A stretch of 64,000 bases of DNA, taken from positions 39,745,676-39,809,675 of the forward strand of contig CM049311.1 of the NCBI GenBank assembly GCA_026874595.1. Direction: 5' to 3'. This DNA is from Sipunculus nudus (Eukaryota > Annelida > Sipuncula > Golfingiida > Sipunculidae). A program made the position numbers and the translations under genes. Shown here piece by piece: positions 1-64,000 of this stretch. Within the stretch, counting starts at the first letter, position 1. Each line of letters opens with the position of its first letter. The notes under the pieces are model-generated. The model was given only the letters and a program-made list of their open reading frames with translations, was not told the DNA's origin and made no database searches.

Positions 1-199
1 TATAGAATGTCAACCCGTATATCTGTATCTGTATCTGTATATTGTTTATTCGGTTTTACCTATTTTGTCTTATATGTACAGTTGTATGTACATGGGTGAA
101 TATGTTATTTTGTTCGTATTTTTAAGTAGAGCATTTGTGTCAGCCTTCACGGCTTCCTTGTAATCCTGTTGACTATGAAGTATAACCTGTATTTAACAG
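1..199 (+). other. Hexokinase intron, 3' part
   Basis: AT-rich non-coding sequence that ends in a pyrimidine-poor but usable acceptor (TTTAACAG at 192-199) directly before the first recognisable hexokinase exon. Upstream exons of the gene must lie left of the window. I see no other feature here. Confidence 0.7.
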
Positions 200-342
200 A
201 GACACTGACGATGATCTCACCAACACCTCACAAGTGTTACAAGAACTGTCACTAGAGGGCGTGGCTACTGCTGCTGATGTTGCTGTCGTCCGTTATCTTT
301 GTTCGGCTGTTTCCATCAGAGCTGCTCAGTTACTGAGCGCAG
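200..342 (+). CDS. HK: Hexokinase, antepenultimate coding exon (partial gene)
   Basis: Hexokinase phosphorylates glucose and other hexoses with ATP at the entry to glycolysis in the cytosol. Reading codons from 201, the exon encodes DTDDDLTNTSQVLQEL followed by a segment ending VVRYLCSAVSIRAAQLLSAG. This matches the helical region before the C-terminal part of the hexokinase large domain, where family members have a V-C-x-x-V-S-x-R-A-A-Q-L pattern. The acceptor is TTTAACAG and the donor is GCAG|GTAAAC after base 342. The exon ends in phase 1: the lone G joins GT of the exon at 928 to give Gly, the frame hexokinases show here. The N-terminal domain and glucose-binding exons are outside the window. 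Identity rests on the joined reading of the three exons, which is continuous and co-linear with the family. Confidence 0.9.
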
Positions 343-770
343 GTAAACGTTTCCAGCAGCGGATCCCCCCCCCCCCCCCCCCATTTCACCTGCCATAATC
401 CTATTTATAAAGGGTTCAAAGAGAACTTAAACAAACATCTTGTGGTAAGATGAGTCTCATGAGTCTTCTTGGGTTGGACCCCCTTTTCCAAAATCCGCCC
501 CTGGTTTCTTGACAGATCGCAGAATTTTCACACGAAAGATTTCTCTGTAATTAATCGTGTAATAATACTATAATTTCAGATTGAAATATTATATAATGTA
601 TTTTACAAGACGCGGATGTATTGTTAAAGATATTGATACTTTCAGTATCAGGTTTTATACACTCATTGAAACCAATGTTTCAAACCTCACTGTGGTAGAA
701 ATAAAAATGGTAAAAATAACGAGATGAAACAGACGTAAATTAGACTGTTGTGCTGGATGAAATATCAATG
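343..770 (+). other. Hexokinase intron, non-repetitive part
   Basis: Intron between the first two exons in view. It contains the poly(C) run at 365-382 and is otherwise AT-rich and without an ORF. It runs into the 30-bp repeat array that forms its 3' end. Confidence 0.7.
365..382. repeat. Poly(C) run, 18 bp
   Basis: Uninterrupted C18 about 20 bp downstream of the exon donor, inside the hexokinase intron. It is one of at least ten long C or G runs in the window. Confidence 0.95.
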
Positions 771-930
771 TGTTATTGCAGGTATCGTGAAATATGTGTT
801 ATTGCAGGTATCGTGAAATATCACTGTGTTTTTGCAGGTATCGTGAATTGTCACTGTGTTATTGCAGGTATCGGGAAATATCACTGTGTTATTGCAGGTA
901 TCGTGATATATCACTGTGTTATTGCAGGTA
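771..930 (+). repeat. 30-bp tandem array made of duplicated 3' splice sites
   Basis: Six tandem copies share the core TTATTGCAGGTATCG (one copy has TTTTTGCAG, the last is followed by CAG). Potential acceptor AGs end at 781, 807, 837, 867, 897 and 927, giving spacings of 26, 30, 30, 30 and 30 bp. Each copy contains the end of the intron plus the first bases of the hexokinase exon, so the array duplicates the intron/exon border itself. The five acceptors from 807 on are in the same reading frame and stop-free through to the exon. The one at 781 is shifted by 4 bases and would reach a TGA within about ten codons. The last acceptor (927) restores the expected hexokinase protein and is taken as the normal one. 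Confidence 0.9.
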
Positions 931-1061
931 TCGCAGTTCTACTGAAGCACATGGGGCACCCTCACACATGGGTAGCTATAGACGGATCTCTGTACAGATA
1001 TCACCCAAAAATACACGATATCATGACAACGTGCATCTCCAAGCTCGCCCCTGATAACAAG
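928..1061 (+). CDS. HK: Hexokinase, penultimate coding exon
   Basis: With the G carried over from base 342, this exon reads GIAVLLKHMGHPHTW, then VAIDGSLYRYHPKIHDIM, then TTCISKLAPDNK. The V-A-I-D-G-S-L-Y-R-x-H-P motif is the strongest hexokinase signature in the window; in the family this stretch (VGVDGSxYxxHPxF) belongs to the C-terminal nucleotide-binding part of the large domain. The exon is 134 bp and ends in phase 0 at AACAAG|GTAACT. Both borders are unusual. The acceptor is the last of a row of six duplicated acceptors, and the final ~20 exon bases plus ~38 intron bases are the apparent source of the 58-bp minisatellite at 4.0-6.6 kb. A frame-shifted reading of the same bases (ending HLQARP) is a shadow. 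Confidence 0.93.
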
Positions 1062-1102
1062 GTAACTACATGATAGACTTACGAATCTGTCTCTCTACTT
1101 AA
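1041..1102 (+). repeat. Exon/donor segment homologous to the 58-bp minisatellite unit
   Basis: The end of the hexokinase exon, its donor and the next ~40 intron bases align over ~58 bp with the unit of the array at 4010-6608. Shared blocks include CTCGCCC, TGATAACAA, GTAACTA, TAGACTTA and GAATCTGT. I count roughly 85% identity by eye with the closer units. This is the only copy under coding constraint. Confidence 0.8.
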
Positions 1103-1147
1103 CACTGAACACAATTTTACTGGATTATTGTCTTAACAATTTGCGTG

Positions 1148-1200
1148 TCTACTCGCCCATCATAACAATGTAACTAAGAATTGTATATAGTCTTATGAAT
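1148..1200 (+). repeat. Isolated copy of the 58-bp unit
   Basis: TCTACTCGCCC followed by ATAACAATGTAACTAAGAA and TAGTCTTATGAAT repeats the unit about 100 bp downstream of the exon copy. It lies between the exon copy and the large array and contains a GTAACT donor-like site. Confidence 0.75.
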
Positions 1201-1274
1201 ACCGTAATTGATGTAATTAGCGCACCAGGTGCTCTCAAATTAAAATTTGATAAATACTTTAGTATTCCAAAAAG

Positions 1275-1292
1275 CCCCCCCCCCCCCCCCCC
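1275..1292. repeat. Poly(C) run, 18 bp
   Basis: Uninterrupted C18 in the last hexokinase intron. Confidence 0.95.
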
Positions 1293-1642
1293 ATCCTCAA
1301 GCGGGTCTTCTTAGTTACAGTGGTGTCACGTCTTACGATCCGCTGTCAGATATTGACACTTTTGTGTGACATCGCAGCACGTTCGCGGTGATCCAGGGAA
1401 GCCAAAGAGCCCGAATGATGATTGTATAAAAGTTTGATTTAAAATAACTATCCAAACGATATATTTAGTGTATTCGTCATCTTAATACCAACATCTTACG
1501 TAAGAGCAGTATCCACCTGCTGCTGATATAAACAAGCCGGCACATTTTGGTCGAAGCTGGGGCGCCATCTACCGCTAGTCACAGGATAAAAAAGAAACGA
1601 GCGCCAAAAAACCCAAACATGCCTCCTCTCATTTTATTTTGA

Positions 1643-1825
1643 TTATTTTTTAAATATCACCTGAATCAACGCACTTATATATGTGTAACGATCTCTCACA
1701 AATCGCAAATGCTGTTCGACGAAATCCGCGAGTCTTTGCTGACCCTCAGATCTAATTATCAAGTAACTGTACCGAAAAAGTTCCTCACGGCCGATGCTCA
1801 AAAGGGACGAGAGGTCATCCCCCAT
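1643..1825 (-). CDS. Unrecognised 60-aa ORF in hexokinase intron
   Basis: Opposite-strand ATG ORF starting MGDDLSSLLSIGREELFRY and ending ISALIQVIFKK. The same frame is open upstream to 1927. The product is charged and would be largely helical (blocks such as RLADFVEQHLRFVRDRY), which is less random-looking than most small ORFs in this window. An AATAAA on the minus strand (TTTATT at 1633-1638) follows the stop by only a few bases. Alternatively, the CAG|GTGATA near its end could be a splice donor, making it an internal exon. I recognise no family, no upstream promoter is evident, and it could still be chance. It lies antisense inside the hexokinase intron. Confidence 0.25.
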   Translation of the reverse strand: MGDDLSSLLSIGREELFRYSYLIIRSEGQQRLADFVEQHLRFVRDRYTYISALIQVIFKK

Positions 1826-2971
1826 TTTCCCATTTTCATCAGTAGAATCCGTGAATTTAATATGCGTATGTAGATGTAAAGACAGCGATAAAAAAATTTC
1901 TGTTCCCCCTCGTCGATCTTGACACACAGTGACCCGCTTCTATTTTCAGCTTTCAGATTGTTTATTTGCATAAAGTCTTCCCTAACGATTAGTTCAGAAA
2001 TGCCAATCAGAAACTCAACATTTAAGGACACGCCCTGCACAATCAATTCATTTATAATATTTTAAGACATGAAAGATTGTCCGTCGAGCGTATAAATATT
2101 TTTTTTTCAGTGAGGGCAAGATGTTTAAACTGATATTTACTGACGATCTGTTGACCTCAGATCACGTAGTATCCGTCTAGTACAGTGTATATACAGGGGG
2201 GAGAGCACTGCATGCTTTCTAGTAGTGCCCTGCTTGATGTTACTTAATGTCCCTCCTTTAGCTATATAGTCAAACATAATCTAGACGACAAAACCTTAAC
2301 TATGACACCTTATTTGTTTCATTGCTCAAAAGAGAAAATAAAACATATTATCCAGGTGCATAGTAAGGAAGCGATGAGACCAAGTTTCTAACCAGAAATG
2401 AAATGTTGCTTATAGCTTTTACTGATTGGTTGTTAAGTTTCAGGCTCATTCATCATGGAAATCCAAGCATAAGACTTACTGCCTGGTCTCAAAATAGTGC
2501 CATCTAGTGACTCAAACAGAAAATTGACGCAAAATTATGCCTCAAAGCGGGGCTTGTAGCTACCTGCCCTTTTTTGGTTTAAACTTATTAGAAATGGCTC
2601 ACACACCCAGGCAAAGACCCACGTTTGTTTATTATCAGCAAACATTATCTAGCGGCCAGTCAGACAACCAAGAGTTTTGCAAATTGCGTTTTGCAACTAG
2701 GTACCGTTCACCTTCTGCACATATGCAACCAACCTCCATCACTTATATGTTTTTATTCCCTCTTTGCAAACATAAGGCGTATGTACCTTGCCCACAAACA
2801 GGCTGTACACACACAAGCCATTACATCCATCACAGGGACGTTAGCAAAACATTTCTTAGCAGCTTCTTAGTTCATTAATATGTACGCAGCCAGAAATAAT
2901 AAACAAGTGACCCATGCGTCATGACGCTCAGCCGACTGAAATGTTGACAATATGTCCTTGCACAGGCTAGT

Positions 2972-3975
2972 AATTAAGATAATGTAGGTGGTATAATCAT
3001 TCATGCATATATGCTTAAGTTCATCAAGACCCATAAGCACACCAAATTTAATAACAAGCCATCCAGCCTTTCCTTAGAAATCTGGTAATTTGTATATACT
3101 TGTTACAACATTTCTGGGGTGCTCAAACATGCCCCGTAACTCAAAGAATATAGGTCACAGAGACCTAATTTTAGAAGAACTTTGGGCGATCTCTCGGGAT
3201 ACAGAGGTTCGTGTTTGTAGTCTTTACGAATACAATTTATGCCTTGTTAAAAATCTTGTGTTCTAAAAAAAATACAGTAATTTTTTTAATTAAGATAATG
3301 CACGTGGCACAACCATTCATGCCTAGTAGCTAAAGTTCAGTAAGGCCCAAAAGCACACCAAATTTGATGAAAATCCATGTAGCCGTTCCTGAGGAATCTG
3401 GAAATTTGTGTGTATTTTACATTATTTTTGGGGTGCTCAAACACGCCCCGTAACTCGGGGGAATATAGGGCACAGTGACCTAATTTCAGGTTCCTGAGGA
3501 GAACTTTGGGTGAACTCTCCTGATACAGAGATTCATGATTCTAACCTTTACGGATGCGATTTGTGCCTTGTTAACAGACCTAGTGTTATGAAAAAAGGGT
3601 AAAAGTTTGTTAAAATTAGGATAATGCAGGTTGCGCTACCGTTCATGCCCAGTAGCTAAGGTTCATTAAGACCCATAAGCACACAAAATTTGATAACAAT
3701 CCAGCAAGTCGTTCCTGAGGATTAGGCAATAAGTGTGTATTTTTTATTTATTCGGGGGGGGGGGGGGGAGAGGTAAACAGGCTCCTAAACTCGAAGAATA
3801 TAGGTCACAGGTTTCTGAGGAGAACTTTTGAGGATCTCTCAGGATGCAGAGGTTCATGATTCTAGGCTTTATGGTGACGATCTGTGCCCTGTTAACGGAC
3901 GGACGGCCGGTCGGACGGACGACGGACAAAGGGTGACCGCTAAAGCTCAGATAATTTTCAGTCAGCGGAGCTAAA
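2972..3975 (-). repeat. GTCCG-type interspersed element with three ~320-bp internal repeats
   Basis: Three diverged direct copies begin near 2972, 3288 and 3612. They share blocks such as AAGATAATG, GACCCATAAGCACAC, AAATTTGAT, GTGCTCAAACA, CCCCGTAACTC, GAGAACTTTGGG and GTGCCTTGTTAA. The last copy runs into a purine-strand GGACGGACGG stretch (3896-3926) and ends at GGAGCTAAAAAA. Read on the minus strand it begins TTTTTTAGCTCC, then GTCCGTCGTCCGTCC, then GTTAACA. That head resembles the element at 11029-11380, so the two belong to one broad family of GTCCG-rich repeats. No protein is encoded. A 15-bp G run interrupts the third copy. Confidence 0.65.
3754..3768. repeat. Poly(G) run, 15 bp
   Basis: Uninterrupted G15 inside the third copy of the ~320-bp repeat. 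It is absent from the first two copies at the equivalent place, so it is a later expansion. Confidence 0.95.
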
Positions 3976-4009
3976 AAATCGACAGATAAGCAAGTGAGTA
4001 GCTAACTTT

Positions 4010-6608
4010 ATGGAACTGTTATCTGACTACTCGCCCTTGAAAATAATGTGACTAAATGGTAGTCTTTAAAATGTGTATACCTGTCTACTCGCCCTTGATA
4101 ACAATATGACTAAATGTTATAGAATTTGTTTATCTGTCAACTCGCCCTTGGTTACGATGTTACTTAATGGTAGTCTGAAGGATCTGTTTATCTGTTTACT
4201 CGCCCTTGATAACAATGTAACTATATGGTAGTCTTAAGAATGTGTTTATCTGTCTACTCGCCCTTGGTTACGATGTTACTAAATGGTAGTCTTAAGAATG
4301 TGTTTATCTGTCTACTCGCCCTTGATAACAATGTAACTATATGGTAGTCTTAAGAATGTGTTTATCTGTCTACTCGCCCCTGATAACGATGTTACTAAGT
4401 GGTAGTCTTAAGAATCTGTTTATCTGTCTACTCGCCCTTAATAACAATGTGACCAAATGGTAGACTTAAGAATCTGTTTATCTGTCTACTCGCCCTTGAT
4501 AAGGATGTTACTAAATTGTAGTCTGAAGAATATGTTTATCTGTCTACTCGCCCTTGATAACGATGTTACAAAATGGTAGTCTTAAGAATCTGTTTATCTG
4601 TCTACTCGCCCGTAATAACAATGTGACCAAATGGTAGACTTAAGAATCTGTTTATCTGTCTACTCGCCCTTGATAAGGATGTTACTAAATTGTAGTCTGA
4701 AGAATATGTTTATCTGTCTACTGGCCCTTGATAACGATGTTACAAAATGGTAGTCTTAAGAATCTGTTTATCTGTCTACTCGCCCTTGATAAGGATGTTA
4801 CTAAATTGTAGTCTGAAGAATATGTTTATCTGTCTACTCGCCCTTGATAAGGATGTTACTAAATTGTAGTCTGAAGAATATGTTTATCTGTCTACTCGCC
4901 CTTGATAACGATGTTACAAAATGGTAGTCTTAAGAATCTGTTTATCTGTCTACTCGCCCTTAATAACAATGTGACCAAATGGTAGACTTAAGAATCTGTT
5001 TATCTGTCTACTCGCCCTTGATAAGGATGTTACTAAATTGTAGTCTGAAGAATATGTTTATCTGTCTACTGGCCCTTGATAACGATGTTACAAAATGGTA
5101 GTCTTAAGAATCTGTTTATCTGTCTACTCGCCCTTGATAAGGATGTTACTAAATTGTAGTCTGAAGAATATGTTTATCTGTCTACTCGCCCTTGATAAGG
5201 ATGTTACTAAATTGTAGTCTTAAGAATATGTTTATCTGTCTACTCGCCCTTGATAACGATGTTACAAAATGGTAGTCTTAAGAATCTGTTTATCTGTTTA
5301 CTCGCCCTTGATAACAATGTTACTAAATGGTAGTCGTAAGAATGTGTTTATCTGTCTACTCGCCCTTGATAACAATGTAACTATATGGTAGTCTTAAGAA
5401 TGTGTTTATCTGTCTACTCGCCCCTGATAACGATGTTACTAAGTGGTAGTCTTAAGAATCTGTTTATCTGTCTACTCGCCCTTAATAACAATGTGACCAA
5501 ATGGTAGACTTAAGAATCTGTTTATCTGTCTACTCGCCCTTGGTTACGATGTTACTAAATGGTAGTCTTAAGAATGTGTTTATCTGTCTACTCGCCCTTG
5601 ATAACAATGTAACTATATGGTAGTCTTAAGAATGTGTTTATCTGTCTACTCGCCCCTGATAACGATGTTACTAAGTGGTAGTCTTAAGAATCTGTTTATC
5701 TGTCTACTCGCCCTTAATAACAATGTGACCAAATGGTAGACTTAAGAATCTGTTTATCTGTCTACTCGCCCTTGATAAGGATGTTACTAAATTGTAGTCT
5801 GAAGAATATGTTTATCTGTCTACTCGCCCTTGATAACGATGTTACAAAATGGTAGTCTTAAGAATCTGTTTATCTGTCTACTCGCCCGTAATAACAATGT
5901 GACCAAATGGTAGACTTAAGAATCTGTTTATCTGTCTACTCGCCCTTGATAAGGATGTTACTAAATTGTAGTCTGAAGAATATGTTTATCTGTCTACTGG
6001 CCCTTGATAACGATGTTACAAAATGGTAGTCTTAAGAATCTGTTTATCTGTCTACTCGCCCTTGATAAGGATGTTACTAAATTGTAGTCTGAAGAATATG
6101 TTTATCTGTCTACTCGCCCTTGATAACGATGTTACAAAATGGTAGTCTTAAGAATCTGTTTATCTGTCAACTCGCCCTTAATAACAATCTGACCAAATGG
6201 TAGACTTAAGAATCTGTTTATCTGTCTACTCGCCCTTGATAAGGATGTTACTAAATTGTAGTCTGAAGAATATGTTTATCTGTCTACTGGCCCTTGATAA
6301 CGATGTTACAAAATGGTAGTCTTAAGAATGTGTTTATCTGTCTACTCGCCCTTGATAACAATGTGACCAAATAGTAGTCTGAAGAATCTGTTTATCTGTT
6401 TACTCGCCCTTGATAAAGATGTTACTAAATGGTAGGCTGAAGAATCTGTTTATACGTCTACTCGCCCTTAATAACGATAATACCAAATGGTAGTCTTTAG
6501 AATCTGTTCATCTGTTTCGAACGTGATTACAATGTGGCTGTAAGTAGTCTTAAAAATCATTTTTATGTCTACCTGCCCCATTATAACAATTTGACTGAAT
6601 CATGACAG
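4010..6608 (+). repeat. 58-bp minisatellite, about 45 copies, derived from the hexokinase donor region
   Basis: Tandem units built around CTACTCGCCCTTGATAAC, then ATGT(A/T)ACTA, TGGTAGTCTTAAGAAT and GTTTATCTGT. The register is exact: the variant GTGACCAAATGG occurs at 4449, 4623, 4971, 5493, 5725 and 5899, and every interval is a multiple of 58. Three unit types alternate in the centre of the array (TTAATAACAATGTGACC, TTGATAAGGATGTTACT, TTGATAACGATGTTACA), giving a 174-bp higher-order repeat. The edges (4010-4200 and 6470-6608) are more diverged than the centre. Many units keep GTAACT, the donor hexamer of the hexokinase exon at 1062. The array lies in the last intron of that gene, in the same orientation. 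Confidence 0.95.
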
Positions 6609-8435
6609 CTATGAGCATATGTAACTTCGCGGCAGACACACATATGACTGTCTGAAGAGTTACCTTTCTGTCGATGCCGCTGTCAATATAACGGGCCAAT
6701 CAGAAAAGTCTGACCAGTTATCTGAACGTCAGGTAGAAACACAAATGTTTCACACGGAAAAAGGTCGTAAACATGTCAAGTCAGAAACCTGGGGAACAGA
6801 CCCATGAACCATTGAGAGTTTACAAAAGCATTTCTTCTAACCAAAGGTCTGAGGTGTGGAAAGGGGGGGGGGAGGTAACATTACCCCTTACCCCTTTATG
6901 AATCAATTTTTTGTTGTTTGTTTTACAATGAAGGCCCTTGTGTTGATCGGTTTGATCTCTGTGCTAAACTTGTTTGTGTATTTAACTATTTGAAAGTGAT
7001 AGCCGAAATACTAAACGATCTGATATCTTTAAATTGGTCTAAATTTTACATGGTTTGACGTACAATTCTGTTGTGTTTTTTCCAATGCTTCATAACACAC
7101 TTTGACCGGACGACAGCACACAAACTTGACTTTTCTTTCAAATGTATTAGTATATTTCCTGTATCTTGCATCTTACCCGCGTCACGTGTCTGACAGTGGC
7201 TATCACGTCATAAATACGGGGATTGTTATTGAGCTGAAATATATTAACCTGCGACAGCCTGATAGCATCATCCCTTCAATAAAGTGCAAGGTTATATTAA
7301 TTGAAATGAATGCCAGCTGAGGCTCTGTAATTAGTCACATCATGTCAGGGAGATCTCAAGTTGAGGTTGCATGCTAATTCTGTAAAAGCTTCCAAACGTC
7401 CTGCTTACCGTTAATTTAATTGATTGTTACTCAGGTGACTGCGGTGTTACACGCAGTATATCACAACAGGAAGAGCTTTATTGAAGGTGAATACTTTGTG
7501 ACGTTCTAATCAAGAGACACAACATTTGGATAGCCGTTATCGCCTTTATACATCAACAATGTGTTAGTACACGGTAGCCATCTCCCAGTCGTTATGGCCG
7601 ACCGTATTGATCGCGGATACAGCCAGGGGGCGAAACTCCTGTCACTGTCACTGTAAAGTCACTGTGATCACCAGAATGTGCAGGAGCTTAGCTAGGACTT
7701 ACAAAAGGCATACCCAGCCGCTGATTAAATTAATGGTGCAACCGCGCATATATATAAATATATATATATATATATTTACATTTATATTTATGTTGTGTGT
7801 GTGAAACAGTCAAAACTGAAATTAATAAAACTTTTATCATGGAACTTCATCAGCCTAGAACTTCGATATTCTTGTTACAAGTTCAATACTTATACAAGAC
7901 AAGTAGGTGCCACAGCAGAAATTGTCTTACAATTCTGATAAATCATAGGGTGAAAAGCATGTCGGGGGTGGGGGGGGGGGGGGGAGGGGGTAATTAAAAC
8001 TCGAATGCCAGGTGTGAGCGCTTTATTTTCAATTTATATGTTTTGAGTATTTAAAGTACCTATAACTTCCTTTCTATGAAGTCCATTAACAGTGTAAGTA
8101 AAAGTATCAAGATATGTGATATCAGAAATTAGGACATAACTGCACATGCCCCCCCCCCTACCCCCACCCGTCCCCCTGCGCCCAACCCATAGTCAAAATG
8201 TGGGGGCGTAACACAGACAGTTTTGCCTTTATTTATGTCTACAAGTGGGAGAGAGAATGTTTACTGTACGTTATAATTCTTATATGTAAAATGAATTCCC
8301 TCGGGTCTTCTATACGTTTGTTGTATATGGTTTCCAGTCTTCGCTGTGTGGAACATGACAAATAGTGTATGAGAATAGTAAGACATGGATAAAGAAACAC
8401 CGAGTCGTTTTATGTGTGTGTCTGACTGGTTTCAG
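6609..8435. other. Hexokinase last intron, distal part
   Basis: AT-rich intron with a short TA microsatellite near 7748-7776, a G15 run at 7970-7984 and a C9 tract near 8150. The small open frames here have no recognisable content. It ends in CTGACTGGTTTCAG, a good acceptor, at 8422-8435. Confidence 0.6.
7970..7984. repeat. Poly(G) run, 15 bp
   Basis: Uninterrupted G15 within a G-rich patch (7963-7990), in the last hexokinase intron. Confidence 0.95.
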
Positions 8436-8519
8436 TGTACATTGATCCTTGCTGAGGACGGGAGTGGGCGTGGGGCAGCCTTTGTGGCGGCGGTGGCCGT
8501 GCGACTGGGGACGCTGTGA
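8436..8519 (+). CDS. HK: Hexokinase, terminal coding exon
   Basis: The acceptor GGTTTCAG is followed by an in-frame exon reading CTLILAEDGSGRGAAF, then VAAVAVRLGTL and TGA (8517-8519). The E-D-G-S-G-x-G-A-A motif followed by a short A-V-x-R-L tail is the characteristic C-terminus of animal hexokinases and helps form the ATP site. The junction with base 1061 is phase 0 and gives LAPDNK|CTLILAEDG, co-linear with the family. The three exons together supply about the last 120 residues. The preceding intron of 7.4 kb is large and holds the 58-bp minisatellite. Confidence 0.93.
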   Translation, partial: CTLILAEDGSGRGAAFVAAVAVRLGTL

Positions 8520-8601
8520 CCCGGATGTTTTACAGTCAGCCGTCTCAGAACCAGGAGGCGGGTTATGATGAACTAAATGGTTTGATGTTTTGTGTGAATT
8601 G

Positions 8602-8607
8602 ATTAAA
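8602..8607 (+). terminator. Possible polyadenylation signal ATTAAA
   Basis: ATTAAA lies 83 bp after the hexokinase stop codon. No AATAAA is seen nearby. It is plausible as the 3' processing signal but such hexamers are common in AT-rich DNA. Confidence 0.3.
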
Positions 8608-10368
8608 AGACTTTAAATATCTTGAGCTTAAAGATATCGTACACGGTGTATGAATGTAGGAAAATTACATTGTATAGTCATTTACAACTTCCAAGATTTA
8701 TCTTATTTACATTCATAAAACCAAATACATATATACTCTGTCCCACCAGCCTTTGTCCATCCGTTTTGTTTTTTAGATAATTTACTTAAAATTTTTATAT
8801 TTCAATAATTTCCTATAAAGCTGTTTACGGAAGTAATGGCACGTAGCCAAGGAACTAATTTCTTAATTTCTCGAACAACTTATAGCGACACAAATTTTCG
8901 TCGACATTGCCCTTGTCAGAAATGCCAAGCCTGTAACAGAGAGAAGTTGTAAGATATAATACGTTAGAGAATATGTTATAGAACATAAAGGGTAAATGAT
9001 TACTTTTTAGCGACAATCATAATATTTTAATAAGGTTGTCGGAAGAATGGATCGTTTGAGAAAAAAAAAACCCAATCCAGTTAATGTTCACAGCGAATTG
9101 CCAGAGTCATATAGCACACCATCCACATCATGCTTATCACATTTAGGACAACAGGTGTCACTGCATATATCGCGTCAGGCTTATAGACATCAGCGTTTTG
9201 TCTGTGGTCGGCGTCTCTTATGAACCTACATGGAGAGTGGTGTGTAGTTAATGCGATGTCATTGGTATTTGAGGGTGAAGAAGGTCAAAATGTTTCAAAT
9301 TTAAAAACAAATTTACGTCTTTATATCCTTTAAAAGGTACACCATATATAATTTGTTGATCATCATCAGTATACATATATCCATGTAAATGTGATGTTGT
9401 TATAAACGTATTCGTTTATCATAATTGTCAGGTATGGTATACTGTTGTGGCATGTTCCTGCGTGTTGGTGATCATACATAACCTTTTAGGTACATACACT
9501 TTAAATATGATCATTTCGACTAAATACAAAAGTTTCCAAGCTAAACCATCTCGGTTGGAAGCTTGAAAAATCTTCATTTTGAGGATGAACGGTAAGGCCA
9601 CGAGGTGGCGTGAGCGCTATGTTCATGATATGTGTCACTGAGCCCGCCCGGTGTAAACGTTTTCCCACTTGTGTAACAGGAATACAAAACCTTCTAGAAC
9701 GAAACTTTATTGGCAGACTCCATAATATTTTAAGGAGAAAAAAAGCTATATTTCCTGTGTATCTGAAAGATCTGGTATGTAAATGTGTCCTTTTCAGGAA
9801 ACATTGCTAAAAGTTTATCATCGAAGTTTTAGATAATGGTTTTAGAAAATGACACAGATCTAGACTGGAATGAAAAATGTTCAAATATCGCCCCGAGTTC
9901 CACGGATTTAATTTCTTACCAGGTGAGTTTTGAATTTTGATGTGACAGCCCTCAGTGTTTGTAATAACATTGATCTGAACATTGCAAGATCATAAAGAGT
10001 TGGTGTTTTGTCCCTGTCAGGGGTTGGTGCCTTTTCCAAGCATACAAGTATAGATACATCTTATTTACACTGAATGCTGGTATCTTTGGAATCTTTGTGA
10101 TTCTCGGTTTTATCGGTAGATCGATATACCGGCCATGTAGTACTTTTCTGGTTTAGATTTTTTCGTGATTTACAAAACAACGCCATGTAGAAACTATAGA
10201 TGTCTGTAATCGCCGAGTGGTCGCAAAGGAGGCATCCATAGATCAGAACAACTTGTTAGCTTCTATGAAGTTTCATTTAATGGTTTCAGCTTTGTAACGC
10301 CATCCAAAGTTGTATCATATATAACGGTTATAAAACAGGATCAATCACAGTGTAGCAAAGTGTACTAA

Positions 10369-10382
10369 CCCCCCCCCCCCCC
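10369..10382. repeat. Poly(C) run, 14 bp
   Basis: Uninterrupted C14 in intergenic DNA. Confidence 0.95.
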
Positions 10383-11019
10383 ATATTTGTTTGTAATCAC
10401 AATTGAAATCCTGGAAATTTTGGTACATCAGTAAGTGTTTATCAAAGGGGTTAATATTGATGGCTGTGAAATGTAACTTTGCAGATGATACCACATATTT
10501 TCTTAAAGACTAGACTCAATGGTTGCATTAGGCTCGGTGTTTGATAAGTTTGCTCGACTTTCTTCTAAACGTATTAATTCTGATAAATGCGAAGCGGCAT
10601 TGACAGCGATGCCCTGCTCCTGCGTATAATAAAATGAAACGTTTTATATTGATAGATCTTAATACCGAGGCACTAAATATTTTCGGAATATGGCATGCAT
10701 ACGAATAACTATTTCCAGTGAATTAAATGTCACTAGAATCTTGAATCATTTGACAAGTTTCTATAAATGTATGGAGACAAAAGTGTTTTAAAATCTTTAG
10801 GAGGTTCAAAGAAATATAATGTTTCATATGATACAATAAAAGAACTTAAAAATTTTGATACAATAATAGAAGCTTAAAGATTTATGTGGATGAAGAAAAT
10901 CATCACAGGAAACAGGGAAAAATACGCACTTATACCTAATCTTTATATAAAATGTGCAGGTGGAATCTAAAATAATAAGTGGTAACTTGAATCCTAAAAT
11001 TTTAGAATAGGAATGTTAA

Positions 11020-11380
11020 TTTTTAGCTCAGTTGACTATAAGTCATGGTCCCTTGTCCGTCGTCCGTCCGTCGTGCCGTCCGTGCGTCCGTCCGTCCGTA
11101 AACATGACACGCTTTGAAACCGTTGGACCTACGAATCCAAAATACCGCATACAGTAAGATGTCTCCCAAATCTCCTACCATTCCGAAAATTGGGTCACTA
11201 GGACTTGTTAATTCGAGATATTAAGTGAAAATCATAATTTCCCATGAAAAACCCATTGTCACAATTCAGGACAGCTTTAAATCAAAACCACTCATCTATT
11301 TTGAACCAATTTAATATACATATTCCTATATACACTTCCTTTGTACATACCAGAAATAAGGTCTGTATTGAGTAATTTTT
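11020..11380 (+). mobile_element. GTCCG-type interspersed repeat copy
   Basis: Starts with TTTTTAGCTCAGTTGACTA, then a run of GTCCGTCCGTC-type pentamers (11056-11098), then a non-coding body that includes GTTGGACCTACGAATCC. The head is shared with the minus-strand element ending at 3975. These non-coding repeats are likely non-autonomous transposable elements. Class cannot be assigned from one copy, and the 3' limit is uncertain. Confidence 0.5.
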
Positions 11381-11382
11381 AG

Positions 11383-12108
11383 ATGTTATGGGCCCGTACG
11401 CTCCCGAGGCAGCGGAAATCTTGCGCTTCTAAAGAAGCAACTGATTTTCACGCTGCCAGCTGTGACCGTTTATGATATATTTAGACACCAGGTGGCGGTT
11501 TGTTGTCCACTGAAATAAACGTGCGTACGATGTGACAAGCTGCCAATCAGATGCTAATAAACAAACACTCGACAGGCATCCTGGCTCCGCCCATTGTCGC
11601 GCTTCAAGCGCCGTTTGATGAGTTTCCGGTCGAATTTAAATTACTCCCTCTGCATTCTCGCATCATCGACCGATTCGATTATGACATTATGACTGTGTTA
11701 GCGTAGCCATGTATCTGTTGTCTGCAGAACTGAAACCAGCCAGCGAGGTGTGCACGCAGCCTTTGTTGTTACGTTTCGTTTGAATTACAGCTCACCGGCC
11801 GAGCATCCTATGTGCCAAGGCCCTAAGCAAACCACGTCAGGGGCAATTCTCTCTGAGCCTGTGGCCTGTTTAGACGGTTACGCTGGGGGAGGAGCTGTCA
11901 CTCAAAAAGAAATGAATATGATTGGCTCCGTGTATTCCTCGCTTGGCTTTGTCTTCCAGCACAAAGTTTAATCTGATTGGACAAAAGTACAGTGCTCCCC
12001 TCTGGTGTTGCAAAGCAGGATACGAGGTCATAACAAACAGCGCCTTACGATATAGGAAGTAGCCCTATAGGTAAAGCACTGTGTAAAGAGCGTAATGGGC
12101 CCGAACAT
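11383..12108. mobile_element. Inverted-repeat element, ~725 bp, probably a non-autonomous DNA transposon
   Basis: The left end reads ATGTTATGGGCCCGTACGCTC. The right end, reverse-complemented from 12088-12108, reads ATGTTCGGGCCCATTACGCTC, an imperfect terminal inverted repeat. Inversion continues inward: CACCAG plus CCAATCAGAT on the left (11489-11551) is mirrored by AATCTGATTGG plus CTGGTGTTG on the right (11970-12010). The interior is GC-richer than its surroundings, and the 73-codon frame at 11750-11971 shows no transposase motif. A target-site duplication is not clear because the outermost bases are themselves nearly palindromic. The structure suggests a MITE or foldback-type element. Confidence 0.55.
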
Positions 12109-14540
12109 AATGTACTTTTTAAAAAAAAAATCAGGAAATATATTTACTCAACATGAGAATTGCAGAAGCTAGAGACTCTTTTCAGGGATATAACTTTCTT
12201 TAAATAATATTCAATTGTATACCCAAAAATGGAGTCTGAATTTTGCATTTTTTTTAAAGTTATAAGCAAAAATAATCAATACCTTAATTTTGTCCAACTT
12301 TGGCCATGACAGTTTTTTTTCCTGTACACACTGTTCACAGCATGTATACTTAAGGACTTAATCTCTTTTAGGGATTTTTTAAAAGAGTAGCTTTTATTCA
12401 GGGTATTAGATACCTTGTCAAGTATTTTTTACATCGGGCCAGCCAAGTTTAAGAGTGGTGTTTAGTGGGTAATGGAGCCCTGCCCTGTGTTATGTAATCA
12501 CTCAACATTCCATGCAGCTTAGCTTAGCTAGGTTTCCCCTTGGTCCAGCTTAATTTGGCTTCCCCCCTGCACCCCCCCCCCCCCCCCACCCCCACAGACA
12601 GGATGCATAAACTAGATGAATGTTATAATTTTCCCTATTTAATTCATTTTTATTCTTTACTTTTGCTACATTATGGATTTGTATTGTATCACAAGGGGTT
12701 ACAATGATAAAAGTACTCATTTAATTGTGCCCTCAAAGTTATGCATTGCTATAAAAGTGTGGAGCATTCTATTAATATCACTTGCCATGCATACCACTGG
12801 TACACTCAATAAAGAATTTAGGCAAACATCCATGGAATTTAATCTTTAGCTCATTTGATTACATCTTTAAACTGATTTTAGAATTATTTATTACATTTAC
12901 ACAATTTTTGTTTATCAAATATATCATTTGGTATTACCCATAGGCTCATAACCTTTTTTCCCTTATTGCATGATTAAAAGGTTTCAGGCCACATATTTTC
13001 ATATATTACAGAGTATAATATATACTTATTAGATTTAATATATGCTCATTTGAAAATGTACAGTTCTATTTTTTCAGCATTTTATTTCAGATAATAAATG
13101 TGTATTATTAAAGAACAGCTTATCTCCCCTTTCTTCCTTATTCTATATTTTACAGGTTTTCATATATTCCAAGTGGATATTTTAAACATATTACTTTCAC
13201 AAAATTGAAATACAGATAGTTTTACAAATATTTGATCATGAGAGGCTCCTGCATCTTTGATGTAGTCCATAAAAGTCTACATGTAGAATTTGTCTCGCAA
13301 TCATATTTTTAGTATTTGATAATCACCAAATAGCAAGGCCAGTTTTACAAATTCTAATATGTAAAAAAATTGAAATAAGTACCTTTTCATATGCTAAAAT
13401 TTAACAAATTTCAGCGGACGCCGTGACCCATGGGTCCATTGTCAATATACTTTGCCTTGATGTATGGCATTCTGTTACGTCCAGGGAATCATTAATAATA
13501 CATCGGAGTAGGAGGTTAATCAGTCTTCTGTTATTTTCTTGAAAATCTTTGCATAGAATATGTTCCTGACTGTTAAATGACAAGGTTGAGAAAAGAAAAC
13601 ATTAATATTTTAACAATATTAGTTTTGATTACAACTTCTATATCTACTTGATTGTAAAGGTCAATTTACAAAATAGTTTGAGGACAATCATTCTCACAGC
13701 AATTTATATGAAAAGTGATTCTTTATTAGATAATGTAGCAATATTTCACTAAGACATGGTCCTAGATTTAAACAAACTTTCATTCAGAAGTGTCTACGAC
13801 AGATTATTATCAAGTAAACGTACCAGTATTGAAAAAATAATAAACGTTTATAAAGACTTCAACGCGAAACAATCCACCATCACGTTCACAAGACTACTCC
13901 GGACATGTATCTAAGATAATTCCAGTTTACAATTCTGCATAATATACTCGCTGTTAATGAAAATATATTTAGATGGAAACTTATAAACACAAAAGATGTT
14001 CTTATTATTTCACTGAAATGAATCATCTATCATTATTTCGTAAATGTCTTTGGCCGAAGAATTTGTGAAAGTGTAGAGTGCATGTGTATGTGTGTGTTAA
14101 TTTTAACATTATATCTGTTACTTTCTAGTTGGAAAAACTAAAGGGACAGTGGTAAATAAATGTAAAATACATGTCAATACAATATGAAGGAGTAAGCTGA
14201 ATTAGTTTTATATATTGATTTTTGTGTTTTAAATGATGTACCAACAGGAATATGTAACCGAGACACACGTTTGTAAAATGTGAACTTGATTTTTGTAAAA
14301 ACAAATAGTCATGAAAATTCTAAAACTAAATGGGTCTTCACAGAAAAGTACGGTGCTCGCAGTTAAAAAAATGTGCCTGTATTTATGCATATTTCGATAT
14401 CACTGTATTTTGTGTACTCTTCATAATACAGTCTAAGGTGTTAATGCTTAACACTATTTAAAACAAAACAAAGAAAAAACACAACGCTGAGATATCATAG
14501 AAAAAAATGTAATTTATCGAAAATCCGCTATACTTTTTTA
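12109..14540. other. AT-rich intergenic DNA
   Basis: No gene or structured repeat supported. It contains a C16 run at 12572-12587 within a C-rich patch. The minus-strand open frame at 13401-13583 is short and featureless. Confidence 0.5.
12572..12587. repeat. Poly(C) run, 16 bp
   Basis: C16 within the longer C-rich stretch 12562-12595. Confidence 0.95.
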
Positions 14541-14925
14541 TCCAGAAGATACAGAAGTGGGCGATAATGGCGGATCGGCTATGGACTGTACGACCTTGGA
14601 AATGAGATCAAGGTCAAAAAATAAATATGAGGCACAAATCTCTGAACTATAGACTAATATTGTGTCAAAAAGCTCAGCTTTTGAAAAAAATAGCCATATT
14701 GAGATCTATCTCGAGCACGGGCAGAAGAAAGAAAAACATTTTAATAATCACTGGAAGTTTCCCGCTCCACTCCGGTAACTGAGCAATAAAAGGGGATCGG
14801 CTATGGAGTTTAACTGAAAAATACGTCAAGATTAAAAAAAGATACCAGGTGTAAATCTGTGACCTCTGACTAATATTGTGTCCAAAGATAAAAAAAATAC
14901 ACTAACTCCTGCTCAAGTGAAACTG
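14541..14925. repeat. Two direct copies spaced 222 bp
   Basis: GGATCGGCTATGGA occurs at 14572 and 14794. Each is followed by a matching ~110-bp tract ending in CTAATATTGTGTC. Between them lies a non-matching GATCTATCTCGAGC-containing stretch. No ORF. It may be a fragment of a longer tandem or interspersed repeat. Confidence 0.6.
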
Positions 14926-16024
14926 TCCGCCGCTTTACATGCACGTATATCGCTAGTGCATTATTAACTCAGAAAATTAAGTTTAAGGCAACTTCAGTAT
15001 CGAGGGCTTCCCTCGGTTGTAATTTTTCCAATTTTAATTGCCCAAAACGCTAAACACTAAACTAATTTCAATTTCTTATAAATAACGAAAATGATATTTA
15101 CTGAGAGGAAATATTATTTCTTAACAACGTCTTATTCATTGCTCTTATCTGTTGATAAAGAATTCAAGTAGAGGAACAGTTATTCATAATGACAATACAG
15201 TGTTTCCCCACCATCCCCGCCGCTGTCTGTCACTGACCACTCGTGCTGCAGGTCTATTACAGTTAATCTATCTGTGATATCATGTGAGCACAAAGGAGAC
15301 CTTGAAACTGCAAATAAATCGAGACATATGAGTCGGTGGAGGACATTCACTGAGTAACGACACCGACTGAATGCACCTGTAACAGGAATAGCTGTGCTCA
15401 GATGACAGGGAATCGTGTCTCAGTTGGTTCATTACAGAGAGCACAAAAACGTCAAACTGAGATATTACCATAGACCAGGGCTGTAGCCTGAAAAAAACAT
15501 GCTATAATTTGGCATTTCTGTGGGTAATATTCTTATAATATAAGCGCTGATCACAGAAACATAATTTTTATTCACAGGGTGCTTTTTAGCCACATGCAAT
15601 ATCACTATGTGTGCCAAATTAAACGTTCTTGCAAATACTGTCAACATTTTTTTGCCTTTAGGATTTCCTATGGTCAGATCCCTCCTGGAGGCTACGATTT
15701 ACTGTAGACTATGTGGATATTTAAATTAAATCGCTGGGTCCAAGACCAGGACTTCAAATATAATTTTGAGTCTCTGCTAGCTGTTCGTGAAAATTTGTAA
15801 ATGAAGAATTTTTTCAATATTTTTTTATTTTAATATACATGAAGTCAGTTTTTCAACAGAAAAAAAATAAAAGATTTCCAATAAGATTTATTTGATTAAT
15901 TTTATGCATTTAGCAAACAGAATAGGGAAGTGGATAAACAATGTATAAAAAGGAAACATGTCTCACGACGTGTTCATTGAATACTCTGTTTCCTTTTTCA
16001 CATTAAACAAAGGGGCCTGTTTTA

Positions 16025-16036
16025 CCCCCCCCCCCC
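16025..16036. repeat. Poly(C) run, 12 bp
   Basis: Uninterrupted C12. Confidence 0.95.
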
Positions 16037-16485
16037 TTTTCCAATTTTCTTCTTAATATACAAAGGCAAAATTATTTTTTACGTAAAGAATATTTGAAAA
16101 TTAATTAGGTAAAGGACAATAATTAGGCCTTCGAATGAAGAAATAAGTGATCGATTAAAAACACCGGATTTGATGTTAGATTATGAGTGACTGATTGATG
16201 GCGACCTGTTCATGCGGTCAGAAATTGACAAACATGACGGGGGATTTGCCAATTTTACCATTTTGAGAACGAAACTTTTGTCCCCACATGGTTGGCTTTG
16301 TTAGAAAGTACACAAACATATATGACGCTTGTTCGGGTTTATTTCAAGTGACAGCATACCTGTAGTCCATGAGGCGGCGTCAAAAATGACAAACATATTT
16401 TCATCTTCATCGAGACTAACAGAGCGGCCATCCATACCAGATGTAAAGGCACTTTATTGCCAGGGGGACGAAATGGCGTTATAGG

Positions 16486-16500
16486 CCCCCCCCCCCCCCC
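16486..16500. repeat. Poly(C) run, 15 bp
   Basis: Uninterrupted C15 about 175 bp before the start of the satellite. Confidence 0.95.
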
Positions 16501-17650
16501 AGCCTGCATGCTTGGAAGTCCAATATGTAACCGGTCAATCAGGATACCAAATGAAGACGTTATTCAAGACATGTTCACGGGTGAGATGGAACCATTGTCA
16601 GTAATTATGTATTCTTGGTTTTACCGGTTGAAGGACTATACTGACGATTGAAATTAGTAAAAGGGTCATGTAGCAATACTGATTGAACAGTCTCTACATA
16701 TAAATTCTATACTGATTCAAACCAGTCACCTACATATCAATTCTATACTGATTCAAACCATTTACCTACATATCAATTCTATACTGATTTAAACCGGTCA
16801 CCTACATATCAATTCTATACTGATTCAAACCAGTCGCCTACATATCAATTCTATACTGTTTCAAACCATTTACCTACATATCAATTCTATACTGATTCAA
16901 ACCATTTATCTACATATCAATTCTATACTGATTCAAACCATTTACCTACATATCAATTCTATACAGATTCAAACCAGTCACCTACATATCAATTCTATAC
17001 TGATTCAAACCAGTCACCTACATATCAATTCTATACTGTTTCAAACCGGTCACCTACATATCAATTCTATACTGATTCAAACCAGTCACCTACATATCAA
17101 TTCTATACTGTTTCAAACCATTTACCTACATATCAATTCTATACTGTTTCAAACCATTTACCTACATATCAATTCTATACTGATTCAAACCATTTACCTA
17201 CATATCAATTCTATACTGTTTCAAACCGTTTACCTACATATCAATTCTATACTGATTCAAACCATTTTACCTACATATCAATTCTATACTGATTCAAACC
17301 AGTCACCTACATATCAATTCTATACTGATTCAAACCGGTCACCTACATATCAATTCTATACTGTTTCAAACCATTTACCTACATATCAATTCTATACTGA
17401 TTCAAACCATTTACCTACATATCAATTCTATACTGTTTCAAACCATTTACCTACATATCAATTCTATACTGATTCAAACCATTTACCTACATATCAATTC
17501 TATACTGTTTCGAACCATTTACCTACATATCAATTCTATACTGATTCAAACCATTTTACCTACATATCAATTCTATACTGATTCAAACCAGTCACCTACA
17601 TATCAATTCTATACTGATTCAAACCAGTCACCTACATATCAATTCTATAC

Positions 17651-19752
17651 TGATTTGAACCATTTTACCTACATATCAATTCTATACTGTTTCAAACCAT
17701 TTACCTACATATCAATTCTATACTGATTCAAACCATTTACCTACATATCAATTCTATACTGTTTCAAACCATTTACCTACATATCAATTCTATACTGATT
17801 CAAACCATTTTACCTACATATCAATTCTATACTGATTCAAACCAGTCACCTACATATCAATTCTATACTGATTCAAACCGGTCACCTACATATCAATTCA
17901 ATACTGATTCAAACCAGTCACCTACATATCAATTCTATACTGATTTGAACCATTTTACCTACATATCAATTCTATACTGTTTCAAACCATTTACCTACAT
18001 ATCAATTCTATACTGATTCAAACCATTTACCTACATATCAATTCTATACTGTTTCAAACCATTTACCTACATATCAATTCTATACTGATTCAAACCATTT
18101 TACCTACATATCAATTCTATACTGATTCAAACCAGTCACCTACATATCAATTCTATACTGATTCAAACCGGTCACCTACATATCAATTCTATACTGATTC
18201 AAACCAGTCACCTACATATCAATTCTATACTGATTCAAACCAGTCACCTACATATCAATTCTATACTGATTTGAACCATTTTACCTACATATCAATTCTA
18301 TACTGTTTCAAACCATTTACCTACATATCAATTCTATACTGATTCAAACCATTTACCTACATATCAATTCTATACTGTTTCAAACCATTTACCTACATAT
18401 CAATTCTATACTGATTCAAACCATTTTACCTACATATCAATTCTATACTGATTCAAACCAGTCACCTACATATCAATTCTATACTGATTCAAACCGGTCA
18501 CCTACATATCAATTCTATACTGATTCAAACCAGTCACCTACATATCAATTCTATACTGATTTGAACCATTTTACCTACATATCAATTCTCTACTGTTTCA
18601 AACCATTTACCTACATATCAATTCTATACTGATTCAAACCATTTACCTACATATCAATTCTATACTGTTTCAAACCATTTACCTACATATCAATTCTATA
18701 CTGATTCAAACCATTTTACCTACATATCAATTCTATACTGATTCAAACCAGTCACCTACATATCAATTCTATACTGATTCAAACCGGTCACCTACATATC
18801 AATTCAATACTGATTCAAACCAGTCACCTACATATCAATTCTATACTGATTTGAACCATTTTACCTACATATCAATTCTATACTGTTTCAAACCATTTAC
18901 CTACATATCAATTCTATACTGATTCAAACCATTTACCTACATATCAATTCTATACTGTTTCAAACCATTTACCTACATATCAATTCTATACTGATTCAAA
19001 CCATTTTACCTACATATCAATTCTATACTGATTCAAACCAGTCACCTACATATCAATTCTATACTGATTCAAACCGGTCACCTACATATCAATTCTATAC
19101 TGATTCAAACCAGTCACCTACATATCAATTCTATACTGATTCAAACCAGTCACCTACATATCAATTCTATACTGATTTGAACCATTTTACCTACATATCA
19201 ATTCTATACTGTTTCAAACCATTTACCTACATATCAATTCTATACTGATTCAAACCATTTACCTACATATCAATTCTATACTGTTTCAAACCATTTACCT
19301 ACATATCAATTCTATACTGATTCAAACCATTTTACCTACATATCAATTCTATACTGATTCAAACCAGTCACCTACATATCAATTCTATACTGATTCAAAC
19401 CGGTCACCTACATATCAATTCTATACTGATTCAAACCAGTCACCTACATATCAATTCTATACTGATTTGAACCATTTTACCTACATATCAATTCTATACT
19501 GTTTCAAACCATTTACCTACATATCAATTCTATACTGATTCAAACCATTTACCTACATATCAATTCTATACTGTTTCAAACCATTTACCTACATATCAAT
19601 TCTATACTGATTCAAACCATTTTACCTACATATCAATTCTATACTGTTTCAAACCATTTACCTACATATCAATTCTATACTGATTCAAACCATTTACCTA
19701 CATATCAATTCTATACTGTTTCAAACCATTTACCTACATATCAATTCTATAC
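17651..19752 (+). repeat. Satellite domain with nested 290/326-bp and 906-bp higher-order repeats
   Basis: The rare variant TGATTTGAAC falls at 17651, 17941, 18267, 18557, 18847, 19173 and 19463. The intervals are 290, 326, 290, 290, 326 and 290 bp, that is 8 or 9 monomers. The pattern repeats exactly every 906 bp (17651 to 18557 to 19463). A private substitution, AATTCAATAC, occurs at 17895 and 18801, again 906 bp apart. A further 290-bp pair lies at 21737 and 22027. Confidence 0.9.
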
Positions 19753-22700
19753 TGATTCAAACCATTTTACCTACATATCAATTCTATACTGATTCAAACC
19801 AGTCACCTACATATCAATTCTATACTGATTCAAACCGGTCACCTACATATCAATTCTATACTGATTCAAACCAGTCACCTACATATCAATTCTATACTGA
19901 TTCAAACCAGTCACCTACATATCAATTCTATACTGATTCAAACCGGTCACCTACATATCAATTCTATACTGTTTCAAACCATTTACCTACATATCAATTC
20001 TATACTGATTCAAACCATTTTACCTACATATCAATTCTATACTGATTCAAACCAGTCACCTACATATCAATTCTATACTGATTCAAACCGGTCACCTACA
20101 TATCAATTCTATACTGATTCAAACCAGTCACCTACATATCAATTCTATACTGATTCAAACCAGTCACCTACATATCAATTCTATACTGATTCAAACCGGT
20201 CACCTACATATCAATTCTATACTGATTCAAACCAGTCACCTACATATCAATTCTATACTGATTCAAACCAGTCACCTACATATCAATTCTATACTGATTC
20301 AAACCAGTCACCTACATATCAATTCTATACTGATTCAAACCAGTCACCTACATATCAATTCTATACTGATTCAAACCATTTTACCTACATATCAATTCTA
20401 TACTGATTCAAACCAGTCACCTACATATCAATTCTATACTGATTCAAACCGGTCACCTACATATCAATTCTATACTGATTCAAACCAGTCACCTACATAT
20501 CAATTCTATACTGATTCAAACCAGTCACCTACATATCAATTCTATACTGATTCAAACCAGTCACCTACATATCAATTCTATACTGATTCAAACCAGTCAC
20601 CTACATATCAATTCTATACTGATTCAAACCAGTCACCTACATATCAATTCTATACTGATTCAAACCAGTCACCTACATATCAATTCTATACTGATTCAAA
20701 CCGGTCACCTACATATCAATTCTATACTGATTCAAACCAGTCACCTACATATCAATTCTATACTGATTCAAACCAGTCACCTACATATCAATTCTATACT
20801 GATTCAAACCAGTCACCTACATATCAATTCTATACTGTTTCAAACCGGTCACCTACATATCAATTCTATACTGATTCAAACCATTTACCTACATATCAAT
20901 TCTATACTGATTCAAACCAGTCACCTACATATCAATTCTATACTGATTCAAACCGGTCACCTACATATCAATTCTATACTGTTTCAAACCGGTCACCTAC
21001 ATATCAATTCTATACTGATTCAAACCAGTCACCTACATATCAATTCTATACTGTTTCAAACCATTTACCTACATATCAATTCTATACTGATTCAAACCAT
21101 TTACCTACATATCAATTCTATACTGATTCAAACCATTTACCTACATATCAATTCTATACTGTTTCAAACCATTTACCTACATATCAATTCTATACTGATT
21201 CAAACCATTTTACCTACATATCAATTCTATACTGATTCAAACCAGTCACCTACATATCAATTCTATACTGATTCAAACCGGTCACCTACATATCAATTCT
21301 ATACTGATTCAAACCGGTGACCTACATATCAATTCTATACTGATTCAAACCAGTAGCCTACATATCAATTCTATACTGATTCAAACCAGTCACCTACATA
21401 TCAATTCTATACTGATTCAAACCAGTCACCTACATATCAATTCTATACTGTTTCAAACCAGTCACCTACATATCAATTCTATACTGATTGAAACCAGTCA
21501 CCTACATATCAATTCTATACTGATTTAAACCGGTCACCTACATATCAATTCTATACTGATTCAAACCGGTCACCTACATATCAATTCTATACTGTTTCAA
21601 ACCAGTCACCTACTTATCAATTCTATACTGTTTCAAACCAGTCACCTACATATCAATTCTATACTGATTCAAACCGGTCACCTACATATCAATTCTATAC
21701 TGATTCAAACCGGTCACCTACATATCAATTCTATACTGATTTGAACCATTTTACCTACATATCAATTCTATACTGTTTCAAACCATTTACCTACATATCA
21801 ATCTTATACTGATTCAAACCATTTACCTACATATCAATTCTATACTGTTTCAAACCATTTACCTACATATCAATTCTATACTGATTCAAACCATTTTACC
21901 TACATATCAATTCTATACTGATTCAAACCGGTCACCTACATATCAATTCTATACTGATTCAAACCGGTCACCTACATATCAATTCTATACTGATTCAAAC
22001 CAGTCACCTACATATCAATTCTATACTGATTTGAACCATTTTACCTACATATCAATTCTATACTGTTTCAAACCATTTACCTACATATCAATTCTATACT
22101 GATTCAAACCATTTACCTACATATCAATTCTATACTGTTTCAAACCATTTACCTACATATCAATTCTATACTGATTCAAACCATTTTACCTACATATCAA
22201 TTCTATACTGATTCAAACCAGTCACCTACATATCAATTCTATACTGATTCAAACCGGTCACCTACATATCAATTCTATACTGATTCAAACCAGTCACCTA
22301 CATATCAATTCTATACTGATTCAAACCAGTCACCTACATATCAATTCTATACTGATTCAAACCGGTCACCTACATATCAATTCTATACTGATTCAAACCA
22401 GTCACCTACATATCAATTCTATACTGATTCAAACCAGTCACCTACATATCAATTCTATACTGATTCAAACCAGTCACCTACATATCAATTCTATACTGAT
22501 TCAAACCATTTTACCTACATATCAATTCTATACTGATTCAAACCATTTTACCTACATATCAATTCTATACTGATTCAAACCGGTCACCTACATATCAATT
22601 CTATTCTGATTCAAACCAGTCACCTACATATCAATTCTATACTGATTCAAACCAGTCACCTACATATCAATTCTATACTGATTCAAACCAGTCACCTACA

Positions 22701-24499
22701 TATCAATTCTATACTGATTCAAACCGGTCACCTACATATCAATTCTATACTGATTCAAACCGGTCACCTACATATCAATTCTATACTGATTCAAACCAGT
22801 CACCTACATATCAATTCTATACTGATTCAAACCGGTCGCCTACATATCAATTCTATACTGATTCAAACCAGTCGCCTACATATCAATTCTATACTGATTC
22901 AAACCATTTACCTACATATCAATTCTATACTGATTCAAACCAGTCACCTACATATCAATTCTATACTGATTCAAACCAGTCACCTACATATCAATTCTAT
23001 ACTGTTTCAAACCGGTCACCTACATATCAATTCTATACTGATTCAAACCAGTCACCTACATATCAATTCTATACTGTTTCAAACCATTTACCTACATATC
23101 AATTCTATACTGTTTCAAACCATTTACCTACATATCAATTCTATACTGTTTCAAACCATTTACCTACATATCAATTCTATACTGATTCAAACCATTTTAC
23201 CTACATATCAATTCTATACTGATTCAAACCAGTCACCTACATATCAATTCTATACTGATTCAAACCGATCACCTACATATCAATTCTATACTGATTCAAA
23301 CCGGTCACCTACATATCAATTCTATACTGATTCAAACCAGTCACCTACATATCAATTCTATACTGATTCAAACCAGTCACCTACATATCAATTCTATACT
23401 GATTCAAACCAGTCACCTACATATCAATTCTATACTGATTCAAACCGGTCACCTACATATTAATTCTATACTGATTCAAACCGGTCACCTACATATCAAT
23501 TCTATACTGATTCAAACCGGTCACCTACATATCAATTCTATACTTATTCAAACCGGTCACCTACATATCAATTCTATACTGTTTCAAACCAGTCACCTAC
23601 ATATCAATTCTGTACTGTTTCAAACCAGTCACCTACATATCAATTCTATTCTGATTCAAACCGGTCACCTACATATCAATTCTATACTGATTCAAACCGG
23701 TCACCTACATATCAATTCTATACTGATTCAAACCATTTTACCTACATATCAATTCTATACTGATTCAAACCAGTCACCTACATATCAATTCTATACTGAT
23801 TCAAACCAGTCACCTACATATCAATTCTATACTGATTCAAACCAGTCACCTACATATCAATTCTATACTGATTCAAACCAGTCACCTACATATCAATTCT
23901 ATACTGATTCAAACCAGTCACCTACATATCAATTCTAAACTGATTCAAACCATTTACCTACATATCAATTCTATACTGATTACACCAGTCACCTACATAT
24001 CAATTCTATACTGATTCAAACCGGTCACCTACATATCAATTCTATACTGATTCAAACCATTTACCTACATATCAATTCTATACTGATTCAAACCATTTTA
24101 CCTACATATCAATTCTATACTGATTCAAACCGGTCACCTACATATCAATTCTATACTGATTTGAACCATTTTACCTACATATCAATTCTATACTGATTCA
24201 AACCAGTCACCTACATATCAATTCTATACTGATTCAAACCAGTCACCTACATATCAATTCTATACTGATTTAAACCATTTTACCTACATATCAATTCTAT
24301 ACTGATTCAAACCATTTACCTACATATCAATTCTATATACTGATTCAAACCAGTCACCTACATATCAATTCTATACTGTTTCAAACCATTTACCTACATA
24401 TCAATTCTATACTGATTCAAACCATTTTACCTACATATCAATTCTATACTGATTCAAACCAGTCACCTACATATCAATTCTATACTGATTCAAACCATT

Positions 24500-27400
24500 T
24501 TACCTACATATCAATTCTATACTGATTTAAACCATTTACCTACATATCAATTCTATACTGATTTAACCCATTTACCTACATATCAATTCTATACTGATTT
24601 AAACCATTTTACCTACATATCAATTCTATACTGATTTAACCCATTTACCTACATATCAATTCTATACTGATTTAAACCATTTACCTACATATCAATTCTA
24701 TATACTGATTCAAACCAGTCACCTACATATCAATTCTATACTGATTCAAACCATTTACCTACATATCAATTCTATACTGATTCAAACCATTTTACCTACA
24801 TATCAATTCTATACTGTTTCAAACCATTTACCTACATGTCAATTCTATACTGATTCAAACCATTTACCTACATATCAATTCTATACTGATTCAAACCAGT
24901 CACCTACATATCAATTCTATACTGATTCAAACCATTTACCTACATATCAGTTCTAAACTGATTCAAACCATTTACCTACATATCAATTCTATACTGATTC
25001 AAACCATTTACCTACATATCAATTATATACTGATTCAAACCATTTACCTACATATCAATTCTGTACTGATTAAAACCATTTACCTACATATCAATTCTAT
25101 ACTGATTCAAACCAGTCACCTACATATCAATTCTATACTGATTCAAACCATTTACCTACATATCAATTCTATACTGATTCAAACCATTTACCTACATATC
25201 AATTCTATACTGTTTCAAACCATTTACCTACATATCAAATCTATACTGATTCAAACCATTTACCTACATATCAATTCTATACTGATTCAAACCATTTTAC
25301 CTACATATCAATTCTATACTGTTTCAAACCATTTACCTACATATCAATTCTATACTGATTCAAACCATTTTACCTACATATCAATTCTATACTGATTCAA
25401 ACCAGTCACCTATATATCAATTCTATACTGATTCAAACCATTTTACCTACATATCAATTCTATACTGTTTCAAACCAGTCACCTACATATCAATTCTATA
25501 TACTGATTCAAACCAGTCACCTACATATCAATTCTATACTGATTGAAACCATTTACCTACATATCAATTCTATACTGATTCAAACCATTTACCTACATAT
25601 CAATTCTATACTGATTTAAACCATTTACCTACATATCAATTCTATATACTGATTCAAACCAGTCACCTACATATCAATTCTATACTGATTCAAACCATTT
25701 ACCTACATATCAATTCTATACTGATTCAAACCATTTTACCTACATATCAATTCTATACTGTTTCAAACCATTTACCTACATATCAATTCTATACTGATTC
25801 AAACCATTTACCTACATATCAATTCTATACTGATTCAAACCGGTCACCTACATATCAATTCTATACTGATTCAAACCATTTACCTACATATCAATTCTAT
25901 ACTGATTCAAACCATTTACCTACATATCAATTCTATACTGATTCAAACCATTTACCTACATATCAATTCTATACTGATTCAAACCATTTACCTACATATC
26001 AATTCTATACTGATTCAAACCATTTACCTACATATCAATTCTATACTGATTCAAACCAGTCACCTACATATCAATTCTATACTGATTCAAACCATTTACC
26101 TACATATCAATTCTATACTGATTCAAACCATTTACCTACATATCAATTCTATACTGTTTCAAACCATTTACCTACATTTCAATTCTATACTGATTCAAAC
26201 CATTTACCTACATATCAATTCTATACTGATTCAAACCATTTTACCTACATATCAATTCTATACTGTTTCAAACCATTTACCTACATATCAATTCTATACT
26301 GATTCAAACCATTTTACCTACATATCAATTCTATACTGATTCAAACCAGTCACCTACATATCAATTCTATACTGATTCAAACCATTTTACCTACATATCA
26401 ATTCTATACTGATTCAAACCATTTACCTACATATCAATTCTATATACTGATTCAAACCAGTCACCTACATATCAATTCTATACTGATTCAAACCATTTAC
26501 CTACATATCAATTCTATACTGATTCAAATCATTTTACCTACATATCAATTCTATACTGATTCAAACCATTTACCTACATATCAATTCTATATACTGATTC
26601 AAACAAGTCACCTACATATCAATTCTATACTGATTCAAACCATTTACCTACATATCAATTCTATATACTGATTCAAACCGGTCACCTACATATCAATTCT
26701 ATACTGATTCAAACCAGTCACCTACATATCAATTCTATACTGATTCAAACCATTTTTCCTACATATCAATTCTAAACTGATTTAAACCATTTACCTACAT
26801 ATCAATTCTATACTGATTTAACCCATTTACCTACATATCAATTCTATACTGATTTAAACCATTTTACCTACATATCAATTCTATACTGATTTAACCCATT
26901 TACCTACATATCAATTCTATACTGATTTAAACCATTTACCTACATATCAATTCTATATACTGATTCAAACCAGTCACCTACATATCAATTCTATACTGAT
27001 TCAAACCATTTACCTACATATCAATTCTATACTGATTCAAACCATTTTACCTACATATCAATTCTATACTGTTTCAAACCATTTACCTACATATCAATTC
27101 TATACTGATTCAAACCGGTCACCTACATATCAATTCTATACTGATTCAAACCATTTACCTACATATCAATTCTATACTGATTCAAACCATTTACCTACAT
27201 ATCAATTCTATACTGATTTAAACCGGTCACCTACATATCAATTCTATACTGTTTCAAACCATTTACCTACATATCAATTCTATACTGATTCAAACCATTT
27301 TACCTACATATCAATTCTATACTGATTCAAACCAGTCACCTACATATCAATTCTACACTGATTCAAACCATTTTACCTACATATCAATTCTATACTGATT

Positions 27401-30400
27401 CAAACCGGTCACCTACATATCAATTCTATACTGATTCAAACCATTTACCTACATATTAATTCTATACTGATTCAAACCATTTAACCTACATATCAATTCT
27501 ATACTGTTTCAAACCATTTACCTACATATCAATTCTATACTGATTCAAACCATTTTACCTACATATCAATTCTATACTGATTCAAACCAGTCACCTACAT
27601 ATCAATTCTATACTGATTCAAACCATTTTACCTACATATCAATTCTATACTGATTCAAACCATTTACCTACATATCAATTCTATATACTGATTCAAACCA
27701 GTCACCTACATATCAATTCTATACTGATTCAAACCATTTTACCTACATATCAATTCTATACTGATTCAAACCATTTACCTACATATCAATTCTATATACT
27801 GATTCAAACCAGTCACCTACATATCAATTCTATACTGATTCAAACCATTTACCTACATATCAATTCTATATACTGATTCAAACCGGTCACCTACATATCA
27901 ATTCTATACTGATACAAACCAGTCACCTACATATCAATTCTATACTGATTCAAACCATTTACCTACATATCAATTCTATACTGATTCAAACCATTTACCT
28001 ACATATCAATTCTATACTGTTTCAAACCATTTACCTACATATCAATTCTATACTGATTCAAACCATTTACCTACATATCAATTCTATACTGATTTAAACC
28101 ATTTTACCTACATATCAATTCTATACTGTTTCAAACCATTTACCTACATATCAATTCTATACTGATTCAAACCATTTTACCTACATATCAATTCTATACT
28201 GATTCAAACCAGTCACCTACATATCAATTCTATACTGATTCAAACCATTTTACCTACATATCAATTCTATACTGTTTCAAACCATTTACCTACATATCAA
28301 TTCTATATACTGATTCAAACCAGTCACCTACATATCAATTCTATACTGATTGAAACCATTTACCTACATATCAATTCTATACTGATTCAAACCATTTACC
28401 TACATATCAATTCTATACTGATTTAACCCATTTACCTACATATCAATTCTATACTGATTTAAACCATTTACCTACATATCAATTCTATATACTGATTCAA
28501 ACCAGTCACCTACATATCAATTCTATACTGATTCAAACCATTTACCTACATATCAATTCTATACTGATTCAAACCATTTTACCTACATATCAATTCTATA
28601 CTGTTTCAAACCATTTACCTACATATCAATTCTATACTGATTCAAACCATTTACCTACATATCAATTCTATACTGATTCAAACCATTTACCTACATATCA
28701 ATTCTATACTGATTCAAACCATTTACCTACATATCAATTCTATACTGATTCAAACCATTTACCTACATATCAATTCTATACTGATTCAAACCAGTCACCT
28801 ACATATCAATTCTATACTGATTCAAACCATTTACCTACATATCAATTCTATACTGATTCAAACCATTTACCTACATATCAATTCTATACTGTTTCAAACC
28901 ATTTACCTACATTTCAATTCTATACTGATTCAAACCATTTACCTACATATCAATTCTATACTGATTCAAACCATTTTACCTACATATCAATTCTATACTG
29001 TTTCAAACCATTTACCTACATATCAATTCTATACTGATTCAAACCATTTTACCTACATATCAATTCTATACTGATTCAAACCAGTCACCTACATATCAAT
29101 TCTATACTGATTCAAACCATTTTACCTACATATCAATTCTATACTGATTCAAACCATTTACCTACATATCAATTCTATATACTGATTCAAACCAGTCACC
29201 TACATATCAATTCTATACTGATTCAAACCATTTACCTACATATCAATTCTATACTGATTCAAATCATTTTACCTACATATCAATTCTATACTGATTCAAA
29301 CCATTTACCTACATATCAATTCTATATACTGATTCAAACAAGTCACCTACATATCAATTCTATACTGATTCAAACCATTTACCTACATATCAATTCTATA
29401 TACTGATTCAAACCGGTCACCTACATATCAATTCTATACTGATTCAAACCAGTCACCTACATATCAATTCTATACTGATTCAAACCATTTTTCCTACATA
29501 TCAATTCTAAACTGATTTAAACCATTTACCTACATATCAATTCTATACTGATTTAACCCATTTACCTACATATCAATTCTATACTGATTTAAACCATTTT
29601 ACCTACATATCAATTCTATACTGATTTAACCCATTTACCTACATATCAATTCTATACTGATTTAAACCATTTACCTACATATCAATTCTATATACTGATT
29701 CAAACCAGTCACCTACATATCAATTCTATACTGATTCAAACCATTTACCTACATATCAATTCTATACTGATTCAAACCATTTTACCTACATATCAATTCT
29801 ATACTGTTTCAAACCATTTACCTACATATCAATTCTATACTGATTCAAACCGGTCACCTACATATCAATTCTATACTGATTCAAACCATTTACCTACATA
29901 TCAATTCTATACTGATTCAAACCATTTACCTACATATCAATTCTATACTGATTTAAACCGGTCACCTACATATCAATTCTATACTGTTTCAAACCATTTA
30001 CCTACATATCAATTCTATACTGATTCAAACCATTTTACCTACATATCAATTCTATACTGATTCAAACCAGTCACCTACATATCAATTCTATACTGATTCA
30101 AACCATTTTACCTACATATCAATTCTATACTGATTCAAACCGGTCACCTACATATCAATTCTATACTGATTCAAACCATTTACCTACATATTAATTCTAT
30201 ACTGATTCAAACCATTTAACCTACATATCAATTCTATACTGTTTCAAACCATATACCTACATATCAATTCTATACTGATTCAAACCATTTTACCTACATA
30301 TCAATTCTATACTGATTCAAACCAGTCACCTACATATCAATTCTATACTGATTCAAACCATTTTACCTACATATCAATTCTATACTGATTCAAACCATTT

Positions 30401-33400
30401 ACCTACATATCAATTCTATATACTGATTCAAACCAGTCACCTACATATCAATTCTATACTGATTCAAACCATTTTACCTACATATCAATTCTATACTGAT
30501 TCAAACCATTTACCTACATATCAATTCTATATACTGATTCAAACCAGTCACCTACATATCAATTCTATACTGATTCAAACCATTTACCTATATATCAATT
30601 CTATATACTGATTCAAACCGGTCACCTACATATCAATTCTATACTGATACAAACCAGTCACCTACATATCAATTCTATACTGATTCAAACCATTTACCTA
30701 CATATCAATTCTATACTGATTCAAACCATTTACCTACATATCAATTCTATACTGTTTCAAACCATTTACCTACATATCAATTCTATACTGATTCAAACCA
30801 TTTACCTACATATCAATTCTATACTGATTTAAACCATTTTACCTACATATCAATTCTATACTGTTTCAAACCATTTACCTACATATCAATTCTATACTGA
30901 TTCAAACCATTTTACCTACATATCAATTCTATACTGATTCAAACCAGTCACCTACATATCAATTCTATACTGATTCAAACCATTTTACCTACATATCAAT
31001 TCTATACTGTTTCAAACCATTTACCTACATATCAATTCTATATACTGATTCAAACCAGTCACCTACATATCAATTCTATACTGATTGAAACCATTTACCT
31101 ACATATCAATTCTATACTGATTCAAACCATTTACCTACATATCAATTCTATACTGATTTAACCCATTTACCTACATATCAATTCTATACTGATTTAAACC
31201 ATTTACCTACATATCAATTCTATATACTGATTCAAACCAGTCACCTACATATCAATTCTATACTGATTCAAACCATTTACCTACATATCAATTCTATACT
31301 GATTCAAACCATTTTACCTACATATCAATTCTATACTGTTTCAAACCATTTACCTACATATCAATTCTATACTGATTCAAACCATTTACCTACATATCAA
31401 TTCTATACTGATTCAAACCAGTCACCTACATATCAATTCTATACTGATTCAAACCATTTACCTACATATCAATTCTATACTGATTCAAACCATTTACCTA
31501 CATATCAATTCTATACTGATTCAAACCATTTACCTACATATCAATTCTATACTGATTCAAACCATTTACCTACATATCAATTCTATACTGATTCAAACCA
31601 TTTACCTACATATCAATTCTATACTGATTCAAACCATTTACCTACATATCAATTCTATACTGATTCAAACCATTTACCTACATATCAATTCTATACTGAT
31701 TCAAACCATTTACCTACATATCAATTCTATACTGTTTCAAACCATTTACCTACATTTCAATTCTATACTGATTCAAACCATTTACCTACATATCAATTCT
31801 ATACTGATTCAAACCATTTTACCTATATATCGATTCTATACTGTTTCAAACCATTTACCTAAATATCAATTCTATACTGATTCAAACCATTTTACCTACA
31901 TATCAATTCTATACTGATTCAAACCAGTCACCTACATATCAATTCTATACTGATTCAAACCATTTTACCTACATATCAATTCTATACTGATTCAAACCAT
32001 TTACCTACATATCAATTCTATATACTGATTCAAACCAGTCACCTACATATCAATTCTATACTGATTCAAACCATTTACCTACATATCAATTCTATACTGA
32101 TTCAAACCATTTTACCTACATATCAATTCTATACTGATTAAAACCATTTACCTACATATCAATTCTATATACTGATTCAAACCAGTCACCTACATATCAA
32201 TTCTATACTGATTCAAACCATTTACCTACATATCAATTCTATATACTGATTCAAACCGGTCACCTACATATCAATTCTATACTGATTCAAACCAGTCACC
32301 TACATATCAATTCTATACTGATTCAAACCATTTTTCCTACATATCAATTCTAAACTGATTTAAACCATTTACCTACATATCAATTCTATACTGATTTAAC
32401 CCATTTACCTACATATCAATTCTATACTGATTTAAACCATTTTACCTACATATCAATTCTATACTGATTTAACCCATTTACCTACATATCAATTCTATAC
32501 TGATTTAAACCATTTACCTACATATCAATTCTATATACTGATTCAAACCAGTCACCTACATATCAATTCTATACTGATTCAAACCATTTACCTACATATC
32601 AATTCTATACTGATTCAAACCATTTTACCTACATATCAATTCTATACTGTTTCAAACCATTTACCTACATATCAATTCTATACTGATTCAAACCGGTCAC
32701 CTACATATCAATTCTATACTGATTCAAACCATTTACCTACATATCAATTCTATACTGATTCAAACCATTTACCTACATATCAATTCTATACTGATTTAAA
32801 CCGGTCACCTACATATCAATTCTATACTGTTTCAAACCATTTACCTACATATCAATTCTATACTGATTCAAACCATTTTACCTACATATCAATTCTATAC
32901 TGATTCAAACCAGTCACCTACATATCAATTCTATACTGATTCAAACCATTTTACCTACATATCAATTCTATACTGATTCAAACCGGTCACCTACATATCA
33001 ATTCTATACTGATTCAAACCATTTACCTACATATCAATTCTATACTGATTCAAACCATTTAACCTACATATCAATTCTATACTGTTTCAAACCATTTACC
33101 TACATATCAATTCTATACTGATTCAAACCATTTTACCTACATATCAATTCTATACTGATTCAAACCAGTCACCTACATATCAATTCTATACTGATTCAAA
33201 CCATTTTACCTACATATCAATTCTATACTGATTCAAACCATTTACCTACATATCAATTCTATATACTGATTCAAACCAGTCACCTACATATCAATTCTAT
33301 ACTGATTCAAACCATTTACCTACATATCAATTCTCTACTGATTCAAACCATTTACCTACATATCAATTCTATACTGATTTAACCCATTTACCTACATATC

Positions 33401-34700
33401 AATTCTATACTGATTTAAACCATTTACCTACATATCAATTCTATATACTGATTCAAACCAGTCACCTACATATCAATTCTATACTGATTCAAACCATTTA
33501 CCTACATATCAATTCTATACTGATTCAAACCATTTTACCTACATATCAATTCTATACTGTTTCAAACCATTTACCTACATATCAATTCTATACTGATTCA
33601 AACCGGTCACCTACATATCAATTCTATACTGATTCAAACCATTTACCTACATATCAATTCTATACTGATTCAAACCATTTACCTACATATCAATTCTATA
33701 CTGATTTAAACCGGTCACCTACATATCAATTCTATACTGTTTCAAACCATTTACCTACATATCAATTCTATACTGATTCAAACCATTTTACCTATATATC
33801 AATTCTATACTGATTCAAACCAGTCACCTACATATCAATTCTATACTGATTCAAACCATTTTACCTACATATCAATTCTATACTGATTCAAACCGGTCAC
33901 CTACATATCAATTCTATACTGATTCAAACCATTTACCTACATATCAATTCTATACTGATTCAAACTATTTAACCTACATACCAATTCTATACTGTTTCAA
34001 ACCATTTACCTACATATCAATTCTATACTGATTCAAACCATTTTACCTACATATCAATTCTATACTGATTCAAAGCAGTCACCTACATATCAATTCTATA
34101 CTGATTCAAACCATTTTACCTACATATCAATTCTATACTGATTCAAACCATTTACCTACATATCAATTCTATATACTGATTCAAACCAGTCACCTACATA
34201 TCAATTCTATACTGATTCAAACCATTTACCTACATATCAATTCTATACTGATTCAAACCATTTTACCTACATATCAATTCTATACTGATTCAAACCATTT
34301 ACCTACATATCAATTCTATATACTGATTCAAACCAGTCATCTACATATCAATTCTATACTGATTCAAACCATTTACCTACATATCAATTCTATATACTGA
34401 TTCAAACCGGTCACCTACATATCAATTCTATACTGATTCAAACCAGTCACCTACATATCAATTCTATACTGATTCAAACCATTTTACCTACATATCAATT
34501 CTATACTGATTTAAACCATTTACCTACATATCAATTCTATACTGATTTAACCCATTTACCTACATATCAATTCTATACTGATTTAAAACATTTTACCTAC
34601 ATATCAATTCTATACTGATTTAACCCATTTACCTACATATCAATTCTATACTGATTTAAACCATTTACCTACATATCAATTCTATATACTGATTCAAACC
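24500..34700 (+). repeat. Satellite domain with ~2.7-2.8 kb higher-order repeat
   Basis: The private marker CATTTTTCCTACATATC followed by CTAAACTGATTT occurs at 26751, 29486 and 32329. These intervals are 2735 and 2843 bp, which differ by 108 bp, exactly three monomers. Blocks with GATTTAACCCATTTACC accompany each marker, and related blocks without the marker lie near 24550 and 34530. The 38-bp CTATATACTG units are concentrated in this domain. Confidence 0.85.
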
Positions 34701-36559
34701 AGTCACCTACATATCAATTCTATACTGATTCAAAACATTTACCTACATATCAATTCTATACTGATTCAAACCATTTTACCTACATATCAATTCTATACTG
34801 TTTCAAACCATTTACCTACATATCAATTCTATACTGATTCAAACCATTTACCTACATATCAATTCTATACTGATTCAAACCAGTCACCTACATATCAATT
34901 CTATACTGATTCAAACCATTTACCTACATATCAATTCTATACTGATTCAAACCATTTACCTACATATCAATTCTATACTGATTCAAACCATTTACCTACA
35001 TATCAATTCTATACTGAATTTAAACCATTTACCTACATATCAATTCTGTACTGATTCAAACCATTTACCTACATATCAATTCTATACTGATTCAAACCAG
35101 TCACCTACATATCAATTCTATACTGATTCAAACCATTTACCTACATATCAATTCTATACTGATTCAAACCATTTACCTACATATCAATTCTATACTGTTT
35201 CAAACCATTTACCTACATATCAATTCTATACTGATTCAAACCATTTACCTACATATCAATTCTATACTGATTCAAACCATTTTACCTACATATCAATTCT
35301 ATACTGTTTCAAACCATTTACCTACATATCAATTCTATACTGATTCAAACCATTTTACCTACATATCAATTCTATACTGATTCAAACCAGTCACCTACAT
35401 ATCAATTCTATACTGATTCAAATCATTTTACCTACATATCAATTCTATACTGATTCAAACCATTTACCTACATATCAATTCTATATACTAATTCAAACCA
35501 GTCACCTACATATCAATTCTATACTGATTCAAACCATTTACCTACATATCAATTCTATACTGATTCAAACCATTTACCTACATATCAATTCTATACTGAT
35601 TTAACCCATTTACCTACATATCAATTCTATACTGATTTAAACCATTTACCTACATATCAATTCTATATACTGATTCAAACCAGTCACCTACATATCAATT
35701 CTATACTGATTCAAACCATTTACCCACATATCAATTCTATACTGATTCAAACCATTTTACCTACATATCAATTCTATACTGTTTCAAACCATTTACCTAC
35801 ATATCAATTCTATACTGATTCAAACCATTTACCTACATATCAATTCTATACTGATTCAAACCAGTCACCTACATATCAATTCTATACTGATTCAAACCAT
35901 TTACCTACATATCAATTCTATACTGATTCAAACCATTTACCTACATATCAATTCTATACTGATTCAAACCATTTACCTACATATCAATTCTATACTGATT
36001 CAAACCATTTACCTACATATCAATTCTATACTGATTCAAACCATTTACCTACATATCAATTCTATACTGATTCAAACCAGTCACCTACATATCAATTCTA
36101 TACTGATTCAAACCATTTACCTACATATCAATTCTATACTGATTCAAACCATTTACCTACATATCAATTCTATACTGTTTCAAACCATTTACCTACATAT
36201 CAATTCTATACTGATTCAAACCATTTACCTACATATCAATTCTATACTGATTCAAACCATTTTACCTACATATCAATTCTATACTGTTTCAAACCATTTA
36301 CCTACATATCAATTCTATACTGATTCAAACCATTTTACCTACATATCAATTCTATACTGATTCAAACCAGTCACCTACATATCAATTCTATACTGATTCA
36401 AACCATTTTACCTACATATCAATTCTATACTGATTCAAACCATTTACCTACATATCAATTCTATATACTGATTCAAACCAGTCACCTACATATCAATTCT
36501 ATACTGATTCAAACCAGTCACCTACATATCAATTCTATACTGTTTCAAACCGGTCACCT

Positions 36560-39500
36560 ACATATCATTTCTATACTGATTCAAACCGGTCACCTACATA
36601 TCATTTCTATACTGATTTAAACCGGTCACCTACATATCAATTCTATACTGATTCAAACTATTTAATCTACATATCAATTCTATACTGATTCAAACCATTT
36701 ACCTACATATCAATTCTATACTGATTCAAACCGGTCACCTACATATCAATTCTATACTGTTTCAAACCGGTCACCTACATATCAATTCTATACTGTTTCA
36801 AATCGGTCACCTACATATCAATTCTATACTGATTAAAACCGGTTACCTACATATCAATTCTATACTGATTCAAACCATTTACCTACATATCAATTCTATA
36901 CTGATTCAAACCATTTTACCTACATATCAATTCTATACTGATTTAAACCGGTTACCTACATATCAATTCTATACTGATTCAAACCATTTACCTACATATC
37001 GATTCTATACTGATTCAAACCATTTTACCTACATATCAATTCTATACTGATTTAAACCGGTCACCTACATATCAATTCTATACTGATTTAAACCGGTCAC
37101 CTACATATCAATTCTATACTGATTTAAACCGGTCACCTACATATCAATTCTATACTGATTTAAACCGGTCACCTACATATCAATTCTATACTGATTCAAA
37201 CCAGTCGCCTACATATCAATTCTATACTGTTTCAAACCATTTACCTACATATCAATTCTATACTGATTCAAACCATTTTACCTACATATCAATTCTATAC
37301 TGATTCAAACCATTTACCTACATATCAATTCTATACTGATTCAAACCATTTACCTACATATCAATTCTAAACTGATTCAAACCATTAACCTACATATCAA
37401 TTCTATACTGATTCAAACCATTTTACCTACATATCAATTCTATACTGATTCAAACCATTTTACCTACATATCAATTCTATACTGATTCAAACCGGTCACC
37501 TACATATCAATTCTATACTGTTTCAAACCAGTCACCTACATATCAATTCTATACTGTTTCAAACCATTTACCTACATATCAATTCTATACTGTTTCAAAC
37601 CATTTACCTACATATCAATTCTATATACTGATTCAAACCAGTCACCTACATATCAATTCTATACTGATTCAAACCATTTACCTACATATCAATTCTATAC
37701 TGATTCAAACCATTTACCTACATATCAATTCTATACTGATTCAAACCATTTACCTACATATCGATTCTATACTGATTCAAACCATTTTACCTACATATCA
37801 ATTCTATACTGATTTAAACCGGTCACCTACATATCAATTCTATACTGATTTAAACCGGTCACCTACATATCAATTCTATACTGATTTAAACCGGTCACCT
37901 ACATATCAATTCTATACTGATTTAAACCGGTCACCTACATATCAATTCTATACTGATTCAAACCAGTCGCCTACATATCAATTCTATACTGTTTCAAACC
38001 ATTTACCTACATATCAATTCTATACTGATTCAAACCATTTTACCTACATATCAATTCTATACTGATTCAAACCATTTACCTACATATCAATTCTATACTG
38101 ATTCAAACCATTTACCTACATATCAATTCTAAACTGATTCAAACCATTAACCTACATATCAATTCTATACTGATTCAAACCATTTTACCTACATATCAAT
38201 TCTATACTGATTCAAACCATTTTACCTACATATCAATTCTATACTGATTCAAACCGGTCACCTACATATCAATTCTATACTGTTTCAAACCAGTCACCTA
38301 CATATCAATTCTATACTGTTTCAAACCATTTACCTACATATCAATTCTATACTGTTTCAAACCATTTACCTACATATCAATTCTATATACTGATTCAAAC
38401 CAGTCACCTACATATCAATTCTATACTGATTCAAACCATTTACCTACATATCAATTCTATACTGATTCAAACCATTTACCTACATATCAATTCTATACTG
38501 ATTCAAACCAGTGACCTACATATCAATTCTATACTGATTCAAACCATTTACCTACATATCAATTCTATACTGATTCAAACCATTTACCTACATATAAATT
38601 CTATACTGATTCAAACCAGTGACCTACATATCAATTCTATACTGATTCAAACCAGTCACCTACATATCAATTCTAAACTGATTCAAACCATTAACCTACA
38701 TATCAATTCTATACTGATTCAAACCATTTTACCTACATATCAATTCTATACTGATTCAAACCATTTTACCTACATATCAATTCTATACTGATTCAAACCG
38801 GTCACCTACATATCAATTCTATACTGTTTCAAACCAGTCACCTACATATCAATTCTATACTGTTTCAAACCATTTACCTACATATCAATTCTATACTGTT
38901 TCAAACCATTTACCTACATATCAATTCTATATACTGATTCAAACCAGTCACCTACATATCAATTCTATACTGATTCAAACCATTTACCTACATATCAATT
39001 CTATACTGATTCAAACCATTTACCTACATATCAATTCTATACTGATTCAAACCAGTGACCTACATATCAATTCTATACTGATTCAAACCATTTACCTACA
39101 TATCAATTCTATACTGATTCAAACCATTTACCTACATATAAATTCTATACTGATTCAAACCAGTGACCTACATATCAATTCTATACTGATTCAAACCAGT
39201 CACCTACATATCAATTCTATACTGATTCAAACCAGTCACCTACATATCAATTCTATACTGATTCAAACCAGTCACCTACAAATCAATTCTATACTGATTC
39301 AAACCATTTACCTACCTATCAATTCTATACTGATTCAAACCATTTACCGACATATCAATTCTATACTGATTCAAACCATTTACCTACATATCAATTCTAT
39401 ACTGATTCAAACCATTTACCTACATATAAATTCTATACTGATTCAAACAAGTGACCTACATATCAATTCTATACTGATTCAAACCAGTCACCTACATATC

Positions 39501-39600
39501 AATTCTATACTGATTCAAACCAGTCACCTACAAATCAATTCTATACTGATTCAAACCATTTACCTACCTATCAATTCTATACTGATTCAAACCATTTACC
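36560..39600 (+). repeat. Satellite right-end domain with ~0.76 and ~0.54 kb repeats
   Basis: The marker CTAAACTGATTC followed by AAACCATTAACC occurs at 37367, 38129 and 38673 (intervals 762 and 544 bp). Units ending AGTGACC and units with ATATAAATTC recur together near 38510-38630, 39050-39170 and 39430-39460. This is a separately amplified, probably recent, block at the array edge. Confidence 0.8.
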
Positions 39601-40269
39601 TACATATCAATTCTATACTGATTCAAACCAGTCACCTACGTATAAATTCTACCCCATCTTCTGACTGCTTCATGATATGAGTATTAATATAAGACCAATC
39701 ATTAATTCTTCTTTCCTCATTAGCTTTCCCCTCTCCCTCACTCCCCCCCCCCAAAAAAAAAAGTTGCCATAAAATTTTAATTGACTATAATACACGTATA
39801 CAAACACACGGGAAGCCGCCAGGCCTGTTTGTATAATTTATGTATGTAATAACACAGAATGTGACCAAAAAGAATTACTACAGTTTTCATAAAGAAACTG
39901 ATTACGTGATGTAATTTATATTTTTTAGTTATGAAAAGAAAAATCATATTCTTTCCGTGCTTGTAGATCATTCCACGGTCGGTCATAAATTTTACATTTT
40001 ATGATCCCGCTCCAATAAGCAAGTGTCAATAAACTAGATGGAATAGCAACACATCATATTAGTATAACAAAATATATAAAATATCTGTTAACATGGTAAA
40101 TTTGTCAGTTATTGAGAAGACATTGCACGGACACTTCGATGCTTATTTCCTGGTGGGCATATTTAATTTGTAACAAAACGGGAGTATTATAGTATTTTAT
40201 TAAGAAATAATGTATTTTACCAATATACTGGCCATTGTTTACACACCAACATTTTCGTTATTTTTTTTT

Positions 40270-40284
40270 GGGGGGGGGGGGGGG
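40270..40284. repeat. Poly(G) run, 15 bp
   Basis: G15 immediately after a T-rich run at 40252-40269. Confidence 0.95.
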
Positions 40285-40570
40285 CTTAATTAACGGGGGC
40301 CCTATAACCTGCAGTCCATTCAGCCCTCACCTCAAGCCATGTTCTAACCTGAATATGTGTTTATAAATAAATAAACACTCACACCAATACAGGTGTTCTT
40401 TGACTATTTATTTTAAATAATTTTGCTACTACTATCACAGCTGGGCACAAATGCTCCTTATTACTGTAATTATTGCTACTCATTTTCTATCACTATTCAT
40501 AATAACTTTACTTTCACTGGCTTACATTTTGACATTCATCCTCATCTACCTATAACATGCACAAAAGTAT

Positions 40571-40576
<6 letters not shown>

Positions 40577-40627
<51 letters not shown>
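40577..40627. repeat. (TA)n microsatellite
   Basis: About 25 uninterrupted TA dinucleotides. Confidence 0.95.
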
Positions 40628-40629
<2 letters not shown>

Positions 40630-42427
40630 AATGGAGTTCTGTTTCTATTTTTATCCCATTTTTCCTGTATTATAAGATCAAGCCAACATTCTCGAATCAT
40701 GACCACCTGGTATATAACCAGGAGACGGCAGTATACAAACCGCAGTAGGTAAAGCAGATCGCTTGACTCAACTGTCCTCCTATACTGTCTGAACAATCGA
40801 CTTCTTGTCACTGTTAGTTCTGCTGAATACACGTCACTGATTGAAAACTTAATTAAGATCAAACAAGTCTGGTAACTGACCGGTGATATAAGTCCTGGCC
40901 CACAGATACACGGACCGTTCACGACCGTCAAACATTGCAAGACGGTCCATAAACAAGTCCATTATTACCAGGGTCGTAGCGTGATCTTGAAACGGGGTGG
41001 TGCGTTTGAGCACATTTCGGACTATTAACCAAGGCCGTTTTTTTCAACATGCACACAAATAAATATACATATATAGGACTATATATATTATATTATATTA
41101 TAGTATATTATATTACGCAATATGCTTTATTGTGTTTATAAAGGAACAGATTTATTCCATCAGTTTCTTTCATATATAGATGTAAAGATGCAGTTGGAAA
41201 ATGGACCTGCTCCATCGATAATAAAAGTAGCAACTTTTTAATACGACATGCCCTTGTTTAATAAAATAAATGGGATTCGCCCGCATTATTTTTAAATTTC
41301 AATATAACGATATAATGTTTGCCTTTGAATCCATTGTGATATTATATTTTGATTATAAAAGAAAAACGGGTTTTCATAGATTTTATTAGTATTTACCGAC
41401 AAAGGCTTACAATCACCATACAATGATTTGGATTTCTCATGCATCTAATAACAATTTGTAACTTCCAATGAATGGATTTCATAAAGCGATTTCACACTAA
41501 TCAGAATACCTGGTGAATTGGTAATTAAATTAGCTAGAATATCAATGAATAAATAGCAAACTAAATTTCAAGGACCTCCGGTTTTATGTGAGGTATTTAT
41601 AAAGATTTTATTTTTTACTTGTCCTCAGGCAAGTGGGGTTTTCTGCTCGATTGTTGAACCCTGCCTTTAACATTATATATACCTGGACTTCTGCCTGAAA
41701 AGACTGACACATCAAAACTTAATATTTTTAGGGGACCAAAATTATATGCGTGTTATAAATGTGTTACCCTTCGGTCCTGCTTGCCACTTGTCATGAAAGT
41801 TTATATCCTTTTAATTTATTCGATTTAATTATTTTTGTGAATAACAAAAAATTGGCCTGCTGGTTCCTCCGAGTTTAATATTTAAAAAAATATATTTCAA
41901 GCTTAATTGCACCCTCGATCATATACACAGTAGGCTATTGTTATTAAGGGGTTTGGTGGGCAAAAAATACTGAACAATTTATATATACGATGAAAGCAAA
42001 CTTAGAAACATTGTTTTGATTATAAACCTTCACATGTGATTCTAAAGCCAAATTCGACCACAATTCGACCCAAAACATCTGGGAAAATGCACCTGTGTTA
42101 ACGTATGAAAGCCGAAGATTAGTTTTATTGAAACTACAGAGGATATATATATATACATGTATATTATATATGTGTGTGTGTGTGTACATGTATTCCATTT
42201 ACTGACTAGGGCAAGGAGAATTTAATAGCGATGCATATAGTAGTATAGATAGGCCTGTAAACACAAAAATATGAACACTGGGCAGCCAACAAAGTTTAGC
42301 CTTCACTTTAGTGGAAAAACATAAAATATTGTCTCGCAAACATAAGTGTATGTAAAGAACCTGCATCTCTTAAATTTGGTGTATAGCACATATCATCTTG
42401 CATGGTGATCGTCCTTGGAGCCACCGT

Positions 42428-42454
42428 GGGGGGGGGGGGGGGGGGGGGGGGGGG
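42428..42454. repeat. Poly(G) run, 27 bp
   Basis: The longest homopolymer in the window. It could form G-quadruplex structures, and its exact length is prone to sequencing error. Confidence 0.9.
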
Positions 42455-43090
42455 CAAATTACACGGGTTCTCTTACGATAACTATCACTGTTGCTTCTGG
42501 GTCCATCTATTACTATTACTCCAATTACATGGTTCCTATTATCATTACTACTACTTTTACATAAAATCTACTAAATAAATATATATATACTTATATAAAA
42601 TCTATCACCTCTGTATATATAGTTGTCGTCTCTTGACGCAGCCTGACCTTTCAATGGTCAAAGGGTGAACCTTGCTGGTTTGGCTCTAATAAGTCGGGTT
42701 GTGTTCAAATGAAAAAAAAACTTTAAATCATTAAAAGACCACATTATCGAGTGCAAGTCCTACTACCTTCGACATCAGAGATTTAAAAGATTTAATAAAT
42801 GCGAGACTTGGAAAGCTTTTTAACTGAGCAGTCTTCCGGGATGCTAAGCTAGTGTCCGGTCGTAGCTACTATGGAGCAGAATCCTTTACTGTATAAGTCT
42901 ATTTATTATATTTATATATTTGTGTAAACCACATAGAATTCTGTATCTGATGCGATGTATTTTTGGCGTAAGTCTCCTATACGCTTTGATTAAAAATAAT
43001 TAATTGGTAAAATCCCGATCTAAATAGCTTCCTGGAATTGTTTCAGTAGTTTTATGTTTAACTATATTAGAATATTTCCAGAGGAAATAT

Positions 43091-43300
43091 TTGTCTGATC
43101 CTTCGGCGAGGGCGGGGGACATAGAAATGGTGAGCGTCCGTCTTGCCGTCCGTCCGTCCGTCACAGATATGATGTTTATGCAATATATAGAGTCCCAATA
43201 CTCACACCATTGATGCAACTCATGAAATGCTAGGACAAGTTCGAATACGGATGACCTTGACGCATTTTCAAAGGTCACAGAGGCGATAATGCTGAAATGA
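43091..43300 (+). mobile_element. Possible GTCCG-type repeat fragment
   Basis: GTCCGTCTTGCCGTCCGTCC (43136-43162) is followed by a non-coding body that includes GACCTTGACGCATTTTCAAA, similar in style to the GTCCG-rich repeats at 3.9 and 11.0 kb. The body does not obviously align to those copies, so family membership is tentative. Confidence 0.35.
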
Positions 43301-44984
43301 TGTTAACACAAACTTGAAAAGAATTTGAACTACGGTCAACAAACCTGCAATGTAGTAATTGGTTTGTTCATGTATTCAATTCAAATGTGCTTAAATTCTA
43401 ATACTATATATTATTTTGGTTGATCTATATTTACTTAAAAATCTTTATAAATCTTAATTTAATACAAAGCTATTATATATAACAAATGACAGCCACGTGG
43501 TCTAAACTGTACCTGTATACTGTGTTGGCTTAGAGGTTTGAAACCCTATGAAGTTGATATTATTTAGGAAATTCGCGGACGATCCCTTCGCCATCTTTTA
43601 GAAACTACACCAGTGTACCCAGCAGGAAAACTCGGCAAATAGAAAACCCGTTTCGGACTAACCCGGCCGAAGTCACATGGATTTGTCTCAGTGTAAGAAC
43701 AGGTGCTATGCTAGTTCGAAATAAATCAAAACGGTAAGTTGATAGGCAGCCTGCGTTCAATTTCTTTCCATATTTTTCTTTCTAAATATTCATGAATTTT
43801 GAGAGATAACCCTACATTGAGTATAAACACCTTTTACTACCAATTCTTACACTTTAATTGATGAGGACACTAAAAAGCTTCCCGTGAAAACAATGGTAAC
43901 TTGGAACAAACTACGTCATTCAACCGTCTGCGGTTCATTGGCGACTGAGCTGCGTGCTACAGGACTGAACGGTTTGTACTGTGAAGTATATGATAGCGTA
44001 GCTTGCAGATAAATGTGACAGGAGCTCATATAAGTATTTGATCACTTGGTGATTTCCAAAGGGAGCTGCCTCGTGCAAACACTTTCTTGTCTGGGCGACT
44101 GTAAACCAGTGAACCTTACACAATTAAGCGACACACGGAAATTGCAATGTAAAATTTGCATGATCCGAAACATCTGGCAACTGAATACGGACAAGCCGCG
44201 TCAGGAGGCCTGGCTGGACCCGACTTCTTGGGATTTATTATTTGAAAGTTGGTGTGTAGGTGAGATTCTTGTACTGGTGCCAGCAGGAACACACGATTGT
44301 TACGTCCCGTTAATGCTACAAACGATGGTTGTTCCCGGACCGCGCTGTCAGGTGGCCCTCAGATCACAATATAAGGTGATAGTGGTATACTTCGTTGGAG
44401 TTTTTGTTTTGTGTGGGCTAATCAATGACCGGCGTTTCAACCCAGCTGACAACCATTGTTCTGTGAACAAATGAGATAGGAGCAAACTGCCAGGCCAGCA
44501 ACAGGGGCCCCGTGCTGAGCTGAAAGCATCGCCACTGGAGTTCCTAGTCCAGATGAGGCTCCCAAGATGCCGACCAAAAGGAAGCAATAAAGAGCGCTGG
44601 CCTTCCCTGCGGGACCGGCATCGCCTATCTCAATCAATCAGCGTATCGTATAAATCAAAAGAAGCTTGTAAAGTCTTGCAAAAGTGGTTAAGTTGCGGGC
44701 TCTAACCACTGTACCGATCACAGTAGAGAGAGAAGCCGTCTGTACGTACTTAGGTCGCGTGACCCCTGACTGCGTAGCCCTCTTGGTCCCTAAATGAGTA
44801 TTACTCATTTGTTTCATGCCAGCAAGTCCTATAAACACCCAGGGCCAGTCATTCTAAAGTCATTATGGAACCCCGCAGTTCATATTTGTCCCGTATGCTT
44901 GAGCTGTTATTAATAGCCAAAGGACGGTTGTCGTAATTCCCGCCAGTCCTGCGCGCCTGCTTCCGCTTGCCAACTGTGATACAC
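43301..44984. other. Spacer upstream of candidate gene
   Basis: Moderately AT-rich, becoming more GC-balanced after 43.9 kb. A 142-codon frame at 44046-44474 lacks an ATG start and any motif I recognise, and overlapping minus-strand frames cover the same bases. I assign no gene. Confidence 0.4.
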
Positions 44985-44993
44985 TATATAAGG
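44985..44993 (+). promoter_or_regulatory. Putative TATA box of candidate secreted-protein gene
   Basis: TATATAAGG lies 58 bp before the ATG at 45043. Transcription starting ~30 bp downstream would leave a short 5' UTR of ~25-30 bp. The surrounding DNA is GC-richer than the regional average, as expected for a core promoter. No transcript evidence is available. Confidence 0.4.
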
Positions 44994-45042
44994 CAGCAAC
45001 TTTGTCGCTTCCTCGTTCTGCGACTGAAGTGCCCGCCAGGAA

Positions 45043-45106
45043 ATGCATTGCTTCGAGAACGGAGTCAACCTGTGCCTCGTGGCACTTTGTGTGCTAGCTT
45101 CTTCTA
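45043..45106 (+). CDS. Candidate first exon, signal-peptide-like
   Basis: ATG in the context CCAGGAAATGC opens a frame reading MHCFENGVNLCLVALCVLAS, a short polar start followed by a hydrophobic stretch typical of a signal peptide or signal anchor. The frame meets a strong donor, TCTA|GTAAGT, after base 106 of the 45,000s, leaving a phase 1 intron, which is common after signal-peptide exons. Read without splicing it stops after 25 codons. A TATA box sits just upstream. The exon at 48501-48736 continues it in the correct phase. I do not recognise the protein. The case rests on promoter, leader, donor and phase agreement, none of which is decisive alone. Confidence 0.38.
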
Positions 45107-46387
45107 GTAAGTGCTATTGATATTTAATTATTTTCTGTATAATCACTTGACCTGACATTGTATTTCTATAACTTGTGAAAAAAAAATTATTTCATATTTT
45201 AAACATTTCTTGCCTCATTCTCGTTTCTCAAACCAGTTGTTTCATTTTCATAATTATTCACATGAGAAACATTAAATGAGTAAAAGACCAAATTTAAAAA
45301 TCTTGCTGTCCTCGAGTAGTAGTGGCAAGGTTAACAAAAGGTTACCATTAGAAGTTTCTTCTAATATAGCTGAAGTTGGAGTACTTAATTTAGTTCATAA
45401 TACATTTCGCTTTGGTCTTAACATGTTTCAAATGGATATAGAGCGGTTTGCCACCATATTTAAAAACAGAAAAATTAGAAGCCCATTGAGTTTGTAGAGG
45501 TAGATCGAGTTTGTGCGTCACAGGCACATTGAAAACCCAGTTTGATGTTTAAAATAAATTTAAAAAAAACGCATCAACTTCTATCTTATCTTTTTTTCGC
45601 TTACCATTTTCTTAAGATTATTTTAAAATTGAGACAAAGTGTACTTCATTACAATGATACAGGAACTTCAGGGTATGGTCATTACACATTTTGCTCCATT
45701 GAAATGTGATAGCACAAACATTGATAAAGGTAATTATAGGATCTTATGATAATGAGCCGACCCTGTCAAGAAAATAAAAAGACCGTTATGAATTAAAACA
45801 TACCCCTGGTTTTACAAATGTTTCAGTACTATGTGTGCGTGGATATACAAACTAAAGGCAAACGTGATTTATACAAAAGCTTGTTTTACCAAACGGTTTG
45901 TAAGTGGGGAGTGAAACTATATTTAGATAGCTCACCAAAGAATGGTGTCCATTTTAGTAAAATTAACTTATCCAATCAACACAAAAGGTGAAAACGACAC
46001 TTCTCCGTAGAACTGTTATTATCCGATTACATGGGCTTTTTATTATTCAATTAATTATAAGTCAAATTAAGTTGTGCTTGTAAAATGATATCACATCATT
46101 TGAAGAGGTCTTTTGATGAACATTCATCCTTTGTGTAAGTCATTCATCCTTTTAAAAAATACCAGTGTGTTTTTATAAATGAAGCTCCTCATCTAATGTA
46201 TCTTGCACAATTGTTTCTGTATAACAGCCATTCATAAGCATAAAGGGTTTATTACAAATCTCTCATGTTAGGGTTACTCCCACCCATTACATAGTTTCAG
46301 TTAATTTAGATTGGCTAGGTATATGATGGCCTGAATGGAATGTTCAGCATGTTGAACTTCGTAAATAAAAAAAAATTATTACGATAT

Positions 46388-46442
<55 letters not shown>

Positions 46443-46800
46443 TGTGTGTGTATTCGCGATCTGATATCACTCTTTTAAGGGTTAGAGCATGTGTGATGTG
46501 GGCGGAACATATATGGTTAACAATGTAATCGTCAAAAGGTTGTCATTCGTGACCGTACGTTCATGATTTTAGAGCAAGGGCCGGTTTCTTTATTTATTTT
46601 CCATCATGCACAGTTGCCAACTCAAGTTCAAACGTTCTGGTATGTTATCGTGAGGCAGGTACTTTCTTATTCAATTAAAATAAACTTAAAATTTGAATCT
46701 TGTTTCACCAGCTTGAGGTTCTAACATTAAACGGGTATAACAAAAACCCGAATGCTTCCTCTTGGTTTCAGTCTCATGTTTTTTAAAGAGGAAATAGTTA
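45107..46800. other. Candidate intron / spacer
   Basis: AT-rich. It includes a (TA)n tract at 46384-46436. A 73-codon ATG frame at 45276-45497 (starting MSKRPNLKILL) has no recognisable domain. Nothing else is supported. Confidence 0.4.
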
Positions 46801-46839
46801 TAAACCATTAGCTGAGACTTAAAGTCCAGACCCGGTATC

Positions 46840-47700
46840 CCCGACTCATGCAGCTTCTTGAATTAAACATATAATTCTAAAAGTCAGTTTGTATGCAGTG
46901 TCTCTGGCTATTGTTTCTAAAAGTAAACAAGTGATACTCAAAGTGTGGAGTTTGTATCGTAATTATGTTATCATAATAAAAGTCTGAATTACATATCATT
47001 GGTTTATATTTCTGTATAGAAACCGACTATACCCTGAAAAAAGTACCTGTAACGCCGGCCAATGTTTCATAAATTGATGATACGCAAACTACGAATCCTG
47101 TATCACAGCTAACGTTTCGTCAACGAGATATTTTATTGAAAATACCAATCTTGTACCATCGGCCAGTGTTTCTTAAATCAAGATGATGATACCTAAAGTC
47201 CTAATCTTGAATAACTGAATCCTATTTTTGTTATACATAAAAAATATGATTAGATCAAACACAGTCGCAATCCTGTTTTACTGCTGACGTTTCTTCAGAT
47301 ATGTAAGATAATATACTAAATTTACAGAACAATGGAACTTGAAATTCGAATCCCGTATCACTGCTCATATTTCCAAAGTTAAACAAATAATTGTTCCAGT
47401 CCTGCATATACCATTGTTGACGTTCAACATTGTTAACAGATAATTTACCAAAACGGCCGTATCATGTTTTACTACTCGCGCTTATATATATATAGATATA
47501 AAACTCGACAATACAAAGTCCGAATCCTGTACAAATGATTATACTTTAATTTCTAATCACTAATTAATGTATCAAAATTTAAACAGATGAAAGTACGAAT
47601 CCTCTTTCACTGCTCATGTTTCAGAATTCAAACAGATGACATTGAAAGTCCGAATCCTATATATCACGGAGTCTTGTCTCTTTTGTTGAACAGTTGATAC
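46840..47700. repeat. Degenerate ~55-70-bp tandem repeat
   Basis: Diverged units share AAAGTCCGAATCCTGTATCAC, a TGCT(C/G)A(C/T)GTTTC block and AAACAGATGAT, with variable spacing. Examples start near 47090, 47250, 47345, 47515, 47590 and 47655. The last unit grades into the clean 51-bp array through GTATGCATCACTGGTTGATG at 47715, suggesting an old array from which a newer one was amplified. Confidence 0.6.
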
Positions 47701-47734
47701 AAGGTGCGAAACATGTATGCATCACTGGTTGATG

Positions 47735-48360
47735 TTTCTTTATCTGGGTTGCATGAACGTTCAAGTCTCGTACTAACTGTTGGTATTTCTTTATCTGGAT
47801 TGCATAAACGTTCAAGTCTCGTATTAACTGTTGGTATTTCTTTATCTGGGTTGCATAAACCTTCAAGTCTCGTACTAACTGTTGGTATTTCTTTATCTGG
47901 GTTGCATGAACGTTCAAGTCTCGTATTAACTGTTGGTATTTCTTTATCTGGGTTGCATGAACGTTCAAGTCTCGTTCTAACTGTTGGCATTTCTTTATCT
48001 GGACTGCATGAACGTTCAAGTACCGTATTAAATGTTGGTATTTCTTTATCTGGATTGCATGAACGTTCAAGTCTCGTATTAACTGTTGGTATTTCTTTAT
48101 CTGGATTGCATGAACGTTCAAGTCCCGTATTGACTGTTGTTATTTCTTTATCTGGATTGCATGAACGTTCAAGTCTCGTATTAACTGTTGGCATTTCTTT
48201 ATCTGGATTGCATGAACGTTCAAGTACCGTATTAATTGTTGGTATTTCTTTATCTGGATTGCATGGACGTTCAAGTCCCGTATTGACTGTTGGTATTTCT
48301 TTATCTGGATTGAATATACGTTCAAGTCCCGTATCGACTGTTGGTATTTCTTTATTTAAA
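47735..48360. repeat. 51-bp minisatellite, about 12 copies, open on both strands
   Basis: Units of TTGGTATTTCTTTATCTGG, then TTGCATGAACGTTCAAG and T(C/A)(C/T)CGTATTAACTG, with low divergence. Because 51 is 17 codons, frames stay aligned. The + strand reads a 17-residue repeat around SLSGLHERSSLVLTVGI through ~230 codons, and the minus strand reads one around NPDKEIPTVNTRLERSC through ~248 codons, with another minus frame also open over part of the array. The minus-strand frame begins MTETSYATDAS in non-repeat DNA at 48410, so translation cannot be excluded. Openness in several frames at once argues that it is a by-product of the repeat. Confidence 0.9.
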
Positions 48361-48500
48361 ACGAGAGACCTAATGTCAGATGCGTCTGTTGCGTAAGATG
48401 TTTCTGTCATTTTTCAAATTTGAGAATGAGTCTGTAGCCCAGTTTTAATTTTCTACATACGGTCAGTCCGAGCTAGTGTGACGTTTACCCTTGTTAACAG

Positions 48501-48736
48501 TCCTTTTGGTTGTCACCGCTATAACTTATCTGGAATACGATGGATGTCATGAAAGTATTAACCAACATATGATATCTTGCTCAAGATTGACTCTCGGCGA
48601 AAGCCATGCATATTTAATGATGTCAGAGGTTACTAAACTTTGGTGGCGCTGTGATTACTCACCAACTTTTTGGATTGATTTTAATGAAACTCATTATAAC
48701 TATTTACCAATTAATGGTCTTTCTCACCGGAAATAA
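48501..48736 (+). CDS. Candidate second exon of small secreted/membrane protein
   Basis: The acceptor CTTGTTAACAG ends at 48500. Two bases complete the phase 1 codon from 45106, and the frame then reads LLVVTAITYLEYDGCHES, INQHMISCSRLTLGESHAY, LMMSEVTKLWWRCDYSP, TFWIDFNETHYNYLP to a TAA at 48734-48736. The two exons together are exactly 300 bp, giving 99 residues. With exon 1 the hydrophobic segment becomes longer, suggesting a signal anchor. The remainder carries three cysteines and an N-E-T glycosylation sequon. AATAAA at 48732-48737 overlaps the stop, so a polyadenylation signal would have to lie there or further on. No family is recognised. An additional exon may exist, since a donor before the TAA cannot be excluded. 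Confidence 0.35.
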
Positions 48737-48851
48737 ATCCTATGCTAAACCTACACGGTCACAGGATCTACGACGGGCGTATTATACACCCTTGTGGGTG
48801 CTCTTGTTACAGTCGCCAATTACCTGACACATTTTTACCCTACCTGTTGAA

Positions 48852-49067
48852 ATGCTGATGCAAGTATACTTTATTTGGATCGTTGTTTTATACACGCCAC
48901 GTGTAATACTGTTTGATGCCTCTTTACATAGAGTGACAACAAACGTGAAAATCCGAGGAAACGTTTACCCGCAACATGATGGATTGAGCGGGTGTACACA
49001 CGTTCACGGCCTGGTCGGTGCTGGAGGTAATAGATGTATGCTCTGGGAAATGAGGTGCCGCTTATAG
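48852..49067 (+). CDS. Unrecognised 71-aa ORF with leader-like N-terminus
   Basis: ATG ORF starting MLMQVYFIWIVVLYTPRVI, hydrophobic enough for a signal peptide, followed by VKIRGNVYPQHDGLSGC and ending WEMRCRL. It has three cysteines and lies 115 bp after the candidate exon ending at 48736. It might be a separate short secreted product, a further exon, or chance; a minus-strand ORF covers the same bases. The acceptor-like CTTTACATAG within it suggests an exon reading as an alternative. Confidence 0.22.
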   Translation: MLMQVYFIWIVVLYTPRVILFDASLHRVTTNVKIRGNVYPQHDGLSGCTHVHGLVGAGGNRCMLWEMRCRL

Positions 49068-49327
49068 CACGGGCGTGGTCACTAAACACACGTCATGTCA
49101 CCACAGTCACGTGTCAACATGCCAAATCGGCTGACCACACAGGGAGAGTGTATGACAAATGAATTTCCTCGCAATGCCATCTTTTGCAACAATAAAATGT
49201 ACATCACCGGCGTTCTTATATTTTATCATGATTCAGATAAAAAAAAAAAGCACACACATATGTATCTTTTGCTTAAAGAAGTTACAATGCCGAAATAAAC
49301 GAAGTTGGACTCGATGATGCTGAACTC

Positions 49328-49690
49328 ACGCTCTATAATGGACTACTCGGCAGCAGAAATCCAAGTTCGGTGATGGACAGCTCGGCAGCAGAAAACCAGG
49401 CTCTATGAAGGACAACTCGACAACAGAAATCCAGGCTCTATGAAGAACAACTCGACAACAAAAATCAAGGCTCTATGAAGGACAACTCGACAACAAAAAT
49501 CCAGGCTCTGTGATGGACAACTTGACAGCAGAAATCCAGGCTCTATGAAGGACAACTCGACAACAGAAATCCAGGCTCTGTGATGGACAACTCGGCAGCA
49601 GAAATCCTGGCTCTGTGATGGACAACTCGGCAGCAGAAATCCTGGCTCTGTGGTGAACAACTCGGCATCAGAAATCCTGGCTTTATGATG
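49328..49690. repeat. 35-bp minisatellite, about 10 copies
   Basis: Units of GACAACTCG(A/G)CA(A/G)CAGAAATCC followed by (A/T)GGCTCTATGAAG. As 35 is not a multiple of three, each unit moves to the next frame. The minus strand is nevertheless open through three successive frames, giving a 35-residue periodic peptide (105 bp) within a 129-codon frame. It lies downstream of the 51-bp array but has an unrelated unit. Confidence 0.9.
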
Positions 49691-50282
49691 CAATAAATGT
49701 GTCAACAAATACGGCTGTCCCTTCCGTGCAATTGATCTCACCATTCCCATGAGCAAAATGTACTTACAGTATAAAATAAACCCCACATACATCTCATAAA
49801 GTCTTATAAAACCTACAATGATCTACTCATCTACTATGGCATTTGTGTCAGAAACTCAACAGGACGGTTCAAACTCTTATAATAGCCTCGTTGAACTTTA
49901 TGCGGAGTGGGTCAGGATTCGTACAAGACTATACGTATAATGACTCCACTCGCAATACTTTAGGACTCGGACTTGTATGTAGACTAGCTTGAGTACAAGA
50001 AATAATCATTGGCATAACCAATGAATGCAGTAACATTCGTATCACAATGGTGCTTTTTCAGATAAAACCCAACTACTACACATACAACCAACCGAGGCAC
50101 CGACATCATGCCACATCATAATGGGTATAATATGCTGTATTTTTCTGCCCCCAATAGGACTGGATCTTCTGATTAACTGGGACTCTGCAAAGTTTGCGTT
50201 TTGTGACAACATGTTATCTCATAAATAACTCGCAGCTGGTCGTCCTACTCGTTATATTTACTGAACGTATATACCCATAAAT
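49691..50282. other. Spacer
   Basis: Unique AT-rich DNA, no supported feature. Confidence 0.5.
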
Positions 50283-50515
50283 CTGACATGCAACCTGTGA
50301 CATCCGATTTTTAATGTGTGCGCAAAATGACATCCCCCATGAGCGGTTTCGAGAAACTGAGAGAAATCCTGTCAGGGTTTGATAAGGGCACCGGGATGGG
50401 AGACGACAGTACTCAGAACACAGCATTCAGGTGAGAATCTATCTTGGAGAGAGTTTGATGGCAAGGGGACGAGTATAGCAAAGTTTAGCATGGAATAACG
50501 TTTTGGATGTTTTGT
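50283..50515 (+). repeat. Dispersed repeat family, copy 1
   Basis: Shares with 60469-60650, in the same orientation, GTGACATCCG, ATGAGCGGTTTCGAG, GAGAAAT, a TATCT(T/C)(G)GA block, GGGGACG(A/T)GTAT and GAATAACGTTTT. The order is conserved and the overall length is similar (~180-230 bp), with a ~45-bp insertion or replacement in this copy. Non-coding. Probably a short non-autonomous transposable element. Confidence 0.6.
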
Positions 50516-50589
50516 TTAAGCCTTTTGTATCTCAGGTTTTATTTGCAAGGTTGTATGAATAAACTAGAAATCATATAACCAGCAATTAT

Positions 50590-52960
50590 ATTAAAGAAGG
50601 TTCTTCAATTTATTACTCATCCAGATTAGGCTAGACTGATTTAAAATATGTACATAAGGGAAAATATAATTAAACATATCAGATTTATTTTATCATACCA
50701 CAAAACGCAAAATAAAAAGTTTCAAAGCAGACTTTGGAAAAGCGTTTAATTTTTTGGAATGACCACATATACAACATACTCAAGCCCAAAACACACTAAC
50801 GCGCGCGTCAAGCGTCACGCGTCAAGTGTCAAATCTGGAAAAATCGCTCCAATCTATTTATCAATGACAAAACAGACTAATGCGCGTGTCACGCGCGCGT
50901 TAAGCGTCAAGCGTCAGCTATCGCTCCTGGAGCGATTTTTGACGCGTGACGCGCGCTACCCGCGTGGGGATTCCTGATAATGATATAACTAAATAGAGGG
51001 TTTCTCTCCCCAGCACTCAAATTCTATATAAAACTGCGGGTGAAACGTTTGTTATAATTCATTGAACTATAATTATTAATTTGTATCTGGGTAGAAAACA
51101 TGAAACAAAGCAACACAAATATATAAATATCGTTCAGAATAGTGACTGAGTTCTGTCATATTTAGAACAGGTCACAAAAGATATATATTTGTATACAAGT
51201 AATCCAACGCTGATTATCGAAATTACTATTTTTACAAAGATAAACAAAAAAAAATGCAATAGGTGCTTGGTTAATACCCTTCAATCTGACGCGTGTCGTG
51301 AGCGTTGTAGCCGCGTTAGTGTGTTTTGAATTTGTCGCGTGACGCACGCGTGACGCTTGACGCGCGCGTGACGCACGCGTTAGTCTGTTTTGGGCTTGAC
51401 AATGTCTGTCCATATTTTGGAAAATGTCTGAACATTTTGTATACAAATACCCAAAATTGTCTCATGAACAGATTTTGGGCATCTACATTTTTTACCTTTA
51501 TTATAGAGGTGTTAGACAAGGGTGTTCCCTGTCAGCTTCTTTCTCCATTATTGCAACTGACATTCTAGCAGCGCAGTTAGGAAAAATACAGATGTTGAAG
51601 AGGCTCCAATAACAGGTAGTGAACATATAATTATTAAGTATGCTGATGAAACAGTACTGTTTCTGACTGGGAGGGAAGCCTTAGTGGGTGAGGCTATAAA
51701 TTATTTTTTTTTAAATTAAAGTTTTACCGGTCTTAAAGTTAATTTTGAAAAACTTCAGCATTGCTACTTACAGACCAAACAGATAACCAAGAAAACCTAA
51801 AATCTTTAGGATAACATACAAGCACAGGTTCGATAAAAATGCTCGGTATATAATTTCACCCGGATTGGAGAATATTTCAAAGAAATATTTAGTAAAATAA
51901 AATTATGCATCAACAGATGACCATGTAGGAACATGACTTTGTCAGGAAAGATTTGCATTATAAAGTCCTACATTTTATCCCAATTAATATTTGCACTACA
52001 ATACCAATTAACCTATGTAAAAAAAATAATTTAACAATTAAATTAGCCTATTTCTTTGGAAAGGCCAAGATAAAATAAAAAGATCAACTATAATAGCTCC
52101 ATTAGACGCTCCATGTTTTAAATGATGCACCTACATTCAAAAATTGATCCGTTTAATAAAGATACCAGGGGATAAACTGATCATCAGTTTAGAGTGATTT
52201 GCTCATCATTAGTTAGTAATATTCTTGATAATAATGCAAATTACTTGGGTAAGACTTTTATTCAATTCTGCCAAGTGGTATTAGAGGCTTGGTGCAAATA
52301 CAACTTTTATAATACTGATTTCCTTCCCTGAATTTCTGTCACACCAAATAAATTTTAAATCACATTCTAACATTAATGAACGAATTTACAGAATATGGGG
52401 GTCAGTATCACAAATGACTTTATGAAATACTCTTAAAAAAGAATTACCTTTCTTTCATGTAAAGGATTCTAAGAAAAAGTATAGCAGATATAAGCTTCTT
52501 ACATTATACCAGCATCATGACTGCTATTTTAGCTAGCTGGAAGCGAACAATAAAAGTAAGACCTTCTCTCTATTCACCTTATGTTACCGCAAAGTAGACA
52601 AAAATCATGACAATGATAAAATGTGACTATAATTATGTATACTGAAATCTTATTCAAAATGTATGTAGACCCTTGTAATATTATTATACGTCGAAACAGG
52701 GATTTAGATCGGAGAACGGAAAATATATATATTTAAAGTTTTTTAAAGTATAAAAACGTTACTTTTTTCAGAAAAACTCATTTGACATTTGAATATAAAA
52801 TCCTGGGGAGGTGTATACCTCTCAGTCCACTCCTGCTTGTATAGGATAAAACCTGACACTGACAAATGTCCTCTCTGTATAAAGAAGAAAGAGGAACATG
52901 TTCATTTCTTTTATGATTGTGAAAAAAAAGGCATAAATATTTGTTCTGAAGAACTAGTTG
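50590..52960 (+). pseudogene. Decayed L1/Tx1-like LINE (reverse transcriptase region)
   Basis: Many stops and frameshifts, but ordered hallmarks survive. ADFGKAFNFLE at 50727-50759 corresponds to motif A of the reverse transcriptase. LNILYTNTQNCLMN follows near 51430, then GVRQGCSLSASF from 51508, and KYADETVLFL near 51636, where the catalytic YADD has become YADE. FLWKGQDKIKRSTIIAP from 52051 and a C-terminal CPLC...H...C knuckle (52867-52920, CPLCIKKKEEHVHFFYDC) complete the order. These match L1/Tx1-type ORF2 proteins. The endonuclease domain is not visible upstream. The relic is split between motif A and LNILY by the GC-rich inverted-end element at 50779-51393. The element is inactive. 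Confidence 0.8.
50779..51393. mobile_element. GC-rich inverted-end element nested in the LINE relic
   Basis: The left end CAAGCCCAAAACACACTAAC, then CGCGCGTCAAGCGTC, is mirrored at the right end (reverse complement CAAGCCCAAAACAGACTAAC, then GCGTGCGTCACGCG). Subterminal tracts consist of short GCGTCAAGCGTC/ACGCGC motifs. A second inverted pair lies inside the left half: AAAATCGCTCC at 50839-50849 and GGAGCGATTTTTGACGCG near 50930-50947. The interior is AT-rich and encodes no transposase. Codons of the LINE resume directly at the right end (FGLDN at 51391 onward), so this is an insertion of about 0.6 kb. It is probably a non-autonomous DNA transposon. Confidence 0.65.
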
Positions 52961-55900
52961 TCAGATAAGCAAATATGAAATAGGAAAATAATGTTTGATG
53001 TTAATTCATTTCTGTTGATATTACTTAAGAGGTGTATCTATGTTTGCAATTATAAAGAATAAAATTTTCACTTTTTATTTTTGAAAAAGTTGTATCAAAT
53101 ACGCTGAAACACTGCCGAGCATAAAGACATCTATATAAACAGAAGTGAAATATTGCCGTGATATTAACAAGAAAATTGTTCCTTTTAGATTATTTGTGGT
53201 TATAAATTCCTCACCGATCTGGTATCCCGCATGGCCATAATGCAACCAAGTCATTTTGACGAAATGGATATCGCGGGGGCCTACTGAGACCTTAAGTGTC
53301 GCAATCATTTGTAACCAATAGTGATTATATCATCTCTGATGGGAAAATCATAAAAGAATATGTTTCAATACTTTTTATGGCTATTTTAAAATTAAGGATA
53401 AAAATTAAGCCTTAAATTTATTAATGTTCTGTGTTTTTATACAAATTACAAATTTCCAGTTATTGCGCCTCATGAAAGTTGTAAAAGTGAAGTAGACTGT
53501 ACGTGTCCGTTTTGCAGTTCAGAATATACCTGTGCTATAAAAATCCTTTGAACTCCTTAAAATAGAAATTTACAAATACCTATATCATTTCCTGAACAAT
53601 TTTTAAAACTGTTTCTATGTTTTCAAGCTTATTCAGGGTTTTTTTTTCTTTTATACTACAGACAGTTATTGTGTTGCAGCACTCCATTTGAACAATGATT
53701 CATGAAAAAAGACTCTTCTACGAAGGCACACCTTCCTGCTGTAACTGTTACATTTTCGCCTTCATAAACCTCCATTAAACTGGAAAATCAACAAACAGCA
53801 AAATCTTTGTTGCAAGATTTGGGCTTGAAACCCTGTAATGAAGAGGTTTGATATATAAAGTGTTGATCGCAGATAAATACTGCCACCAAATTACTGTAGA
53901 ACCAACCTGTACACTTAACATTTCAGTACAAAAAAGGATTAAAGGATGCAACATATGCATTGGGGAAGATTTTCATTGATGAAAGTGTCAAATGTTAGTC
54001 AACCGTACGGTTCCTTTGATGTTTATGATAGTGTAAAATTAGCCATAAATGAAGACATCTTGGAACAGATTTCTTGTACTCTTAAAATAGACCATAAAAT
54101 TATCAATTTTAATTTTAACCAGTTCAGAAACAGAAAACTCTTACTGTGGATTATTTTCGAATGCCTTTGGGAATGAAAAATTGTTCTGGAGACTAATTAA
54201 TCGGACTTGCCTATGAATCAGTGAAATTTGACCTACGTTCATTTATTTTATTGTTTTAGACTACAAAACTTTACAAGAATTCTACAACCCTGTGCACATT
54301 AGGTGGTTTATTTGACTAAGAGAAAAATGAGTCATGGGCTATTTTGTATATGCAGATTGTTGGAATTTAAATAAAATATTGGGTCTTACGTCAAAAGAAA
54401 GGATTGTTAGTTATGAGAGGAACTGATATCAAGTTTTTGTAAATATAAACTCATGAAACTGTATACTGCAGAGCTACTCCATTTATTTAGCCTTAGTTAT
54501 AAATTCAGAAAATATTTCTGATAGCCTTCTTCTTCCATTTAATTATTTAAGTCTGGAGCATAAAGGTAAAATACATGTATTTAGAAGATTAAAAGTGTGA
54601 AATATATTTAGAACACTCATTTTAAAAGTGTGCCTTGGTAGCCTAACAGATCATAAAGGGCATTGTCAGGGTTGAAAGTGTGTTAGCGTAGGAAGAGGTG
54701 CCTTCTTGAATGATAAATAAGGTCCGTCAGTGTTTTTATAAAAATGGTATTTTACTGTTCTACTTATTGACTATAAATGTGAAATTTTGATTACTCGTCT
54801 TATATATCTTGCCTCAAAACTGCAAATGTCATATATGAAGCGTCACATCGAAAACAATTAAAAACTAAAAATTATCACATTTAAGTAAACTTGCACATCT
54901 TCATGACATGATTTCTTATAACAAAGGCCTTATTCATCACAGAAAAACCCAAATATTACTTCAGTAGACAAATCTTGTCGGAAATGGTATGCGAGACTGC
55001 TGTGGACTTATAATCAGCGCAGATTTACCCTACAGCTGTATGGCCGACGAATAATAAGTTGTCCATAATGGCGCAAGCTAAAAGTCTATATAATTATAAC
55101 TATACAAATCAATCCGAAAGGATGTGGACAGTTCTACATAAATATATAGAGAGACACGTGCTACTCTTTATAAACAAACTATGAAGCGGCCTCATGGGGA
55201 CCGGTCTCGGATACCTCCATGGTCGTATCGTTGAACCAGACGATCGCTTTTCTCAAGAAAACTGCTGATGAGGATTTTTTGAGAGAGCGTATTTTGCACC
55301 ACCTGACTCCGTATTTAATGATATATTCAGTCGTAGTTCATCGTAGTAAAACACAACTTTCAATGTTTTATTTGATGGCGTCAACCCATGCAACATTATG
55401 ATCCTATCCTTTGAACAGCTGTTTAATTGTGACTGGTATCATCACTCCCATGGCCAGTCTGTTGATTTAAAACAGGCCTTTGAGTCATGTTTCATGGCTA
55501 TCCTGGAAAGTTGTTCAGTTAATACTGAAAGATTATAATATTGTTATAAACTTAATCCTTTAAGATCATTATCTCACATCATCGAGGAAGATATATGCTA
55601 ACGATTGTAAATAGCCCGAGTGTGTCTTTTAGCCTGGGAACAGGAAGCAGACACGAAGCTGCAGTATATCTATTTTCCCACTTTATCGGACTGTTGATAG
55701 AAATATTGTATTGACATAAAAAGGAGTTCAAGTTCCCAGCCGGTTTTATCTTGCTGGAGCCACATATTGACGAGTCATTCATTGGGGTTCTTAGTATACG
55801 CCGTTATATAGGACAAAACTCCGTCCAAGGAGATTTTGCATCAATAGAAGTAGATTTGGTCTGTAAGTACGTACATTTTTCGAACGGAAACATAATTTAA

Positions 55901-57235
55901 CAGCTACAGAATATGCCCTGCTAACTAATGGATGGCAGATCAATGTATTAAGTTTATTATAAAGATCCCGACAACTGAAAACAACCATAGGTCTGTATTC
56001 GCCAAACGATTTTTAGTACACACCAGTAAGACGGAAATCAAGGAGCGCCACGCGCCAACTGGGTGTCTGCACTCACAATGGTCGTCAGTGCGGTTGCTAG
56101 AAGCTTTATAAATGGTTTAAATTAATGTAAATGGACGGATAATAATAAATGCTGACAGAACACAAAAAAAATGCAAATCTGACGGACAGGTATTAGATTT
56201 GGTAATCATGCTAGCAGTTTTCACGTCCATGCCAGATTTTTGTTTTTGGGTTAAATAAAAATAGGGATTGTACAATGGGACTACCGTATTCATTAGAAGG
56301 CGGACATCTACAGGGAGGTAAAGCCGCAGTAATGCTGAGGAGTATTCTATACAAAGAATGTCATTACACTTTATAGAGCAAATAACCGAGTGTTAGTGAT
56401 TTTCTAAAGGTATATATATGAGCCGTTGCCTGTGAACCACGTGCATTCTCGTGTGTCGGGTAGCGCCAGTACTCGCCTGCCTGTCACATCACAGCTACCT
56501 TGCAGGTTATTTGGTGTGGTGATTTGTGAGGGCTCGGCCCACACTCAGTCCGACATCTGCTGTAGTGCCCCTTCACTCGACCATAAATGGGCGCGCATAA
56601 AAATCAAGACTCACTTCAGAAAGAAAATTTTCCAATTCTCTAACGAAATGCTTCTCTTTGTCACGCAAAATGTTCAAGGGGAAATTGTTTTTAGCAATTA
56701 GCAGGCAATTGCTCTGAAATCACTTCTTTATCCTGTCTCATTTTAAAGACTCGAGCGAAATTGTAGCGATTTTGCTTCATCAGACTTTCATGTAAACCTG
56801 TGTAATCGCTATAAATTCCTGCTGTAGATAAGATAGACATCGTCTAGAATTCAGAGGTTTTGAATTCAGAGATCTGAAAAAGGAAAATCGCCATCAATCT
56901 GCCGATGAAACCCGTATCAATTATGGAATACATGCCGGAGGCTGATCAGCGCCTTGATCAAAGAAGGTATCTACAAGGTGATTGACGTATACGCCTTCTC
57001 CTGTCCAAATATCATGATTTTCTTACTTAAAAAAACAGATGCCTGAAAAGATATAAGGACTAACAAACGTAGAATCAAATCCATGTTACCAGTTACCAGT
57101 AGAGTTGGTGCATTTTCTAAAAAAAAAAACAAATAAAACGTTATAATATTAAGTAAAAGCCTTTGTATACATTGGTCAAACTACCTTGCCTAAATTTACC
57201 TTTAAAATCTATATGTAGGGAAATTTGATCCCTCA
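52961..57235. other. AT-rich intergenic DNA
   Basis: No supported gene. Short frames at 53946-54176 and 55219-55401 have no recognisable motif. The stretch 55190-55560 is somewhat protein-like in two successive + frames (for example HGRIVEPDDRFSQEN, then VDLKQAFESCFMAILES), which could be a frameshifted relic of a transposable element, but I cannot name it. Confidence 0.4.
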
Positions 57236-57260
57236 TGATATATATATATATATATATATT
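57236..57260. repeat. (TA)n microsatellite
   Basis: About 12 TA dinucleotides. Confidence 0.9.
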
Positions 57261-59185
57261 GTTGGCTTGAAGATGTTTTAATTAACACATCTTTATTCAA
57301 AAATTTTATTTTAAACTTTATTCATCTTCATTTTTCCCCCAAAACGAATACAGTGATATATCTCACTTATGGCAACAAGGGGGCAGTTAACATAATAAGG
57401 TCATACTCAATGCAAAACAAACAACTCCAAGCTGATTTTGATTCTACATTGATTATCCTTTCTTTTTCTTGAATTTTAATTATAAACATTGTATCATAAA
57501 GCAATTATTGATTTAAACGGCTTGTACCTGTTTTATAAAAAAAGGTAAAAGTACATGTACTTTGGATTTGATGTTTCTAGAAATGTTTAGAAATTGATAA
57601 GCATCATTTCTATAAAAGCTGTAATCAGCTGAAACTCTTTGACATCATCATGAAGTGATCGGTTAATTGTAAAATGAACGCAAGTGATTTGTATGATATG
57701 AATAAAGAGCATATTTGTTTTCTTTGCTCCAGGATTAAAAAAGTAATCATTTTTCGTGTACATAAAAGTTAATATAAGTGTCAAACTTTGAGGCGGGTGG
57801 ACTTTATGAACACCGGGCTTGAGTAATTAGGCCACCTTAAGCCAATGAGCTGTTGAAGAATGTATTGATTTTCTCAGAAAGTGGTTTTATATGCAACCTA
57901 CAGGGGATTGATAAGTAAATTGGAATGCTGCTGAATCTCAATAATGAACTATATAATCAACAAGAAATAAGATTCTGTTGCAAGGTGGAAATATATATGG
58001 CCTGCTAATGGGCAGTTAAATTGGTCTGATAAGGCCTGCTCTGCGCGTGATTCAGTCATACAGAAAACTACTAGGTAATGACCATCCATCCTATTGCAAA
58101 GACATCGCTGTGCAGACTAGGTAATCTTGAAATAAGGGATAGGTGAGAAGTCAAAACAAAAGAATATATAAGTGAATAAACAGATCAAAGTGTAAATCCC
58201 ACTTTTTTGGTCACCGTCAGCAATTGCAATGGCTCGCAAGACTTGCATCACAGTGGTGAAAGCTAAAAAAAATGTGCAGCTTTTTGTTGATGTAACTGCC
58301 TTCATATTTAAATTACTAACTTACAAAATATACACACGTGACATGGCGGTAGCACACGCTTCCTGTCATTTATATTATGAACCAGACCCATTGACTACCG
58401 CGCCTGCGGGTATTTTGTATGAAATGCTCGCGAAACATTGCGTGGTCAAACCAACTAGGAACCACCTAAAGTCACACCCTTTGGTGAGTGATACAGGACT
58501 TTGGAGTACAGCAACCCCACCATGATACAGAACTCTCACCTTGGGTAGGTGTGAAAAATCTCATCAATCTTCGTCTGAAATTCGAAAAGAACAGAACAGG
58601 ACAATTTTTAGCAAGGTATTTACCTTACCTTTTTTCTTTCGTCATTCATGACAACAGTAGTAATACAGGAGACGAACTTAAACGTGATAAAAACGGCCGA
58701 TAAAACTCTGGTGATATGCACGCTAATCCGATAGGTGGGCGGGCATACGCCGGTCAGTGAGACGCCATAGTTACTTGCAGATTTTCCGTTCGATAATATA
58801 AAATTGACAATAATAAATTGGAGGCCGGTTTAAATGGACCCGATCATGTTAAGTTTACTAACACTGAAGTCTAATTAATAAAAAGTTAGAGTCGTTCATG
58901 TCATATACATTTAGCAAAGCCATGAACCCATTTACAACTTCCTCCGACATTTTCTCTTCTTCGTGATTTTTTTTATTTTTTTTTATTTTTGCATTATTTC
59001 CTGAGCTAGCATTTACATGCCCTTAGTTTTGATCTCTTGTTTGTGTCTCACCTGTTACGGATCCTAATATCAACAGATCGCGCAGTCGTGACGAGCATAA
59101 ATTTTGTTACGGAGATAAATAAAAATCAGATTCTGCAATACTAGGCAGTGTGAAATGTCTAGGGGAATGAATAAAGAAGTCAGTG
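57261..59185. other. AT-rich intergenic DNA
   Basis: No supported gene. The 98-codon frame at 58229-58525 has no recognisable domain. Confidence 0.4.
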
Positions 59186-59608
59186 TTTTTTTTTTTGTTA
59201 ACAAATAATTATAATTTATTCATAAAACAATCCTAACATTACAATACAATAAATCAATACAATTACACAGTATAACAACAGTATAACAGTAAATCAATAC
59301 AATTACACAGTATAATAAACAAAGTGTACAGTACCTGGATACCACCACTGTCACAGCGATAACAAGTCCTTTAAAACCTATATCCAGAAGAACAGTTTCC
59401 ATAAATCTTCTCAGAGAATAATAGTCAAATTCAATCACAAAATCAATCTGTTGAAATCGAAAAGTGAAGTTCTTCTAATAATCCCGAAAGCAAACTGGAG
59501 ACAGGCCGCACTAAATCTGCATAGATTTTGTAGAATCCCTGACACTACTGCAATTATCGGACAGGTCCAAAACTGACTCACACTCTTCCGTGTCCGCTGG
59601 AATATTTT

Positions 59609-59661
<53 letters not shown>

Positions 59662-59810
59662 GCTCTAAACACAGTCCCTTATTTATAACTTTTCACCTCT
59701 AGCCGAGAACTTTCCATTTCCCGAACAATCCAAAGAACAAAACACACGCGCTATGCCTGACAGACCTGGACATTCCGGACTAAAACAGAGAACGCTGTGT
59801 TTCTACACTC
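59186..59810 (-). other. Possible compact minus-strand transcription unit or retrocopy
   Basis: Read on the minus strand: a TATA box (59834-59841), a GC-richer leader, a (GA)n tract, an ATG at 59402 opening METVLLDIGFKGLVIAV, then an AG|GTACTG donor-like site at 59336/59334. An unspliced frame goes on to a stop at 59220-59222. AATAAA (TTTATT at 59215-59220) is followed ~20 bp later by A11 (T run at 59186-59196). A genomic A-run after AATAAA suggests a retroposed copy or a retroelement 3' end rather than a normal gene. A ~26-bp direct duplication (TATACTGTGTAATTGTATTG) lies in the 3' part. The product is unrecognised. Confidence 0.3.
59613..59656. repeat. (TC)n microsatellite
   Basis: About 22 TC dinucleotides after a T9 run. 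Confidence 0.95.
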
Positions 59811-59833
59811 CGCGAGAGTTCAGCAGGTGCGGT

Positions 59834-59841
59834 TATTTATA
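59834..59841 (-). promoter_or_regulatory. Possible TATA box (minus strand)
   Basis: TATAAATA on the minus strand within a GC-richer stretch (59750-59860). It is positioned to drive the minus-strand unit ending at the AATAAA near 59217. Confidence 0.3.
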
Positions 59842-60468
59842 GTAGCGCACAGGGTTCGCGCTTGACACGAAACAGAATGCCTACAGACACATGAACCACA
59901 ATAAAAGAGACACCTGTAGCCAAATACTGTAGAACTCCTGTATACGGACTGTATATGTACATAATGTTACACTCTCCTATAATTAGGAAATGGAGCCAGT
60001 TTGAGTACACTGTGACGTCTGACCCAGATCTAATTAAATGCAACATTTTAACGAAACTTAATAGTTGAGATCCTGTTTTTTCACCGTTCTTGCAATCATA
60101 TGAGCAACAGCGATCGCCGCCCGTTAGCACTTTACATTTTATATTCATCTGCATGTCCGTGGCTATATCAAGCTTATGAGACATACTAAAAATATAACTT
60201 CTGCTCCTGATTATCAGTATAACACTTATATTCATCATGCTAGAAATAATAAATTTATAATTATATATTTGTTTACACGCGTGGTTCCCATATATAATAT
60301 TTTTACATTTGTTAATATATACTCTTGAAATCATGTATCACTCATTCTTGGTCATCTACTGGCAAGCGATATGAGTAGGAATGTCTGTGAAGGAATTTCC
60401 GAAATAGTCCTATACAATTGTGTTCATGCATTTATATAACTATCGGTAAAAACATCATTCCGACATGT
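59842..60468. other. Spacer with one featureless minus ORF
   Basis: A 165-codon minus-strand frame (59837-60334) has no recognisable motif, is rich in I, S, Y and K as expected from AT-rich DNA, and overlaps the candidate TATA box. I do not treat it as a gene. Nothing else is seen. Confidence 0.4.
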
Positions 60469-60650
60469 GACCATGTGACATCCGGGTTTTAGGTGTGTAT
60501 CCAGCCCTATATGAGCGGTTTCGAGCATTTGGGAGAAATAAGATGGCAGGCATGCGTCACGAAAATATGAAAGAATTTATCTCTGGAAAGGGTTTGCTGG
60601 TAAGGGGACGTGTATTGGCATAAGTGTAGAGCTGAATAACGTTTTTTTTG
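60469..60650 (+). repeat. Dispersed repeat family, copy 2
   Basis: Second copy of the repeat at 50283-50515, with the same ordered blocks: GTGACATCCGG, ATGAGCGGTTTCGAG, GGTAAGGGGACGTGTAT and GAATAACGTTTT. It lies ~75 bp before the 3' tail of the intact LINE but is not part of it. Confidence 0.6.
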
Positions 60651-60760
60651 GACAACGCCCAAATCCTCATATTATAGTAGATTATATATACGATGGAAAT
60701 ACATATTAAGTATCTTTAAGACTGCATTTATTTATTTATTTATTTATAATACATATTTAA

Positions 60761-60806
60761 CCAGGATAGCCTATTCAGCAAAAGCTGTTTTTCAATAGGG
60801 TCCTGG
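60761..60806 (-). other. LINE 3'-end stem-loop
   Basis: CCAGGA (60761-60766) pairs with TCCTGG (60801-60806), CCTATT (60770-60775) with AATAGG (60794-60799), and CAGC with GCTG around an AAAA loop. Stem-loops just before a short simple-repeat tail are known in LINEs whose reverse transcriptase recognises the RNA 3' end. Recognition here is inferred from position. Confidence 0.7.
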
Positions 60807-61086
60807 TCTAGATGATATAGATAAGTACACAGATAAAAAAGCAAATATGAAAGAACTGAAACTAAAATACATGCATACATAAAAAACAGTTATACATACA
60901 TGGTTTAAAATGATCATGGAAAAAAATTCTTAAATGATATACACGAATATTGAGTAAATAAATTTAAATAAGAGGCCTGACTAAAAATTAAAACATGTAA
61001 GATCGTGATTTCACAATAAATATATTACATAATGACACAGTAATATAGGTAATGAATACAAAGACGAAAAGGCACCTGTGAACAAG

Positions 61087-63120
61087 CTATGAAAAATTAT
61101 ATGGCATAAATTGCTTGTACAATGATTTAAACTGGCAGAGACTGGTTGCAGATTTGACACTTACAGGTAAAGAATTCCAGTGGATGGGACCAGCATATGC
61201 AAGACTTGCTTTGAAGGATTCTCTGTTTGGTTTAGGTAATGATAAATTGAAGCCCTGAGAAAAACGAGTATTATATGCACTATTAACACGGCTGAACGTA
61301 TGCGTAAGAGAGGGAGGGACATTACCAGACAAACATTTAAAGACCATTAAAGAAACAAAATATTGGTATCTCTGTTTAACATTCATCCAACCCAATTTTG
61401 CAATCAATGATGTAGAGGATATATTGGTATCATAAGTTTTAGTAACGATTCTAGCAGCTCTATTTTGAAGTTTTTGGAGTTGTAATAAATACGTTTTTGA
61501 GGAATTACCCCAGACAGATATACAATAATCAATGTGACTCTGAATTAAGGCATTGTAAAGTGTGTTTAAGCTAAAGACATCTAAGGTTTTACTTAATCTG
61601 AAAAGGAGACCTAGTTTTGATACTATTTTGTCGCACACCAGTTGAATATGTTTTTTCCATGTAAGACCAGCGTCGATGATAACACCTAAAAGCTTTGTGT
61701 GTTCAACCGGCATCACTGTAATGTTATCCATGGAAATGTTCAGTTGATTTCCATTGGTTTTAGACTTGGGGCCAAATAATATGAATGATGATTTTTGGGG
61801 ATTTATACTCAGTCGATTCTCTCTAAACCATTTAAGTGCAATTTCGAGATTTACTTGTAATGACTCTATAGCTTTAGCGGCTGAATTCGCTGAAGAATAA
61901 ATTGAAATATCATCAGCATAAATGACGCATTTCTCACTGAGGAACATTGGAAGATCATTTAGATAAAAAAGGAAAAATATAGGTCCAAGGACAGTGCCCT
62001 GTGGGGTTCCTATGTCCAAGGTGCGTGGTTCTGAAAGTAATCCATTAGAATAAACCACTTGCTTACGATTAGACAGGTAGTTTTCGAACCACATAAGCGG
62101 TATACCTTTTATGCCATAGTCGCTCATTTTTGTAAGTAAGACAGTATGATCAAGGCTATCAAAACCTTTTTTTACATCGAGGAAACATGCGGCGGTAACA
62201 TTATTGTTATTAAGACTGATTAAGCATTCGTCAATTATGCTGTGCAAGGCAAATGAAGTTGAACGATTAGGAAGATAAGCGAATTGTTTATCCGAAAACA
62301 GATTATTACTTTCAAAAAACGTGATGAGGCGCGATTTAACGAATTGTTCTATTATTTTTGGCACATGGCCTATAACTGAGATCGGTCGGTAGTTATTTGG
62401 ATCATCCTTACATCCAGATCCTTTGTATATAGGAGTGATCCTAGCGGTCTTCCAATCTGCTGGAAACTCGCCGGTTTGAAGTGAGATGTTAAATATGTGG
62501 GCTAATGGAGCTGAAATATAAGGTGCGGCTATCTTAAGGAAAAATCCTGACATTCCCAGTATATCTTCTTTCATACTGGAGTTTACTTTCAACAACTGTG
62601 ATAAAACAAATTGACTCGAAACTGAATTAAAATCAAAAGATTCCAAATTCGGGTTACCAATATGATCGCAGGTAAATATTGTTTTCGGAAATTTATCGTT
62701 AATATTTTTTCCAACAGAAGTAAAGTAATGGTTAAATTTATCAGGGTCAATCTTTCCGCTTTCTTTATTCGAGGAGGTTTTCGAAGGCAGTATGTGTTTT
62801 AAAGCTTTCCACACACAACCAGGGTTGGAGCCATTTTTTTGTATCAGCGTGGCATAATACTGGCTACGAGTGGATCTGATAAGATTTGTAACATAATTTC
62901 GCTGATGTCGGTACGCAGACCAGTCATTACTGTGATTTGTTCTTAATGCGTTCCGATGTGCATAATCACGCAAGTGAATCTCATTAAGTAAATCATTATT
63001 GAACCATTTATTTTCGCGAGCTTTGGTGCGACGTCGAATAAAAGGCGCGTTGTTATTGTAAATTCTCAGAAATTCATAGCGCCACATTTTCCAGGCTAAG
63101 TTTACATCAGAAAGTTGCAT
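61087..63120 (-). CDS. Reverse transcriptase (ORF2, lacking endonuclease), CR1/Jockey-like LINE
   Basis: A 677-residue uninterrupted frame. It copies LINE RNA into DNA at a nicked target. Visible landmarks in order: NYRPISVIG (243-251), FAYLPNRSTSFALH (280-293), motif A FLDVKKGFDSLDH with Asp315, GTPQGTVLGPIFF (371-383), YADDISIYSS with Asp402/Asp403 (401-410), and a thumb-like segment with HTKLLGVIID (474-483). The C-terminal WNSLPVSVKSATSLCQFK block (648-665) is typical of CR1/Jockey-like elements. Motif A has KKGFD where SKAFD-like residues are usual. The first Met is arbitrary: the frame is open upstream to 63255 with homologous-looking sequence, and the N-terminal endonuclease domain expected for a full ORF2 (about 900-1000 residues) is absent. 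The lack of stops over 2 kb implies a fairly recent insertion. Confidence 0.93.
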   Translation of the reverse strand: MQLSDVNLAWKMWRYEFLRIYNNNAPFIRRRTKARENKWFNNDLLNEIHLRDYAHRNALRTNHSNDWSAYRHQRNYVTNLIRSTRSQYYATLIQKNGSNPGCVWKALKHILPSKTSSNKESGKIDPDKFNHYFTSVGKNINDKFPKTIFTCDHIGNPNLESFDFNSVSSQFVLSQLLKVNSSMKEDILGMSGFFLKIAAPYISAPLAHIFNISLQTGEFPADWKTARITPIYKGSGCKDDPNNYRPISVIGHVPKIIEQFVKSRLITFFESNNLFSDKQFAYLPNRSTSFALHSIIDECLISLNNNNVTAACFLDVKKGFDSLDHTVLLTKMSDYGIKGIPLMWFENYLSNRKQVVYSNGLLSEPRTLDIGTPQGTVLGPIFFLFYLNDLPMFLSEKCVIYADDISIYSSANSAAKAIESLQVNLEIALKWFRENRLSINPQKSSFILFGPKSKTNGNQLNISMDNITVMPVEHTKLLGVIIDAGLTWKKHIQLVCDKIVSKLGLLFRLSKTLDVFSLNTLYNALIQSHIDYCISVWGNSSKTYLLQLQKLQNRAARIVTKTYDTNISSTSLIAKLGWMNVKQRYQYFVSLMVFKCLSGNVPPSLTHTFSRVNSAYNTRFSQGFNLSLPKPNRESFKASLAYAGPIHWNSLPVSVKSATSLCQFKSLYKQFMPYNFS

Positions 63121-63255
63121 AATTCTTGAAAAAAAATTGGATTTCGATAATTCATCGATAAATTTGTATTCATTGAATTTACGAAGGGTACGGTAATATC
63201 CGGATTTTGTAACTGTGACCCTAGCTGCATTGTTTGTACTATATAAAATCTGGAA

Positions 63256-64000
63256 TTATGGATTGCATAATTGCATGTAGTATATATACTGGTAAACGTC
63301 GTATTGGGTAACTAATAACTATATATACCGGTTTTGTGGTAGACAGCTAGATGAATGCGGCTGAGTTCACATAAACATCAATATATGTCCCTACGGTATA
63401 TGACGGGTCAGTTTTCATGCCAGTCAATCCCGGTGAGTCTTGATTTCCCTGTTCATTCATTGAAACTTTGTAAGGCTACAATCTTTTGGGAGAAGTCATC
63501 GATCGCAGCTGGCATTCTGACGGATGACGTAGCCCCTGACCCTGCGTGGGCGTTATCAAAGTTGAGGTGTTACCAGAGACGTTGTATATAACTGTGTGTG
63601 CCCCACATGGCTTTTTTACATTATCTTAAGCGTCAATCGAGAAGCTCCCCATTCACAAAACAAGCTAAATATAACATCTCTTGCACTGTATGTACCTCCC
63701 TGCTGACCAATAAAATAGTCTCGGTTGCACCTCGAGATCTATATCCATTATAATAACTTAAGAAGTGTAAACTTGTCTGATAACATTATTACTTGGTGAA
63801 GATCTCAGAATATAATTGTGAATCAACCATTCGAGATACAAGTCCAACTGCAGTTACCCGACAAAGTTTAAGCTGTCAAGGGTAAGAGGTCAGTAATATA
63901 ACTTAGACTCTATTTAATCAGCGTCATCTGCTTGACTGCTTGTCTGGCAGCTTTTATAAAGTTTGGTATGACTACATCATGATTTTAAAAAATATTTGGG
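63256..64000. other. Flanking DNA right of the LINE
   Basis: AT-rich; no supported gene. The 78-codon frame at 63355-63591 has no recognisable motif. Confidence 0.45.

Follow-up and report, generated by a model that had tools for sequence, protein, structure and literature searches.

The window, a stretch of 64,000 nucleotides of Sipunculus nudus (contig CM049311.1, here C6), carries in its first 8.5 kb the last three of the eleven exons that were read for a hexokinase gene; exon 1 lies ~13.5 kb upstream of the window. The genome of this animal measures 1.43 Gb. The joined C6 exons give an intact hexokinase reading, with Pfam matches to PF00349 (2.3e-59) and PF03727 (4.5e-55) for a query from which the sixth exon was left out. 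The exons and the repeats that surround them are as follows:

200-342, + strand: hexokinase exon 9, reading VEK|DTDDDLTNTSQVLQEL...LLSA|G; placed by AG/GT borders and reading frame, with Pfam PF03727 on the joined exons.
758-933, + strand: array of six copies of 30 bp that holds the exon 10 acceptor, detected by TRF; its unit includes TTATTGCAG|GTATCG.
928-1061, + strand: hexokinase exon 10, reading GIAVLLKHMG...ISKLAPDNK.
1044-1101, + strand: first unit of the 58-bp array, made of 18 coding bases, the donor AAG|GTAACT and 40 intron bases.
1102-1147, + strand: second, decayed unit; its score of 21 is reached by 10 of 2000 shuffles.
1148-1200, + strand: third unit, with AAT|GTAACT; its score of 46 is reached by 0 of 2000 shuffles.
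1198-2157, + strand: interspersed repeat A; two fetched copies match 1198-2153 and 1195-2157.
2972-3978, + strand: interspersed repeat B, inside which a sequence of ~316 bp recurs (TRF 2972-3743); the right end is set by copies elsewhere.
4015-6608, + strand: bulk of the 58-bp array, which resumes in register with 1200 and from 4030 on comprises 45 units.
8436-8519, + strand: last hexokinase exon (exon 11), reading CTLILAEDGSGRGAAFVAAVAVRLGTL followed by a stop.

Downstream of the hexokinase gene, the window also holds a 23-kb satellite at 16694-39651, with a 36-bp unit in about 632 copies and 93% matches. Two further minisatellites are found at 47728-48355 (51 bp x 12) and 49330-49690 (35 bp x 10); no Pfam domains were detected around these two in six frames of 46700-50700.

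The end of exon 10, together with its splice donor, displays the sequence of the 58-bp repeat unit. The exon border at 1044-1096 aligns ungapped with the TRF consensus at a score of 56, with 43 of 53 bases identical; the first 18 of these (1044-1061) are coding and the remainder are intronic. Dinucleotide shuffles of 1030-1101 score 13.7 on average and 31 at most, and 0 of 2000 reach 56. The correspondence between exon end, donor and array unit that was pointed out in the initial annotation thus stands well apart from shuffled controls. A scan of the window in 72-base segments, moved by 24 bases at a time and leaving aside 1009-1224 as well as the array, gave 25 as the best other score against the unit.

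From the exon onward, 1044-1200 forms three consecutive units with a joint alignment score of 98. The copy at 1148-1200, at first described as a single intermediate, is confirmed as a copy, but it is not single, as the decayed unit at 1102-1147 is also present. TRF places the main array at 4019-6515, with period 58 and 43.1 copies, and decomposition into units gives 45 between 4030 and 6608, of which the last is partial, in agreement with the ~45 copies first estimated. The whole array therefore has 48 units, 3 before an insert and 45 after it. All have the same orientation and sit within one intron, between the end of exon 10 at 1061 and the start of the next exon at 8436, again as first described. 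Identity to the consensus drops at both ends of the array: units 2 and 3 have 37 of 58 identical bases each, the first two units after the insert 49 and 47 of 58, the inner units 52-57, and the last three 49, 43 and 26 (the partial unit). A genome search with the 58-bp unit gave 43 matches at one candidate place, all within the array and none elsewhere; neither the exon copy nor that at 1148 is among these matches, and isolated weak copies in other places would therefore escape as well.

The insert, within about 1198-4014, parts units 1-3 (1044-1200) from the 45 later units. It contains the two interspersed repeats listed above. Of the 44 matches to repeat A other than the window itself, 8 begin at 1195-1201 (query positions 1-7). 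Among 40 scored of 3383 candidates for repeat B, many copies elsewhere end at 3975-3982, chiefly at 3977-3978. When the flanks are joined at 1198-1200/4014-4015, a single in-register alignment with short gaps only is obtained. The segment 3979-4012 was considered as an array unit and dropped, since its score is matched or exceeded in 1765 of 2000 shuffles and it is thus not unit-like; for this reason the right edge of the insert is only partly explained. The minisatellite is one array that starts inside the exon and is split by inserted mobile DNA.

The donor-like sites of the array differ from the real exon 10 donor. GT is found at the donor place in 41 of the 45 array units and G at position -1 in 0 of 45. 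The commonest forms are GAT|GTTACT (18 of 45 units), GAT|GTTACA (9) and AAT|GTGACC (7), while AAT|GTAACT occurs in 4 of 45, plus the unit at 1148-1200. Donors were scored with a small matrix built from 23 donors of three hexokinase genes. These real donors span 3.4 to 12.5, and that of exon 10 scores 9.0; the AAT|GTAACT units score 6.1, one array unit of another form 4.2 and the remainder 2.6 or less. A score of 5 or more is reached by only 4 of 45 array units, and copies equal to the real exon 10 donor number 0. The earlier statement that many units keep TAACAATGTAACT was accordingly too generous, and the dozens of donor-like sites ascribed to the intron are mostly weak. As the frame past the real exon 10 donor meets TGA in the fourth codon, use of a downstream donor would truncate transcripts.

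Both ends of exon 10 carry border arrays. In the 30-bp acceptor array, of which the exon part is 6 bases only per unit, five upstream acceptor copies are found 30, 60, 90, 120 and 146 bases before the real acceptor. Each of the five retains at least 17 of the 18 core bases, and four of the five are in frame with the stretch open, at 10 residues each (ORF 744-1073).

Comparison with paralogs bears on the order of events. A donor occupies the corresponding position in two paralogous hexokinase genes, one on contig C13 and one on C1. Exon 10-type copies at this donor were not found in C13, and in C1 the score is 17, compared with 56 in C6; the DNA fetched for the two paralogs did not yield their exon 11. 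Since both paralogs share the donor position without the array, the intron is probably older than the array. The initial annotation proposed a direction from exon border to array, with the exon copy encoding a normal hexokinase segment. The protein of exons 9-11 does align with solved hexokinases (PDB), and the alignment runs through the exon 10/11 junction. This direction is likely, given the coding constraint, the paralog donors that lack an array and the presence of the unit at this place only. In addition, 4 of the 10 positions at which the exon differs from the array majority carry a minority allele that is present within the array, where 2.3 or 1.4 would be expected under two nulls (P 0.13 or 0.04); this sharing weakly favours the exon as ancestor.

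The paralogs differ from the C6 gene in one other respect. The intron between exons 3 and 4 of C6 (L005 3064-4790; C6:39733563-39735289) interrupts what is a single exon in both paralogs, and it was either gained in C6 or lost in both.

Arrays of this type are found at other exon borders. A border of a located exon was counted as positive when a junction-crossing copy with a score of 40 or more was present within 4 kb. The C6 gene has 4 positive borders out of 20 (exon 1 donor, exon 5 acceptor, exon 8 donor and exon 10 donor), or 5 of 20 if the exon 10 acceptor, seen by TRF, is counted. The paralogs have 1 of 16 (C13) and 0 of 17 (C1). The additional arrays of the hexokinase genes are:

C6 exon 1 donor: 46 bp x 7; the real donor is matched exactly in 6 of 6 copies.
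C6 exon 5 acceptor, L005 5125-5291: 81 bp x 2.1 with 100% matches; the acceptor and no fewer than the first 27 coding bases are duplicated.
C6 exon 8 donor, L005 9198-10000 and L006 1-177 and 2284-3703: unit of about 35 bp.
C13 exon 7 donor: 42 bp x 23; 15 of 21 copies have a score no lower than that of the real donor.

The exon 5 acceptor duplication is probably recent, because its copies match at 100%. In the exon 8 intron, the exact donor GAA|GTAAGT is present in 33 of the 68 copies found.

Kinase exons, which were not chosen for repeats, provided an unselected sample of 111 edges. Of these, 31 are from nine loci with neighbouring exons, a part of the sample that favours short introns, and 80 are from 40 small partial-domain exons with at most one stop. 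The limit on exon length was about 310 bases, with one exon of 327 included and one of 321 left out. Kinase edges are approximate, as they represent ends of domain matches, and the 40 short loci have flanks of 550 bases, beyond which distant copies would escape. Thirty further kinase loci enter the tally of arrays and stand outside the border count. After the sequences were read, junction-crossing copies were accepted at 3 of the 111 edges:

L045, kinase exon donor: 89 bp x 2.4; 1 of 1 copy scores at least as high as the real donor.
L056, kinase exon donor: 65 bp x 8.9; 7 of 8 copies equal or exceed the real donor in score.
L089, kinase exon acceptor: two diverged copies.

Several loci flagged by score were dropped on reading. 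The repeats of L065 and L066 are not at a border, the copy in L047 does not cross one, and in L075 the exon side only is copied. L048 has the intron side only, ending at the acceptor, and in L052 the array begins ~8 bases inside the intron. Donor copies of usable strength are thus few in the 58-bp array and many in the arrays of C6 exons 1 and 8, C13 exon 7 and L056.

The 58-bp array is very probably a "mirage", the name given to minisatellites that arise when a segment lying across an exon-intron border is duplicated in tandem. Its tandem units span a real border and the border itself is one of the units, as is also the case at the exon 1 donor, the exon 5 acceptor, the exon 8 donor and the C13 exon 7 donor. 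Furthermore, both 5′ and 3′ borders are represented, in several genes of one genome. The process would have started with a tandem duplication of the segment across the exon 10 border. Copies downstream, within the intron, would be free of coding constraint, and the copy adjacent to the exon would keep the reading frame. Growth may have proceeded by slippage or unequal crossing-over, with the edge units decaying and the inner units being homogenised. The exon-proximal donor, and the acceptor at the other side, presumably are still used for splicing, and the duplication would for this reason be close to neutral. The decoy donors of the 58-bp array are without G at -1 and weak for the most part; many of those in the other arrays of the gene are intact.

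Mirage repeats were previously known mainly from amphioxus. In the publications consulted they are presented as minisatellite-like tandem duplications over exon-intron borders of Adh3, globins, troponin C and PGBD5; the globin genes concerned are BflGb6 and BflGb9 (PMC3087553, PMC3902484). The same passages state that mirages may affect both borders, are unstable in length, seem to leave regular splicing undisturbed and may seed introns (PMC3087553, PMC3902484), and RT-PCR is mentioned in one of them as suggesting regular splicing (PMC3087553). As far as these passages describe them, amphioxus mirages resemble the arrays reported here in the involvement of 5′ and 3′ borders, in units of 10 to 160 bp, in the presence of several affected genes per genome and in edge units that escape homogenisation. 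On the other hand, the arrays here have many copies (48 units at exon 10, and 68 copies found for exon 8), one exon has an array at each of its borders, and mobile DNA splits one array. The host also belongs to another lineage, cephalochordates being the first described, and amphioxus genomes are far smaller than 1.43 Gb. A twitchin-kinase-like exon of this genome has its best match in 1kob of Aplysia (64 bits, compared with 59 for MYLK4 2x4f and 47.5 for twitchin 1koa); a search for the molluscan haemocyanin domain PF14830 gave no match, which by the nature of that search says little about absence. Mirages by that name outside amphioxus were not found in the literature searched, which takes in little of the subscription journals.

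A further comparison is with a minisatellite that carries splice donors, which we take to be that of the 6-16 gene. That array bears donor-like sites, as does the present one. According to a title cited in PMC2572611, the minisatellite bears splice donors and the extra donors serve the transcript. In the strength of its array donors the 58-bp array falls short of this type, in which array donors are used, whereas many copies of the C6 exon 1, C6 exon 8, C13 exon 7 and L056 arrays are of usable strength. Border repeats also occur in human duplicated genes, as noted in part of PMC2812944.

Other readings have been weighed against a mirage. That the exon border resembles an unrelated satellite by chance can practically be dismissed: the border score is reached by 0 of 2000 shuffles, orientation and intron are shared, and three consecutive units run from the exon onward. 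A dispersed satellite as source of the array is not supported, the unit being found by genome search at one place only. It is highly improbable that the intron itself was gained from a tandem duplication of an exon segment. Introns gained through tandem duplication of segments that carry AGGT are described in PMC4974935 and PMC2812944, and according to PMC3087553 such a model takes tandem copies with AG|GT as its starting material. Tandem copies of splice signals are alike in the two situations. However, the array here probably arose in an intron that already existed, and the two paralogs hold the donor at the matching place without an array. An idea that we regard as quite unlikely is that the arrays are kept for a role in splicing, as spare donors and acceptors or as upstream acceptors that add 10-residue blocks to the hexokinase. 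The conserved cores of the five upstream acceptors, four of them in frame in an open stretch, and the 33 exact donor copies in the exon 8 intron are consistent with such a role. Nevertheless, an insertion would land in the RAAQLLSAGIAVLLK stretch, which aligns with other hexokinases, the 58-bp array has no copy equal to the real donor, and unit length and copy number vary widely among borders.

It is also conceivable, although rather unlikely, that exon borders in this lineage, or the C6 gene in particular, are hot spots at which transcription or splicing raises breakage or slippage, so that minisatellites are born there above chance. Border copies alone do not prove a preference, because repeats fill much of the hexokinase introns; in a control, 90 of 450 random positions in three hexokinase loci score 40 or more, which exceeds the border rate. 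In the placement model each TRF array falls at random within its intron and may reach into the exon by one unit at most. Border-crossing TRF arrays in the C6 gene number 4 of 8, compared with 0.73 expected (P = 6e-4), and the exon 10 donor array, counted as non-crossing owing to its insert, would give 5. This P value is, however, post hoc, as the gene was picked for one such exon. In C13 1 of 9 arrays crosses (P = 0.2) and in C1 0 of 5. In the kinase sample, made up of the nine loci with several exons and the 40 small exons, 20 of 23 TRF arrays lie away from an exon edge. Outside the C6 gene, a neutral birth process such as that outlined for mirages suffices.

If borders were hot spots after all, border arrays would continually supply alternative splice sites and, later, new exon ends, and the C6 hexokinase gene, with 5 of 20 tested borders, would be an extreme case. 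Border arrays mark their founder: unlike ordinary minisatellites, they have a known first unit, because coding constraint holds the exon copy. The exon 8 intron, in which the donor recurs in 33 exact copies, also offers a natural test of how the spliceosome chooses among equal sites. Junction-crossing copies at 3 of 111 unselected kinase edges suggest that border arrays are common in this animal and could be counted genome-wide.
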